Source: Plantactinospora mayteni
GTDB lineage: Bacteria; Actinomycetota; Actinomycetes; Mycobacteriales; Micromonosporaceae
Direction of reading: 5' to 3'
NCBI RefSeq assembly: GCF_016862935.1
Contig: NZ_BONX01000018.1
Span: forward strand, 1-64,000
Length of the DNA stretch: 64,000 bases
Below the pieces are notes generated by a model that was not told the DNA's origin, ran no database searches, and was given only the letters and a program-made list of their open reading frames with translations. This document shows positions 1 through 64,000 of this stretch, piece by piece. Position 1 is the stretch's first letter. Every line of letters starts with the position of its first letter. Both the position numbers and the translations under genes were made by a program.

Positions 1-1
1 C

Positions 2-277
2 CTCGGTGGCGGTGCCCGGCGTGGCGGCGGTGGTGATCTCGGCGACGGCCGGGGCTGGGAGCGGTCCGGCGGTGCTCCAGCACTGCCCGCCGGAGGGGTG
101 GACCCGGCGTCCGTCTGGGGTCCGCCCCGGCAGGAGCCCGAGCCGGAGCCGGCCCGGCGGGGGCGGCGGCACCGGGAGGACGAGGAGTACGGCTACCCGC
201 CGCTGGACGAGTCACCCCGGGCCGGCGGCACCCGACGGTCGGAGTACGGCTATCCCGCCGACGGCGACTGGCGCTGA
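2..277 (+). CDS. C-terminal part of an unidentified Gly/Arg/Pro-rich protein (truncated by window edge)
   Basis: An open frame enters from the left edge and runs 91 codons to a TGA. The visible tail is low-complexity: Gly/Arg-rich first, then Pro/Glu-rich, with acidic Tyr-rich motifs near the end (EEYGYPPLDE and SEYGYPADGDWR, the last being the C-terminus). The two related EYGYP motifs suggest a repeated tail. Such tails are common on actinobacterial membrane or secreted proteins, but no catalytic domain is visible, so no function is assigned. It converges on nuoD and is followed by a structured element. The reading frame is supported by strong third-position GC; the protein's identity is unknown. 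Confidence 0.6.
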   Translation, partial: LGGGARRGGGGDLGDGRGWERSGGAPALPAGGVDPASVWGPPRQEPEPEPARRGRRHREDEEYGYPPLDESPRAGGTRRSEYGYPADGDWR

Positions 278-289
278 CCACCGCGCCAC

Positions 290-380
290 TGAACCTTTTC
301 AACCTGAACCGCGCGGCGCTTACGCACCGCGTCCGACCTTGCGGCCCGTCGGACCGCAAGGGGAGGTGGAAAAAGGTTCA
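290..380. repeat. Structured repeat element, copy A (outer stem enclosing two hairpins)
   Basis: The ends TGAACCTTTT... and ...AAAAAGGTTCA pair as an outer stem (290-305 with 364-380). Inside are two hairpins, CGCGGCGC/GCACCGCG (one C-A mismatch) and CCTTGCGG/CCGCAAGG (perfect 8 bp). A second copy lies at 27759-27850 with about 14 differences over 92 columns. Copy A sits between two convergent genes and could terminate both, but it lacks a classical T-run after the stem. It could also be a small non-coding or mobile element. Confidence 0.65.
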
Positions 381-424
381 CCGTCCGGGGCTGACCCGGC
401 CGTTCCACCTGGACGGGGAGAACG

Positions 425-1588
425 TCACTTGTCGATGTCGCCGACGACGAAGAACATCGAGCCCAGGATCGCGATCAGGTCCGGCACCAGAGAGCCGGGC
501 AGCAGCGTGGCCAGGGCCTGCACGTTGGCGTACGAGGCGGTGCGCAGCTTCATCCGCCACGGGGTCTTGTCGCCCCGGGACACCAGGTAGTAGCCGTTGA
601 TCCCGAGCGGGTTCTCGGTCCAGGCGTAGGTGTGCCCCTCCGGCGCCTTCACCACCTTCGGCAGCCGCACGTTCACCGGACCGCTGATCCGGTCCACCTG
701 GTCCAGGCAGCGTTCCGCCAGGTCGAGTGAGACGTACACCTGGTCGAGCAGCACCTCGAACCGGGAGTGACAGTCGCCGGCGCTCCGGGTCACCACCGGC
801 ACCTCCAGCGACCCGTACGCGAGATACGGCTCGTCGCGGCGCAGGTCGAGGTCGAGCCCGGAGGCCCGGGCGACCGGCCCGGAGGCGCCGTACGCTGCGG
901 CGTCGGCGGCGGAGAGCACCCCGACCCCGACGGTACGGGCCAGGAAGATGTCGTTGCGCCGGATCAGGTTGTCCAGGTCCGGCAGGCGGCGGCGTACCTC
1001 CCCGATCGCCGCCCGGACCCGCCCGGTCCAGCCGGCCGGCACCTCCTCCTTGAGCCCGCCGACCCGGTTGAACATGTAGTGCATCCGGCCGCCGGAGACC
1101 TCCTCCATCACCGCCTGGAGGGTCTCGCGTTCCCGGAACGCGTAGAACATCGGGGTGATGGCGCCGATCTCCAGCGGATAGGAGCCGAGGAACATCAGGT
1201 GGTTGAGCACCCGGTTCAGCTCGGCCAGCGCGGTACGCAGCCAGACGGCCCGCTCCGGCACCTCCATCCCCATCATCCGCTCGACCGCGAGCACCACGCC
1301 CAACTCGTTGGAGAACGCCGAGAGCCAGTCGTGCCGGTTCGCGAGCACGATGATCTGCCGGTAGTCGCGTACCTCGAAGAGCTTCTCCGCGCCCCGGTGC
1401 ATGTAGCCGACGATCGGCTCGCAGGCGATCACCCGCTCGCCGTCGAGCACCAGCTTGAGCCGGAGTACGCCGTGGGTCGACGGATGCTGCGGCCCGATGT
1501 TCAGCACCATGTCGGCGGTGTCGAGGCCCGCCCCGGTGCCGACGGTCAGCTCCCGCAGCGCCCCGGTGTCGGCAGTCATGCCCGCCAT
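425..1588 (-). CDS. nuoD: Solitary NADH-quinone oxidoreductase subunit D (NuoD-like)
   Basis: 387 aa, full length for the 49-kDa complex I subunit family, which forms the quinone pocket next to cluster N2. Family signatures are [13 protein letters not shown] (residues 32-44, with the quinone-site His39), HRGAEKLFE (64-72) and AGDCHSR. No other nuo gene is nearby, so this is probably a second, stand-alone copy rather than part of the 14-gene nuo operon. Two features are odd. The position of the catalytic quinone Tyr (Tyr87 of the Thermus subunit) is Trp88 here. Arg65 corresponds to the arginine that NDUFAF7 dimethylates in human NDUFS2. The upstream co-oriented gene is a MidA/NDUFAF7-type methyltransferase, 68 bp away. 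The family call is firm; whether it assembles into complex I is unknown. Confidence 0.9.
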
Positions 1589-1656
1589 CGTGCCACGATC
1601 CGCCCGCCCGCACCGCTGGCCGAACTGGGCGGCCGGTCCGGTTCGCGACTACGAGG

Positions 1657-2853
1657 TCATCTCGCGGGCCGCCCCGGTGCCGGTCCAGCGGGTTCTGCAC
1701 CGAGCCACCCGGACGGGCCCGGATCGACCCCGACCGGTTGGAGCAGCCACCAGTGGCCGCCGAGGCCGGCCGGATCGGTGAGTTCGGCCGCCGTGGAGGC
1801 CCGGGCGAGCGCCCGGACGTAGCCGGCCGGGTCGGCCGAGGCCAGCGCCAGCGCGGGTCGGCGCCCGTCGGCCCCGAGCGCCCGCAGCGCGGTGTACTGC
1901 CCGACCAGGGTGTACGGCCGGCCAGCCAGCGCCGTACCGGCCGCCGCCACCGAGTCCATCGCGACGTGCGCGGTCAGGTCGCAACTGCCGTCCGGTACCG
2001 GTGCCACCTGCCGGCCGGCCCGGAATCCGGTGAGCGTGCCGTGGCGTGGGCGGCTGTCCCGCAGGTGTCCGTAGTCGACGGCGAGGGCCAGCCCCCGGTG
2101 CAGACTGCCGACCGCCTCGGCCCAGGCGGCGTCCCGGGCCAGCCCGATCTCCACCCGGCCCGGCAACGCCTCGTCCGGCTCGGCCCGGCTGGGCGACGGT
2201 TGGTCCGGCTCGGTCCAGCCCGTCGACGGTTGGTCCGGCCCGACCTGGCTGGTCGACTGCTGGTCCGGCTCGGCCCGGCCCGGTGACTGCTGGTCCAACT
2301 CGGCCCGGCTGGGCGACTGCTGGTCCGGTGGGGTCGGCCACCAGCGGGTCAGCCACTCCGTCTCGGCCGGGTCGAGCGGGCCGCCGGGCGACTCCGTACC
2401 GGTGGCGGGGTCGACGAGGATCCGTCGCCAGCCGGCGGGGCTGGGCTCCGCCACGTCCAGCGGTACGTTGTCCAGCCACTCGGTCGCGAGCAGCAGCCCG
2501 ACGACCCGCTCCGGCAGGTCCGAACGCCATTCGACCGTCTCCGGCAAGGTGTCCGGGCGCGGGGCAAGCTCGACCGCGGTCAGCCGGAGCCGGGCGGCGA
2601 GTTCCGGCGGGGCGAGCCGGGCCAGGGTGCCGAGCAGTTCACCTCGCCCGGCGCCGACGTCGACCACGTGCAGCGGGTCCGGCCGGCCCAGCGCGGCGTC
2701 GAGTCGGTCCAGCAGCCGCAGCAGGGCGCCGCCGAGCACCGGTACGGCGTGGGCGCTGGTCCGGAAGTGCGCGGCCGGTCCGGCGCCGCTGACGAAGAAC
2801 CCGTGGGCACCGTAGAGCGCGGTGGTCATCGCGGCTCGCCATCCGATCGGCAT
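1657..2853 (-). CDS. SAM-dependent methyltransferase, MidA/NDUFAF7-like
   Basis: 398 aa. The N-terminal region (YGAHGFF... near residue 14) and the SAM-binding loop VVDVGAGRGELL (63-74) match the COG1565 family, whose eukaryotic member NDUFAF7 methylates an arginine of the complex I 49-kDa subunit. The co-directional nuoD immediately downstream encodes a homologue of that substrate. Residues about 177-236 are six near-identical decapeptides (DQQSPGRAEP-type), an in-frame 30-bp minisatellite between the Rossmann half and the C-terminal half. An alternative ATG at 2829 (start of MTTALYGAHG) has a better-spaced GGATGG upstream. The substrate is inferred from family and neighbourhood, not shown. 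Confidence 0.78.
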   Translation of the reverse strand: MPIGWRAAMTTALYGAHGFFVSGAGPAAHFRTSAHAVPVLGGALLRLLDRLDAALGRPDPLHVVDVGAGRGELLGTLARLAPPELAARLRLTAVELAPRPDTLPETVEWRSDLPERVVGLLLATEWLDNVPLDVAEPSPAGWRRILVDPATGTESPGGPLDPAETEWLTRWWPTPPDQQSPSRAELDQQSPGRAEPDQQSTSQVGPDQPSTGWTEPDQPSPSRAEPDEALPGRVEIGLARDAAWAEAVGSLHRGLALAVDYGHLRDSRPRHGTLTGFRAGRQVAPVPDGSCDLTAHVAMDSVAAAGTALAGRPYTLVGQYTALRALGADGRRPALALASADPAGYVRALARASTAAELTDPAGLGGHWWLLQPVGVDPGPSGWLGAEPAGPAPGRPAR

Positions 2854-2936
2854 CGGCCCAGGTTATGCGGCACAGATCCCCCGGGTTCACCCGCCGTTCA
2901 GCGGCCGGCACCGCTGCGCTCCTACGGTCGGCGGTC

Positions 2937-4226
2937 ATGAGAAGACCGCTGCTCGCCACCGTGCTCGCCGTACCCCTGCTGCTGGCCGCTCCGGCGGGCC
3001 CGGCCGCCGCGACGCCCCGCCCCGACGAGTCGCCGAGCCCGGTCCGGGCCGTGCTGGAGACTCCGGCTCTCTACGACGACGAGGCCGGCGGTGACGCGGA
3101 CGCGGACGACCCGGCGATCTGGCTGCACCCGACCGACCGGGGCGGGAGCCTGGTGATCGCGACCGCGAAGAATGGCGGGTTGCGCGTCTACGACCTGCGA
3201 GGACGGGAGCGGCAGGCGATCGCCACCCCGCCCCCGCCCGGACCGGAGGACGAGGCCGGGCGGTTCAACAACGTGGACCTGGCCACCGGCTTCCCGCTCG
3301 GCGGTCGGCGGGCCGACCTGGCGGTGGTCAGCGACCGGGGACGGGACAAGCTGCGGTTCTATCTGGTCGACCCGGCCGGGCGGCGGCTCGTCGACGTGAC
3401 CGCCCCGGACGTCCCGTACGCGTTCAGTCGGGACCAGGCCGAGGTGAACGAGCAGCGTACGGCGTACGGGCTGGCCACCTATCGGGACGCCGACGGCACC
3501 TGGTACGCCGTGGTCAGCCGGCGCAGCACCCCGGAGGTAGGGCTGTTCCGGCTGGTGGCCCGGCACGGGAAGATGTCGTACCAGCGGGTCGACGGGTTGA
3601 CCCTGCCGGCGTCGTTCCGGCTGCCGGACGGCTCGCAGTGGCAGCCGTGCGCCGACCCCGGGGACGGCCCGCAGGTCGAGGGCATGGTGGTGGACCCGGC
3701 GGACGGCACCGCCTACCTGGCCCAGGAGACGGTGGGGCTGTGGCGGGTCGGTGTCCGGGACGGGCGGTTCTCGGGGCGGCCGGTGTCGGTGGAGCGGACC
3801 CGGGAGTTCGGCATACCGGCGGCGTTCGACCCGGAGGAGGACGACTGCGTGGTGGACTACGACGCCGATCCGGGCTTCGGCGGCCGGATCGCGGCCGACG
3901 TGGAGGGGCTGACGATCTACCAGACCGGGCAGCGGGACGGCGTACTGGTCGTCTCCAGCCAGGGTGACGACACGTTCTACACGTACGACCGCCGGACCAA
4001 CCGGCCGCTCGGCCGGTTCGCGGTGGCCGACGGCGTGGTGGACGGGTCGCAGGAGTGTGACGGCGCGGCGGTGGTCTCGACCCCGCTGCCCGGTTACCCC
4101 GGCGGGCTGCTGGTGGTGCACGACGGCCAGAACACCCCGGACGAGACGGACTCGACCGGCGAGGCCCGGCCGAACACCAACTTCAAGTTCCTCGACGCCG
4201 GCTTCCTCCGCCCGACCCGGCACTGA
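2937..4226 (+). CDS. Secreted beta-propeller phytase
   Basis: 429 aa with an n-region MRRP, a hydrophobic core and an AAA cleavage site near residue 25, so it is exported. The mature protein begins with the hallmark of beta-propeller phytases: acidic GDADADDPAIWLHP (52-65) followed by TAKNGGLRVYDLRG (76-89), which contribute Ca and phosphate ligands and the first blade. The family releases phosphate from calcium phytate outside the cell. The start was chosen at the ATG preceding the signal peptide; longer in-frame starts would bury it. It is divergent from the methyltransferase gene with an 83-bp gap. No Pho box was recognised. Confidence 0.85.
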   Translation: MRRPLLATVLAVPLLLAAPAGPAAATPRPDESPSPVRAVLETPALYDDEAGGDADADDPAIWLHPTDRGGSLVIATAKNGGLRVYDLRGRERQAIATPPPPGPEDEAGRFNNVDLATGFPLGGRRADLAVVSDRGRDKLRFYLVDPAGRRLVDVTAPDVPYAFSRDQAEVNEQRTAYGLATYRDADGTWYAVVSRRSTPEVGLFRLVARHGKMSYQRVDGLTLPASFRLPDGSQWQPCADPGDGPQVEGMVVDPADGTAYLAQETVGLWRVGVRDGRFSGRPVSVERTREFGIPAAFDPEEDDCVVDYDADPGFGGRIAADVEGLTIYQTGQRDGVLVVSSQGDDTFYTYDRRTNRPLGRFAVADGVVDGSQECDGAAVVSTPLPGYPGGLLVVHDGQNTPDETDSTGEARPNTNFKFLDAGFLRPTRH

Positions 4227-4310
4227 GACTCCCGCCTCGTTGATCCCGGCCCACCCGTCGGGTGGCGGCGGCGCTCCCGTTAGAGGGCGTCGCCGCCCCG
4301 GCGCGACCGG

Positions 4311-4420
4311 ACTCCGGCAGGGCTTCCGCAGGACTCCGGCAGGGCTTCCGCAGGACTCCGGCAGAGCTTCCGCAAGGCTCCGGCAGGGCTTCCGCGGGGC
4401 TTCGGCAGGGTTCCGGCGGG
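4311..4420. repeat. 22-bp tandem repeat, five copies
   Basis: The unit ACTCCGGCAGGGCTTCCGCA plus two bases is repeated five times, with copies starting at 4311, 4333, 4355, 4377 and 4399 and decaying toward the last. It fills most of the gap between the phytase gene and the DUF2520-panC operon. Just beyond it, GTGAA and TTCAC half-sites (about 4423-4436) form a small dyad, and a weak -10-like CATACT lies at 4468. There is no spacer/repeat alternation, so it is not a CRISPR array. Confidence 0.85.
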
Positions 4421-4515
4421 CGGTGAAGGTTTTCACAACCCCTTGGTCCTGAGCTGGCCGGACGGCGCATACTTGCGATCGACCGGTACCACTTATCGAG
4501 GACTGGATCACCGCT

Positions 4516-5517
4516 ATGAGCGCTTCCGCGCGCCCGCGTACCGCCGCCTCCGGCGGGTCGGCCCGGCCACCGGCCGCCGCCCCGAGCCGTGACCGCGCCG
4601 GCCAGGGCCAGTCGCCCCCGCTCTTCCCCCGCCAGCTCACCGTCGGCGTGATCGGCGCCGGTCGGGTCGGTGCCGTACTCGGTGCCGCGCTCGGCCAGGC
4701 TGGGCACCGGGTAGTCGCCGCCGCCGGGGTGTCGACCGCCGCCCGGGACCGGATCGACCGGCTGCTGCCGGGGACCGCCGTACGCCCCGCCGACGAGGTG
4801 GCCCGGGCCGCTGCCGACCTGCTGCTGGTCGCCGTACCGGACGACTCGCTGGGCCCGGTGGTCGCCGGGCTGGCCGGGACCGGTGCGCTCCGGCCGGGGC
4901 AGGTACTGGCGCACACCTCCGGCGCGCACGGGCTCGACGTGCTCGCCCCGGCCGTGGCGGTCGGGGCGTACGCGCTGGCGCTGCACCCGGCGATGACCTT
5001 CACCGGTACCGCCGAGGACCTGCACCGGCTGGCCGGCATCTCGTACGGGGTGACCGTCCCGGAGCCGCTGCGGCCGTTCGCCGTCCGGCTCGTCGCCGAC
5101 CTCGGCGGGGTACCCGAGTGGGTGGCCGAACTGGACCGCCCGCTCTACCACGCCGCTCTCGCGCACGGCGCGAACCACCTTGTCACGCTGGTCAACGAGG
5201 CGGCGGACCTGCTCCGGGCCGCCGGGGTGACCCAGCCGGCGAAGGTGCTCGGGCCGTTGCTCCGGGCCGCTCTGGACAACTCGCTGCGGCTCGGCGACGC
5301 GGCGCTGACCGGGCCGGTGTCCCGGGGCGACGCCGGTACGATCGCCCGGCACCTGGACCGGCTGGCCGCCACCGCCCCGGAGTCGGTGCCCGGCTATCTG
5401 GCGCTGGCCCGCCGCACCGCCGACCGGGCGATCGCGGCCGGTCGGCTCCGCCCGGCCGACGCCGAGTTCCTGCTCGGGGTACTGGCCGACCGGGACCGCA
5501 AGGTCGCCGCCGCGTGA
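4516..5517 (+). CDS. Rossmann-fold/DUF2520 oxidoreductase-like protein, candidate ketopantoate reductase
   Basis: 333 aa. After a 40-residue low-complexity leader comes a dinucleotide-binding motif [13 protein letters not shown] (44-56), then an all-helical DUF2520 half containing HPAMTF and [16 protein letters not shown]. The layout is that of 6-phosphogluconate- and ketopantoate-type dehydrogenases. It ends 22 bp before panC and is co-transcribed with panC-panD. Pantothenate synthesis needs a ketopantoate reductase, none of the PanE type is present in the window, and the context suggests this protein supplies it. That role is inference from operon position and fold; the family itself is poorly characterised. 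The long leader could be shortened if translation begins further in. Confidence 0.8.
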
Positions 5518-5539
5518 CCGGGGGAAGTGGGGAGCCGAG

Positions 5540-6400
5540 ATGACCACGGTGTTGCGTACCCGGGCGGAGCTGGCGGCCACCCTGGCGTCGCTGCCCGGGG
5601 AGCTGGCGGTGGTGATGACCATGGGCGCCCTGCACCCCGGGCACGAGGCGCTGTTGCGGGCGGCCCGGGAGCGGGCCGACCGCGTACTGGCGACGATCTT
5701 CGTGAACCCGCTCCAGTTCGGCCCGAACGAGGACTTCGACCGGTACCCCCGGACCTTCGAGGCCGACCTGGCGGTCTGCCGGGCGGCCGGGGTGCGGTAC
5801 GTCTTCGCCCCGTCCCGCGAGGAGCTGTATCCGGACGGCGGGCCGATGGTCCGGGTCGACCCGGGCAGTCTCGGCGAGGAGTTGGAGGGGGCCAGCCGCC
5901 CCGGCTTCTTCACCGGGGTACTCACCGTGGTGGCGAAGCTGCTCAACCTGCTCCGGCCGGACGTCGCGTTCTTCGGCGAGAAGGACTACCAGCAGCTCAC
6001 CCTGGTCCGCCAGATGGTCCGGGACCTGGAACTGGACGTGGAGATCGTCGGCGTGCCGACCGTACGCGAGCCGGACGGGCTGGCGCTGTCCAGCCGTAAC
6101 CGCTACCTCTCGGCCGAGGAGCGGACCGCAGCGCTGCGGCTGTCGGCGGCACTGCGGGCCGGCAGCGCCGCCGCCGAGACCGGCCGGGGTGCCGACGGTA
6201 CGCTCGCCGCCGCCTACCGCGCCTTCGGCGAGGGTACGACCGGCGCCAAGCTCGACTACCTGGTGCTGACCGCCCCGGACCTGGGCCCGGCACCGGCCAC
6301 CGGACCGGCCCGGATGCTGGTGGCCGCCTGGGTCGGCGCCACCCGACTGATCGACAACCTGCCGGTCGAGCTGGCCCCGCCTCCCGCACCGGCTGACTGA
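5540..6400 (+). CDS. panC: Pantothenate synthetase
   Basis: 286 aa, usual length. It condenses pantoate with beta-alanine using ATP through a pantoyl-adenylate. Hallmarks are the HIGH-type motif HPGH (32-35) within [35 protein letters not shown] and the SSRNRYLS signature near residue 185. An ATG with upstream GGGGAAGTGGGGAG fixes the start. The following panD supplies its beta-alanine substrate, so the two genes form a B5 operon with the DUF2520 gene upstream. Confidence 0.97.
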
Positions 6401-6451
6401 GGCGTGGCGACGACCGCCCGCGAAACCCCTGCACCACGGAGGACGTACCCG

Positions 6452-6877
6452 ATGTTCCGCACCATGCTCAAGTCGAAGATCCACCGGGCCACGGTGACCC
6501 AGGCGGACCTGCACTACGTCGGCTCGGTGACCATCGACGCCGACCTGCTGGACGCCGCCGACCTGCTCCCCGGCGAGCAGGTCGCGATCGTGGACGTGAC
6601 GAACGGGGCACGGCTGGAGACGTACGTGATCGCCGGTGAGCGCGGCAGTGGCGTGATCGGCATCAACGGGGCCGCCGCGCACCTGGTACACCCCGGCGAC
6701 CTGGTCATCCTGATCTCGTACGGTCAGATGGACGACGCCGAGGCGCGGACGTACCAGCCCCGGATCGTGCACGTCGACGCGGCGAACCGGATCATCGAGC
6801 TGGGCGCGGACCCGGCGGGCGCCGTACCGGGAATGGCCGGCGACCCGGTCCGGGGCGACCTCGTCGCCACCGGCTGA
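6452..6877 (+). CDS. panD: Aspartate 1-decarboxylase proenzyme
   Basis: 141 aa. It makes beta-alanine from L-aspartate for PanC. The self-cleavage site is intact: HYVGSVTID places Gly24-Ser25 exactly where the proenzyme splits to form the pyruvoyl cofactor from Ser25. An ATG with GGAGGA eight bases upstream decides the start over an earlier in-frame codon at 6404. It follows panC by 51 bp. The stop codon lies inside the first copy of a 23-bp tandem repeat. Confidence 0.96.
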
Positions 6878-7032
6878 CCGGCCCGCTCCAGTCCCGCTGA
6901 CCGGCCCGCTCCAGTCCCGCTGACCGGCCCGCTCCAGCCCCGCCGACCCGCCTGCTCCAGTCCCGCCGACCGCCGCTCCATTCCGCTGACCCGGCCTGCT
7001 CCAATCCGGCTACCCGGGCCTGCTCCGTCACG
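6874..7032. repeat. 23-bp tandem repeat starting at the panD stop codon
   Basis: About seven copies of CTGACCGGCCCGCTCCAGTC plus CCG. The first three are nearly perfect (6874, 6897, 6920); later ones drift and vary between 20 and 24 bp. The first copy contains the panD TGA, so the array may have arisen by duplication of the gene end. The remaining gap to 7170 carries GGTTAACC and an RBS GGGGAGGA for the next gene. Confidence 0.85.
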
Positions 7033-7170
7033 CTTGCCCGGGCCCGGTCGGCGTCCCCGGCGGCCTCCCCTGGGCGACCCGCCGGGGCGATGATCTCGCC
7101 GTCCGGATGACGCCGCCGGTTAACCTAGGGTGCAGCCATCCGGACTGTTTGTCGCCCTGGGGAGGACGCG

Positions 7171-8076
7171 ATGCGCCGTTGGATGAGCGCCCTGGCGGCG
7201 GCCGGGGCAGTGGTGCTCGGTGCCGCCGGCTGCGCGCCTCCGGCCGGTACGGACGGCGACCTCACCAACAACTGGGCTCCGGTCGGCGAGCCGACGGTCT
7301 TCACCCCGGCGGCCGAGACCTGCCACTCGGCGGACTTCTCCGAGACGGTCTACCTGTCGTCGTACGTGCCGGTGGACTGCACCACCAACCACCGGCTGGA
7401 GACCGTGCACGTGGGCACGTTCGCCGGGGCGGCCAGCGAGGCGGAGAAGCCGCCGGCACCGGGCTCGCCCCAGTTCACCACCGCGTACGCCGAGTGCGAC
7501 AACCGGGCGCGCGGCTTCCTCGGCGCGGACTGGCGTACCGGCCGGCTCTGGCTCGGGGTGGCGGTGCCCTCCCCGCAGGGCTGGGCGGCCGGGGCCAGGT
7601 GGTTCCGCTGTGACATGACCGAACTGTCCAACGTAGAGGAGGACGGCGACGCGGTCGGCCGGACGGCGAGCCTGAAGGGCGCGCTCCGCGAGGCCGGGCC
7701 GCTGCTGCTCGGCTGCTACGCCACCACCCTGACCCGGACCGAGACGATCGACCGGATGCCCCCGGCGGAGTGCTCGGCCCGGCACAATTCCGAGTTCACC
7801 GGGGTGTGGCGGGCACCGGCGACGTTGAAATATCCGACGGCCGAGCGGGACTGGCAGCCCTTCTACGACGGCTGCTACACCGTCGCCGCCCGGTTCGTCG
7901 GGGTGTCGCAGAGCACGATCCGGTTCCGTACCGGCGTCGTGACGCTGCCGGGCGGGCGGGACGACTGGACGTCGGGCAACCGGGGGGTCCGGTGCTACCT
8001 GTGGGTCTCGGACGGCAAGTTCACCCGCTCGCTCAAGGGCGCCGGCAACAGCGGCCTGCCGATCCGGACCGGCTGA
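7171..8076 (+). CDS. Septum-formation family lipoprotein
   Basis: 301 aa. A basic start (MRRW), a hydrophobic stretch and a lipobox LGAAGC with Cys21 mark an exported lipoprotein. The mature part is Cys-rich and contains two related halves, each with patterns such as CTTNH...E and C-x(n)-W typical of the actinobacterial septum-formation domain (PF13845). That domain is found in surface proteins of uncertain role. RBS GGGGAGGA lies 7 bp before ATG. It stands alone between the panD repeat and nadB. The family name is tentative and no enzymatic function is implied. Confidence 0.72.
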   Translation: MRRWMSALAAAGAVVLGAAGCAPPAGTDGDLTNNWAPVGEPTVFTPAAETCHSADFSETVYLSSYVPVDCTTNHRLETVHVGTFAGAASEAEKPPAPGSPQFTTAYAECDNRARGFLGADWRTGRLWLGVAVPSPQGWAAGARWFRCDMTELSNVEEDGDAVGRTASLKGALREAGPLLLGCYATTLTRTETIDRMPPAECSARHNSEFTGVWRAPATLKYPTAERDWQPFYDGCYTVAARFVGVSQSTIRFRTGVVTLPGGRDDWTSGNRGVRCYLWVSDGKFTRSLKGAGNSGLPIRTG

Positions 8077-8270
8077 TCCCGGTCGATCTCCCGGGGCTGA
8101 CCTGCGCGATCATGGCCGGGCACTCCCGTCGATCGGGGCGGGCCCGCTCGGCCGGCCCTTCGGTCGACCCGGAACGGGTCGGCCTCTCCGACCCGGATCG
8201 GGGAGCGTCGTAGGCCACTTCTGCCGGCCCCGGGCCACCCGATCGCACCGGTACGCGGTTGACTGGAGTG

Positions 8271-9965
8271 ATGCAGTTTCCGACCGTCGACCTGCCGGTG
8301 GTACCCCGGTTGCTGGCCGCGCCGGCACCCGGCTGGGTGGAGACGACCGACGTGATCGTGATCGGGTCGGGCATCGCCGGGCTCACCGCCGCACTGCACC
8401 TGCGCGAGGCGGGACTGCACGTGACCGTGGTGACCAAGGTCAACATCGACGACGGCTCCACCCGGTGGGCGCAGGGCGGCATCGCGGCCGTACTCGATCC
8501 GCTGGACACTCCGGCGGCGCACGCCTCGGACACCGAGCTGGCCGGGGTCGGGCTCTGCGACCCGGCGGCGGTCCGGGTACTGGTGGAGGAGGGGCCGACC
8601 CGGCTGCGGGAGCTGATCCGGGTGGGTGCGGAGTTCGACCGCAACCCGGACGGCTCGCTGATGCTGACCCGGGAGGGCGGGCACCGGGCCGACCGGATCG
8701 TGCATGCCGGCGGCGACGCGACCGGGGCCGAGGTGCAGCGGGCGCTGCACGCGGCGGTCGGCCGGGACCCCTGGATCCGGCTGGTCGAGCACGCCCTCGT
8801 CCTCGACCTGCTCCGGGCCCCGGACGGCGGCTGGGCCGGTCCCGGCCGGGCCTGCGGGATCACCCTGCACGTACTCGGCGAGGGCAGCGAGGACGGCGTC
8901 GGGGCGATCCTGGCCCGGGCGGTGGTGCTGGCCACCGGCGGAATGGGGCAGGTCTTCGCCGCCACCACCAATCCGGCGGTCTCCACCGGCGACGGCGTCG
9001 CCCTCGCCATCCGAGCCGGTGCCGCCGTGACCGACCTGGAGTTCGTCCAGTTCCATCCGACCGCGCTGATGGCGCCGGCCGCCCCCAGGGCCGACGGGGC
9101 ACGGGCGGCACAGCAGCCGCTGGTCTCCGAGGCGCTGCGCGGCGAGGGCGCCCACCTGGTCGACGCGGACGGCAAGCGGTTCATGGTCGGCCAGCACGAG
9201 CTGGCCGAGCTGGCGCCCCGGGACGTGGTGGCCAAGGGGATCCATCGGGTACTGCTGGCCACCGGCGCCGACCACGTCTTCCTGGACGCCCGGCACCTCG
9301 GCGCGGAGTTCCTGGCCCGGCGCTTCCCCACCATCGTCGCCTCCTGCCTGGCGGCCGGGATCGACCCGGCCGAGCAGCCGATCCCGGTTGCCCCGGCCGC
9401 GCACTACGCCTCCGGTGGGGTACGCACCGACCTGCACGGCCACACCTCCATCCCCGGCCTGTACGCCTGCGGCGAGGTCGCCTGCACCGGCGTGCACGGC
9501 GCCAACCGGCTGGCCAGCAACTCGCTGCTGGAGGGGCTGGTCTTCGCCCGCCGGATCGCCCAGGACATCGCCCGGGACCTGCCGGCGCAGGTCGAGCCGG
9601 CACCGACCGGGGCGTGGCGGGGCGGCGAGGGCGCCACGGTCGACCCGGCGGTGCGGGAGAGCCTGGCCCGGGCGATGACCCGGGGTGCCGGGGTGCTCCG
9701 CTCCGCCGACTCGCTCCGGGCCACCGCCGCCGAGCTGGTGACGCTGGGCGCGACCCGGGGTGCGCCGCGTACCGCGAGTTGGGAGGCGACCAACCTGGTG
9801 ACGGTGGCGGCGGCGCTGGTCGGCGCGGCGTACGCCCGGCAGGAGACCCGGGGCTGCCATTGGCGCGAGGATTACTCGGATTCACGCGACGATTGGCTCG
9901 GACACCTGGTCGGGTCGATCGGTCCGGCGGGCAACCTCGAACAGGACTGGGAGGCACTGTGCTGA
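8271..9965 (+). CDS. nadB: L-aspartate oxidase
   Basis: 564 aa. A flavoprotein that oxidises aspartate to iminoaspartate, the first step of de novo NAD synthesis. The FAD-binding motif VIVIGSGIAGLTAALHL lies near residue 32, followed by DDGSTRWAQGGIAA, EFVQFHPTAL, the HYASGGVRTD active-site segment and GANRLASNSLLEGLVF, all diagnostic. Start choice is uncertain: the ATG at 8271 has a GGAG only 2 bp away, and a TTG at 8259 is in frame. It overlaps nadC by 7 bp, implying translational coupling. No nadA is in the window. Confidence 0.95.
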   Translation: MQFPTVDLPVVPRLLAAPAPGWVETTDVIVIGSGIAGLTAALHLREAGLHVTVVTKVNIDDGSTRWAQGGIAAVLDPLDTPAAHASDTELAGVGLCDPAAVRVLVEEGPTRLRELIRVGAEFDRNPDGSLMLTREGGHRADRIVHAGGDATGAEVQRALHAAVGRDPWIRLVEHALVLDLLRAPDGGWAGPGRACGITLHVLGEGSEDGVGAILARAVVLATGGMGQVFAATTNPAVSTGDGVALAIRAGAAVTDLEFVQFHPTALMAPAAPRADGARAAQQPLVSEALRGEGAHLVDADGKRFMVGQHELAELAPRDVVAKGIHRVLLATGADHVFLDARHLGAEFLARRFPTIVASCLAAGIDPAEQPIPVAPAAHYASGGVRTDLHGHTSIPGLYACGEVACTGVHGANRLASNSLLEGLVFARRIAQDIARDLPAQVEPAPTGAWRGGEGATVDPAVRESLARAMTRGAGVLRSADSLRATAAELVTLGATRGAPRTASWEATNLVTVAAALVGAAYARQETRGCHWREDYSDSRDDWLGHLVGSIGPAGNLEQDWEALC

Positions 9966-10849
9966 CAGACTCGACCACGCAGGCGCTGCGGGCTGCCGGG
10001 CTCGACCCGGCGGAGGTGGAACGCATCGTCCGGGGGGCGCTGGACGAGGACCTGGGGCCGGAGCGACTGGACGTGACCAGTGTGGCCACCGTTCCGGACG
10101 AGCAGGTCGACACCGCCGACGTGGTGGCCCGGGCCGCCGGGGTGGTGGCCGGGCTGGCCGTGGCGGCGGCCGTCTTCGAGCTGGCGGGCGGCGCGGGCGT
10201 ACGGGTGCTGCCGGTGGCCGCCGACGGTGCCGAGGTCGCCGAGGGGGACGTGCTGGCCACGGTGACCGGGCCGACCCGGGGACTGCTCACCGCCGAGCGG
10301 ACCGCGCTGAACCTGCTCTGCCGGATCTCCGGGGTGGCGACACACACCCGGGCCTGGGTGGCGGCGCTGGGCGGCAGCAAGGCGACCGTACTGGACACCC
10401 GGAAGACCACCCCGGGGCTGCGCCCGCTGGAGAAGTACGCCGTCCGGGCCGGCGGCGGCGCCAACAAGCGGCTCGGGCTGTACGACGTGGCGATGATCAA
10501 GGACAACCACAAGCTGGCGGCCGGCGGCATCGGTCCGGCGTACCGGCGGGTCCGGGCGGCGTTCCCGGCGGTGCCGGTCCAGGTCGAGGTGACCACGGTG
10601 GCGGAGGCGCTGGAGGCGGTGGAGGTAGGTGCCGACTTCCTGCTCTGCGACAACATGTCCCCGGCGCTGCTGACCGAGGTGGTGGCGGCGGTGGGCGACC
10701 GCGCCGAGCTGGAGGCGACCGGCGGGCTGACCCTGGAGACCGCCGCTGACTACGCCGCCACCGGCGTCGACTACCTCTCGGTTGGGGCGCTGACCCACTC
10801 CTCGCCTATCTTGGACATCGCACTGGACCTCCGCTCGCGCGCCGCGTAG
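9959..10849 (+). CDS. nadC: Nicotinate-nucleotide pyrophosphorylase (quinolinate phosphoribosyltransferase)
   Basis: 296 aa, GTG start preceded by GGGAGG within nadB. It converts quinolinate and PRPP to nicotinate mononucleotide. Typical blocks are DEDLG near the start, ERTALNLLCRISGVAT, DTRKTTPGLR, KRLGLYDVAMIKDNH and EATGGL near the end, which together form the PRPP-binding barrel. It follows nadB with overlapping ends, so the two NAD-pathway enzymes are co-expressed. coaX begins 40 bp downstream. Confidence 0.97.
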   Translation: MLTDSTTQALRAAGLDPAEVERIVRGALDEDLGPERLDVTSVATVPDEQVDTADVVARAAGVVAGLAVAAAVFELAGGAGVRVLPVAADGAEVAEGDVLATVTGPTRGLLTAERTALNLLCRISGVATHTRAWVAALGGSKATVLDTRKTTPGLRPLEKYAVRAGGGANKRLGLYDVAMIKDNHKLAAGGIGPAYRRVRAAFPAVPVQVEVTTVAEALEAVEVGADFLLCDNMSPALLTEVVAAVGDRAELEATGGLTLETAADYAATGVDYLSVGALTHSSPILDIALDLRSRAA

Positions 10850-10889
10850 CGGCGGGACGCGCCACGACTCGGGGCCCGGGACTGACGAC

Positions 10890-11648
10890 ATGCTGCTCTG
10901 TATCGACATCGGTAACACCAACACCGTGCTGGCGACCTTCGAGGGCGAGAAGCTGGTGCACTCCTGGCGGATCAAGACCGATGCCCGGTCCACCGCCGAC
11001 GAGCTGGGCCTCAAGCTGCGCGGACTGCTGGCCGGGGACGCGGTGGAGATCACCGGGGTGGCCGCCTGCTCGACGGTGCCGGCGGCGCTGCGCTCGCTGC
11101 GTACGATGCTGGCCCGCTACTACGGCGACATCCCCAACGTGATCGTCGAGCCGGGGGTGAAGACCGGGGTGCAGTTGGCGATCGACAACCCGAAGGAGGT
11201 CGGCGCCGACCGGGTGGTGAACACCCTCGCCGCGTTCACCCTCTACGGCGGGCCGTCGATCGTGGTCGACTTCGGCACCACCACCAACTTCGACGTGATC
11301 AGTGGCCGGGGGGAGTTCCTCGGCGGTGCGTTCGCGCCCGGAATCGAGATCTCCTTCGACGCGCTGGCCGCCCGGGCGGCGCAACTGCGCAAGGTCGAGC
11401 CGGCCGTACCCCGTTCGGTGATCGGCAAGAACACCGTGGAGTGCCTCCAGGCCGGGATGTACTTCGGTTTCGCCGGCCAGGTGGACCGGATCGTCGAGCG
11501 GATGGTCGGTGAGTTGGGCGAGGTGCGGGCGGTGATCGCCACCGGCGGGCTGGCGTCGCTGGTGATCGGCGAGTGCCGGACGATCACCCACCACGAGCCG
11601 ATGATCACGCTGATCGGGCTCCGCATGGTCTACGACCGCAACCGCTGA
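10890..11648 (+). CDS. coaX: Type III pantothenate kinase
   Basis: 252 aa. It phosphorylates pantothenate, the committed step of CoA synthesis, and belongs to the ASKHA fold. The phosphate-binding motif DIGNTNTV (5-12), GADRVVN, VDFGTTTNFDVI and the C-terminal ATGGLA are all in place. This kinase class is not feedback-inhibited by CoA and needs a monovalent cation (family knowledge). Adjacent nadBC and the panC-panD genes 4 kb upstream make this a vitamin-cofactor neighbourhood. Confidence 0.96.
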   Translation: MLLCIDIGNTNTVLATFEGEKLVHSWRIKTDARSTADELGLKLRGLLAGDAVEITGVAACSTVPAALRSLRTMLARYYGDIPNVIVEPGVKTGVQLAIDNPKEVGADRVVNTLAAFTLYGGPSIVVDFGTTTNFDVISGRGEFLGGAFAPGIEISFDALAARAAQLRKVEPAVPRSVIGKNTVECLQAGMYFGFAGQVDRIVERMVGELGEVRAVIATGGLASLVIGECRTITHHEPMITLIGLRMVYDRNR

Positions 11649-11679
11649 CACCCCCGTCGGTCGGCCTCCGCCACCCGGC

Positions 11680-11768
11680 TCGGCGTCGTCGCCCCTGGAA
11701 GAGCCGCCCGGCTCAGCGCCGGGCCCCGGAAGAGAGTCGCCCGGCTCAGCGTCGGCGGCCCCGGAAGA
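11680..11768. repeat. Short duplicated segment after coaX
   Basis: Two copies of a GGAAGAG-CCGCCCGGCTCAGCG-like block of about 33 bp lie between the convergent coaX and methyltransferase genes, the second merging into the 3' end of the latter. It looks like another local duplication near a gene end. No U-rich terminator is seen. Confidence 0.5.
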
Positions 11769-12495
11769 CCAGCGTCCGGTACGGCAGCGCGAAGCTCTCC
11801 CGCCCGGCCAGGTCCGGATGGCTGGCGGTCAGCTCCCGAATGGCGTCGGCCACCTCGCGCTGCCGCTCCGGGCTGGCGGTGAGGTAGTGCGACCGGGTGC
11901 TGACCATCCCGACCAGGGCCTCCGGGGTGAGCGTCACGCTGTGCCGGAACTCGTTCCGTTCGACCGGCGCGAACTCCGGGCCGTACCCGTCGATCCCGGG
12001 TCCGTCGCTACTCCGGACGCCGCCCCCGCCGAGCAGCTCGACGGTGATCGCGGTCAGCGCGGCCACCCAGCCCACCGACTCGTCCCGGTGGTTGAAGATC
12101 GCCGCGTACGTCCCGCCGGGGCGGAGCAGCCGGACCCCCTCGGCATGCGCCACCGGATGGTCGAACCAGTGGTACGCCTGCCCGGCGACGACCGCGTCCA
12201 CCGACCCGTCCGGCAGCGGCACCCGCTCGGCCGAGCCGGCCCGGGCAACCGTGCCGGGGGTGGCGGCGTCGAGCCTGGCCCGCATCCCCGGATCGGGCTC
12301 GACCGGTGTCACCCGATGGCCGACCCGCAGCAGTACCCGGGTGAGGATGCCGGTGCCGGCGCCGAGATCCAGCACCTCGGCCGGGGCGGGACGGCCGACC
12401 GCCCACCCCACGGCCGGCTCCGGATAGCTCGGTCGGTACCGGTCGTAGCTCTCGGCCGCGACACCGAAGGAGAGGGCGTGGGACTGGTCGACCAT
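11746..12495 (-). CDS. Class I SAM-dependent methyltransferase (type 11)
   Basis: 249 aa. SAM-binding motif I VLDLGAGTGILTR (about residues 41-53), motif II VEPDPGM, the AERVPLPDGSVDAV segment and LRPGG define the UbiE/type-11 family. The substrate is unknown; no biosynthetic partner adjoins it. The N-terminus resembles stand-alone actinobacterial methyltransferases that open with FGVAAESYDRYRPSYP. It is divergent from lysS with a 91-bp shared upstream region. Confidence 0.85.
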   Translation of the reverse strand: MVDQSHALSFGVAAESYDRYRPSYPEPAVGWAVGRPAPAEVLDLGAGTGILTRVLLRVGHRVTPVEPDPGMRARLDAATPGTVARAGSAERVPLPDGSVDAVVAGQAYHWFDHPVAHAEGVRLLRPGGTYAAIFNHRDESVGWVAALTAITVELLGGGGVRSSDGPGIDGYGPEFAPVERNEFRHSVTLTPEALVGMVSTRSHYLTASPERQREVADAIRELTASHPDLAGRESFALPYRTLVFRGRRR

Positions 12496-12586
12496 GCCTG
12501 GAGGTTATCCAGTGCCCCACCGCCCCGGCACTTGAGTACGCTCGGGGCCGAACTCCGCCGACACACAATTCCCGAGGAAGCGTGCC

Positions 12587-14095
12587 GTGAGCCAGCAGAT
12601 CCCGAACCCCGCCGACCCCGTGGACGACCTTCCCGAGCAGATGCGGGTCCGCCGGGAGAAGCGGGACCGCATGCTCGCCGAGGGCGTCGAGCCGTACCGG
12701 GTGGGATATCCGCGTACCGCGACTCTCGCCGAGATCCGGGCCCGTTACGCGGACCTACCGACCGACACCGCGAGCGGGGACGTCGCCGCGGTCACCGGCC
12801 GGGTGATCTTCGTACGCAACACCGGCAAGCTCTGTTTCGCCACGCTGCGGGACGGTGACGGCACCGAACTCCAGGCGATGTTCTCGCTCGACCGGGTCGG
12901 CCCGGAGCGGCTCGACGCCTGGAAGCGGCTGGTCGACCTCGGCGACCATGTCGGGGTGACCGGTGAGGTGATTACCAGCCGGCGCGGGGAGCTTTCCGTG
13001 CTCGTCGATTCCTGGGAGCTGACCGCGAAGTCGCTCCGGCCGCTGCCGGTGGCGCACAAGCCGCTTAGCGAGGAGGCCCGGGTCCGGCAGCGTTATGTGG
13101 ATCTGATCGTGCGCCCCCGGGCCCGCGAGATGGTACGCACCAGGGCGGCGACGCTGCGTAGTCTGCGCGATTCGCTGCACGCCCGGAGTTTCATCGAAGT
13201 GGAAACCCCCATGCTGCAACCGCTGCCGGGCGGGGCCACGGCCAGGCCATTCGTGACGCACAGCAATGCGTTAGACACGGATCTGTATCTGCGAATCGCC
13301 CCCGAGCTTTTTCTCAAGCGGGCGGCGGTCGGCGGCATCGACCGGGTCTTCGAGATCAACCGTAACTTCCGTAATGAGGGGGTCGACTCTTCGCACTCGC
13401 CCGAGTTCGCCATGCTCGAGACGTACGAAGCGTACGGTGACTACGACACGATGGCGGCTCTCACCCGTGACCTGGTGCAGGCCGCCGCGCTCGCCGCGGC
13501 CGGGTCGCACGTGGTGACGCACGCCGACGGCACCGAGTTCGACCTCGGTGGCCAGTGGCCTTCGGTGACCCTCTACGGCACCCTTTCCGAGGCGCTCGGC
13601 GAGGAGGTGACCGTTCGCACCGGCATGGCCGACCTGCTGGGATACGCGGAAAAGGTCGGACTGGCGGTCGACACCAAGTGGGGTCCGGGCAAGCTCGCCG
13701 AGGAGCTTTTCGAGGAACTGGTCGTACCCACGTTGCGCCAGCCGACCTTCGTCCGGGACTACCCGGAAGAGACCAGCCCGCTGGTCCGGGCGCACCCCGA
13801 CGAGCCGGGGCTGACCGCGAAATGGGATCTCTACGTGCTCGGTTTCGAGCTGGCCACCGGCTACACGGAGCTGGTCGACCCGGTGGTGCAGCGGGAGCGG
13901 CTGGTGGCCCAGGCCCAGCGCTCGGCCAAGGGCGACGACGAGGCGATGCGCCTCGACGAGGACTTCCTCCGGGCCATGGAGTACGGAATGCCGCCGCTCG
14001 GGGGCATGGGAATGGGAATCGACCGGCTGCTGATGGCCCTCACCGGCCTCGGAATTCGGGAAACCATCCTCTTCCCGATGGTCCGCCCGGAGTAG
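12587..14095 (+). CDS. lysS: Lysyl-tRNA synthetase (class II)
   Basis: 502 aa. It charges tRNA-Lys. An N-terminal OB fold (about 60-170, [17 protein letters not shown]) is followed by class II motif 1 ([15 protein letters not shown]), motif 2 ([11 protein letters not shown]) and motif 3 ([13 protein letters not shown]). GTG start with GAGGAAG 6 bp upstream. Unlike its neighbours the gene uses many A/T-ending codons (for example TTT, CTT and TAT between about 12960 and 13450) and includes one TTA leucine codon at 13271-13273, extremely rare in high-GC actinomycetes. This could reflect transfer or weak codon selection. lsr2 follows. Confidence 0.97.
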
Positions 14096-14133
14096 TTGCC
14101 GCCCCCGGCTTGTCGCGTAGTTTCGCCGTCCTA

Positions 14134-14164
14134 TTGACGGAGCAAGCATCTAACGGGCTATTGT
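14134..14164 (+). promoter_or_regulatory. Candidate lsr2 promoter
   Basis: TTGACG (14134-14139) and TATTGT (14159-14164) resemble -35 and -10 hexamers, but the 19-bp spacer is longer than ideal. The patch is clearly richer in A/T than its surroundings, and GAAAGGAT serves as the ribosome site before the GTG of lsr2. Confidence 0.35.
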
Positions 14165-14205
14165 GCTCTTGTTTGCGGCGAACCTGCTCGAAAGGATAGC
14201 GACAC

Positions 14206-14556
14206 GTGGCCAAGCAGATCATTCACAAGCTGGTCGATGACCTGGACGGCGGAGACGCGGACGAGACCGTCAAGTTCTCGCTCGACGGCGTGCAGTACGA
14301 GATCGACCTGTCGGACAAGAACGCCGGCAAATTGCGGGACCTATTCGCCCCGTACGTCGCGGCCGGCTCGAAGGTGGGCCGGGGCGGCGTGGTGGTCGGT
14401 GGTCGTGCCGCACGGGGGCGGGGTGGCGCCACCGCCGACCGTGAGCAGAACAAGGCGATCCGGGCCTGGGCCAAGAAGGAAGGCAAGGACATCTCCGACC
14501 GCGGGCGTATCCCGCAGGAGATCGTGGACGAGTACCACGCCAAGGCGGGCCGCTAG
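14206..14556 (+). CDS. lsr2: Nucleoid-associated protein Lsr2
   Basis: 116 aa. It is the H-NS-like xenogeneic silencer of actinobacteria, binding AT-rich DNA and bridging it. The N-terminal oligomerisation domain (MAKQIIHKLVDDLDGG... with VQYEIDLS) and a basic Gly/Arg linker precede the C-terminal DNA-binding domain, whose minor-groove AT-hook-like RGR is in SDRGRIPQEI (about residues 97-106). GTG start. Its transcript ends at a very strong terminator directly downstream. Confidence 0.97.
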   Translation: MAKQIIHKLVDDLDGGDADETVKFSLDGVQYEIDLSDKNAGKLRDLFAPYVAAGSKVGRGGVVVGGRAARGRGGATADREQNKAIRAWAKKEGKDISDRGRIPQEIVDEYHAKAGR

Positions 14557-14580
14557 GCATCGGCGCTCCTTGACCCTCGC

Positions 14581-14637
14581 GGGGTGGGTGGACGGCTGGG
14601 GTCCACCCACCCCGCATATATTTTTTCTCCGTGCCGG
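14581..14637 (+). terminator. Strong intrinsic terminator of lsr2
   Basis: A perfect 13-bp stem, GGGGTGGGTGGAC (14581-14593) with GTCCACCCACCCC (14601-14613), 7-nt loop, followed by a T-rich tract ending TATTTTTTCTCC. Long U-runs are unusual in DNA this GC-rich. Confidence 0.93.
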
Positions 14638-14847
14638 GCGGTATGAGACGATTGGGTCGAGTGTCCGCTTCGTCGACCGGTCGGTGCCGCCGGTCGCTCC
14701 CCGGCCCCGCCACGCACCCCGGCGAGGCTCCGCCGCACGGGTTGCCAGCGTGCGGTGAACGCCCACCCGGCGCCGTGCGGTTGACGCCGGCCCGGCGCCG
14801 TCGGGGAACGATCATGCCGAGCAGGGAACATCCTGGCGGCCCAGGCG

Positions 14848-14891
14848 TTGTCCACACCCGGTGGACGAAGTTGTCCACAGCCTGTGGATGA
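14848..14891. promoter_or_regulatory. Cluster of DnaA-box-like 9-mers upstream of clpC
   Basis: Two perfect actinobacterial DnaA boxes TTGTCCACA (14848-14856 and 14871-14879) and a reverse-strand box TGTGGATGA (14883-14891), plus a weaker CGGTGGACGA between them. The second and third form a dyad, TCCACA-GCC-TGTGGA. The region is a 598-bp intergenic gap between lsr2 and clpC with no gene visible. DnaA binding is predicted from sequence only; another regulator could use the dyad. Confidence 0.6.
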
Positions 14892-14924
14892 CGCGGGGCC
14901 GCGTCGCCCGGGCGGGGGCTCGAA

Positions 14925-14938
14925 TTTCGCTCTGCGCG
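14925..14938 (+). promoter_or_regulatory. ClgR-like operator upstream of clpC
   Basis: TTTCGC-N5-GCG fits the published ClgR site GTTCGC-N5-GCG at all but one defined position. ClgR activates clp genes in Streptomyces and Corynebacterium, so the location, about 220 bp upstream of clpC, is sensible. Confidence 0.5.
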
Positions 14939-15154
14939 TACAGCGGACGGTCTGGGAAGCATCGCTGAGCGTGGGCGGTTGGGAAAAACGTCGCGTACAT
15001 GGCTCATTCCGGGAACACACGACCTCAGGAGAGTCGGCTCGCGGCGATAGAGTAAGGGAGCACGGATGTCCGCCTCGGGCGTCCGGGTGGTGGCCCCGCC
15101 ACGATGCTTGGCCATCAAGATCGAGTGCGCACGGCACGTGAGGAGCACGAGGGC

Positions 15155-17686
15155 ATGTTCGAGCGGTTCACCGACCGAGCGCGGCGGGTTGTCGTCCTGG
15201 CTCAAGAAGAAGCCCGGATGCTCAACCACAACTACATCGGTACGGAGCACATCCTGCTCGGCCTCATCCACGAGGGTGAGGGCGTGGCGGCAAAGGCCCT
15301 GGAGAGCCTCGGCATCTCCCTGGAGGGCGTCCGCCAGCAGGTGGAGGAGATCATCGGCCAGGGCCAGCAGGCGCCGAGCGGGCACATCCCGTTCACGCCG
15401 CGGGCCAAGAAGGTGCTGGAGCTGTCGCTGCGCGAGGCGTTGCAGCTCGGCCACAACTACATCGGTACGGAGCACATCCTGCTCGGCCTGATCCGCGAGG
15501 GTGAGGGCGTCGCCGCCCAGGTGCTGGTGAAGCTCGGCGCCGACCTCAACCGGGTCCGCCAGCAGGTCATCCAGCTCCTCTCCGGCTACCAGGGCAAGGA
15601 GCCCGCCGCCGCCGGTACCGCGCCGGGCGAGGCCGCGCCGTCGACCAGCCTCGTGCTGGACCAGTTCGGCCGCAACCTCACCCAGGCCGCCCGGGAGGGC
15701 AAGCTCGACCCGGTCATCGGCCGGGAGAAGGAGATCGAGCGGGTGATGCAGGTGCTCTCCCGCCGTACCAAGAACAACCCGGTCCTGATCGGCGAGCCCG
15801 GGGTCGGCAAGACCGCGGTCGTCGAGGGGCTGTCCCAGCGGATCATCAAGGGCGAGGTGCCGGAGACGCTCAAGGACAAGCAGCTCTACACGCTTGACCT
15901 GGGTGCCCTGGTCGCCGGCTCGCGATACCGCGGTGACTTCGAGGAGCGCCTCAAGAAGGTGCTCAAGGAGATCCGCACCCGCGGCGACATCATCCTGTTC
16001 ATCGACGAGATCCACACCCTGGTGGGTGCGGGTGCCGCCGAGGGCGCGATCGACGCGGCGAGCATCCTCAAGCCGATGCTGGCCCGTGGCGAGTTGCAGA
16101 CCATCGGCGCGACGACGCTGGACGAATACCGCAAGCACCTGGAGAAGGACGCCGCCCTGGAGCGGCGGTTCCAGCCGATCCAGGTGGGTGAGCCGTCGCT
16201 GGCGCACACCATCGAGATCCTCAAGGGCCTGCGGGACCGCTACGAGGCGCACCACCGGGTGAGCATCACCGACGCCGCGCTGGTCGCGGCGGCGACGCTC
16301 GCCGATCGGTACATCTCCGACCGGTTCCTGCCGGACAAGGCGATCGACCTGATCGACGAGGCCGGTGCCCGGATGCGGATCCGCCGGATGACCGCGCCGC
16401 CGGACCTGCGCGACTTCGACGAGCGGATCGCCCAGGTGCGCCGCGACAAGGAGTCCGCGATCGACGCGCAGGACTTCGAGCGGGCCGCCCAGCTCCGGGA
16501 CAAGGAGAAGCAGCTCCTCGGCCAGAAGGCGCAGCGGGAGAAGGAGTGGAAGGCCGGCGACCTGGACGTGGTCTCCGAGGTCGACGACGAGCAGATCGCC
16601 GAGGTACTGGCGAACTGGACCGGCATCCCGGTCTACAAGCTCACCGAGGAGGAGACCTCCCGGCTGCTCCGCATGGAGGACGAGCTGCACAAGCGGGTCA
16701 TCGGCCAGGAGGACGCGGTCAAGGCGGTCTCGAAGGCCATCCGGCGTACCCGGGCCGGCCTGAAGGACCCGAAGCGCCCCTCCGGCTCGTTCATCTTCGC
16801 CGGCCCGTCCGGTGTCGGTAAGACCGAGCTCTCCAAGGCGCTCGCCGAGTTCCTCTTCGGCAGCGAGGACGCGCTGATCCAGCTCGACATGTCCGAGTTC
16901 CACGACCGCTACACCGTGTCGCGGCTGGTCGGGGCGCCTCCCGGCTACGTCGGCTACGACGAGGGTGGCCAGCTCACCGAGAAGGTGCGGCGACGGCCGT
17001 TCTCGGTGGTCCTGTTCGACGAGATCGAGAAGGCCCACCCGGACGTCTTCAACACCCTGCTCCAGATCCTGGAGGACGGGCGGTTGACCGACGGCCAGGG
17101 CCGGATCGTGGACTTCAAGAACACGGTCATCATCCTGACCACCAACCTGGGCACCAGGGACGTGGCCAAGGCGGTCTCGATGGGCTTCCAGGCATCCGAG
17201 GATTCCGACTCGAACTACGAGCGGATGAAGCAGAAGGTCAACGACGAGCTGAAGCAGCACTTCCGGCCGGAGTTCCTCAACCGGATCGACGACACGATCG
17301 TGTTCCACCAGCTCAACGAGATCGAGATCCTCTCGATCGTGGACATCATGATCCAGCGGATCGAGACCCAGCTCCGCAACAAGGACATGGGCCTCGAGCT
17401 GACCGACAACGCCAAGAAATACCTGGCGAAGAAGGGCTTCGACCCCGTGCTGGGCGCCCGGCCGCTGCGGCGGACGATCCAGCGCGACATCGAGGACAAC
17501 CTGTCGGAGCGGATCCTGTTCAACGAGTTGACGCCGGGCCAGATCGTGGTCGTGGACTGCGAGGGCAACCCGGACGACGTCGACAAGTCCAAGCTGGTGT
17601 TCCGCGGCGCGGAGAAGCCGGTCCCGGTGCCCGACGCGGTGCCGGCCGACCTCGGCAACACCGCCCCGGCCGGCGCGGACGAGTAG
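15155..17686 (+). CDS. clpC: ATP-dependent Clp protease ATP-binding subunit ClpC
   Basis: 843 aa. An AAA+ unfoldase that feeds substrates to ClpP. Two ClpN repeats (each with [14 protein letters not shown], about 25-38 and 100-113), nucleotide domain 1 with Walker A GEPGVGKT (213-220) and Walker B, a central UVR-type coiled segment, then domain 2 with [14 protein letters not shown] and a C-terminal sensor/ClpP-binding region. The start at [10 protein letters not shown] is the family's standard N-terminus; an upstream in-frame codon at 15104 adds unrelated residues. Monocistronic, with a hairpin downstream. Regulation by ClgR is suggested by the upstream site. Confidence 0.97.
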
Positions 17687-17713
17687 CCGACCGGCAGCTC
17701 AGGTAACCGGCGG

Positions 17714-17745
17714 TTCGGCCCGGTGGCAGTCGCCACCGGGCCGAA
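17714..17745. terminator. Perfect 14-bp hairpin between convergent clpC and mutY
   Basis: TTCGGCCCGGTGGC and GCCACCGGGCCGAA pair perfectly around an AGTC tetraloop. There is no long T-run on either strand, so it is a GC-type terminator that could serve both genes. Confidence 0.8.
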
Positions 17746-17797
17746 TTCGTCTGCCCGGGGACTGCCGGCACCGGCGCGTTCGCCGGGGCGGCGCCGG

Positions 17798-18691
17798 TTA
17801 TCCGTCGACGCGCCCCTCGCCGGCCAGTACGCAGGTGTCGTCGACCATCTCCACCAGGCCGTCCTCGATCAGCCCGGCCAGCGCCCGGGAGCGTTGCAGG
17901 TCGTCCGACCAGACCAGGTCCAGCCGGACCCGGGGCACCGGACCGGTGGCCTCCCGGAGTACGGCCAGCAGCCTGCCCCGGACCTGGCGGTCGGTACCGG
18001 CGTACCGCTGTGGGCGGCGGCTCGGGCCGGACGGCGCGGTACGCCCCGACGCCCGCCAGGCGCACCGGGCGGCCAGTGGACAGTCGACGCACCGGGGTGC
18101 CCGGGCGGTGCAGACCAGCGCCCCCAACTCCATGAACGCGGCGCTGGCCCGGGCGGCCCGCTCCGGTACCGCCGGCAGCAGCGCCTCGGTGGCGACCAGG
18201 TCGGCGGGACGGGTCGCCGGCCCCGCGTCCGGCTCTCCGGCGACGGCCCGGGCCACCAGCCGGCGTACGTTGGTGTCAACTACCGGGTGCCGCTGCCCGT
18301 ACGCGAACGCCGCCACCGCCCGAGCCGTGTAGTCGCCGACGCCGGGCAGCGCCAGCAACTCGTCCAGCCCGGTCGGCACCTCGCCGCCGTGCCGTTCCAG
18401 TACGGCCACCGCGCACTCGTGCAGCCGTAGCGCCCGCCGGGGATAGCCGAGCCGTCCCCACATCCGGATCGCCTCGGCGGGAGTGTCGGCGGCCAGGTCG
18501 GCCGGCCGGGGCCATCGGGTCAGCCAGGCCCGCCAGGCGGGGAGTACCCGCACCACCGGGGTCTGCTGCAACATGACCTCGCTGACCAGGATCGGCCATC
18601 CCCCGATCCCGGGCTCCCGCCACGGCAGGTCACGGGCGTTCTCGTCGTACCACCGGATGGCGTCGGCGGCGAGCTGCGTTGGTGTCGACAT
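17798..18691 (-). CDS. mutY: A/G-specific adenine glycosylase MutY
   Basis: 297 aa. It removes adenine mispaired with 8-oxoguanine. Catalytic N-domain with VMLQQTPV, the helix-hairpin-helix LPGVGDYTA, Asp in HPVVDTNVRR, and a 4Fe-4S motif C-x6-C-x2-C-x5-C at CTARAPRCVDCPLAARC. The C-terminal NUDIX-like mismatch-recognition domain is short, as in many actinobacterial members. The ATG at 18691 is chosen over an upstream in-frame codon that adds low-complexity sequence from the neighbouring repeat. Confidence 0.93.
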   Translation of the reverse strand: MSTPTQLAADAIRWYDENARDLPWREPGIGGWPILVSEVMLQQTPVVRVLPAWRAWLTRWPRPADLAADTPAEAIRMWGRLGYPRRALRLHECAVAVLERHGGEVPTGLDELLALPGVGDYTARAVAAFAYGQRHPVVDTNVRRLVARAVAGEPDAGPATRPADLVATEALLPAVPERAARASAAFMELGALVCTARAPRCVDCPLAARCAWRASGRTAPSGPSRRPQRYAGTDRQVRGRLLAVLREATGPVPRVRLDLVWSDDLQRSRALAGLIEDGLVEMVDDTCVLAGEGRVDG

Positions 18692-18745
18692 GGCGCCGTC
18701 GATCCTGTCATGCCGGCCCGCCCGGCGGCCGTGGCGGGCACCCGG

Positions 18746-19025
18746 GTGTCCGCCCATCCTGGAGCGTGGGCCGGACGCCGGGTCGAGCCGCCGGACCCGA
18801 AGACCGTGCCGGGCGCGCCGTGGTGTCCGCCCATCCTGGAGCGTGATCCGGACGCCGGGTCGAGCCGCCGGACCCGAAGACCGTGCCGGGCGCGCCGTGG
18901 TGTCCGCCCGTCCCGGAGCGTGGGCCGGTTACCGGGTCGAGCCGCCGGACCCGCGCCGAGTGCCCAGGTGTCGGTCCGTCCCGGAGCGTGGGCCGGATGC
19001 CGGGTCGGGGTCCGGGTGGGGCGGA
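18746..19025. repeat. 77-bp tandem repeat, four copies
   Basis: Copies begin at the GTGTC of 18746, 18823, 18900 and 18968. The first two are almost identical; the third and fourth are diverged and the third is shortened to 68 bp. The array occupies nearly the whole 354-bp gap between divergent mutY and the ACT-domain gene, leaving about 20 bp before the latter's start. Confidence 0.9.
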
Positions 19026-19045
19026 TGATCGGGCAGACTGCCCGG

Positions 19046-19558
19046 ATGAACGAGCTCGCGATCACCGTCATCGGTCCGGACCGGCCCGGCATCGTGGCCG
19101 ACGTGACGGAGGCGCTGGCCCAGGTCGGGGCCAACCTGACCGACTCGACCATGACCCGGTTGCGCGGGCACTTCGCGATGACGCTGATCTGCGTCGGCCC
19201 GTCCGGTGCCGAGGCGGAGGCCGCGCTGGCCCCGGTTGTCGCGGACGGCCCGCTGGTGGCGACGGTCCGCCAGGTCGGCGCCGAGGCGACGAGTACGCCG
19301 TTCGGCGAGCCGTACCTGATGGCGGTGCACGGCGCCGACCGGCTCGGCATCGTCGCCACGCTGACCCGGGTACTCGCCGAGGCCGGCGGCAACGTCACCG
19401 ACCTGACCACCCGGCTGACCGGGCCGCTCTACGTGCTCCTCGCCGAGGTGGAGTTGCGGCCGGACGCGGCCGAGGCGGTCGCCGCCCGGCTGGCCGAGGT
19501 GGGCGCCGGGCTGGACGTGGAGGTCACCCTGCGGCGAGCCGACTCGGATCTGCTGTGA
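19046..19558 (+). CDS. Tandem ACT-domain protein (GcvR-like)
   Basis: 170 aa composed of two ACT domains, each opening with a ligand-loop motif: ITVIGPDRPGIVADVTEALA (about 6-25) and AVHGADRLGIVATLTRVLAE (about 92-111). ACT domains bind amino acids and the arrangement matches the glycine cleavage repressor family, though no gcv gene is present. It overlaps peptide deformylase by 4 bp (GTGA), implying coupled translation. Ligand and target are unknown. Confidence 0.85.
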   Translation: MNELAITVIGPDRPGIVADVTEALAQVGANLTDSTMTRLRGHFAMTLICVGPSGAEAEAALAPVVADGPLVATVRQVGAEATSTPFGEPYLMAVHGADRLGIVATLTRVLAEAGGNVTDLTTRLTGPLYVLLAEVELRPDAAEAVAARLAEVGAGLDVEVTLRRADSDLL

Positions 19559-20136
19559 CGGCGAAGGACGCTTCCGGGACGGCCGAGGAGTGCGGCCTGG
19601 GCGACTGGACACCCGAGCTGCTCGGCGACCCGGGCCGGGTACGCCCGGTGGTGACCGCGCCGGCCGGGGTGTTGAGCCGGGCCGGTGCCACCGTCGACCC
19701 CTGTGCCGACGAGGTGGTCCGGCTCGCCGCCGACCTGGTGGCCACCATGCGGGTCTCGCCGGGCTGTGTCGGACTGGCCGCACCGCAGATCGGGGTCGGG
19801 GCCCGGGTCTTCGCGGTGGACGTGACCGGGCATCCCAAGGCCGTCACCCTGCACGGCACCTTCGTGCTCTGCAACGCGGAGGTCGTCGAGGCGAGCCGCT
19901 GGCGGCCGGGCCGGGAGGGCTGCATGTCGGTCCCCGACCTCACCGGCGACGTGAAGCGGGCCAGTCGGGTGGTGGTGCGGGGGCTCCTGCCCGGCACCGG
20001 AGCGGCGGTACGGCTGGTCACCGACGGCTTCGAGGCCAGGGCGCTCCAGCACGAGATCGACCACTGTGCGGGCCGGCTGTTCCTGGACCGGGTGGCCGGC
20101 GCGCACGCGGTCTACCAGCGCAAGGTCTATCTTTGA
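19555..20136 (+). CDS. def: Peptide deformylase
   Basis: 193 aa. It removes the N-formyl group from nascent proteins. All three metal/active-site motifs are present: GLAAPQIG, EGCMS (Cys ligand; EGCLS in most homologues) and QHEIDH (two His ligands and catalytic Glu). GTG start within the stop of the ACT-domain gene. Coupling of deformylase with an ACT protein is unexplained. Actinobacteria often carry more than one def; whether this is the main one cannot be told here. Confidence 0.94.
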   Translation: MTAKDASGTAEECGLGDWTPELLGDPGRVRPVVTAPAGVLSRAGATVDPCADEVVRLAADLVATMRVSPGCVGLAAPQIGVGARVFAVDVTGHPKAVTLHGTFVLCNAEVVEASRWRPGREGCMSVPDLTGDVKRASRVVVRGLLPGTGAAVRLVTDGFEARALQHEIDHCAGRLFLDRVAGAHAVYQRKVYL

Positions 20137-20217
20137 CCGGCTGCGCCGATACCGCGTGGTGGGCCTCCGGCGCGTCGCGGGCGTCCCGGCCACCCGTGCC
20201 GATACGGTGAAACCATC

Positions 20218-20955
20218 ATGCGTCTGACGGTTGGCCCCCTTCCGCCCGCCGTGTATTGGCGGCGTCGAGCCGTCGTGCTCGGCGCCATGCTGCTCTTCCT
20301 GATCGTGGTGCTCTACTCCTGCGTCAACACGGGTGGGGCGGACGACTCCGGAAGGGACAGGACCGCCGGCTCCGGGCCGTCCCCGACGCTCACCCCGGAG
20401 GTCGACCCGTCGGCGTCCGGCCCTCCCGAGTCGGGTGCACCGGAGTCGGGTGGTCCGGGCGGGGGTGACCCGTCGGACGCGCCTCCGGCGGACGAGGAGG
20501 AGACCTCGGTCGAGCCGGCGGGCGGCGGTCAGGTGCCGACTGCACCGCCGCCGGTCGACAACGAGTGCACCGACCAGGAGATCTCGGTGATTCCGGTGCC
20601 CTCGCAGACCTCCGCGCAGCGGGGCGTGCCGATCGAGCTACGAATCAAGATCAAGAACATTTCCAGCCGTACCTGCAACCGGGACGTCGGCGCCGACCTC
20701 CAGGAGCTCTACATCAAGTCCGGGGCCCGGAAGGTCTGGTCGTCGGACGTGTGCAGCGAGGTCCGGTCCAACGACATCCGGCCGTTCCCGCCCAGCCACG
20801 AGAACGCGTACACCATCTCCTGGAACGGGCGGGAGAGTTCCAAGTGCGCCAACCAGCTCGCCGCCGGGCCCTATCCGGCGGCCGGCACCTACCAGCTCTT
20901 CGGCCGGCTCGGCAACAAGCACAGCGACCCGGTCCGGATAACCATCACCGGCTGA
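20218..20955 (+). CDS. Membrane-anchored protein with extracytoplasmic domain, function unknown
   Basis: 245 aa. One transmembrane segment (about 17-36, VVLGAMLLFLIVVLYSC), a Pro/Ser/Gly/Glu linker (about 40-115), and a folded C-terminal domain with four Cys residues that look like two disulfides and an immunoglobulin-like beta pattern (GVPIELRIKIKNIS, AGTYQLFGRLG). It converges with disA across a 69-bp gap. The overall design is a tethered surface domain; no enzymatic motif is visible. Confidence 0.75.
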   Translation: MRLTVGPLPPAVYWRRRAVVLGAMLLFLIVVLYSCVNTGGADDSGRDRTAGSGPSPTLTPEVDPSASGPPESGAPESGGPGGGDPSDAPPADEEETSVEPAGGGQVPTAPPPVDNECTDQEISVIPVPSQTSAQRGVPIELRIKIKNISSRTCNRDVGADLQELYIKSGARKVWSSDVCSEVRSNDIRPFPPSHENAYTISWNGRESSKCANQLAAGPYPAAGTYQLFGRLGNKHSDPVRITITG

Positions 20956-21024
20956 CCTCCGGCACCATCCCGCTGCCGGAGAGCCGGGCGGCAGGGACGA
21001 CCCGGCCGGCGCCGACGGTCAGGG

Positions 21025-22206
21025 TCAGACGTAGCGCTCCAGAATGGACGCCTCGGCGAGCCGGGACAACCCTTCCCGTACGCCCCGGGCGCGGGCGTCG
21101 CCGACCCCGTCGACGGCCTGTAGGTCCTCCACGGTGGCGCCGAGCAGCCGTTGCAGGCTGCCGAAGTGGCCGACGAGCCGGTCGACCACCAGCCCGGGCA
21201 GCCGGGGCACCTTGGCGAGCAGCCGGAACCCGCGCGGGCTGACCGCCGCGTCCAGCGCGTCGGAGGCACCCGGGTAGCCGATCGCCTTGGCGACCGCGAC
21301 CAGGTCGATCAGCTCGGTGGCGGTGAGCAGGTCCAGCTCGACCAGGGCCTCGTCGAGGGTCCGGGCCTTGCGCCCGGTCGGCAGGTAGTCGCGGATCACC
21401 AGGGTCCGGTCGGCGTCCACCCCGGCCATCAGCTCGTCGAGCTGGAGGGCGAGCAGCCGGCCGTCGGTGCCCAACTCCACCACGTAACCGGCGATCTCGT
21501 CGGCTATCCGCCGGACCATCTCCAGCCGCTGCACCACGGCGACCGCGTCCCGTACGGTGACCAGGTCCTCGATCTCCAGCGCGGAGAGGGTGCCGGAGAC
21601 CTCGTCGAGGCGGAGCTTGTAGCGCTCCAGGGTGGCCAGCGCCTGGTTGGCCCGGGACAGGATCGCGGCCGAGTCGTCGAGTACGTGTCGCTGGCCGTTG
21701 ACGTAGAGGCTGATGATCCGCATCGACTGGCTGACCGAGATCACCGGGAAGCCGGTCTGCCGGGCGACCCGCTCGGCGGTGCGGTGCCGGGTGCCGGACT
21801 CCTCGGTCGGGATCGTCGGGTCGGGCATCAGGTGCACGGCGGCCCGGACGATCCGGGTGCCGTCACTGGAGAGCACCACGGCGCCGTCCATCTTGCACAG
21901 TTCGCGGACCCGGGTGGCGGAGAACTCGACGTCGAGCGGGAAGCCGCCGGTGCAGAGCGTCTCGACGACCCGGTCGTAGCCGAGCACGATCAGCGCGCCC
22001 GTACGGCCGCGCAGGATGCGCTCCAGCCCGTCCCGCAGGGCCGTGCCCGGCGCCATCAGCGCCAGGTTGGCCCGCAACGGATCCCCGGTCGGCCCTGTCC
22101 CGTTCATGGTCATGCCGACGCCGACGGGGCGGGCCGAGGCACCGGCACTGGTGCGGACAGGAGGAGCCGCGCTGGCGGTTCGGTTCGCGTCGCGGTCGAT
22201 CGGCAC
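21025..22206 (-). CDS. disA: Diadenylate cyclase / DNA integrity scanning protein DisA
   Basis: 393 aa. It makes cyclic di-AMP from two ATP and scans DNA. The DAC domain has the catalytic [14 protein letters not shown] and GTRHRTAER motifs; a helical spine and a C-terminal helix-hairpin-helix region ([20 protein letters not shown]) follow. GTG start at 22206; an internal ATG at 22113 is possible because the first 30 residues are low-complexity. radA lies upstream on the same strand, as in mycobacteria and Bacillus, where RadA restrains DisA activity. Confidence 0.96.
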
Positions 22207-22342
22207 TCGGACATTCTACGGACTGCCCTGCGTTCGGTGCTGTCGCGGTTACTGTGACGTGCCACTGTGCCTGCTTCCTCCCATCGGCGCGCCGTCGGTA
22301 CCGTCCGGGACCGGCCGCGTAGTGTCCAGTTTGTAGCTGATT

Positions 22343-22355
22343 GGCAAGCCTTGCC
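22343..22355. promoter_or_regulatory. Perfect 13-bp palindrome in the radA-disA gap
   Basis: GGCAAG-C-CTTGCC lies in the 236-bp space between radA and disA, where a disA promoter would sit. It may be an operator; no regulator is assigned. The rest of the gap shows no coding signal. Confidence 0.4.
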
Positions 22356-22442
22356 GGGCGTGGCCGTCCCGCCCGGCCGCAGGTGGCAACGGCCGTAAGC
22401 ATGCCACGCCCCGACCAACCACAGCCTGGTGTGATCGTATGG

Positions 22443-23888
22443 TTACTCAGCCGACACCCGCGCCACGGCTTGCAGCGCCGATCGTACGTCGGTGACTTCC
22501 ATCACCCGCATGTTCTCCGGAGTCACCCCGCTGGCGCTCGGCCCGCAGCCGGTCGGCACCAGGGCGTACCTGAAGCCGAGCCGGGCGGCCTCGGCCAGCC
22601 GGCGCGGCACGGCGGCGACCCGGCGCACCTCACCGGTCAGCCCCACCTCGCCGATCGCCACCAGGTCCGGCGCGATGGCCAGGTTGAGCCCGCCGGAGGC
22701 GACCGCCAGGGCGACCGCCAGGTCGGCGGCCGGCTCGACCACCCGGATCCCGCCGACGGTGGCCGCGAAGACCTCCCGGTCGTGCAGGGTCAGCCGTTCC
22801 GTCCGGCGTTGCAGCACCGCCAGCACCATCGCCAGCCGGGCGCTGTCCAGCCCGGAGACCGTCCGCCGGGGCGACCCGGCCACCGTGGCGCCGATCAGCG
22901 CCTGGACCTCGGTGACCAGCGCCCGCCGACCCTCCATCGCCACCGTCACGCAGGTGCCGGGCACCGGGTCGGCGGAGCGGGTCAGGAACAGCCCGGACGG
23001 GTCGGCCAGGCTGCTGATCCCGCCCTCGTGCATCTCGAAGCAGCCGACCTCGTCGGCGGTGCCGAACCGGTTCTTGACGCCGCGCACCATCCGCAGCGAG
23101 GAGTGCTTGTCGCCCTCGAAGTGCAGCACCACGTCGACCAGGTGCTCCAGCACCCGGGGCCCGGCGACCTGGCCGTCCTTGGTGACGTGCCCGACGAGTA
23201 CGGTCGCGAGGCCCCGCTCCTTGGCGACCGCGACCAGGGCGGCGGTGACCGCCCGGACCTGGGTGACCCCGCCCGGCACCCCCTCGGTGCCCGGGGTGGA
23301 GACGGTCTGCACCGAGTCCAGCACCAGCAGGCCCGGCTTGACCGCGTCGAGGTGGCCGAGCACGGCGGAGAGGTCGTTCTCGGCCGCCAGATAGAGCTGG
23401 TCGTGCAGGGTGCCCATCCGCTCGGCCCGCAGCCGGACCTGGCTCACCGACTCCTCGCCGCTGACCACCAGCGACGGGCTGCCGGCACCGGCCGCCCACT
23501 GCTGGGCGACGTCGAGCAGCAACGTCGACTTGCCGACCCCCGGCTCACCGGCGAGCAGCACCACCGCGCCGGGGACCAGACCGCCGCCGAGCACCCGGTC
23601 CAGCTCGGGCACGCCGGTGGGGCGGGCCCTGGCCGGGGCGGCGCTGATGGTGGCGATCGGCCGGGCCGGCTCGGCCGGCGCCCGGGAACTCACCACCCGG
23701 CCGGAGACGGTCGGACCGGTGAGCGTCGACTCGACGACCGCGCCCCACTCGCCGCACTCCGGGCACCGGCCGACCCACTTGGGCGGCTGGTGGCCACAGG
23801 CGTCGCACTCGTAGGCGGGTCTGGGCTCGCGGCTCGCGGCCCGGCCGCGCCCGGCGGCGGGGCGGGACGTGGCTCGGCTGGTCGTCAC
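22443..23888 (-). CDS. radA: DNA repair protein RadA
   Basis: 481 aa. A RecA-like branch-migration helicase. The N-terminal zinc finger (CDACGHQPPKWVGRCPECG), Walker A GEPGVGKSTLL, the family-specific KNRFG motif and the C-terminal Lon-like domain are all present. GTG start. It sits between an LpqE-like lipoprotein gene and disA, the order seen around Rv3584-Rv3586 of M. tuberculosis. Confidence 0.97.
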   Translation of the reverse strand: MTTSRATSRPAAGRGRAASREPRPAYECDACGHQPPKWVGRCPECGEWGAVVESTLTGPTVSGRVVSSRAPAEPARPIATISAAPARARPTGVPELDRVLGGGLVPGAVVLLAGEPGVGKSTLLLDVAQQWAAGAGSPSLVVSGEESVSQVRLRAERMGTLHDQLYLAAENDLSAVLGHLDAVKPGLLVLDSVQTVSTPGTEGVPGGVTQVRAVTAALVAVAKERGLATVLVGHVTKDGQVAGPRVLEHLVDVVLHFEGDKHSSLRMVRGVKNRFGTADEVGCFEMHEGGISSLADPSGLFLTRSADPVPGTCVTVAMEGRRALVTEVQALIGATVAGSPRRTVSGLDSARLAMVLAVLQRRTERLTLHDREVFAATVGGIRVVEPAADLAVALAVASGGLNLAIAPDLVAIGEVGLTGEVRRVAAVPRRLAEAARLGFRYALVPTGCGPSASGVTPENMRVMEVTDVRSALQAVARVSAE

Positions 23889-23941
23889 CCGAGCACGCTA
23901 ACCAATCGGTACGACGGAAGCCGACTCACCCGGCCGGCGGC

Positions 23942-24661
23942 CTACTCGTGCTCCTCTTCCTCGCCGACGACCGGAGTACCGACCGGGGCCGGCACCAGCG
24001 GCACCGCGACCGGGGCCCGTACCGGCACCTGGGTGCCGCCGAAGTCGAAGCTCAGCTCGACGATGCCGCCCGGCGGCAGCGGCTCGGACAGCCCGGAGAG
24101 CTGGAGCCAGTTGCCGACGGTCTTGTTCAGGATCACGAACCCGCCGGCCGGAATCCGGATCTCGGCCGGCAGCGTCGGGGACGCCGTGGGCGACGGGGTG
24201 GCGGCGGCACCATCGGTCGGGGCCGCCGACGGCGAGCCGCCCGGCTCCGGGCTGCCCGAGGTGGCCGCCGGGGACGGGCCGCCGGTGGTCGGCGGCGGGC
24301 TCGCCGAGACGGTGCCGCGCGGGGTCGGCGCGGCCGAGGCGCCGGCCAGCGCCACCGAGCGGGCACCGGCGGAGCTGATCCGCACCGTGACGGCCTCGCC
24401 GGAGTCGTTGTAGAGGGCGACGTTCATCGGCGCGTCGCCGCCGGCCGGGTAGCCCTGGATGTTCAGGTAGTCGATCGACAGGTTGCGGACCTTGAAGGTG
24501 TTGTCGGCCGACTGGGCGTTGGCGCCGACGCTGGTGGGCACCTTGGCGGCGGTCTCGGCGATCTGGCCCGCGCCGCACCCGGACAGCAGCAGGGTGGCGG
24601 CGGCTGCCGTACCGGCCAGCACCGCAGCGGCTCGCCGAGCCCCCCTGATCGAGCGCGTCAC
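23942..24661 (-). CDS. LpqE-like lipoprotein (copper-chaperone-like beta-sandwich)
   Basis: 239 aa. A twin-Arg-containing n-region, a hydrophobic core and lipobox LLSGC (Cys29) mark it as a lipoprotein. The mature part has a beta-rich fold interrupted by a long Pro/Ser/Thr/Gly linker (about 125-175) and ends with an acidic tail EEEEHE. GTG start chosen because of AGGAGG five bases upstream. Its position directly upstream of radA matches lpqE in mycobacteria. Sequence similarity was judged by eye only, so the name is by synteny. Confidence 0.72.
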   Translation of the reverse strand: MTRSIRGARRAAAVLAGTAAAATLLLSGCGAGQIAETAAKVPTSVGANAQSADNTFKVRNLSIDYLNIQGYPAGGDAPMNVALYNDSGEAVTVRISSAGARSVALAGASAAPTPRGTVSASPPPTTGGPSPAATSGSPEPGGSPSAAPTDGAAATPSPTASPTLPAEIRIPAGGFVILNKTVGNWLQLSGLSEPLPPGGIVELSFDFGGTQVPVRAPVAVPLVPAPVGTPVVGEEEEHE

Positions 24662-24840
24662 CTGGTCCTCCTCGTGTGCGATCCCGGTCGCCATCGCGTT
24701 CCCGGGTCGGCGGAACGGGCACGGTGGCCGTACCCGGGCCCAACGGGCTCCAGGGTAGTGGGCGGTGATCGGCTCCCGTACGGCGACCCGGTATCCCGGC
24801 CCGGCCCGCTCGGGCGGTACGGGCCGGTGGAGTGGGGCGG

Positions 24841-25680
24841 TCAGACCACCCGGCCGCTGGTCACCAGCAGTACGACATCGATCAGCGCGACGAGCATCAC
24901 GGCCCGGAAGACGGCCACCGGGCGCTCGCCCCGGGCGGCGGCGGCCCGGCTGGCGTACCAGCCGACCGCCGGGACCACGGCGGCGACCGCGACCGCCGCC
25001 AGGCCGGCCCAGGACGGCGGCCCGGGCGGCCCGACCACCAGGGTCGCGGTGGCCGCCAGCAGCAGCCCGGCGGCGGCCAGCCGGGAGCCGGCCGGGCCGA
25101 GCCGGTGCGGCAGGCCGCGTACCCCGGTCCGCTCGTCGTCGGCCAGGTCCGGCAGCACGTTCGCGAAGTGCGCCCCGGCGCCGAGCAGCGCGCCCGCCGC
25201 GACCAGCCAGGCCGGCGGGGTCGGCGCGCCGGGCAGCCCGAGTACGACGACTGCCGGCAACGTCCCGAACGAGACCGCGTACGGCAGCACCGAGAGCGGG
25301 GTGGACTTCAGCGGCCAGTTGTAGAGCAGCGCGGAGACCAGGGCGAGGGTGGCCGCCCCGGCGGCGGTCGGGTTGAGGGTGAGTACGGGCAGCGGGGTGA
25401 CCAGGGCGGCCAGGACCCCGGAGACACCGACCAGCCGTCGGCTGATCATGCCGCTGGCCACCGGCTTGTCCCGGCGGCCGACCGCGGCGTCCCGGTCGGC
25501 GTCGAGCCGGTCGTTGACCCAGCCGATGGCGAGCTGGCTGGCCAGCACGGTGAGGGCCACCGCCGCGATGCCGCCGGGCGGATGCCCGACGCCCCAGGCG
25601 AGCAGGGCCGAGACGGCGGTCACCGCGACCGCCGGCTCGGGGTGGCTCGCCCGGACCAGCCCTAACACCACATGCGACAT
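24841..25680 (-). CDS. UbiA-family prenyltransferase
   Basis: 279 aa, eight or nine hydrophobic helices. The two Asp-rich motifs of the family are NDRLDADRDA and PDLADDERTG, which bind the Mg-diphosphate of the prenyl donor. It would prenylate an aromatic acceptor in the membrane. It lies back-to-back (46 bp) with a UbiG-like methyltransferase and near a type III PKS, so it is probably part of that pathway. Codon 6 is TTA (25663-25665), suggesting dependence on the rare tRNA-Leu(UAA) as for many secondary-metabolism genes. GTG codons 4 and 5 are alternative starts, and TTA remains inside. Confidence 0.85.
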   Translation of the reverse strand: MSHVVLGLVRASHPEPAVAVTAVSALLAWGVGHPPGGIAAVALTVLASQLAIGWVNDRLDADRDAAVGRRDKPVASGMISRRLVGVSGVLAALVTPLPVLTLNPTAAGAATLALVSALLYNWPLKSTPLSVLPYAVSFGTLPAVVVLGLPGAPTPPAWLVAAGALLGAGAHFANVLPDLADDERTGVRGLPHRLGPAGSRLAAAGLLLAATATLVVGPPGPPSWAGLAAVAVAAVVPAVGWYASRAAAARGERPVAVFRAVMLVALIDVVLLVTSGRVV

Positions 25681-25726
25681 ATGGGAAGTCTGGTTGTTAC
25701 CGCTCGGTCGTGCCAGGCTCGATCGC

Positions 25727-26527
25727 ATGCGGAGAGCGCGGACCAGGGAGGATGCCGGGGCCAGCACGCCCGGCAGCCGGGTCCGGCGACTGCCGCGCAA
25801 CGACCCCCGGCAGTACGACGACCTGGCCGACGAGTGGTGGCAGCCGGACGGCGCCTTCGCGATGCTGCACTGGCTGGCCGAGGCACGGGCCGGGCTGGTG
25901 CCGCCGGCCACCCGTCCCGGGGCGGTCCTGGTCGACCTCGGCTGCGGAGCCGGGCTGCTCGCCCCCCGGGTGGCCGGCAGGGGCTACCGGCACGTCGGGG
26001 TGGACCTGGTCCGCTCCGCGCTCGCCCAGGCCGCCGCGCACGGCGTCACCCCGGTCAACGGGGACGCCGGGGCGGTACCGCTGGCCGACGGCTGCGCCGA
26101 CGTGGTGGCCGCCGGTGAGGTACTGGAGCACGTACCGGATTGGCGGCGGGTGGTGGCCGAGGCGGCCCGGCTGCTCCGGCCCGGCGGCACGCTGGTGCTG
26201 GACACCCTCAACGCCACCCTGCTGAGCCGCCTGCTGGCGATACGGGTGGCCGAACTCTTCCCCGGCGTACCCCGGGGCATCCACGACCCCCGTCTCTTCG
26301 TCGACGCCGGGGAGTTGGTCCAGGAGTGCGCCCGGCACGGGATCGCGCTGCGGGTCCGGGGCATCCGGCCGGCGGCCTGGGGCACGGCACGCTGGCTGCT
26401 GCGCCGGGCGGTCCGGCGCTCGGGCCCGGCCGGGGACGGGCGGACCGAGGCCCCGGACGCGCCACGGATCGTGCCGACCTGGTCGGCGGCGGTGCTCTAC
26501 CAGGGGTGGGGGACCAGACAGGAGTAG
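25727..26527 (+). CDS. UbiG-like SAM-dependent methyltransferase
   Basis: 266 aa. The N-terminal RQYDDLADEWWQPDGAF resembles the UbiG signature; SAM motif VDLGCGAGLLAPRV, then AGEVLEHVPDW and LRPGGTLVLDTLN follow. UbiG enzymes O-methylate catechol or hydroquinone rings of quinone lipids, a fitting tailoring step for a phenolic lipid made by the neighbouring type III PKS. ATG with no convincing RBS; translation may be leaderless. The following flavoenzyme gene begins 48 bp downstream. Confidence 0.83.
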   Translation: MRRARTREDAGASTPGSRVRRLPRNDPRQYDDLADEWWQPDGAFAMLHWLAEARAGLVPPATRPGAVLVDLGCGAGLLAPRVAGRGYRHVGVDLVRSALAQAAAHGVTPVNGDAGAVPLADGCADVVAAGEVLEHVPDWRRVVAEAARLLRPGGTLVLDTLNATLLSRLLAIRVAELFPGVPRGIHDPRLFVDAGELVQECARHGIALRVRGIRPAAWGTARWLLRRAVRRSGPAGDGRTEAPDAPRIVPTWSAAVLYQGWGTRQE

Positions 26528-26575
26528 GGCGGGCGGCAGCGCCGGCCATCCCGGCCGGTGCGGGAAGGGACACGC

Positions 26576-27745
26576 ATGACGGTGGACGCGCTCGCAGCGG
26601 CGCGCCGGGTGGCGCCACGACTCGCCGCCCGGGCGGCCGAACACGACCGGGACGGCACGTTCCCGGTCGAGGACTTCGCCGACCTGCGCTCGGCCGGGCT
26701 GCTCGGGCTGATGGTCCCGGCGAGGCTGGGCGGGCTCGGGGCCAGCTTCGCCGGGTACGCGGCGGTCGCCAGCGAGCTGGCCCGGGGCAACGGCGCGACG
26801 GCGCTGGTCTTCAACATGCACGCCTCGGTGACCGGTGCGCTCGGCGCGCTGACCGAGGAGTTGGCCGAGGCGCTCGGCGTACCGTCCGAGGCGCTGGCGG
26901 CCCGGGACCGGCTGCTCGCCGAGGCGGCGGCCGGCGCCTGGTATGCGGTGGCGATGAGCGAGCGCGGCGCCGGCTCCCGGCTGTCGAAGCTGACCACCAC
27001 GTACGAGCCGGTGGACGGCGGCTACCACATCAAGGGTGCCAAGACCTTCTGCTCCGGGGCGGGACACGCCGACGGCTACCTGGTGGCCGCCCGGAGCGTC
27101 GCCGACCAGTCGGTGGTGTCGCAGTTCCTGGTCCCGGCCGGGCCGGACGGGCTGCACGTCGAGCCGACCTGGGACTCGCTCGGGATGCGGGCCACCGCCT
27201 CGCACGACCTGCACCTGGACGTGACGGTGCCGACCGACCGGCTGCTCGGCGGGGTGGAGGGGCTGGCCCTGGTGGTCGCGCAGCTCATGCCGCACTGGCT
27301 GGTGGCCAGCTATGCGGCCGTCTACGTCGGAGTGGCCCGGGCGGCGATCGACGCCGCCGTCGAACACCTGACCGGACGCGGGCTGGACGGCCTGCCGGCG
27401 GTACGCGCCCGGGTCGGCCGGGCCGACGCCGCCACCGCCGCCGCCCAGTTGGCGGTGACCGAGGCGGCCCGCCGGGTCGACGAGGCGCCGGGCGACGCCG
27501 AGACGAACCGCTGGGTGTGGCGGGCCAAGCTGCTGGCCGGGACGACCGCGGCCGAGGTGGCGGCCTCGATGGTGGAGGCGGCCGGCACCTCGGCGACCCG
27601 GCGGGGCCATCCGCTCGAACGCCTCTACCGGGACGCCCGGTGCGGGTCGCTGCATCCGGCCACCTCGGACGTCTGCGCGGACTGGCTCGGCATCGCCGCG
27701 CTCGGCGGCGACCCGGACCGGGACGCGTCGACTCCCCGATGGTGA
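26576..27745 (+). CDS. Acyl-CoA-dehydrogenase-fold flavoprotein, possibly a monooxygenase
   Basis: 389 aa with the three-part acyl-CoA dehydrogenase layout: helical N-domain, beta middle domain (AMSERGAGSRLSKL; IKGAKTFCSGAGHADGYLVAA) and helical C-domain. The catalytic Glu is not where medium-chain enzymes have it: the YEGT segment reads LHPATSD here. By eye alignment the alternative isovaleryl-type Glu position in the helix around LMPHWLVAS also lacks Glu. Flavin monooxygenases of this fold (DszC-type) lack that Glu too, so a hydroxylase role in the phenolic lipid pathway is plausible. ATG with GGAAGGGA upstream. Confidence 0.75.
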   Translation: MTVDALAAARRVAPRLAARAAEHDRDGTFPVEDFADLRSAGLLGLMVPARLGGLGASFAGYAAVASELARGNGATALVFNMHASVTGALGALTEELAEALGVPSEALAARDRLLAEAAAGAWYAVAMSERGAGSRLSKLTTTYEPVDGGYHIKGAKTFCSGAGHADGYLVAARSVADQSVVSQFLVPAGPDGLHVEPTWDSLGMRATASHDLHLDVTVPTDRLLGGVEGLALVVAQLMPHWLVASYAAVYVGVARAAIDAAVEHLTGRGLDGLPAVRARVGRADAATAAAQLAVTEAARRVDEAPGDAETNRWVWRAKLLAGTTAAEVAASMVEAAGTSATRRGHPLERLYRDARCGSLHPATSDVCADWLGIAALGGDPDRDASTPRW

Positions 27746-27758
27746 GGGGTCCGGTGAC

Positions 27759-27850
27759 CGAACCCCTTTCACCCTGAACCGCGCGGCGTTCACGTACCGC
27801 GTCCGACCTTGCGGTCCGCCCGAGCGCGAGGGGAGGTTGAAGAAGGTTCA
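27759..27850. repeat. Structured repeat element, copy B
   Basis: About 85% identical to the element at 290-380. The outer arms (GAACC...GGTTC), the CGCGG/CCGCG hairpin and the CCTTGCG/CGCGAGG hairpin are all kept. Several changes replace one pair by a G-U pair, as expected for an RNA structure. It lies in the 320-bp gap between the flavoenzyme and the type III PKS; the rest of that gap (27851-28065) shows no further gene or motif beyond the PKS ribosome site. Confidence 0.65.
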
Positions 27851-28065
27851 CTGGTACCTGACAGTGGCGAGCCGGCCGCCCGGCCACCACCGGCGCGGTC
27901 GGGCCGTACCGCGACCGGGCGCGTCCGGTCGGCGCGAGTCCCGAGGTCACGCTCGGGGGTTGGGCTCGGTGGGGCGCGTGGAGCGCGCACGGTGCGTTCG
28001 GCACCGGCGGTCGCCGGGGTCCAGTGCAACTGCACCCCGAAGAGCAGTCGCGATCGGAGGACGGC

Positions 28066-29196
28066 ATGGGAAGCGGAAGCGGGCAGGACGGCTCCGGGGT
28101 GATCGTCGGCGTGGGCGTGGCGCTGCCGCCCACGGCCAGCCAGCAGGAGCTGTGGGCGGGCTTCTTCGCGGGGCACTTCTCCGGGTCCACCCGGGCGCTC
28201 GCCGAGCGGATCTTCGCCAACTCCGGGGTACGGCACCGGCAGGCGGCGGTGAACCCGCTGCTGGAGGACGTCTCGGACTGGCCGACCGAGCGCCGGATGC
28301 GCCGCTACCAGATCGAGGCGCTGCCGCTGGGCAAGGAGGCGGTCGCCCGGGCGCTGACCGACGCCAGGCTCTCGGCCGGGGAGATCGGCCTCTTCGTGGT
28401 CTGCTCCTGCACCGGGTACGCCACGCCGGGGCTGGACATCCTGCTGGCCCGGGACATGGGGATGGCCCCGGACACCCAGCGGATGTTCGTCGGCCACATG
28501 GGGTGTTACGCGGCCCTGCCGGGGCTGGCCGCCGCCAACGACTTCGTCACCGCCCGGGGCCGCCCGGCGCTGCTGCTCTGCGCCGAGCTGACCAGCCTGC
28601 ACATCCAGCCGTCGACGGCTCGGATGGACACCCAGCAGATCATCTCGCACGCGCTCTTCTCCGACGCCGCCGTCGCCGTCGTGGTCGCTCCGGGAACCCG
28701 TTCCGGGTACGCCGTCCGCGAGGTCACCGCCGTCACCGACACCTCGACGGCCGACCACATGACCTGGGAGTTGACCGACACCGGCTTCCGGATGGGACTG
28801 TCCCCAAAGGTGCCCCAGGTACTGGCGGCACACGTCCTCGATCTGGTCACCGACCTGCTGGCCCGGCACGGAAAGCGGATCTCCGAGGTGGACGGCTGGG
28901 CGGTGCATCCCGGCGGTCCCCGGATCCTCAACGTGGTGGAGACGGAACTCGGCCTGCCGCCGGAGGCCCTCGCCGCATCCCGGGCGGTACTCGACGAGAA
29001 CGGCAACTGTTCGTCGCCGACCTCCCTACTCATCGTGGAACGACTTCGGCGGTCGGCCGTTCCACCCCGTACCGTGGTGATGCTCGCGTTCGGACCCGGG
29101 CTGACCCTCTACGCGGCACTGCTGGACCGGCAGCCCGGGGCGGCACGGGCGGACGGCACGCGGCCGGCCCACCAGGTCGGCCAGGGTGGCTCCTAG
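28066..29196 (+). CDS. Type III polyketide synthase
   Basis: 376 aa, chalcone/stilbene synthase family. The catalytic triad is intact: Cys147 in GHMGCYAALPG, His281 in AVHPGGPRIL and Asn314 in DENGNCSSPTS; the CTGYATPGLD block is also diagnostic. It would extend a fatty acyl-CoA starter with malonyl units to a resorcinol, pyrone or related ring. Neighbouring UbiA prenyltransferase, UbiG-like methyltransferase and flavoenzyme recall the agqABCD cluster of Actinoplanes (alkyl dihydrogeranyl methoxyhydroquinones). ATG with CGGAGG upstream is preferred to a longer start at 28024. Exact product unknown. Confidence 0.92.
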   Translation: MGSGSGQDGSGVIVGVGVALPPTASQQELWAGFFAGHFSGSTRALAERIFANSGVRHRQAAVNPLLEDVSDWPTERRMRRYQIEALPLGKEAVARALTDARLSAGEIGLFVVCSCTGYATPGLDILLARDMGMAPDTQRMFVGHMGCYAALPGLAAANDFVTARGRPALLLCAELTSLHIQPSTARMDTQQIISHALFSDAAVAVVVAPGTRSGYAVREVTAVTDTSTADHMTWELTDTGFRMGLSPKVPQVLAAHVLDLVTDLLARHGKRISEVDGWAVHPGGPRILNVVETELGLPPEALAASRAVLDENGNCSSPTSLLIVERLRRSAVPPRTVVMLAFGPGLTLYAALLDRQPGAARADGTRPAHQVGQGGS

Positions 29197-29252
29197 CGAG
29201 ATCTCGGCTCGACTGGCGAGATCTCCGTTCGACCGGCGGGAGGAGGCGACCG

Positions 29253-29744
29253 GTGCGCAGGGTGGCGTTGACGATGGCGGCGGTGCTGCTCGTCGGGATC
29301 GGCGGCTGGTGGTCGGTCCGGTCGGCACCGGAGCCGGCCCGGCCGGGGCGGACCGGGGTCGGCCTGCCGGAGGTGGCCCCCGGGATCGGCGGGGCGGATC
29401 TGGCCGGCGAGCGGGCTGGAAGTGTGGCCGGGCAGAGCCTGCCGCGCTTCCCGGACACGGTCTGGCGGGAGACGGCCACGCTCAACCAGCGGCGTTTCGT
29501 CACCTGGTCGATCGACACCCGCCCGGGCGGTCGCTACCTGCTCCAGTACGTCTGCCTCAGCCCGGGCGAGCTGCACATCCGGGCGCTCCGGGGTGTGACG
29601 GAGAGCTGGTCGAAGTCGGTGAGCTGCCCCGGACCCTTCGGCAGTGTGCAACTCGTCGCGGCCGGCGACGAGCTGTCGATCGGGGCCCGACGGCTGAACC
29701 ACCGGCACGTGGAGATCGCCCTCCAGGTCGTGGCACTCCCCTGA
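29253..29744 (+). CDS. Small membrane-anchored or secreted protein of unknown function
   Basis: 163 aa. A single N-terminal hydrophobic segment (VALTMAAVLLVGIGGWW) follows VRR; the rest is an extracytoplasmic domain with two Cys (YVCLSPG, SVSCPGPFG) likely forming a disulfide and a beta-sandwich pattern. GTG start decided by GGGAGGAGG seven bases upstream. It follows the type III PKS by 56 bp in the same direction but has no obvious link to it. Confidence 0.7.
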   Translation: MRRVALTMAAVLLVGIGGWWSVRSAPEPARPGRTGVGLPEVAPGIGGADLAGERAGSVAGQSLPRFPDTVWRETATLNQRRFVTWSIDTRPGGRYLLQYVCLSPGELHIRALRGVTESWSKSVSCPGPFGSVQLVAAGDELSIGARRLNHRHVEIALQVVALP

Positions 29745-29854
29745 CCAGCCTTGTCGATGGGCCAGCTCAGGCAGATGGCCGGCTCAGGCGGGATGGCCGG
29801 TTCGGGCGGGTGAGTGGTCGGCAGGCGGATGGCCAGCCGGGCGGGGAGACCGGT

Positions 29855-30658
29855 TCAGACGGCGGTCAGCAGGCGGGGCAGGTCGGCCTGGTAGTCGCCC
29901 GGTGAGCTGAGTACCGGCACGGTCCGGAGGATCTGCCCCGACCGGCTGGCCAGTACGGCGGCGCCCCGGCCGCTCCCGTCGGCCAGGTGCAGCGCGGTCC
30001 GCAGCTCGGAGGTCGGGTCGGTCAGGAAGCGCGGTACCCCGCCGCCGGGCGCTGGCATGGTCCGGGTGCCCGGTACGGTCCGGCGGGTGCTGACCGCCAC
30101 CACGGCGACGCCCGGCGGGACGGCCCGGACGGCGGCGTCGAGGTGCTCGTCGCAGGTACAGCCGTCGATCAGGATGATCACGGCGGGGAGCAGCCCCCGT
30201 AACGGGACGACCCGTCCGTCCTCTCCCACCAGGTCGAGCGCGGGCAGGGACCGCCCGGCGGGGTTCGTCGGGTCGCTCGGGCTGCTCTGGTCGCTCGAGC
30301 TGCTGCTCTGGTCGCCCGGGGTACCGGGAGTGCTCCGGCCGGTCGCGGTCGGCCGGTACGGGGTGGGCCAGGTGAGGGCGAAGAGGCTGGCCATGGTGGC
30401 CAGCAGGGCGACCGACATGATCAGCAGGGAGAGCCGGAGCGGGGCGGGGCCGGCGGTGGCGGTGGGGAGCCCGAGACGCCTGCGCCAGCCGTTGTGACGG
30501 GCCTGTAGTCGCAGCTCGCGGCGGACCTGCGCGGCTTCGGCGGCCAGTTCGGCCGGATCGTCGGGGATGACGATCCGGCCCCAGTCGGCGGGTAGGTCGG
30601 GCACGCCGTCGAACGGGCCGTTGTCCGGCCGGCCGTCGCCGTCCGCCGACGTGCTCAT
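29855..30658 (-). CDS. Membrane-anchored protein with thioredoxin-like C-domain and CxC motif
   Basis: 267 aa. Cytoplasmic N-terminus (about 70 residues, one predicted helix), one transmembrane segment (about 73-95), a Ser/Pro/Gln linker, and an extracytoplasmic domain (about 130-267) whose strand VIILIDGCTCDEH places CxC where thioredoxins have CxxC; VAVVAVSTRR and GSGRGAAVLASRSGQILRT continue a thioredoxin/AhpC-like pattern. It may act in redox or metal handling outside the membrane. ATG at 30658; divergent from carD. Confidence 0.6.
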   Translation of the reverse strand: MSTSADGDGRPDNGPFDGVPDLPADWGRIVIPDDPAELAAEAAQVRRELRLQARHNGWRRRLGLPTATAGPAPLRLSLLIMSVALLATMASLFALTWPTPYRPTATGRSTPGTPGDQSSSSSDQSSPSDPTNPAGRSLPALDLVGEDGRVVPLRGLLPAVIILIDGCTCDEHLDAAVRAVPPGVAVVAVSTRRTVPGTRTMPAPGGGVPRFLTDPTSELRTALHLADGSGRGAAVLASRSGQILRTVPVLSSPGDYQADLPRLLTAV

Positions 30659-30955
30659 GGCGCACCCCCTGGCTGCTCACCTGAGGTGTGAATCGGGCTC
30701 CGCTCCAGCCTCCCCCACCGGGGGTCGGATCGCCAGTGGGCGGCGGTGCCGTGTGCCGAAGAGATATGCTGGTGGGACCGCAACGCCCTACATCCGATTT
30801 TTCCGATCCGTCTTGTCGGCCGGTGATCCGTGTGTCACGCAGTGTGCCTAAATCCATGGATCGCTGCTGTGTCAAGCCGAAGAAAGACCTCTCACAGGGC
30901 CTCTGAGCTGCGCTAACGGTCAGGACTGCGGTGGGACATCGGTGCCTGAGCGTGT

Positions 30956-30961
30956 TACCCT
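30956..30961 (+). promoter_or_regulatory. Candidate extended -10 of carD
   Basis: TGTTACCCT contains TANNNT with the TGN extension, 27 bp before the carD start. The 330-bp region 30659-30988 has no gene; besides this element it holds only scattered A/T-rich patches, including TTGACA on the minus strand near 30870 that could serve the divergent gene. Confidence 0.5.
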
Positions 30962-30988
30962 AGACACAGCGAAAGGGGTTTCGAACCT

Positions 30989-31474
30989 ATGGTTTTCAGT
31001 GTCGGCGAGACCGTTGTTTACCCCCACCACGGGGCCGCACTCATCGAGGCAATCGAGACTCGGGTCATCAAGGGCGAGCCCAAGCAGTACCTCGTCCTCA
31101 GGGTCGCTCAGGGTGATCTGACGGTCCGGGTGCCCGCCGAGAATGCCGAGATCGTGGGCGTGCGCGAAGTGGTCGGCGAAGAGGGCCTGGGCAAGGTCTT
31201 CGATGTCCTCCGTGCCCCGCACACCGAGGAGCCGACCAACTGGTCGCGGCGTTACAAGGCAAATCTGGAGAAGCTGGCCTCCGGTAACCCTCTCAAGGTG
31301 GCTGAGGTTGTCCGCGACCTCTGGCGCCGGGAGCGGGAGCGGGGGCTGTCGGCGGGTGAGAAGCGAATGCTCGCCAAGGCCCGCGACATCCTCGTCGGTG
31401 AGGTCGCACTCGCCGAAAAGAGCACCAAGGACGAAGCGGAAACTCTTCTCGACAAGGTGCTCACCGAGGCATAG
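30989..31474 (+). CDS. carD: RNA polymerase-binding transcription factor CarD
   Basis: 161 aa. It stabilises open promoter complexes at many promoters, including rRNA. N-terminal Tudor-like RNAP-interaction domain ([20 protein letters not shown], about 1-60) and a helical DNA-binding domain with the upstream-fork Trp in the ANLEKL...LWRRER region. GAAAGGGG precedes the ATG. carD-ispD-ispF order is conserved in actinobacteria. Confidence 0.96.
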
Positions 31475-31540
31475 CACCCCCAAGCTGGCACTTCCGCCAG
31501 TGCCTGCGACGTACCCCGAAGAAAGTCCGAGGACCGCGAC

Positions 31541-32251
31541 GTGACCGCGCAGCTCAATCCGCGCGGTGACGTCGCGGTCCTCGTTCCGGCTGCCGGTGCC
31601 GGCGTCCGGCTCGGGCCGGGCGGCCCCAAGGCGCTCCGCCGGATCGGCGGCGAACCGCTGCTGGTGCACGCCGTACGGCGGATCGCCGCCGCACCCTCCG
31701 TGCACACCATCGTGGTGGCGGCGCCACCCGGTGACGACGACGCGGTCCGCGAGCTGCTCGGGCCGGTCGCCGAGCTGACCGTGGTGGCCGGCGGGGCCAC
31801 CCGGCAGGAGTCGGTCGCCGCCGCGCTGGCGGCGGTGCCGGCCGGCCCGGAGATCGTCCTGGTGCACGACGCGGCCCGGGCGCTCACCCCGACCACCCTG
31901 GTCGAGTCGGTCGCCGAGGCGGTACGGGGCGGCGAGGACGCCGTGATCCCGGTGCTCCCGGTGGTCGACACGGTCAAGGAGGTCTCGGCCGCCGGCGTGG
32001 TGCTCGGCACCGTCGACCGGTCGGCGCTGCGGGTCGTGCAGACACCGCAGGGCTTCCGGCGGGCGGTGCTGGCCGCCGCGCACGCCGCCGCCGCCGATCC
32101 GCTCACCGACGACGCGGGCCTGGTCGAGAAACAAGGGGTACGCGTCGCCTGCGTCCCCGGCTCGGAATACGCGCTGAAGATCACCCGCCCGTTCGACCTG
32201 GCCCTGGCCGAGCACCTGCTCAGTGCCGTGCCGCTCGCCGGGCACCACTGA
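31541..32251 (+). CDS. ispD: 2-C-methyl-D-erythritol 4-phosphate cytidylyltransferase
   Basis: 236 aa. Third step of the MEP isoprenoid pathway, forming CDP-ME. Nucleotide-binding LVPAAGAGVRLGPGGPKAL (about 14-32), GGATRQESV, VHDAARAL and the TPQGF motif are present. GTG start, 66 bp after carD. With ispF 18 bp downstream it supplies precursors for quinones, cell-wall polyprenols and, plausibly, the prenyl donor used by the nearby UbiA enzyme. Confidence 0.96.
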   Translation: MTAQLNPRGDVAVLVPAAGAGVRLGPGGPKALRRIGGEPLLVHAVRRIAAAPSVHTIVVAAPPGDDDAVRELLGPVAELTVVAGGATRQESVAAALAAVPAGPEIVLVHDAARALTPTTLVESVAEAVRGGEDAVIPVLPVVDTVKEVSAAGVVLGTVDRSALRVVQTPQGFRRAVLAAAHAAAADPLTDDAGLVEKQGVRVACVPGSEYALKITRPFDLALAEHLLSAVPLAGHH

Positions 32252-32269
32252 TCGCCTACGCTTTCGCAC

Positions 32270-32746
32270 GTGATCCTTCCGCTGGTCGGTGTCGGTACCG
32301 ACGTGCACGGGTTCGAGCCCGGTCGGGCCTGCTGGGTGGCCGGCCTGCACTGGCCGGGCGTGGACGGGCTGGCCGGGCACTCCGACGGTGACGTCGCCGC
32401 GCACGCCGCCTGCGACGCGCTGCTCTCCGCCGCCGGCCTCGGCGACCTGGGCAGCAACTTCGGGGTGGCCGAGCCGGAGTGGGCCGGCGCCGCCGGGGTG
32501 GCGCTGCTGGCCGAGACCGCCCGTCGGGTCCGGGCCGCCGGCTTCGAGATCGGCAACGTCTCGATCCAGGTGATCGGGGTACGCCCGAAGATCGGTCCCC
32601 GCCGCGACGAGGCCCAGCGGGTGTTGACGGCGGCGGTCGGCGCCCCGGTCACGGTCTCCGGTACCACCACCGACGGTCTCGGTCTCACCGGTCGGAGCGA
32701 GGGGCTGGCCGGCATCGCCGTCGCGCTCGTCCACCGGCGGTCCTGA
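32270..32746 (+). CDS. ispF: 2-C-methyl-D-erythritol 2,4-cyclodiphosphate synthase
   Basis: 158 aa. It converts CDP-ME 2-phosphate to the cyclic diphosphate. Metal-site GTDVHGF (Asp and His), [20 protein letters not shown] and the C-terminal [14 protein letters not shown] are characteristic. GTG start. In many actinobacteria cysS follows; here an unrelated block begins instead. Confidence 0.96.
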
Positions 32747-32890
32747 GGTCCTGCCCGAGGCCACTTTATAGGGAAGTAGTGCAATCTTCCTCGCCCGCTC
32801 CAGTCTGGACCGCTGATCAGAGGTGGCAGAAAATGGGCGGAAGGCATTAGAGGCGGATGCCCCGCATCGATTTCCGAGACAGGGGCGGAT

Positions 32891-33667
32891 ATGAGCGATC
32901 TTCGGGCACTTCTCAAGAGACTGCGGGCCGAGAAGAAGCTGACCCAGCAGCAGGTGGGCAGAGCGATCAACGTCAGTACGTCGCTCTACGCCGGATTTGA
33001 AAGCGGTCGACTGGTGCCGCGACCCGAAACGGCCGAGCAACTCGACGGGTTCTTCGGCACCGGTGACGAGATCCAACGGGCTTCGGACGCGGCCCGGGAG
33101 GACGCGCTGGCGGTCTGGATGCGGCCGTGGCGGGAGAACGAGAAGCGCGCCGTGCTGCTGCGGACGTTTCAACCCAACCTGATCCCCGGGCTGCTCCAGA
33201 CCGAGGGATACTCGCGGGCGGTGCTGCACGGCGGTCGGTTGCCCGACGAGGCGATCGCGCGGACCGTCCAGGACCGCCGGGACCGGCAGGCGGCCACGGT
33301 GGACCGGCCGGACCCGCCGATGCTGACCGGGATCCTCGGCGAGTTCGCGCTGCACTGCGGCCCGCCGGACGTGCTGAAGGAGCAACTCGAGCACCTGGTC
33401 AGTGCCAGCTATCGCCACCGGGTGCAGGTGCGGGTGGTGCCGCGGTCCGCCGGGCTGCACATCGGATTGTCCGGCCCGTTCGTGCTGGCGACCCTCGCCG
33501 GCGGGGCCCGGGTCGGCTACCTGGACTCCCAACTGCGCGGCGAGGTGGCGACCGACCCGGAGGACCTGAGGAAGTTAGAGTTGGCCTGGGATATCGTGAC
33601 CGGGCTCGCACTCCCGGTCGACCAGTCGAGAGACCTGATCGTGAAGGCGGTTGAGGAGCATGGCTGA
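32891..33667 (+). CDS. XRE-family regulator with DUF5753 domain (WhiJ-like)
   Basis: 258 aa. N-terminal helix-turn-helix (LRAEKKLTQQQVGRAINVS, about 10-28) and a DUF5753 domain from about residue 75 (QPNLIPGLLQTEGYSRAVL). These proteins pair with small DUF397 proteins and act in development and antibiotic control in Streptomyces. The DUF397 gene overlaps its end by 8 bp. Codon 229 is TTA (33575-33577), suggesting bldA-type translational control. Operator and partners are unknown. Confidence 0.92.
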   Translation: MSDLRALLKRLRAEKKLTQQQVGRAINVSTSLYAGFESGRLVPRPETAEQLDGFFGTGDEIQRASDAAREDALAVWMRPWRENEKRAVLLRTFQPNLIPGLLQTEGYSRAVLHGGRLPDEAIARTVQDRRDRQAATVDRPDPPMLTGILGEFALHCGPPDVLKEQLEHLVSASYRHRVQVRVVPRSAGLHIGLSGPFVLATLAGGARVGYLDSQLRGEVATDPEDLRKLELAWDIVTGLALPVDQSRDLIVKAVEEHG

Positions 33668-33842
33668 GCAGCCGAACTGGCGTAAGAGCAGCCGTAGCAG
33701 CGCCAACCAGGGCAACTGTGTGGAGGTTGCGGACAACCTCCCGGGTCGGGTGTTGGTGCGGGACAGCAAGGATCGGTCGGGGCCGGTGCTGGCGTTCGGT
33801 CCGGCGACCTGGCGGGCCTTTGTCCGAGACGTTCGCGGATAG
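33660..33842 (+). CDS. DUF397 protein, partner of the XRE regulator
   Basis: 60 aa. It shows the DUF397 pattern WRKSSRSSANQGNCVEVA, then VLVRDSKD and FGPATWRAFV. ATG overlaps the end of the XRE gene, so the two are translationally coupled. Such pairs behave like regulatory toxin-antitoxin-like modules in WhiJ systems (family knowledge); a strong hairpin follows. Confidence 0.9.
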   Translation: MAEQPNWRKSSRSSANQGNCVEVADNLPGRVLVRDSKDRSGPVLAFGPATWRAFVRDVRG

Positions 33843-33862
33843 CCTCCGCCGAGGCGACGAAC

Positions 33863-33900
33863 CGCCCCCGCGACCCGTGGCAGCACGGGTCGCGGGGGCG
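33863..33900 (+). terminator. 17-bp perfect hairpin after DUF397
   Basis: CGCCCCCGCGACCCGTG pairs perfectly with CACGGGTCGCGGGGGCG around GCAG, followed by TTGTCGTTAT. Likely terminator of the XRE/DUF397 operon. Confidence 0.85.
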
Positions 33901-33996
33901 TTGTCGTTATGGGATGGCCGCCCCGATCACCGGTTCACCCTCGGCCTCTCCCGTCCGTCGGCGAGCGCCTGCTCGTCGAGGACCGGTCGTCTTCCC

Positions 33997-34569
33997 CTAA
34001 CGGCCGGAGACGCCGTGTAACAGGGTGTCGATGATGCGGGCGGCGAGCCGGTCGGGATCGTCGTCGGTGGTGCGTGGCGCGCCGTGTGCGGTCTCGCTGA
34101 TCAGTGCGATGTAGACCCGCCTCGTCCAGGTCAGGTCGGCGTCTGCCCGGATGATCCCAACCTGCTGTGCCCGCACGAGCACCCGGTCACAGGCGGCGAA
34201 GACGTCGGCCTGGGCCTGTGCCGTGGTCGGCGCGACCGCGAGCTGACCCATCGCGAAGGGCCAGCCGGACTTGATGCGCAGGATGTTCGCGGTCGCCTGA
34301 TGTAGCGCCACCAGTGGTGGCGCGGTGTCGGGCCGGGCCTGCTCGACCGCCTCGCGGACCTGCTGCCAGGCGGCGTCGGCCATGCTCCGGACGAGCGCGT
34401 CCCGGTTGGCGAAGCGGCGGTGGATCGTCGTACGCGCGACGCCCGCTGCCTCGGCGATCTGCTCCATGGTGGCGTTCGGGTCGTCGCTCAGGATGCGCTC
34501 GGCGGCCTCCAGGATGCTGCGGATGCTGCGTTCGGCATCCGCCCTCAGTCGCCGGTCACCGTCGGCCAT
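33997..34569 (-). CDS. TetR-family transcriptional regulator
   Basis: 190 aa. An N-terminal TetR DNA-binding domain (SILEAAERILSDDPNATMEQIAEAAGVARTTIHRRF region, about 18-52) and a C-terminal helical ligand domain. It is divergent from a short-chain dehydrogenase; a 7-bp inverted repeat sits between them, so it probably represses both. Ligand unknown. Confidence 0.92.
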   Translation of the reverse strand: MADGDRRLRADAERSIRSILEAAERILSDDPNATMEQIAEAAGVARTTIHRRFANRDALVRSMADAAWQQVREAVEQARPDTAPPLVALHQATANILRIKSGWPFAMGQLAVAPTTAQAQADVFAACDRVLVRAQQVGIIRADADLTWTRRVYIALISETAHGAPRTTDDDPDRLAARIIDTLLHGVSGR

Positions 34570-34633
34570 CTCGCCCCCGTCCCCTTCCGCCCTGCTGCGG
34601 TGATGTTACACCAGGATGCAGCTCGCCTGATAT

Positions 34634-34652
34634 CTGCAACACGACGTTGCAG
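34634..34652. promoter_or_regulatory. Candidate TetR operator
   Basis: CTGCAAC-ACGAC-GTTGCAG is a perfect 7-bp inverted repeat with 5-bp spacer, 65 bp from the TetR start and 31 bp from the SDR start. An additional half-site GTTGCA (34678-34683) touches the SDR start codon. Confidence 0.7.
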
Positions 34653-34682
34653 TTGTGGAAGCAAATTGGTACGGTCTGTTGC

Positions 34683-35465
34683 ATGAATGAGACAGCTCTC
34701 GTCACCGGCGCGTCGTCTGGCATCGGCGCCGAGTTCGCCCGTCAACTCGCGGCCAGAGGCCACGACCTGGTGCTCGTCGCCCGTTCGGCCGCGCCCATGC
34801 AGGAACTGGCCGCAGTGCTGCGGCAGACCCACGGCGTACGCGTCGAAGTGATCACGCAGGACCTCGCCGAGCCCGACGCCGCCGCCTGCGTACTCGACGG
34901 GTTGCGGTCTCGCGGGCTGAAGGTGGACCTGCTGGTCAACAACGCGGGCTTCGGCACGTGTGGCAGATTCGAGGAGATCTCCCGCCTGCGCGACCACGAG
35001 CAGTTGATGGTCAACGTCGTGGCCCTGACCGATCTGACCCACGCGCTGGTCCCGCCGATGCTGAAGCGCGGTCGCGGCGCGGTCGTCAACGTCGCCTCGA
35101 CCGCGGCCTTCCAACCCACGGCATACTTCGCGGTCTACAGCGCGGCCAAGGCATTCGTGCTCAACTTCAGCCTCGCGCTCTGGACCGAATACCGCGATCG
35201 GGGCGTGAAGGTCCTCGCGCTCTGCCCCGGCCCGGTGCAGACCGGCTTCTTCGACGTGATCGGCACCCGTAAGGCGGCCGTCGGGCGGATGGAGACGCCG
35301 GAGCCGGTCGTCAGGCGGGCGCTGCGGGCGCTGGACCGCAACCAGGGCTACGTGGTGCCGGGGGCGAGCAACTTCGCCGGGGCGCACCTTCAGCCCCGCC
35401 GGCCACGCAAGATGGTGGCCATGGTGAGCCGGCTCGTCACCCGGGGCGTACTGACGACCTCGTGA
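34683..35465 (+). CDS. Short-chain dehydrogenase/reductase
   Basis: 260 aa. Classical SDR: cofactor motif TGASSGIG (8-15), NNAG in VDLLVNNAGF, catalytic Ser in NVASTAAF and YxxxK in YSAAKAF. An Arg soon after the first strand (VARS) suggests NADPH. The C-terminal region ends in a basic stretch. Substrate unknown; controlled with the divergent TetR gene. Confidence 0.9.
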   Translation: MNETALVTGASSGIGAEFARQLAARGHDLVLVARSAAPMQELAAVLRQTHGVRVEVITQDLAEPDAAACVLDGLRSRGLKVDLLVNNAGFGTCGRFEEISRLRDHEQLMVNVVALTDLTHALVPPMLKRGRGAVVNVASTAAFQPTAYFAVYSAAKAFVLNFSLALWTEYRDRGVKVLALCPGPVQTGFFDVIGTRKAAVGRMETPEPVVRRALRALDRNQGYVVPGASNFAGAHLQPRRPRKMVAMVSRLVTRGVLTTS

Positions 35466-35583
35466 CGGCTCGTCGAAGGTGAGTCGGGCTCGGGTGCTCG
35501 TCGGGGAGCGTGGCAAAGCCCAGCGGAGGTTCCGGCAGTGGAGGCTGCGGAGGCTGTGGGAAGGGCTGCTCGGCGGACCGGCG

Positions 35584-35640
35584 GTAGATAGGGACCAAGC
35601 CTGACACCACGGGGGGAGCGCCAGGCTTGGTCCCGTCTAC
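35584..35640. repeat. Long perfect inverted repeat
   Basis: GGGACCAAGCCTG (35591-35603) pairs with CAGGCTTGGTCCC (35622-35634) around an 18-nt loop, with an extra outer GTAGA/TCTAC stem. It lies in the 323-bp gap after the SDR gene; the same gap holds two 24-bp direct repeats (35663-35686 and 35723-35746) 60 bp apart. It is about 120 bp past the SDR stop, far for a terminator. Confidence 0.75.
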
Positions 35641-35788
35641 GGTACCGCGCATCCGCCGACCTGGGGAGTGGGCATTCGGCGGGTCGCCGGTTAACTGGCC
35701 GGTGGCCGCCATTCAACTGCCCGGAGAGTGGGTGTTCGGCAGGTCGGGCGTGGAGATCGGGCGGGACAGCGCCGGATAGGCTCGGCCC

Positions 35789-36826
35789 GTGTCCAGCGAC
35801 GCCGATTCCGACCAGTCCTCCTCCGCCGAAGGGTACGTCCAGCGCGCCGAACTGCTCGCCGAACTCGGCCGGTACGACGAAGCCGCCGCCGAAGTCGGGT
35901 TCGCGATCGCGCTCGACCCGTCGAATGTGCGTGCGCTGCTCATGCTCGCGATGGTCAAGCTCGCCGCCGACAAGCCGGAGGAGGCGCTGACCGCCGCCGA
36001 CTCGGCCGTGGCCGTCGCCCCGGAACTGGTCCATCCACTGGTGATCCGGGGACATGCCCTGGCCGACCTGCGCCGGTTCAAGGAGGCGGCGGCGACGGCC
36101 GACGAGATCCTCGCGCTCGGGCCGGACGACGCGTACGCCCAGCGCAGCGCGGCGGCGATCCTGGCCGAGTCGCGTAACGGACAGCAGGCGCTCAACGCCG
36201 CGTGGCGGGCTGTCGAGTTGGCGCCGGAGGAGCCGCAGGCGCACCTGGTGCTGGGCCTGGTGGCGGCCAGGATGCAGATGTTCGACCTGGCCGAGCGGGC
36301 GTACCGGGAGGCGCTGCGGCTGGACCCCGAGTTGGCGGCGGCCCAGCACAACATCGGAGTGATCCGGCTGGAGCAGCGGCGCTACTCGGAGGCGCTGGAA
36401 CATCTCGCGGATGCGGCGGCCCTGGAGCCGACCAGCCGGGACGGCGCCCGGACCATCGGTGGCGGACTACGCCAACTCCTGATGTACGGCGCCGGCTACA
36501 CCATCGTGGTGTCGGTGCTGGTCGCCTGCCTGGCGGCGGCGAACCCGGTGTCGTCCCGGCTCTGGGCCGGGCTCGCGGCAGTGACCGGCGGCATCCTGGT
36601 CTGGCGGTTCGCCAAGCGGGTGCCGAACCTGGGCCGGGGGCGGCTGCCCGACCTGATCCGCTCGGACCGGCTGCTGGCCCTCGCCGTCTACACCGTGATC
36701 GCCGGACCGTGCCTGATCATGCTCTACGCGATCCTCGGTACCCCGTGGCCGCTGGTGCTGGCGATCCTCGCCACCGCCGCGACCGAGCTGGCGGTGCTCT
36801 TCGGCTGGTCACCCGATCGCGACTGA
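35789..36826 (+). CDS. TPR-repeat membrane protein
   Basis: 345 aa. About six tetratricopeptide units (for example ELLAELGRYDEAAAEVGFA and AYREALRLDPELAAAQHNIG) span residues 15-215, then four hydrophobic helices (about 233-330). A cytoplasmic protein-interaction platform attached to the membrane; partners unknown. GTG start. The next gene, a lipoprotein, follows by 104 bp in the same direction. Confidence 0.82.
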   Translation: MSSDADSDQSSSAEGYVQRAELLAELGRYDEAAAEVGFAIALDPSNVRALLMLAMVKLAADKPEEALTAADSAVAVAPELVHPLVIRGHALADLRRFKEAAATADEILALGPDDAYAQRSAAAILAESRNGQQALNAAWRAVELAPEEPQAHLVLGLVAARMQMFDLAERAYREALRLDPELAAAQHNIGVIRLEQRRYSEALEHLADAAALEPTSRDGARTIGGGLRQLLMYGAGYTIVVSVLVACLAAANPVSSRLWAGLAAVTGGILVWRFAKRVPNLGRGRLPDLIRSDRLLALAVYTVIAGPCLIMLYAILGTPWPLVLAILATAATELAVLFGWSPDRD

Positions 36827-36930
36827 CGGCACGATCCGTATCGGACGGCGTGGATGAACAGGTAGAGTCCGGGACAGAACATCCCGTTTCTTCTCGGCCT
36901 GCCCGTGCCGACCGGACGATCGGGGGTGCG

Positions 36931-38037
36931 ATGGCTCGGCAGTGGACCCATCGGTGGAGTCGCCGACTCGGCATGGCGTTGTGCGGGGTGTTGTTGGTGC
37001 TCACCGGCTGCACCGACGAGACCGGGCCCGAACCGCCGGCGCCGGTGGTGACCGCCGAGGAGTTCGAGCAGCGCCTCACCGAACACCTGTCCCGCGCGGT
37101 GAGCGGAGCACTGGAACCCGAGGCGCAGGCCACCCCGCCGAGCCATTCCCGGACGGTGGGCTGCGCCGACCTGCCCGAGGGCGGCCCGACCTGGGGTGTC
37201 CGGCCGCGGGCCGAGCTGGCAGTGTCCGCTGGCGAGAAGGCCGAGAAATACCTCGACGACGTGGAAATGTGGATGCTTCGCGAGGGCTTTGCCGAACATG
37301 ACAAGCGGTGGCGGGTTGGCACGCCCGCCGACGTCCGGGAGGTCACCGCCACGCATGAGGACGGCACTCAGTTGCTCATGGAGATGGCACGGGACAGTGG
37401 GCGGTTCACCGTCGCCGTGACCGGGCCGTGCACGTGGCCGCCGGATCGGCCCGGCGGCCCGCCAGCCTCCGGACGGCTCCCACCCCTCGCGCCGCCGTCC
37501 GGGCCGACGCAGACCCGCAACGAGGATTCCGCCGACCCGTGCCGGTCGCCGAAGCTCTATGTCTACAACCTCACCTCCCGGCCTTTCGCCGGGCGTGGGC
37601 CGCACCTGATGGCGCTGGTCGGATATCCCGACGAGCGGGAGATGGAGTACGCCGAGGTCCTGCTGCCCAGGGAATGGGAACCTCGGTACGAGCCTGGCAC
37701 CTCCGACCGGGATCTCGATCAGGTGCAACTGTTCGTCTGCGTACGCGTGACGGCGACCAAGGATTCGCGCAAGGACGTCACCTGCAACTACGCGAGTGAA
37801 CAGGCAGCGCCGGGCGGGGGCAGACCGTTCACCTTCGACCTGTTCGAGAGCGTCTATCACGTCACGGTACGGGAGGCCCGCAGCGGCAGGATGGTCAGCG
37901 AGTTCATCGTGCCGGGGCGACAGGGCGCCGAGGACAGCTGCCCATATCGCATGAACTACAACCGGAAGCTGGCCCGGGGCATCGACGAGGCGGCCTTCCA
38001 GAAGAGGCTGCGGCCCCTCGCCGAGGCACGTCGGTGA
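36931..38037 (+). CDS. Lipoprotein of unknown function
   Basis: 368 aa. Basic n-region, hydrophobic core and lipobox VLTGC (Cys at about 27). Two halves separated by a Pro-rich linker (about 168-195); Cys residues in both suggest disulfides. No enzymatic motif recognised. A start inside the TPR gene is open in the same frame but would remove the signal peptide, so the ATG at 36931 is used. Confidence 0.7.
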   Translation: MARQWTHRWSRRLGMALCGVLLVLTGCTDETGPEPPAPVVTAEEFEQRLTEHLSRAVSGALEPEAQATPPSHSRTVGCADLPEGGPTWGVRPRAELAVSAGEKAEKYLDDVEMWMLREGFAEHDKRWRVGTPADVREVTATHEDGTQLLMEMARDSGRFTVAVTGPCTWPPDRPGGPPASGRLPPLAPPSGPTQTRNEDSADPCRSPKLYVYNLTSRPFAGRGPHLMALVGYPDEREMEYAEVLLPREWEPRYEPGTSDRDLDQVQLFVCVRVTATKDSRKDVTCNYASEQAAPGGGRPFTFDLFESVYHVTVREARSGRMVSEFIVPGRQGAEDSCPYRMNYNRKLARGIDEAAFQKRLRPLAEARR

Positions 38038-38060
38038 CGAGGTCGTCGTCGCGCTAGGAC

Positions 38061-39236
38061 TCAGCCGGTGGTACGGCCGGACCAGGTCCAGGCGTACCCG
38101 GTGTCCTCGCAGGAGAGTGCCGGGCCGCAGAGGTCGAGCGGGCGGAAGGTGTCGACCATGACGGCCAGCTCGTCGAAGCGCTCCGCCCCGATCGCCCGCT
38201 CCGGTGCGCCGGGCTGCGGGCCGTGGGTGAAACCGGCCGGGTGCAGCGAGATCGACCCTTGCTCGATGCCGGAGCCGCGTCGCGCCTCGTAGTTGCCGCC
38301 GGTGTAGAAGAGCATCTCGTCGGAGTCGACGTTGTGGTGGTTGTACGGCACCGGGATCGCCAGCGGGTGGTAGTCGACCTTGCGGGGGACGAAGGAGCAG
38401 ATCACGAAGTTCGGCCCCTGGAAGGTCTGGTGCACGGGCGGGGGCTGGTGGATCCGGCCGGTGATCGGCTCGAAGTCGTGGATCGAGAACGCCCACGGGT
38501 AGAGGTGGCCGTCCCAGCCGACCACGTCGAACGGGTGGTTGGCGTACACGTGGCGGGTCCAGCCCCGGCGGTGCTGGACGTACACCTCGACGTCGGTCTC
38601 CTCGACCAGCAGCGGCGCCTCCGGGCCGCGTACGTCCCGCTCGCAGTAGGGGGAGTGTTCGAGAAACTGGCCGCGTACCGAGAGGTAGCGCTTGGGCGGG
38701 CCGATGTGCCCGGACGCCTCCATGGCGAGCATCCGGAGCGGTTCCGGGGCGACCGGGACGATCCGGTACACCACCGAGGTCGGGATGATCACGTAGTCGC
38801 CGGCGGTCACCCCGAGCACCCCGAAGCTGGTCTCGACCCGGGCGGCGCCGGACTCGACGTAGAGGCACTCGTCGCCGATCGCGTTGCGGTAGAGCGGGGA
38901 GGGCTGGTCGGCGACGACGTACGAGATCCGGACGTCGTCGTTGGCCAGCAGGTGCTGCCGGCCGAGGATCGGGTCGGCGCCGGCACCGCCGTCGAGTTTG
39001 TGGGTACGCAGGTGGCGCGGCTTGAGCGGCAGGTTCGGCACCCGCTGCCAGGCCGGTGGGGTGAACTCCTCGGCGGCGACGATCGCGGTCGGCAGATAGC
39101 GGTGGTAGAGCAGCGACGAGTCGGAGGAGAAGCCCTCCTGCCCCATCAGCTCCTCGGCGTAGAGGCTGCCGTCGGGTTGCCGGAACTGGGTGTGGCGCTT
39201 CCGGGGAACCTCGCCGACGCTGCGGTAGTACGGCAT
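38061..39236 (-). CDS. hmgA: Homogentisate 1,2-dioxygenase
   Basis: 391 aa. It cleaves the homogentisate ring to maleylacetoacetate in tyrosine catabolism. The C-terminal iron site is intact in NHHNVDSDEMLFYTGG (with the Glu ligand) and GFTHGPQPG (His). A start with AGGGAGG upstream begins MPYYRSVGEVPRKRH, the family N-terminus. It is divergent from the uncharacterised gene and fahA, with palindromic sites between. Confidence 0.96.
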   Translation of the reverse strand: MPYYRSVGEVPRKRHTQFRQPDGSLYAEELMGQEGFSSDSSLLYHRYLPTAIVAAEEFTPPAWQRVPNLPLKPRHLRTHKLDGGAGADPILGRQHLLANDDVRISYVVADQPSPLYRNAIGDECLYVESGAARVETSFGVLGVTAGDYVIIPTSVVYRIVPVAPEPLRMLAMEASGHIGPPKRYLSVRGQFLEHSPYCERDVRGPEAPLLVEETDVEVYVQHRRGWTRHVYANHPFDVVGWDGHLYPWAFSIHDFEPITGRIHQPPPVHQTFQGPNFVICSFVPRKVDYHPLAIPVPYNHHNVDSDEMLFYTGGNYEARRGSGIEQGSISLHPAGFTHGPQPGAPERAIGAERFDELAVMVDTFRPLDLCGPALSCEDTGYAWTWSGRTTG

Positions 39237-39273
39237 GATCGCCTCCCTTTTGTCCCAGTCACCGGCCAAAAGC

Positions 39274-39288
39274 GTCCGATAATCGGAC
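39274..39288. promoter_or_regulatory. Perfect 15-bp palindrome between hmgA and the fahA operon
   Basis: GTCCGAT-A-ATCGGAC, 38 bp from the hmgA start and 43 bp from the divergent start. A second dyad CGCTA-GTCG-TAGCG lies at 39298-39311. They are candidate operators for a tyrosine/homogentisate-responsive regulator; no regulator gene adjoins. Confidence 0.6.
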
Positions 39289-39330
39289 GGTGTTGTCCGC
39301 TAGTCGTAGCGTCCCGTAAGTTCTCTGTTC

Positions 39331-40191
39331 GTGTCAACGCAGGTGCCCCGGCTCTTCGCCGGGCTGGTCGACGACGCCGCCGTCTTCCCGCCCGGCAGCG
39401 CCACGCTGCCCGAGGCGGTCGCCGCGCACCGCCGGCACCGCAGAGCCTGGTACGCCCCACTGGTCGGCCCCCTGCTGCTGCCCGCCTCCGCCCTGCCCGG
39501 CCTGCCGGCCCTGCTCGACGACGACGAGCGGATCGACGTCGGCGTGATCGGCGACGTACCCGTGCCGGAGCTGTACCCGCTGCGCGAGCGGACCGACCCG
39601 CGGATCCGGATCCGGCAGGTCGAGATGGCGGTGGCCAAGCGGGGCGAGGACCCGCTACCCGGGCTCGCCGCCCTCGCCGGCCTCCCCGCGCACCTGGACC
39701 ACGACGCCGACGTCTACGCCGAGATCCCGCTCACCTGGGGGCTGCTCGGCGCGCTCGACAAGCTGGCCGACGAGCGGGCCGCCGGCAGCCGGATCGCGGC
39801 CAAGTTCCGCACCGGCGGGCTGGCCGCCGAACTCTTCCCCACCCCGGTCGAGCTGGCGGCGGTGATCGGCGCCTGCCGGGACCGGGACCTGCCGTTCAAG
39901 CTCACCGCCGGGCTGCACCACGCGATTCGGCACATCGACCCGGAGACCGGCTTCACCCACCACGGCTTCGTCAACATCCTGGCCGGCACGGCCGTGGCCT
40001 GCGCCGGAGCCGAGGTCGCCGAGGTGGCCGAGACGCTGGCCGCGACCGACCCGTTGCCGCTGGTCGAGGCGGCCCGGTCCCGCCGCCAGGAACATCGTCC
40101 ACTCTGGATCGGGTTCGGCTCGTGCAGTGTGATGGAACCGCTGATCGACCTGGTCCGGCTGGGACTGGTGAACGGAGGCTTGAAGCCGTGA
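39331..40191 (+). CDS. Uncharacterised protein of the tyrosine-catabolism operon
   Basis: 286 aa, no signal or membrane segment. Alternating strand/helix segments (VGVIGDV, DVYAEIPL, IAAKFRTGG, LPFKLTAGLHHAIRH, HGFVNILAG, WIGFGSCS) suggest a TIM-barrel-like fold with conserved Lys, Arg and His residues that could be catalytic. GTG start; 16 bp before fahA and divergent from hmgA. The pathway step between HmgA and FahA (maleylacetoacetate isomerisation) has no other gene here, so this protein is a candidate for it. Function not established. Confidence 0.82.
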   Translation: MSTQVPRLFAGLVDDAAVFPPGSATLPEAVAAHRRHRRAWYAPLVGPLLLPASALPGLPALLDDDERIDVGVIGDVPVPELYPLRERTDPRIRIRQVEMAVAKRGEDPLPGLAALAGLPAHLDHDADVYAEIPLTWGLLGALDKLADERAAGSRIAAKFRTGGLAAELFPTPVELAAVIGACRDRDLPFKLTAGLHHAIRHIDPETGFTHHGFVNILAGTAVACAGAEVAEVAETLAATDPLPLVEAARSRRQEHRPLWIGFGSCSVMEPLIDLVRLGLVNGGLKP

Positions 40192-40207
40192 CAGTTGGGG
40201 GACGCGG

Positions 40208-41413
40208 GTGACCTGGGTGGCGGAGGCGGCGGGATCGACGTACGGGGTGCAGAACCTGCCGTACGGGGTCTTCCGGTCGGCGGGGCGGGCGCCCCGGATC
40301 GGCGTACGGGTCGGGGATCTCGTCCTCGACCTCGACGGCGCGGAGGCGGCCGGACTGCTACTGGCCGGCGGCGCGCTGCGGCAGCCGACCCTGAACGCGT
40401 TCCTGGCGCTCGGCCGGGCACAGTGGAGCACCGTCCGGAGCCGGATCGTGGAGCTGCTGAGCGACGAGCGGCACCGGGCGGCGGTGACCCCGCTGCTGCT
40501 CCCGCTCGACCGGGTCGAGCTGGTCATGCCGTTCGGGGTCGCCGACTACGTCGACTTCTACTCCTCCGAGCAGCACGCGAGCAACGTCGGGAAGATCTTC
40601 CGGCCCGACGGGCGGGCGCTGCTGCCGAACTGGCGGCACCTGCCGGTCGGCTACCACGGCCGGGCAGGCACGGTGGTGGTCTCCGGTACCCCGGTGGTCC
40701 GCCCGACGGGGCAGCGCGGCACCCCGGACGGGCCGGTGTACGGGCCGTCGACCCGGCTGGACATCGAGGCCGAGGTCGGCTTCGTGGTCGGCGTACCGTC
40801 GCCGCTGGGCGGGCGGGTCGGGGTGCGGGACTTCCCGGCGCACGTCTTCGGGGTGGTGCTGCTCAACGACTGGTCGGCCCGGGACATCCAAGCCTGGGAA
40901 TACCAACCCCTCGGGCCGTTCCTCGGCAAGTCGTTCTGCACCTCGGTCTCGCCCTGGGTGGTGCCGCTGGAGGCGCTGGCCGACGCCTGGGTACCGGCCC
41001 CGGCGCAGGAGCCGGCGGTGCTCGACTACCTGCGGGACGTACCGCACCTGGGGCTGGACCTGCGGCTGACGGTGGACTGGAACGGCACCCGGGTCAGCGA
41101 GCCGCCGTTCGCCGGGATGTACTGGACGCCGGCCCAGCAGCTCGCCCACCTGACGGTGAACGGGGCGGCGCTGCGTACGGGTGATCTCTACGCCTCCGGC
41201 ACGGTCTCCGGGCCCCGCCGGGAGCAGGTCGGCTCGTTCCTCGAACTGACCTGGGGCGGGGCCGAGCCCGTGCGGCTCTCCGACGGCTCGACCCGGACCT
41301 TCCTGGACGACGGCGACACGGTCAGCATCGGCGCCACCGCGCCGGGACCGGACGGCAGCACGATCGGGCTCGGCGAGGTCGTCGGCACGATCGCCCCGGC
41401 CCGCCCGAACTGA
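40208..41413 (+). CDS. fahA: Fumarylacetoacetase
   Basis: 401 aa. It hydrolyses fumarylacetoacetate to fumarate and acetoacetate. N-terminal SH3-like domain (about 1-110) then the FAH fold with DYVDFYSSEQHASN, LDIEAEVGFVVG (metal acids), NDWSARDIQAWEY and GKSFCTSVSPWVV. GTG start. The fumarate released can be used by the two fumarases further along. Confidence 0.96.
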   Translation: MTWVAEAAGSTYGVQNLPYGVFRSAGRAPRIGVRVGDLVLDLDGAEAAGLLLAGGALRQPTLNAFLALGRAQWSTVRSRIVELLSDERHRAAVTPLLLPLDRVELVMPFGVADYVDFYSSEQHASNVGKIFRPDGRALLPNWRHLPVGYHGRAGTVVVSGTPVVRPTGQRGTPDGPVYGPSTRLDIEAEVGFVVGVPSPLGGRVGVRDFPAHVFGVVLLNDWSARDIQAWEYQPLGPFLGKSFCTSVSPWVVPLEALADAWVPAPAQEPAVLDYLRDVPHLGLDLRLTVDWNGTRVSEPPFAGMYWTPAQQLAHLTVNGAALRTGDLYASGTVSGPRREQVGSFLELTWGGAEPVRLSDGSTRTFLDDGDTVSIGATAPGPDGSTIGLGEVVGTIAPARPN

Positions 41414-41648
41414 GGTCCGGCGGTACGGGATCTGGTTCCGCTCAGTGCCGCACCGACGGCCCACAATTCCGCCCAGCGTACGCACAGCCGGTCTCCAGTC
41501 GGCATTCAGTCAGCTCCCGCACAGCCGGTCGGACGAAGTGTGCGATTGACCGGCCGGGACGAGTAACAGGATTGCTCATCGCGCGTTGACTTACCCGGAC
41601 GGTGACAAACCCGTCATCAAGTGTCATACGCCTTGAAAGGGTACAAAA

Positions 41649-41846
41649 ATGTTCAACGCGGAAGTTGCCCGCTGGCGCAAGAGCAGCCGTTCCAACGACC
41701 AGGGACTCTGCGTCGAGGTGGCCGACAACCTGCCCGGAGTGGTCGGCGTGCGTGACTCGAAGGACCCGGACCCGGTGCTGTCGTTCGAGGCGGCCAGTTG
41801 GGCGGCCTTCGTGGCCGCGACCAGGACGGGCGCGTTCGGAAGCTGA
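41649..41846 (+). CDS. Orphan DUF397 protein
   Basis: 65 aa. WRKSSRSNDQGLCVEVADNL then VVGVRDSKDPDPVLSFEAASW, closely resembling the DUF397 at 33660-33842. No XRE/DUF5753 partner adjoins, unlike that copy. ATG with GAAAGGG upstream. The 235 bp before it hold no gene. Confidence 0.9.
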   Translation: MFNAEVARWRKSSRSNDQGLCVEVADNLPGVVGVRDSKDPDPVLSFEAASWAAFVAATRTGAFGS

Positions 41847-41851
41847 TCGAA

Positions 41852-41957
41852 AACCGCGCGGTTCCGAGCGTTGCCGGGACCGCGCGGTCACGGGGAACCA
41901 TCGCCCTGGCTCGGGGTTGGTCCGAGCGCTGCCGGGACGGCGCGGTCACGGGGAACC
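41852..41957. repeat. 12-bp palindrome and duplicated 37-bp block, 58-bp period
   Basis: AACCGCGCGGTT (41852-41863) is followed by two copies of a 37-bp block beginning TCCGAGCG and ending GGGGAACC (41863-41899, 41921-41957). The 303-bp region to 42149 has no gene; nothing else stands out. Confidence 0.8.
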
Positions 41958-42149
41958 TCGCCCGAGCCCAGGGTCGAATACCGGCCGAGGCGGCGTCGGG
42001 CTCGCCCGGGGGCGGCGAGGCACGGCTATCTGTTTCGCTCACTGCGGTCCGTTCGCGCGTCGCGCTGTCACGTTCTGATCACTCTGCGGCGGTCCGGGCT
42101 GTGATCGGCCCCGCCCGGGTCGTACCGTCGTGGTTGGGGGAGGTGCCCA

Positions 42150-42749
42150 ATGTCGACGGTGGCGTTCAGCCGGCTGATCGAGGCACCCGCCGACGAGCTG
42201 TGGCGGGTCTTCACCGACCTGCCCGCCCGCCACCGATGGCTCTGCCAGGTCGACGAGGTCGAGGTACTGGACCCGGCCGGGCCGCCGGCACCGGACGAGA
42301 TCTCCGCGCCGCCCGGCCCCGGCAGCGGGCCTGGCACGGGCAGCGGGCCTGCGCCGAGCAGCGGTTCTGGGACGGGCAGCGGGCTCGGGGTCGGCACCGT
42401 CTGGCGGGAGAGTCGGACCGGGCCGGACGGCACCGTGATGGTCGAGGAGTTCACGGTCCAGGAGGTGTCACCGCCCCGGCGACTCGTGGTCGGCTCGTCG
42501 GGCAACGGCGTGGACTACCTGACGACGTACACCTTCGTTCCGGTGCCGGCGCGGCGGCCGGGCCGGCACCGGACCGTGGTGACGGTCAGCCACGAGGGTG
42601 TGCCCACCGCGCGGTACGGCCGGCTGCTGGCGGTGCTCTTCGGCGGGCTCGCCGCGCGGGCCGGCGAGGGCGCGCTGCGCCGGGACCTGGCCGACCTGGC
42701 CGCCACCGCCACCGGCCCTGGCCGGAGCGGCCCGGCCGTCGCCGCCTGA
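42150..42749 (+). CDS. SRPBCC/polyketide-cyclase-like protein
   Basis: 199 aa. Opens with FSRLIEAPADELWRVFTDL, the START/SRPBCC helix-grip signature, and continues with VEEFTVQEVSPPRRLVV and YTFVPV. A Gly/Ser/Pro repeat insert of about 30 residues (GPGSGPGTGSGPAPSSG region) interrupts the sheet. Binds a hydrophobic ligand in relatives; role here unknown. It precedes the propeller gene by 125 bp. Confidence 0.8.
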   Translation: MSTVAFSRLIEAPADELWRVFTDLPARHRWLCQVDEVEVLDPAGPPAPDEISAPPGPGSGPGTGSGPAPSSGSGTGSGLGVGTVWRESRTGPDGTVMVEEFTVQEVSPPRRLVVGSSGNGVDYLTTYTFVPVPARRPGRHRTVVTVSHEGVPTARYGRLLAVLFGGLAARAGEGALRRDLADLAATATGPGRSGPAVAA

Positions 42750-42874
42750 CCGACCGCCGCCTGAAGACCGCCGCCTGAAGACCGCCGCCTCACCAACTGC
42801 CACCGACCTATTCGCGCACCTGCCAGGTGGTGGCCGGCCGGTGGCCGATAGGGTTCCGGCGGAGGTGTCCGGGC

Positions 42875-44170
42875 ATGGCAACGCCGAACGGCGCGCGGAA
42901 CTGGCCGCGAACGGCGGTCGCCATCACGGTGGCGGTGCTGCTCGTGGTCGGGTCCGCCGTGGTCGTCTACCGGGTGCTGGCGCCGGCCGAGGTGAGCACC
43001 CCGGCCTCCGCCGACTACCCGGCTCCGGTGACCGTCCGACCCGGTGTGGTCGGCACCCTGAACGCGGCACCGCTGATCGTCGACGACCGGATCAGGGTCT
43101 ACGCCACCACCCGACAGATCCGGGCCGACCGGCCGGTCGACGCGCCCACCCGGCGCACGCCGTACTGGTCGTACCGGCGCTGGCCGGCGCAGGTGGCGGG
43201 GCTGGTGGCCGAGGGCGGCACGGTGGTGACCCGCTGGTCGGACGGCGAACTGGTGGCGCTGGACGCGCGTACCGGGGCGGTCCGCTGGCGGGCCACCGGA
43301 CCGCGCCCCGGGCACGGCTATCACGGTCGGCGCACCGGAGCCGCCACCGTCTACGCCCCGACCGGCCTCTACACGGCCCGTACGTCAGCCGGCCGACCCG
43401 TACTCGTGGTCGGCGGGACCGCCGACCGGCGCGGGATCGACCTCGACACCGGCCGGGAACTGTGGCGGCTCGCCGCCGACCCGGCCTGCTCCGACGGTGG
43501 TCCGGACGACGAGGCCGCCGCCGGGGCTGGTCAGGGGCTGACCACCACCGACGGGTTCTTCGCGGTCCTGGACAACTGTGCCGGGGCACGCGACGTCGAG
43601 TTCCACGACGTGGCCACCGGTACCCTCGCCGGTCGCTGGCGTCCCGACGACTCGGGACAGCCGATCCAGGTCAGCCCGGTCGGCTGCGCGGCCGGGCGGT
43701 CCGGCTGCCGCGCCCTGCGAACGGTCAGCGGTGGCGTGACCCGGGGCTGGCTGGTCGACGGGGTCCGCCCGGTGCCGGCCCCGGCACTGGACGCACCCGA
43801 GGCCGTACTGGTCGACGAGGTCGCGGTGGCGCCGGGCGGGACCGGGCTGGTGGCCCGGTCGGTGCGGACCGGTGCCGAACTGTGGCGCTGGTCGGAGGCC
43901 GGGCAGGCCCGGCTGGTCGCCGCCCAACCGGGCCGGGTGCACCTGCGTACCGCCGGAGGTGACCTGGTCACCCTGGACGCCGCGACCGGGGCGGAACTGT
44001 CCCGGTTCCCGTTCACGTACGGGCGGGACTCGACCACCTGGTCGCCCGGGTTCGCGTACGCCGCCGGTGGTTTCGTCGCGGTGGAGCGGCTCGCCGAGCC
44101 GGTGGACCCGGCCGCCGGGGACGACCGCTACTACCTCGCCGCCCAGCCGGTGATCCTGGCCGGTACCTGA
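42875..44170 (+). CDS. Membrane-anchored PQQ-type beta-propeller protein
   Basis: 431 aa. One N-terminal transmembrane segment (about 14-34) then a propeller with repeated blade motifs such as LVALDARTGAVRWRA, GIDLDTGRELWRLA and LVTLDAATGAELSRF. No PQQ-binding enzyme residues are assignable, so it is probably a scaffold or BamB-like surface protein. ATG with GGAGGTG upstream. A similar protein is at 53363-54793. Confidence 0.8.
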   Translation: MATPNGARNWPRTAVAITVAVLLVVGSAVVVYRVLAPAEVSTPASADYPAPVTVRPGVVGTLNAAPLIVDDRIRVYATTRQIRADRPVDAPTRRTPYWSYRRWPAQVAGLVAEGGTVVTRWSDGELVALDARTGAVRWRATGPRPGHGYHGRRTGAATVYAPTGLYTARTSAGRPVLVVGGTADRRGIDLDTGRELWRLAADPACSDGGPDDEAAAGAGQGLTTTDGFFAVLDNCAGARDVEFHDVATGTLAGRWRPDDSGQPIQVSPVGCAAGRSGCRALRTVSGGVTRGWLVDGVRPVPAPALDAPEAVLVDEVAVAPGGTGLVARSVRTGAELWRWSEAGQARLVAAQPGRVHLRTAGGDLVTLDAATGAELSRFPFTYGRDSTTWSPGFAYAAGGFVAVERLAEPVDPAAGDDRYYLAAQPVILAGT

Positions 44171-44215
44171 CCGGGGCCCGGACGCGGCTCGTCAGCCCGG
44201 CCGGCGGCGTCGGGT

Positions 44216-45262
44216 TCAGGCGTCGACTTCGGTCCCGACCCTGCGTCGCTGGCGGATCCGGCGGGCCACGACGAAGAGCACCCCGGCGATGACCAGGCCG
44301 CTGGCCAGCGAGGTGCCGAGGATGCCCCACGGGGTGGCCAGGGGTGCGAAGAGCCGGCTCGGCTTCCCCACCTCGCCCGGATCCGGGAAGGTCACCTCTC
44401 CGGTGGCGTTCTGGCGTACCGTGCCGCTCTCCAGCGCGATATCGATCTTCCACGGTCCGTTTGGCAGTTCCCGGGGGAACCGGACGGTGACCGTGCCGGT
44501 CTCGCCGAGGCCGAGAGTCGTGCCCTGGACGACGTCGAACGGCCCGGCCCGCAGGTCGGCGGGACCCTCCGACAGGGACACCGACCCGCCGACGTCCAGC
44601 GCCCGCTGCCCGGTGTTGACGACCCGGATGGCCACCGACGGTACGCCCTGCGGGTCCCGGGCCGGCACCAGCTCACCGATCGTGAAGTTGGACGGTGGCT
44701 CGCCGCCGAGACCGACGTCGAGATAGACGCGTACGCCGACGCGGTGGATCTGGTTGATGCCGTCCGACTCGTTCGGCCGGGACTTCGTCGATGCCCAGAT
44801 CACCGCGTACCGCTCCCCGGCCGAGGTCGGTGGTGGCACGTCGACGGTCGCCCTGACCCGTGCCCTGTCGCCCGGCGCCAGGTCCAGCCGGTCCTTGTCG
44901 AGCGAGATCCACGAGGCCAGGTCGTTCTGGGTACGTCCCTCGCCGAACTGGAACCGGCCCTCGTCGACGCTGGCGGCTGCCGGGTACAGGTCTATCCGCT
45001 GGGTCCTGGCGGTCTTGTTCACCACCAGCAGGTTCCGCCGGATGACCGTGCCGGGTGGCAGGTGGTCGACGATGTGCCGCCGGGCCCGGGGGTCGGCGCG
45101 ACGCTCGACGGGTGCCTCCAGCAACTGGATTCCGATCGTCGGCGCGTCGTCCCGCACAGCCGCCGCCGCCTCGCCGGCCCCGGCGGTCAGGCCGGGGCCG
45201 GCGAGGCAGAGCAGGGCGAGGAGCAGGTGTCCGACGACCCCGCCGCCGTTACGCGACCGAAT
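44216..45262 (-). CDS. DUF916/WxL-binding-like surface protein with C-terminal membrane anchor
   Basis: Body: a DUF916-like domain (for example RRNLLVVNKTARTQRIDLYP and GERYAVIWAS), an immunoglobulin-like middle (VVNTGQRALDVGGSV) and a C-terminal transmembrane helix followed by RRIRQRRR. The first conventional start is GTG at 45157, but the 35 codons before it encode a fine signal peptide (hydrophobic core GHLLLALLCLAGPGL, Ala-rich cleavage site) and contain no ATG, GTG or TTG. The frame is bounded by TGA at 45268. ATT at 45262 or CTG at 45226 are the only near-start codons. I place the start at ATT on signal-peptide grounds. The upstream secreted-protein gene overlaps by 14 bp. Confidence 0.68.
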   Translation of the reverse strand: MRSRNGGGVVGHLLLALLCLAGPGLTAGAGEAAAAVRDDAPTIGIQLLEAPVERRADPRARRHIVDHLPPGTVIRRNLLVVNKTARTQRIDLYPAAASVDEGRFQFGEGRTQNDLASWISLDKDRLDLAPGDRARVRATVDVPPPTSAGERYAVIWASTKSRPNESDGINQIHRVGVRVYLDVGLGGEPPSNFTIGELVPARDPQGVPSVAIRVVNTGQRALDVGGSVSLSEGPADLRAGPFDVVQGTTLGLGETGTVTVRFPRELPNGPWKIDIALESGTVRQNATGEVTFPDPGEVGKPSRLFAPLATPWGILGTSLASGLVIAGVLFVVARRIRQRRRVGTEVDA

Positions 45263-45803
45263 GCGTCACCGTCCCGGTGTAGGTGCCGGCCTCGTTGTCG
45301 AGCGGGACGTTCACCACCAGGGTCGGGTTCCAGGCCGCGCTGTTGTTGCCGGTGCCACCGGTGTGGCTGAAGGCGGTGAGCGGTGTCGTGTTGTCGAGCG
45401 GCGCCGCGGCGGCGGCGTTGACCTGTCCGGGGGTGAAGGTGCCGTTGCCGGTCGTCGCGGTGGCCGGTCCGGACCAGTAGTCGACCTCGGAGGCGAGGAT
45501 GGTCTCGCTCGCGGTGGCCGTACCGGTGGTGAAGTCCGTGGAGGTCACCGTCGCCGTCCAGGAGGCGTCGGCCGAGGCCCGCTCGTCGGTCACGGTGACC
45601 ACGCCGAGTTGCCCGTCGAGCGGGCTGCCGGGCGAACCGGTGCCGAGGTCGGCGGTGGCGGGAACGGTGATGTCCAGCGTGCCGGCGAGGAGTTCGAAGG
45701 TGACGTCGGTGTCACCGGTCGGAGCGGCTGCGGCGGGCGAGCCGAGCAGCCCTGCCGCCAGTACGGCGGCGGAGCTGACCAGCAGGGCTTTGGTGATACG
45801 CAC
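45249..45803 (-). CDS. Secreted protein, partner of the DUF916 protein
   Basis: 184 aa. Signal peptide of about 27 residues ending PAAAA, then a Thr/Ala/Gly-rich beta protein with several W residues (DASWTATV, NSAAWNPTL) and no Cys. GTG start with AAGGTGG nine bases upstream; a TTG at 45854 would spoil the signal peptide. The layout recalls Gram-positive surface complexes in which DUF916 proteins hold WxL-type proteins on the wall, but a true WxL motif is not seen. Between it and the aminotransferase an A/T-rich patch (about 45899-45925) may end the latter's transcript. Confidence 0.75.
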   Translation of the reverse strand: MRITKALLVSSAAVLAAGLLGSPAAAAPTGDTDVTFELLAGTLDITVPATADLGTGSPGSPLDGQLGVVTVTDERASADASWTATVTSTDFTTGTATASETILASEVDYWSGPATATTGNGTFTPGQVNAAAAAPLDNTTPLTAFSHTGGTGNNSAAWNPTLVVNVPLDNEAGTYTGTVTHSVA

Positions 45804-45945
45804 GATTCTGATCCACCTTGATCTGGTTCCGGGCAGGCTGTGGGCGGTCGACAACCGTCCAACTGGTCCGAAAGTACCCCGACACGGCGGAACAAGGGCA
45901 TAAAAGCTTAAAAACGGAAAAAGCGGGCGAAGGACCCGAATTCAC

Positions 45946-47088
45946 CTACAGAGCGGAGTCGGCGGCGGCGAGGAAGGCGTCGTTCTCCGCCGGGGTGCCG
46001 ATGGTGACGCGTACGCCCTCGCCGGCGAAGGGGCGGACGATGATCCCGCGTGCCTCGCACGCCTGTGCGAACGGCACCGACCGGTCGCCGAGCGGCAACC
46101 AGACGAAGTTCGACTGGCTGGCCGGTACCGTCGCGCCGACCGGCCCGGCCGGCAGCCGCTTGCGGAGCGCCTCGGTGACCCGGTCCCGCTCGGCGACGAC
46201 CAGCGCGCAGCGCCGCCGTACCTCGTCGGTCTGGGCGAGCGCGGCCAGCGCCCCGGACTGGGCGGCCAGGCTGGTGGAGAACGGGGTCACCACCTTGCGT
46301 ACCGCCGCCGCCACCTCCGGCTGCCCGACCAGGAAGCCGATCCGCAGCCCGGCCAGCCCCCACGCCTTGGAGAAGGTGCGCAGCACCACCACGTTCGGCC
46401 GGTCGCCGTAGGCCGCGAGGCCGTCCGGCACCTCGGGGTCGGTGACGAACTCCCGGTACGCCTCGTCGAGCACCACCAGCACGTCGTCCGGCACCGCGCC
46501 GAGGAACCGGTCCAACTCGGCCCGGCGCAGACTGGTCCCGGTCGGGTTGTTCGGGTTGCAGACCAGGATCAGCCGGGTCCGGTCGGTCACCGCCGCCGCC
46601 ATCGCGGTCAGGTCGTGCCCGTGCCCGGCGTCGTTCGGCACCCGCACGCTGGTGGCGCCGCTGGTCGCCGCGATGATCGGGTACGCCTCGAAGGAGCGCC
46701 ACGAGTAGACGACCTCGTCCCCGGGCAGGCAGGTGGCCCGGACCAGGTGCTCGGCCAGCGCCACCGACCCGCAGCCGGTGGCGATCCGGTCCGCGTCCAC
46801 GCCGTGCCGCTCGGCGAGCGCCGCCCGCAGCGCCAGTACGCCCATGTCCGGGTAGCGGTGTGCCTCGGCGACCGCCTCGGCGACCGCCTCGACCACCCCG
46901 GGCAGCGGCCCGTACGGCACCTCGTTGCTGGCCAGCTTGATCGCTTCCGGCAGGCCCAGTTCCCGGGCCAGGTCCGCCGGGCTCCGCCCGGGTACGTAGT
47001 TGGGCAGCGCGTCGAGATCGGCGCGGGTCAGCCGGGGCGCCCGGGGCTGCCGGTCGGGGCCGGGGGTGGAACTGGTCGGACCGGTCAT
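45946..47088 (-). CDS. HisC-like aromatic amino acid / histidinol-phosphate aminotransferase
   Basis: 380 aa, fold-type I PLP enzyme. [40 protein letters not shown] and [14 protein letters not shown] (PLP Lys in FSKA) are typical. HisC and aromatic aminotransferases are nearly indistinguishable by motif. Its operon with hppD suggests it makes 4-hydroxyphenylpyruvate from tyrosine, the missing first step of the pathway here. Overlaps the DUF2510-RDD gene by ATGA. An extended frame upstream is not used. Confidence 0.88.
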
Positions 47089-48176
47089 GACGGGGGGCCT
47101 CCAGAGCTGTCGTGCGGGGTGCCGGTGGGCTCGGCCGGGGGAGTGGCCGCCGAGGAGGACCGCACCACCACGGTCTGGCCCCGCTTGTCGTGCAGGGCCT
47201 GCCGCAGCGGCCGGTCGAAGAACGGAAGCGCGCAGTCGACGAGCTGGATCAGGAAGCCGATGCCGCAGCAACTCCAGAGGAAGACCGGCAGGCCGAGCAT
47301 GTTGAACCGCCGGAACGAGCGGCCGAAGCCCAACTGCTCGGTCTCGGCCAGCGGTACGACCTTGATCCCCATCACCCGCTTGCCGAAGGTCTGCCCGGTG
47401 TTGGCCACCGACGGCACCTCGTAGGCGAACCAGAGCGCGACCGCGATCAGCAGGATGACCACCTGCAAACCGTCGGCCTGCGCGCTCGCCTGGGGCAGGC
47501 CCTCGGTGGTCGACTCGCCGGCCAGGGCGCGCCGGAAGATCTCCCGGGTGACCGGCTCGATCTCCTGCACGAAACGCCAGACGAACCAGCCGTTCACCAC
47601 CACGTTGAGCAGCAGCACCAGGCTGATGTCGATCAGCCGGGCGACCACCCGGGCGCCGAGTGGCGCCAGCTCCAGCCCGTGCGGCCGGGGCGGTGGCGCC
47701 CCCCAGTACGGCTGCGGCCAGCCTGGCGGCGGCGGCCCGTACGGCGCCCCGGGCGGCGGCGGCCCGTACGGCTGACCGGCCGGTCCGGCGCCGGGCCAGC
47801 CGGCCGGTGGTCCGGAGGCCGGTGGCCCGCTCGGTGGTGCCCCGCTGACCGGCGGTGCCCCGCCCGGCGGCGGACCGCTGACCGGTGGACCACCCCACGG
47901 CGGTCCGCCCCAGGGTGGTCCGCCCCAGGGCGCGGCCGGTCCGCCGGGCGCCCCGGGCGGGGGCGGCGTCGCCGGTGAGCCGGGCGCGGCGGGGGAACCC
48001 GGTGCCCCGGCACCGCTGGACGGTGCGGGGGCCGGCTCGGGCTCCTCGGCCGGCGGCGGACCGGGTGGTGGGGTGGCGTCGACGGGCAGCGCCGCGCCGA
48101 TCCAGCCCTCGCCGTCCCAGTACCGCTGGGTGGTCGGCTCGGCGGGGTCGGCGTACCAGCCCGGTTGCACCGTCAC
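47085..48176 (-). CDS. DUF2510 and RDD-domain membrane protein
   Basis: 363 aa. N-terminal DUF2510 ([21 protein letters not shown] without interruption, about 5-25), a long Pro/Gly linker (about 35-180), then an RDD domain with three hydrophobic helices ([29 protein letters not shown]-type turn). Part of a tight minus-strand operon with hppD and the aminotransferase. RDD proteins have been linked to cation transport in some bacteria; function here is unknown. Confidence 0.88.
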
Positions 48177-48204
48177 CGGGACGACCTTGGTTGAGTCCTG
48201 ACGT

Positions 48205-48873
48205 TCACGCTGGAACCTTAACCACCACGGTCCTGGCGAACTTGTCGTGGAGGCACTGCTGGTACGGCTTGTCCCAGAGCTGCCAGAGCCCGTCGATGTA
48301 GCTCAGCCCGGGGACCAGGCCGCCGCCCGCCTGCACCAGGTATCGCCGGGCGAGCGGGGCCCGGCCGATCGAGCCGGCCGGATCCAGCGGGACGATCTTG
48401 ATTTTCATCACCCGCTTGCCGACGGTCTGCCCGGTCCGCTTCGTCAGTTCCACCTGGTAGAGGTATTGAATGGCGAACGCGACCACCAGCAGGGCGGCCT
48501 CCAGCAGCAGGAATGGCACCAGGAAGCCGAGCGGGTCCGGCTCGACGACGTAACTGTCCGGATCGGGCACGGTGAAGAAGTCCCTGCCCACCGTCAAGAA
48601 GAAGACGACGAACGCCGGGATCATGATCACCATCATCGTCCCGCCGAGGATCGCCGCGTCGATCAGGTACGCCAGCAGCCGGTCGACGAACGAGGCGAGC
48701 GGCTGACCGGACGGGCTGACCGGCGGCGGCGCCACCGGGTAACCGGGCAACGGACCGTAACCGGTCCGACCCGGCGCGTACTGCGGCGGGGCGTAACCCG
48801 GCGGCGGGCCGTAGCCGGGCGGCGGAGCGTAGCCCTGTGGTGGCGGAGGCATGGGCGGAGGCTGCTGGGTCAC
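48205..48873 (-). CDS. RDD-family membrane protein
   Basis: 222 aa. Pro/Tyr/Gly-rich N-terminal tail (PPPGYGPPPGYAPP) and an RDD domain beginning LASFVDRLLAYLIDAAILGG, with TGQTVGKRVMKIKIVPLD. GTG start. It lies 11 bp after hppD and 28 bp before the DUF2510-RDD gene, so it is co-transcribed with both. Paralogous to its neighbour. Confidence 0.88.
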   Translation of the reverse strand: MTQQPPPMPPPPQGYAPPPGYGPPPGYAPPQYAPGRTGYGPLPGYPVAPPPVSPSGQPLASFVDRLLAYLIDAAILGGTMMVIMIPAFVVFFLTVGRDFFTVPDPDSYVVEPDPLGFLVPFLLLEAALLVVAFAIQYLYQVELTKRTGQTVGKRVMKIKIVPLDPAGSIGRAPLARRYLVQAGGGLVPGLSYIDGLWQLWDKPYQQCLHDKFARTVVVKVPA

Positions 48874-48884
48874 GCAGGACAGTG

Positions 48885-50785
<1,901 letters not shown>

Positions 50786-51897
50786 CGGACCGACCGGCCG
50801 AGCCGGGTCCGGCTGACTAGCCCGGCGTCCCGGAGCACCGCCAGGTGCCCGCCGACGCTGCCCAGCCCGCTGCCGAGCTGGGCGACGAGTTGACTGGTGG
50901 TGGCGGGGACGGCCAGGGCCCGCAGCACCGCCGCCCGGGAGCCGCCGACCAGCCGGTCCACCGCGTCCGGGGTACGGCCGGGCGGGGGCGGGCCGAGCAG
51001 GTCGGCGACGCCCCGGGCGGGATAGACGATCGCGTACGGCCAGGGCGGCTCGGTATAGCTGATCAGCGTGCCGAAGGCGCTGGGTACGAAGAGCAGCCCC
51101 CGGCCGGCCAGCGTCCGGTTGCCCCGGTCGGTGCAGTCGACCTCGATCACCCCGTCCGTCCCGTCCGAGATCCAGCGCAGCCGGGGATCGAGGTCGGCGA
51201 GCGCGGCGGCCCAGCCGTACGTGCCGAGCTGACCGGCCCGGCGCAACAGGTCCCGTTCCAGCACCGCCCGCAGCCGTGGCCAGTCCGGCGCCACCAGCGT
51301 GCTCCAGACCGCCTCGATCCCGTCGGCGATCCGGTCCACCACGTCCGGTGCCTCGAAGATCCGCCGCGCGTACTCCGGCGGGGTCCGGTGCCCGGCCAGG
51401 TTGCGGGCCAACTCCTCGCGGGCCTGCTCCAGCGGGGTGGCCCGGATCGCGGCCAGCTCGTCGGCGAAGGTCAGCCCGACCCCGGACGGCGGCGGCTGTA
51501 CGAAGTCCGCGTTGTAGCCGCCCCGGCGTAGCAGCGTCAACAGCGCCCCGACCGCCGGCCGGTCCCGCCGCAGTCGCAGGTAGCGGTCCCGGACCCGGGC
51601 CACCCAGGGAGCCAGCGGGGCCGACCGGTATTGACCGGCGCAGAGCCGCAATGCCGACATCGCCTCGCCGAGCGGCGAGATGGCGAACCGGCTGGCCGCC
51701 ACGTCGGCCGAGGTCACCTCGATCCGGATGGTCACCGACGGGCTCCTTCCGCCGTTACCGCGCCGACGCGCCCACCGACGGAGTGCCCGCCGACGGAGCG
51801 GGCTCCGACGGCGCGGGCTCCGACGCGGAGTTGCCGGCACCTTTCGCTGCTGCCCGAAACCCTAGTCCGGTGCGGCGGGTTCGCGCACGCTGGCCGG

Positions 51898-53325
51898 GTG
51901 AGCACCGCGACAGGGCCGGCCGAGGGCCGGGCGAGCACGGCGACGGGCCCGGCCGAGGACCTGGCCAGCCGGCCGGCGACGTTCGGCAGTGTGCTGGCGG
52001 TACCCGAGTTCCGGGCGGTCTTCGCCAGCTTCGGCGTGTTCATGGTCGGCGAGACGGTGAAGATGCTCGCCCTCGCCGTACTCCTCTACGAGCGGACCGG
52101 GTCGGCGCTGCTCGCCGCGCTGGCGTACGTGGTCGGCTTCCTGCCGTACGCCGTCGGCGGCGTGCTGCTGCTCGCCCTCGCCGACCGGTGCCGGCCCCGG
52201 GCCCTGATGGTCGGCTACGACCTGCTCCGGCTCGCCGCGGTCGCGGTACTCGCGCTCGGGGTACTGCCGCCGGCCGGCATGCTCGGGCTGGTCTTCGCGG
52301 TCGGGCTGCTGGCCCCGGTGAGCAGCGCCGCCCGCAACGCGCTGCTGCCGGAGTTGCTGGCCGGGGACGGCTACGTGCTCGGGCGCTCGCTCTTCACCGT
52401 CGCGGCGGGTGCGACCCAGGTGCTCGGGTTCGCCCTCGGCGGCCTGCTGCTCGGCCTGGTCGGCCCGTACGGCGCGCTCTGGCTGACCGTACTCACCTGC
52501 GCGGTCTCCGCCCTGCTGGTCCGGTACGGCGTGCGGGAGCGGCCACGCCGGGCGGTGGCCCACGGGGTGGTGCGGCAGACCTGGCGGGTCAACCGGCTGC
52601 TGCTGCGCGACCGGCGGGTCCGGGGACTGCTGCTGGCGCACTGGCTGCCCGGCTCGCTGCTGGTCGGCGCCGAGGGCGTGATCGTGCCGTACGCCGACGG
52701 GCTCGGCCGGGGTGCGAGCGCCGGTGCGCTCTTCGCGGCGTCCGCGTTCGGCATGCTGACCGGCGACCTGGTGGTGGGTCGGTGGGTCGCGCCGGCCCGG
52801 CGGGAGCGCCTGGCCCCGTGGCTGGCGCTGCTGCTCGGTGCGCCGATCCTGGGTTTCGCCGCCGGGCCGGGGCTGGCCGCCGCCATCGCGCTGTTCGGGC
52901 TGGCCACCTTCGGCTTCGCCTTCCAGCTCGGGTTGGCCCGGCGGTTCCTGGCGGCGGTGCCGGAGCAGCGCCGGGGGCAGGCGTTCGGGCTGCTCTCCAC
53001 CGGGCTGATGACCGTGCAGGGGCTGGCCGCCGGGCTGGCCGGGCTGCTCGCCGAGTGGATCGCGCCGGGCCGGGTGATGGCGCTCGCCGGGCTCGCCTCG
53101 CTGGCCGCGACCCTGCTGCTGTGGCGCTGGCTCCGCCCCGAACCCGCCGAACCGGCCCCACCGTCCGCCGCCGACCTGGCCCGACTGCCCACCGACTCCG
53201 CTCGACTGCCCGACGGCCCGGCTCGACTGCCGAACGGCCCGGCTCGACCGTCCGGCGCCACTCGTGCCGGAGCGTCGGATGGGCAGGAAAGTGCGAAGAT
53301 CCACGACACGGACATAACGCCCTAG
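51898..53325 (+). CDS. MFS transporter
   Basis: 475 aa, about twelve transmembrane helices. ALADRCRPRALMVGYD carries the loop 2-3 signature; a Pro/Ala/Arg-rich cytoplasmic tail with repeats of RLP(T/D/N)xxA follows the last helix. GTG start, low-complexity N-terminus (two near repeats of STATGPAE). The paired ArsR regulator suggests an exporter; the substrate is unknown. Confidence 0.9.
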   Translation: MSTATGPAEGRASTATGPAEDLASRPATFGSVLAVPEFRAVFASFGVFMVGETVKMLALAVLLYERTGSALLAALAYVVGFLPYAVGGVLLLALADRCRPRALMVGYDLLRLAAVAVLALGVLPPAGMLGLVFAVGLLAPVSSAARNALLPELLAGDGYVLGRSLFTVAAGATQVLGFALGGLLLGLVGPYGALWLTVLTCAVSALLVRYGVRERPRRAVAHGVVRQTWRVNRLLLRDRRVRGLLLAHWLPGSLLVGAEGVIVPYADGLGRGASAGALFAASAFGMLTGDLVVGRWVAPARRERLAPWLALLLGAPILGFAAGPGLAAAIALFGLATFGFAFQLGLARRFLAAVPEQRRGQAFGLLSTGLMTVQGLAAGLAGLLAEWIAPGRVMALAGLASLAATLLLWRWLRPEPAEPAPPSAADLARLPTDSARLPDGPARLPNGPARPSGATRAGASDGQESAKIHDTDITP

Positions 53326-53362
53326 CGGCACTTGCCGGACCGACCTCGTTTACGGTATCGGG

Positions 53363-54793
53363 ATGGCCAAGGGGAGCGCCCGGAGCGCGGGCGTCATGTC
53401 CGCCCTGGCCATCGCGCTGATCGCGGTGATCGTGCTCGCCGCGACAAACGTCTGGAATCCCTTCCCCGGCGTCTGGGACTGGGTCAACCGCGACGAGCCG
53501 ATCTCCGAGCCGGACGTCGTCTGGCAACAGCGGATCGGCGGTACGCCGCAGAGCGTCACCATCGCCGGCAACGCGGTGGTGATCCGCTACCGTACCCGGA
53601 TCGAGTCCCGCAGCCTCGCCACCGGGCTGCGACTGTGGGAGCGCAAGGCCGACTGGGCCGCCGTCGCGGGTGGCGACCGCGACGCCGTCGTCGCCGTCGG
53701 CAAGCTGCTGAGCAAGGGCTACGAACTGCTCGACCCCGAGACCGGAGCGGTACGCCGCAAGGACAGCGCGGCGGTCGGCGTCTGGACGTACCGCAACGCC
53801 GTGGTCGACGTGCGCTGTCGGGAGCCCGTGGACTGCACGCTGACCGCCTGGGATCCCCGGGGCAGCAATCCGATCTGGACGACCTTCCTGCCCGGAGTGC
53901 AGACCGGGCCGCTGGCCGGCAACCCCGACACCCTGGGTACCCGACGGTTGACCACCCGGCAGGTGCACGAGGGGGCCGGCGGCCCGGTGGAGATGCCGCC
54001 GCTGCTCGGGCTCTCCGCGGACGGCCGGGTGCACATCGTGGACACCGCGACCGGCCGGGTGATGCAGGACGTGAAGCCGGGGCAGCAGGACCGGATCGTG
54101 GTGGTCGGCGGCCGGATGCTGCGTATCGAGGCCCGCGCCGCCGACGGCACCTGCTACTTCACGGTGGTGGCCCGGGATCCGGCGACCGGGCAGGAGGTGT
54201 GGCGCCGGGACGGGCTCAACCTGCGTACCGCGGACGGTGCGGGCTGCGTGCAGCGGAAGGATCCGCAGGGCGGGGAGAACGTCTTCGTCGGGGTCGGGCC
54301 GGACGCCCGGGAGACGGTCGTCGACGCGTACGACGGCCGGGTGCTCTGGACCGGCCCCAAGGGTGAGAAGCTGCTCGCCGTCGACGACCGGTACGCCCTC
54401 TCCCGCTCCGCCGACCAGCGCTCGATCATCGGCAGCGAACTCGCCATCGACCGGGCCCGGTGGACCCGGCCGGTCAACTCCGAGGGCGGTGCCGCGCTGG
54501 CCAGGAACGCCGCGCTGCTGATCGACCGGCGTCCGAACCGGATCATCGCGCTCGACCCGCGCAGCGGCCGGGAGTTGGCCAATCTCCGCTCGTCGGCCGA
54601 GGTGCTCGCGGTCGGTTCGGCCGGGATGGTGATCGGCGACGGGCGGGACATCGGATACTTCCAGTTCGCCGGGGCCTCGACCGGCGGCCCGGCACCGACC
54701 GCCGGCCCGGGCGGCCAGGAACCCGAGCCCGGCACCGAATGCGGCGGCCCGAAGCAGCCGGAGTGCCCACCGGAGAACGGCAAGGACGGCTGA
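53363..54793 (+). CDS. Membrane-anchored PQQ-like beta-propeller protein
   Basis: 476 aa. One N-terminal transmembrane segment (about 12-30) then blades such as [34 protein letters not shown] and [15 protein letters not shown], ending in a Pro/Gly/Glu-rich tail. Related in plan to the protein at 42875-44170. Only 37 bp after the MFS gene, so possibly co-transcribed. Confidence 0.82.
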
Positions 54794-54826
54794 CGCTGCT
54801 CCGGTCGGCGCAGGCGTTTCCCGGAT

Positions 54827-54896
54827 CGTGGACCTCGAATCGTGGACCTCGAATCGTGGGCCTCGAATCGTGGGCCTCGAATCGTGGGCCTCGACA
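54827..54896. repeat. 14-bp tandem repeat, five copies
   Basis: CGTGGACCTCGAAT twice, then CGTGGGCCTCGAAT twice and a last degenerate copy. It occupies part of the 272-bp gap before the class I fumarase; no gene is seen there. Confidence 0.9.
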
Positions 54897-55065
54897 GGAG
54901 GTTTCCCGGACCGGGTCGACGTGCTCCCCGCACCAGGCCGGCAGGTGTTTCCCGGCCTCGGTCGGCAGGTTCGGCCGCGGTCGGGGCGGGTCGGGTGAGA
55001 GCGGCGTCGCAGGGTCGACCCGGCGGGTGGGCCAGGCCCGGCCGGCTGGCCTAGGCTTGCCGGCT

Positions 55066-56736
<1,671 letters not shown>

Positions 56737-56760
56737 CCCGGCACCGCACAGCGCTGCGGC

Positions 56761-56817
56761 TCAAGATTCTTGTCGACCTATGGTTCGTAGTCGACCACAA
56801 GTCGCCAAGAATCTTGA
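56761..56817. terminator. Inverted repeat after fumA
   Basis: TCAAGATTCTTG (56761-56772) and CAAGAATCTTGA (56806-56817) pair perfectly, with two GTCGAC sites in the loop forming an inner stem. Probably the fumA terminator, though no T-run follows. Confidence 0.65.
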
Positions 56818-56841
56818 CGTCAGGGCCGGCCGTGCCGCTAT

Positions 56842-56892
56842 GAACTGCTTCGCCGAGGTGAACCGTCGGTGCTGACCGTCGGGCGACGCTGA
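56842..56892 (+). pseudogene. Decayed duplicate of the fumA 3' end
   Basis: TTCGCCGAGGTGA... and ...CTGACCGTCGG-CG-CGCTGA repeat the last 45 or so bases of fumA with a small deletion that shifts frame (FAEV in one frame, VLTVGRR-stop in the next). It is too short to be functional and marks a past duplication or rearrangement here. Confidence 0.7.
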
Positions 56893-56917
56893 CCGACGGA
56901 CAACGCTGGCGCGCTGT

Positions 56918-57172
56918 CTAGCCGGCGCGGGACAGGGCGCTGGTGCGGACCAGTACCTGCCGTTCGGGGCCGGCGCTGCCGTCCCGGCGCAGCTCCACGC
57001 CGCGCAGGGACAGCCACTCGAGTTGTGGATACCGGCCGAGATCCGCGCCGACCCCGGTGACCCGGAGGACGAGCGGGCCGGTTCCGTAGCAGTAGTCGGA
57101 TTCGGCGAATTGCAACACGTCTCCGGCGGTTGGCACCGGCCGGGTCCGATCGGGTCTTGCAGAGGCGTCCAT
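56918..57172 (-). CDS. Small conserved protein of unknown function
   Basis: 84 aa. MDASARPDRTRPVPTAGDVL, then FAESDYCYGTGPLVLRVTGV and WLSLRGVELRRDGS, a beta-rich soluble protein. ATG with GAGGAG upstream preferred to a longer frame start. Divergent from the SARP gene (245 bp between, with no recognised operator). No function assigned. Confidence 0.7.
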   Translation of the reverse strand: MDASARPDRTRPVPTAGDVLQFAESDYCYGTGPLVLRVTGVGADLGRYPQLEWLSLRGVELRRDGSAGPERQVLVRTSALSRAG

Positions 57173-57417
57173 GTCCTGGCGTCTCCTCAGGTGTGGAAGG
57201 CGGCGAAACCGCTGCTCCGACACGGTGCGTCCGTCGCCCCCACGGGCCGGCGGACGCACCGCCCCCGTCGATGTGTCTCACCTGGTGTCGTGCGTCCCAG
57301 CGCACAGTGTGGGCGGTGGCACTCTCGTTCCACTGCCACCCCGCTATCAAGTCGATTCTGCTGCGCGTGATTGTCGGGTTACTCTGCTGCCGGATGCGAC
57401 CTCGGTCAGGAGCTGGC

Positions 57418-60414
57418 ATGCGGTTCGGAATCCTTGGGCCGCTCCAGGTGAGCGGCGGTGAGTCGGCGGTGACCGCCGGCCGGGACATGGTCGTCCTGGC
57501 GGTGCTACTCCTGCATGCCCCGCAGGTGGTACCCGTCGACGAACTGGTCGACGCCATGTGGGACGCCGATCCGCCGGCCACCGCGCGGGGGCAGTTGCAG
57601 ACCTGCGTCTCCCGGCTGCGCCGGCTGCTTGCCGCCGCCGGGGTGCCCGGTGAGACGATCGTCACCGGGCCGGCCGGCTACCGCATCGTGCTCGGGCCGG
57701 ACGACCTGGACGCGCACCTCTTCGAGCGGCTGGTCGCCGGGGCCCGGAACGCCGCCGCCGAGCAGGACTGGCCGGAGGCGCGGGAGGGCTACCGGGCCGC
57801 CCTCGCGCTCTGGCGCGGTCCGGCGCTCGCCGGGATCACCGGTACGGCGGTCCGCCGGGGCGCGGCCTCGCTGGACGAGCAGCGCATGCTGGCGATGGAG
57901 GACGGCTTCGAGATCGAGCTGCGGCTCGGCGGCCGGAGCGGCGACCTGGCGGCCGAACTGACCGACCTGGTGGAACGCCACCCGCTGCGGGAACGGCTCC
58001 GAGGTCAACTGATGCTGGCGCTCGCCGACAGTGGCCGCCGGGCCGAGGCACTCGCGGTGTTCCGAACCGGCCGCGAGATCCTGGCCGGAGAGCTGGGCAT
58101 CGAGCCCGGATCGGCGCTGCGGGAGATCCACCGGCGGGTACTCGCCGGTGAGGTCGGGCCGGCGGACGACGAGCCCGCGCCCCGGTCACCGGTACGCGCC
58201 CTGCCCCGGGCCATCGAGGACTTCACCGGCCGGCACGAGACCGTCACCCGGCTGCGCAAGGAGATCGAGGAGGCGGGGCCGAACTTCTCCGCCGTCTACG
58301 TCATCGACGGCATGCCGGGCAGCGGCAAGACGGCGCTGGCCGTACACCTGGCGACGGCGCTCGGTGCGGCGTACCCGGACGCGCACCTCTTCGTCGACCT
58401 GCACGGGCACAGCCTGCACAGCCCGCTGCCGGCGAGTACGGCCGTCGGCACGCTGCTGCGGCAACTCGGCGTACCCGGGGAGCGGATCCCGGCCGACCTC
58501 GACGACCGGCTGGCGCTGTGGCGTACCGAGTTGGCCAGCCGGCGCGTACTGCTGGTGCTCGACAACGCGGCCAGTACCGCCCAGGTCGGTCCGCTGTTGC
58601 CGGCCGGCCCCGGCTGCCTGACCGTGGTGACCAGCCGACGCCGACTGGTGGGGCTGGACGGGGTACGGGCACAGTCGCTGACCGTGCTGGAGCCCGCCGA
58701 GGCGGTCGACCTGCTGGCCCGGATCGCCGGTCCGGAACGGGTCCGGGCCGAGCCGGCGGCGGCGGAGGAGGTGGTCCGGCGCTGCGGATACCTGCCGTTG
58801 GCGATTCGGCTCGCCGGTGCCCGGCTGGCCCACCGTTCGCGCTGGCGGGTGGCGGACCTCGCCCAGCGACTCGGCGACCCGGACCGCCCGGTACTCGCCG
58901 AGTTCACCGTCGAGCACCGGACCCTGGCGGACGCCTTCGCACTGTCGTACGCCCAGTTGCCGGAGCCGGTCCAGCGGACGTTCCGGCTGCTCGGCGTGCA
59001 CCCCGGGGTGCAGTTCGACCAGTACGCCTGTGCCGCGCTGACCGAGCTGCCGCTCGGGGTGGCCCGGGAACACCTCGACGAACTGGTCGACGCCCACCTG
59101 GTGGACGAGGTGGACGCCGGGCGGTTCCACCTGCACGACCTGGTCCGGGAGTACGCCACCGAACTGGTCACCGTGGTCGGCGGCGAGCCGGAGCGGCGGC
59201 AGGCGTTGCGGGCCCTGCTCGACTACTACCTGCACACCGCCGCCTCGGTGAGCCAGGTGCTCGAACCGACCGGAAACCTGCGGATGGCCGTACCGGGGGA
59301 GCCGGCCCGCACCGACCTGGTGGCCGCCGCCGCCCGGGAGGGGCGGGACTGGCTGGAGGCGGAGCGGCGCAACCTGGTGGCGCTGGTCGAGCTGGCGGTG
59401 CAGGAGGGCCTGCACCGGTACGCCTGGCAGCTCGCCCGGGCCAACTGGCGGCAGCTCTATCTCGGCGGCCACCTGGACGAGCTGATCCAGACGCACACCG
59501 ACGGGCTGCGGGCGGCGGAGGCGCTCGGCGACGACGCCGGGATCGCGATCATGCACAACTACCTCACCTCGGCGTACTTCCGGCTCGGCGAGTTCCAGCG
59601 CTCGGTCGAGTCGCTGCGGGTGGTCATCGCCATCTGGGAGCGCCTCGGCGACGTCGCCGGCCGGTCGGTGGCGACGGTCAACCTCGGCCTGCCGCTGATG
59701 ATGCTCGGCCGGACCCGGGAGGCGGTGCACTACCTCGAACTCGGGCTGGAGCTGGCCCGGCAGACGCCGGACTGGCACGCGATGCCGAACGCCCTCACCA
59801 ACCTGGGCAGCGTCTATCTGACCCTCGGCCGCTATCCGGACGCGCTGCGGGTACTGCGGAACCGGCTCTTCATGGCCCGCCAGGTCGGCAAGATCGCCAT
59901 GGTGGCGGACACGCTCGGCTCGATCGGCGCGATCTACGGACGGCTGGGCCGGCGCGACCGGGCGCTCCACCAGATGTCCGTGGCGCTGCGGGTCCAGCAG
60001 GCCCGGGGCAATCCGTTCGCCGTGGCCGACCTGTTGAACGAGATCGGCAGCATCGAGCGGGAGTGCGGCCGGCCGGAGGTGGCGGTGCAGCGGCACCGGG
60101 AGGCGTTGGCCGCGATGCGGGACGCCGGGGACCGGGCCGGCGAGTGCGCGGCCCGTAACCTGCTCGGCCGCGCCATGCTGGCGCTGGGGGACACCGCCGC
60201 CGCCCTGGACCTGCACCGGCAGGCCCTGCTCGGCGCGACGAAGATCCAACTGCCGTACGAGCAGGCCCGGGCGCTGGACGGGCTGGCCCGATGCCTCCGG
60301 GAGACCGACCCGGCGGCGGCCCGGTCGTACTGGACCCGGGCGCTGGCCCTGCTGATCCAGGTCGACTCCCCGGACCAGCACGAGATACGACGGCAGTTGC
60401 GCGACCTGGGCTGA
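57418..60414 (+). CDS. AfsR/SARP-type regulator with NB-ARC ATPase and TPR domains
   Basis: 998 aa. OmpR-like winged helix (about 1-95), bacterial transcriptional activator domain (about 100-245), NB-ARC P-loop [11 protein letters not shown] (near 300) with the later LVVLDNAAS-type Walker B and a winged-helix segment, then TPR repeats (about 690-990). AfsR-type proteins activate antibiotic and developmental genes after nucleotide-driven switching. ATG with GGAGC upstream; a longer frame exists but lacks an RBS. It may control the type III PKS locus, but that link is speculative. Confidence 0.92.
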
Positions 60415-60515
60415 TCCGGTCCAAGTCAGCCGGCCGTCGCCAGCCGGCCGCCGTCAGCCGACCCGGTCCCGGCCCCGTCAGCCGGCCCTCGTCAGCCGGC
60501 CGCCGCCAGGCCGAG
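60415..60515. repeat. Degenerate GTCAGCCGGCC repeats
   Basis: Five or more copies of an 11-bp core (GTCAGCCGGCC and variants) fill most of the gap between the SARP gene and fumC. No gene or terminator is seen. Confidence 0.7.
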
Positions 60516-60598
60516 GGCGGTGCCGCCGGGCACCCAGTGCGCCGATCGGTGACGGCGATCATCTGCGGGCCGGCCCGGGGCGGGGCAGGATGGAACGC

Positions 60599-61999
60599 GT
60601 GACCACACCAGAGGCGGCCGGCTACCGGATCGAACGCGACACGATGGGCGAGGTGGAGGTACCCGTCGACGCGCTGTGGCGGGCCCAGACGCAGCGGGCG
60701 GTGCAGAACTTCCCGATCTCCGGACGCGGGCTCGAACCGGCGCACATCCGGGCGCTGGCCCAGATCAAGGGTGCCGCCGCGATGGTCAACGCCGAGCTGG
60801 GCGTGATCGACGAGGCGGTCGCCGGAGCGATCGTCACCGCGGCCGGGCACGTCGCCGACGGAGGCTACGACGCCGAGTTCCCGATCGACGTCTTCCAGAC
60901 CGGTTCCGGCACCTCGTCGAACATGAACGCCAACGAGGTGATCGCCACGCTGGCCGCCCGCGAACTGGGCCGCGAGGTGCACCCGAACGACGACGTGAAC
61001 GCCGCCCAGTCCAGTAACGACGTCTTCCCGTCCTCGATCCACCTGGCCGCCACCTACGCCGTGGTGCACGACCTGCTGCCGGCGCTGCGGCACCTGGAGT
61101 TCGCGTTGGAGTCCAAGGTGGACGAGTTCGCCGAGGTCGTGAAGGCGGGCCGTACGCACCTGATGGACGCCACCCCGGTGACCCTGGGCCAGGAGTTCTC
61201 CGGCTACGCCACCCAGCTCCAGTACGGCATCGAGCGGCTGGAGAGCTGCCTGCCCCGGCTCGCCGAACTGCCGCTCGGCGGCACCGCGGTCGGCACCGGG
61301 ATCAACACCCCGGCCGGCTTCGCCCCGAAGGTGATCGAGAAACTGCGCGAGATGACCGGCTTGCCGCTGACCGAGGCGCGCAACCACTTCGAGGCGCAGG
61401 GCGCGCGGGACGGGCTGGTCGAGGTCTCCGGCCAGCTCCGTACGGTCGCAGTCGGCCTCTACAAGATCGCGAACGACATCCGCTGGATGGGTTCCGGACC
61501 CCGGGCCGGGCTGCGCGAGTTGCAGATCCCCGACCTGCAACCGGGCTCGTCGATCATGCCCGGCAAGGTCAACCCGGTGGTCTGCGAGGCGGTCCGACAG
61601 GTCTGCGCCCAGGTGATCGGCAACGACGCCACGGTCACCTTCGCCGGTTCGCAGGGCGACTTCGAGCTGAACGTGATGCTGCCGGTGCTGGCCCGCAACG
61701 TACTGGAGTCGATCCGGCTGCTCGGCAACGTCAGCCGGCTCTTCGCCGACCGCTGCGTGGTCGGCCTGGTCGCGAACGTCGACGTGGCGCTGGCGTACGC
61801 CGAGGGGTCGCCCTCGGTGGTCACCCCGCTCAACCGCTACCTGGGCTACGACGAGGCGGCGTCGATCGCCAAGGAGGCGCTGGCCAAGGAGCTGTCGATC
61901 CGCGAGGTGGTGCTCGCCCGAGGCCACGTCGAGGCGGGCCGACTCACCGCCGACCAACTCGACCAGGCCCTGGACGTCCTCCGCATGACCCACCCCTGA
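60599..61999 (+). CDS. fumC: Class II fumarate hydratase
   Basis: 466 aa. Oxygen-stable fumarase of the aspartase/fumarase superfamily. [43 protein letters not shown] and the signature [11 protein letters not shown] (catalytic Ser loop) are all intact. GTG at 60599 is spaced well from AGGATGG; ATG at 60590 is equally in frame. Duplicates the function of the class I enzyme upstream. Confidence 0.95.
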
Positions 62000-62040
62000 C
62001 GCGCCGGGCGCACCGGCCACCGTCGCCTACCCTCGAACGC

Positions 62041-62730
62041 GTGGACCTGCGCACGGTGGTGTTCGACGCCGACGAGACCCTGGTCGACCTGCGTACGGCG
62101 GTGAACGGAGCGCTGGTTGCCGTGCTGGCCGAGATGCGGCGACTGACTCCGGCGGCCCGGGACGTCACCCTGGCGGAGATCGAGGGGGACTGGGACGCCG
62201 TCTACGCCGACCACGCCAGTGCCCCGGTCACCGAGGTACGGCGGGCCGCTCTGGCCAGGTCACTGGCCCGGGTCGGCCTGACCGCCGAACTGGAGCCGAT
62301 CGCCGAGCTGTACTTCGCCCGGCGGTTCGCGCTGACCCGGCCCTTCGAGGACACCCTGCCGGCGCTCGGTGTGCTACGCCGGTCGTACACGCTCGGGTTC
62401 GCCACCAACGGCAACAGCCGGCCCGACCGGTGCGGGCTGGCCGCCGAGTTCGCCTTCGAGATCTACGCGCACATCGGGGGCGTACCGAAGAAGCCGGCGC
62501 CGGAGTTCTACGCGGCGGTGCTGACGGCGGCCGGAATGCCGCCGTCCTCGGTGGTACACGTCGGCGACTCGCCGGTTAAGGACGTCGAGGCCGCCCAGGC
62601 GGCTGGGCTGCACGCGGTCTGGCTCAACCGGGCCGGCCTGGACCGCCCGCCCGGCCTGCGCCCCGACGCCGAGATCCGTTCCCTGTCCGAACTCCCCGCG
62701 GTACTCGGCCACTGGCGCCAGAGCCCGTAG
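62041..62730 (+). CDS. HAD-family hydrolase
   Basis: 229 aa. Motif I is DADETLV (about 9-15) with the nucleophile and acid/base Asp, ATNG provides motif II Thr, Lys in KKPAPEFY and VGDSPVKDVEAA give motifs III and IV. A helical cap (about 18-95) makes it a C1 phosphatase of phosphoglycolate type. Substrate unknown. GTG start. Confidence 0.9.
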   Translation: MDLRTVVFDADETLVDLRTAVNGALVAVLAEMRRLTPAARDVTLAEIEGDWDAVYADHASAPVTEVRRAALARSLARVGLTAELEPIAELYFARRFALTRPFEDTLPALGVLRRSYTLGFATNGNSRPDRCGLAAEFAFEIYAHIGGVPKKPAPEFYAAVLTAAGMPPSSVVHVGDSPVKDVEAAQAAGLHAVWLNRAGLDRPPGLRPDAEIRSLSELPAVLGHWRQSP

Positions 62731-62759
62731 ACCACGCACCTCCAGGGACCCGTAGAGGA

Positions 62760-62821
62760 CGCAACTTCCCGGAAAGAGTGGGCATCAAGGACCAAGAGGC
62801 CACTCTTTCCCGGAAGTTGCG
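62760..62821. terminator. Long inverted repeat between convergent HAD and IclR genes
   Basis: Arms of 22 bp (62760-62781 and 62800-62821; CGCAACTTCC... / ...GGAAGTTGCG) pair with one mismatch around an 18-nt loop. Works as a bidirectional terminator in place; the arms' length is well above what is needed. Confidence 0.75.
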
Positions 62822-62825
62822 CAGT

Positions 62826-63569
62826 CTAGGAGAGCGCGGCGGCGATCTCGGTGGCGGCGGTGCGGACGTGGGTGCCGATCTTCGTGATGTCGAGGGGGGT
62901 TAGGGCTACTACGCCCACGCTGGCTTCCAGGCCGGGGACGCCCAGGACGGGGGCGGCTACGCCGTGGGCGCCGGGTTGGAGTTCACCGCTGGTCGCGACC
63001 GGGTCGGGTCGGCCCTGGCGACCGGCCAGGATCGCCCGGCCGGCCGCGCCCTGGCCCAGCGGATGCCGGGCGCCGGTCCGGTACGCGACGTGGAACGCCG
63101 TCCAGCTCGGCTCGACCACCGCCACCGCCACCGCCTCGGCACCGTCGACCACGGTCAGGTGCGCGGTCGCCCCGGTCTGCTCGGCCAGCCGGCGCAGCGC
63201 CGGCAATGCCCCGTCGGCGAGCAGCGGCTGGGCCCGGCGGGCCAGGTGCAGCAGCCCTGCGCCGAGCCGCAGCCGGCCACCGGAGTCGCGGCGGAGCATG
63301 CCGTGTTCGGTGAGCGCGCCGAGCAGCCGGTAGACCACCGCCCGACCGACACCCAACTGGGCCGCCGCCTCGGTCACGGTCAGCCCGCCGGAGGCGTCGG
63401 CGACCAGATGCAGCAGCCGTAGTCCCCGGTCCAGGGTCTGTGCCGTCTCGCCGGCCCGGCCAGCGGGCTCCTCCGCCGGGCCGGCCGTCGCGCCACCCGC
63501 CGCCCTCGCCACACCAGGCAGCGTACGGCCGGGCACGGCCGGCGCGGGAGCCGGCGCGGGAGCGGGCAT
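62826..63569 (-). CDS. IclR-family transcriptional regulator
   Basis: 247 aa. Pro/Ala-rich N-tail (about 1-40), winged helix LTVTEAAAQLGVGRAVVYRLL (about 64-84), then an IclR effector domain with YRTGARHPLGQGAAGRAILA. Divergent from cysS by 69 bp. Effector unknown; many IclR proteins govern aromatic catabolism, but no target is evident beside it. Confidence 0.9.
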   Translation of the reverse strand: MPAPAPAPAPAVPGRTLPGVARAAGGATAGPAEEPAGRAGETAQTLDRGLRLLHLVADASGGLTVTEAAAQLGVGRAVVYRLLGALTEHGMLRRDSGGRLRLGAGLLHLARRAQPLLADGALPALRRLAEQTGATAHLTVVDGAEAVAVAVVEPSWTAFHVAYRTGARHPLGQGAAGRAILAGRQGRPDPVATSGELQPGAHGVAAPVLGVPGLEASVGVVALTPLDITKIGTHVRTAATEIAAALS

Positions 63570-63638
63570 GGCGGGGGGACCTTCCGGGCGGTGGTCGCGG
63601 GGTGAGCCCCGACAGACATCGGTCGGTACCCTTGTACG

Positions 63639-64000
63639 GTGACGCTACGCCTGTATGACACCGCCACCCGATCGGTGCGGGACTTCGTCCCCATGCACGC
63701 CGGCAGGGTGGGGATCTACCTGTGTGGCCTCACCGTCCAGTCTTCGCCGCACATCGGCCACCTCCGGGGTGGGGTCAACTACGACGTGCTGCGGCGCTGG
63801 CTGCTGCGCGGCGGCTTCCAGGTGGACTTCATCCGCAACATCACCGACGTCGACGACAAGATCCTGACCAAGGCGGTCGAGCAGGACCGACCGTTCTGGT
63901 CGATCGCGTACGCCAACGAGGTGCTGCTCGGCGCCGCATATCGCAGCCTCAACGTGCTCCCGCCGACGTACGAGCCGAGGGCGACCGGGCACATCCCGGA
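63639..64000 (+). CDS. cysS: Cysteinyl-tRNA synthetase (5' part; cut by window edge)
   Basis: First 120 codons. GIYLCGLTVQSSPHIGHLRG carries the zinc Cys and a HIGH-type HIGH motif; FIRNITDVDDKI is the next conserved block. GTG start. In other actinobacteria cysS normally follows ispF; here it is 31 kb away. Confidence 0.95.
   Translation, partial: MTLRLYDTATRSVRDFVPMHAGRVGIYLCGLTVQSSPHIGHLRGGVNYDVLRRWLLRGGFQVDFIRNITDVDDKILTKAVEQDRPFWSIAYANEVLLGAAYRSLNVLPPTYEPRATGHIP

Follow-up and report, generated by a model that had tools for sequence, protein, structure and literature searches.

What is the short, folded repeat that occurs twice in this window—the whole 64,000-nucleotide stretch of Plantactinospora mayteni DNA analysed here—and has its fold been kept as RNA or does it come from DNA? 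The two copies, A (290-380) and B (27759-27850), both on the plus strand, agree at 78 of 92 columns (84.8%), in line with the roughly 85% given in an earlier note on this DNA, and in each an outer inverted repeat encloses two inner ones, which that note had rightly drawn as an outer stem around two hairpins. The note had described these two copies and had offered three readings: a small RNA, a regulatory leader, or an RNA-structured mobile repeat. Our analysis bears out the mobile repeat, on the strength of copy number, target duplications and empty sites, and lends no support to the small RNA or the leader; the copies very probably belong to a family of about 92-bp, non-autonomous, MITE-like DNA transposable elements.

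Copy A is 91 bp long and has the form T-GAACC...GGTTC-A; its left terminal repeat (290-305) is short of one T, and its right terminal repeat occupies 364-380. Between them lie inner inverted repeats 1 (312-331) and 2 (337-361), corresponding to hairpins 1 and 2. Copy B, at 92 bp, is laid out in the same way, with terminal repeats at 27759-27775 and 27834-27850 and inner repeats at 27782-27801 and 27807-27831, and is decayed, six of its pairs being broken relative to the family consensus. Their surroundings are as the earlier note described them: copy A sits between convergent frames, a frame without an assigned identity ending at 277 and a Complex1_49kDa/NuoD-type gene on the minus strand (425-1588), while copy B lies 3' of an acyl-CoA dehydrogenase-type gene (ending at 27745) and about 215 bp upstream of a chalcone/stilbene-synthase-type (type III PKS) gene, whose start near 28066 is our choice.

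These two are a small part of what the genome holds. The 17-bp terminal repeat, allowing up to two mismatches, matches the 9.84-Mb, 123-contig assembly at 193 places (101 forward, 92 reverse; none for a control), and with two ends per copy this implies roughly 100 copies. A search with copy A found at least 41 near full-length places, 40 of 179 first-look candidates having been scored. We fetched 30 of these 41 places together with 40 further regions, drawn from 100 of the 193 end matches, and a profile HMM delineated 77 non-overlapping stretches in the fetched loci and the window. Intact copies measure about 92 bp and carry 17-bp terminal inverted repeats (TGAACCTTTTTCAACCT...AGGTTGAAAAAGGTTCA) around an interior of less than 60 bp; they thus combine short length and terminal inverted repeats with high copy number and no internal transposase. 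By a motif rule of our own, 70 aligned copies divide into two subfamilies of 49 and 21, with A and B in the first. A few copies depart from the plain form: L062 (3070-3175) is 106 bp long, with additional bases near hairpin 2, and neighbouring copies in opposite orientation occur in L021 (1503-1594 and 1614-1696) and L069 (2922-3014 and 3028-3120), perhaps by nesting or by landings favoured beside an existing copy.

The flanks carry the marks of insertion, which the earlier note had overlooked, as it had the terminal repeats as such. A typical copy reads X-TGAACC...GGTTCA-X, and in 63 of 71 copies (the 77 stretches less five weak ones and one duplicate) the two X bases are identical. The wider target is S-A-N-T-S—an A precedes X on the left in 60 of the 71, a T follows it on the right in 64, and the two sides share the full ANT in 46. 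Read symmetrically, the ends are GAACC...GGTTC with a 3-bp duplication of consensus ANT; the duplication may instead be of 1 bp, with TG...CA ends, since the left outer base is A in 60 of 71 but the right inner base is A in 66 of 71. The window copies show the pattern imperfectly: ACT at 288-290 faces ACC at 380-382 around copy A, and ACC at 27757-27759 faces ACT at 27850-27852 around copy B, each pair agreeing at its first and middle bases. Copies from other genomes have equal X in only 21 of 40.

Empty sites complete this picture. The rejoined flanks of 11 copies were queried against the genus, and 25 relative loci could be aligned for seven of these insertions; in all 25 the element is absent from the junction. 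At least one relative aligns straight through the rejoined junction, at 0.90-0.96 identity, for L088, L029, L085 and L080; for L079 the alignment ends 5 bases beyond the junction, and the relatives of L097 and L083 diverge after it. An earlier attempt, with seven loci queried and four aligned, had found L012 alone to be empty, its junction differing by 3 bp; L025, L028 and L006 were uninformative. High copy number, palindromic sequence and a frequently intergenic position would also suit a hairpin element of the REP type, mobilised by a Y1 (RAYT) transposase. Terminal inverted repeats of this length are, however, at odds with REP insertion, as are the short target duplications and the restored empty sites, and we regard this origin as exceedingly improbable.

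How far the family extends depends on the search used. A covariance model built from 70 copies, scoring at most 17 candidates per genome, matched 18 of 250 genomes of the bacterial family, in 4 of 44 genera; an end pattern, which leaves out most interiors of the window type, matched 20 of 354 genomes in 6 of 44 genera, and the two combined give six genera. The model and the search of relatives had been proposed in the earlier note, which held that a lack of further copies there would count against it; the copies are there. DNA similarity reached 5 of 41 genomes, all in the window's own genus. An exact 18-base pattern found 2 of 298 genomes of the order, both in the same family, and none of 244 genomes from other families, with the low sensitivity of a pattern that recovers one of six sampled genus g4 genomes matched by the covariance model. 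Genus g46 has the same ends around a different interior; its 18 copies with both ends span 83-92 bp, and X, judged by eye, is equal in 12 of them. In many g46 copies (L207, L212 and L229 among them) the terminal repeat has the same fixed C-A mismatch, the right end reading AAAAAAGTTCA versus GAACCTTTTT; on the opposite strand the mismatch is a G-U pair.

The main rival to a mobile DNA element is a structured RNA—a small RNA, a leader or a 3' element of mRNAs—selected for its fold and possibly spread by a mobile element. The fold of copy A speaks for it, surpassing every one of 200 shuffles on both strands (z of -3.24 on plus and -4.99 on minus); copy B, in contrast, folds no better than its shuffles (z of -0.77 and -0.34). 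The earlier note had quoted its G-U changes correctly, T-A to T-G in hairpin 2 and GC/GC to GT/GT in hairpin 1, and had concluded that differences tend to keep pairing. Set against the family consensus, that does not hold: among altered pairs, copy B keeps four and breaks six, and copy A keeps none and breaks three. Compared directly, A and B differ at 12 pairs, of which four stay paired, two are gained, five are lost and one is unpaired in both; differences that break the stems as often as they keep them are what the note itself had said would tell against its proposal.

Covariation was assessed within the genome and between species. Across the 70 own-genome copies (68 distinct), 86.1% of cells pair versus 85.9% after shuffling, a value that 143 of 500 shuffles reach. 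Double changes affect 9 pairs (6.3 shuffled; 51 of 500 reach this) and 13 cells (8.5 shuffled; 27 of 500), and the covariation score is 0.052 versus 0.047 (21 of 500); the excess is slight, and related sequences can yield as much without any structure. Between species the excess is strong—85.1% of cells pair versus 78.6% shuffled, with 91 double changes versus 28.6 (largest shuffle 40)—in an alignment of related sequences that was itself fitted to the structure, 41 of 64 rows being kept once second-strand matches and four duplicate loci were dropped. An RNA reading would likewise predict this covariation. Judged by eye, much of it lies in the terminal repeats, where recognition of both ends by a single enzyme would be expected to produce it; some is also seen at the base of hairpin 2.

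A working RNA should also tolerate G-U pairs on its own strand, and the earlier note had taken such tolerance as a pointer to RNA selection. The minus strand does fold better than the plus in 58 of 70 copies, and in the hairpins of subfamily I, plus-strand C-A cells, which are G-U on the minus strand, outnumber G-T cells by 91 to 21. A few inherited columns supply the bulk of the C-A cells, however, and between species the counts are 60 G-T to 68 C-A, so that a G-U excess appears on neither strand; covariation accompanied by G-U tolerance on an RNA strand was therefore not found. Several g46 copies fold as a single long hairpin instead of two, and Rfam has no match in the window at gathering scores. 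RNA-level selection is accordingly not supported as the main cause: clear covariation within the genome, a G-U excess between species and an Rfam match are all absent, the g46 interior differs while the ends stay, and the copies share no single gene context. A structured RNA is thus very unlikely, and it is mainly the matching DNA ends of the element, rather than a working RNA, that give it its folded look.

Gene context bears on a further rival, a transcription terminator repeated 3' of genes. A simple gene caller assigns a neighbour on each side to 47 of 72 copies without placing a gene across them: 18 lie between convergent, 20 between tandem and 9 between divergent genes. The 18 convergent placements, set beside the nine divergent ones, would suit a terminator, as would the 12 of 72 copies that stand exactly at a stop codon. 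Against it, copy A yielded no terminator-like site (0.1 expected), copies also adjoin start codons, and some lie within called genes; we consider such a function extremely unlikely.

The landings at stop codons also have a place in the mobile-element reading. Both tips of the element read TGA, and for 15 of 72 copies this tip TGA is where a neighbouring long frame terminates; in 12 of the 15, rejoining the flanks reveals a natural stop codon at that exact position (11 TGA, one TAG). In eight of the 72, the junction coincides exactly with the ATG or GTG that opens a long frame; the start looks true in L006, L011, L061 and L003 (an ATGA overlap), and that of L025 lies within a longer open frame. 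Nine stop codons in S-ANTGA context versus 316 other intergenic S-ANT-S sites give an expectation of 2.8%, compared with the 12 of 72 seen, although this expectation comes from a crude gene caller applied to the window and 20 loci, in which missed genes inflate the 316. The comparison is suggestive of an enrichment of insertions at stop codons, which may be explained by low damage there: where the target is an ANTGA stop codon, the insertion would leave the gene with a stop, do little harm and be kept.

For the mobile element itself, we infer a trans-acting mobiliser, most likely a DDE transposase, which would read the ends and insert with a 3-bp stagger. Its recognition of the ends would keep the two alike, while the inner repeats would be inherited from the source copies and would decay once inserted. 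Among insertion sequences the ISL2 group of the IS5 family, for which ANT is the target consensus, offers a close comparison. That consensus does not appear in the parts consulted of two papers (PMC7674623 and another). One IS5 (ISL2)-like element, ISDge6, is described as having ends of 23 nt and a direct repeat of 3 bp, TCA (PMC7674623). A transposase linked to the present element was sought in the own genome through PF13359 and PF13586, and none of the 13 DDE loci of these two families carries the element's ends. The best terminal-repeat match near them has mismatches at 5 of 17 positions, in L137, away from the ends of the element at that locus. L137 (811-1742) and L138 (1397-2328), both in the own genome, each hold a copy of another IS-like element, which matches DDE_Tnp_1_2 and whose perfect ends, AGTGAGTGTTTGAGAAGGG, are unrelated to those of the MITE.

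Partial searches for a related autonomous element with the same ends found none, and judging by the parts of the source consulted, one is not required of every described bacterial MITE (PMC2229807). An exact-pattern scan across GTDB (possibly leaving out the own genome) returned 31 stretches, none titled as belonging to the same family. The end pattern gave nine matches in the genus, all in the own genome and none an autonomous element: seven are paired, L202 is a decayed copy and L200 is single. After the lone match of L200 (1501-1517) comes a hairpin that is unrelated and carries a T run; tolerating as many as five mismatches, a search of about 1.5 kb gave no second end. Among 29 loci inspected from the family scan, 21 are paired, L210, L227 and L234 have a decayed second end, and L208, L224, L225, L233 and L235 are single; ten frames beside six single ends have no transposase match in Pfam. 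A scan of 33 genomes with copies gave two matches, both known copies; plasmids and phages gave none, and viral contigs gave one A+T-rich match without a second end. L224 and L225, from two genus g48 genomes, show the same single end at matching positions near 1501 and between the same neighbours, a periplasmic-binding protein and an alpha/beta hydrolase (Pfam detects both in L224 and only the hydrolase in L225), from which it follows that this insertion predates the split of the two genomes.

Several described bacterial repeats resemble the element. RUP of S. pneumoniae, Correia/NEMIS and ERIC share with it a size of about 100-200 bp, terminal inverted repeats, target duplications, a base-paired form and around a hundred copies; RUP has 110 in one genome according to the consulted parts of two sources (PMC2229807, PMC3049150). 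All three are described as A+T-rich with TA at the termini, whereas the present element has a G+C-rich interior, duplicates ANT and ends in TGA tips; RUP also has a proposed partner, IS630-Spn1, and the partial searches here found none. SPRITE repeats of S. pneumoniae are found preferentially close to where convergent genes have their 3' ends (PMC3049150); they have very short terminal repeats and a terminator-like fold, neither of which the present element has. A search of largely non-subscription literature on repeats of Micromonospora, Actinoplanes and Micromonosporaceae and on the end sequence gave no description of the element, and it looks like a new high-copy MITE family.

This adds what looks like a new MITE family to a bacterial group that is mined for natural products, and it suggests a practical rule for small folded repeats: terminal repeats, target duplications and empty sites should be checked before an RNA label is applied. 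With its landings exactly on stop codons, the family offers a clean example of low-damage insertion that can be put to the test. A bolder reading, which we hold to be doubtful, is that of an orphan family spread over six genera and moved either by an enzyme that reads the outermost bases only or by a host transposase without such ends, its TGA tips and ANTG target making the stops of genes safe landing sites; if true, the family would have a built-in means of inserting at gene ends without damage.
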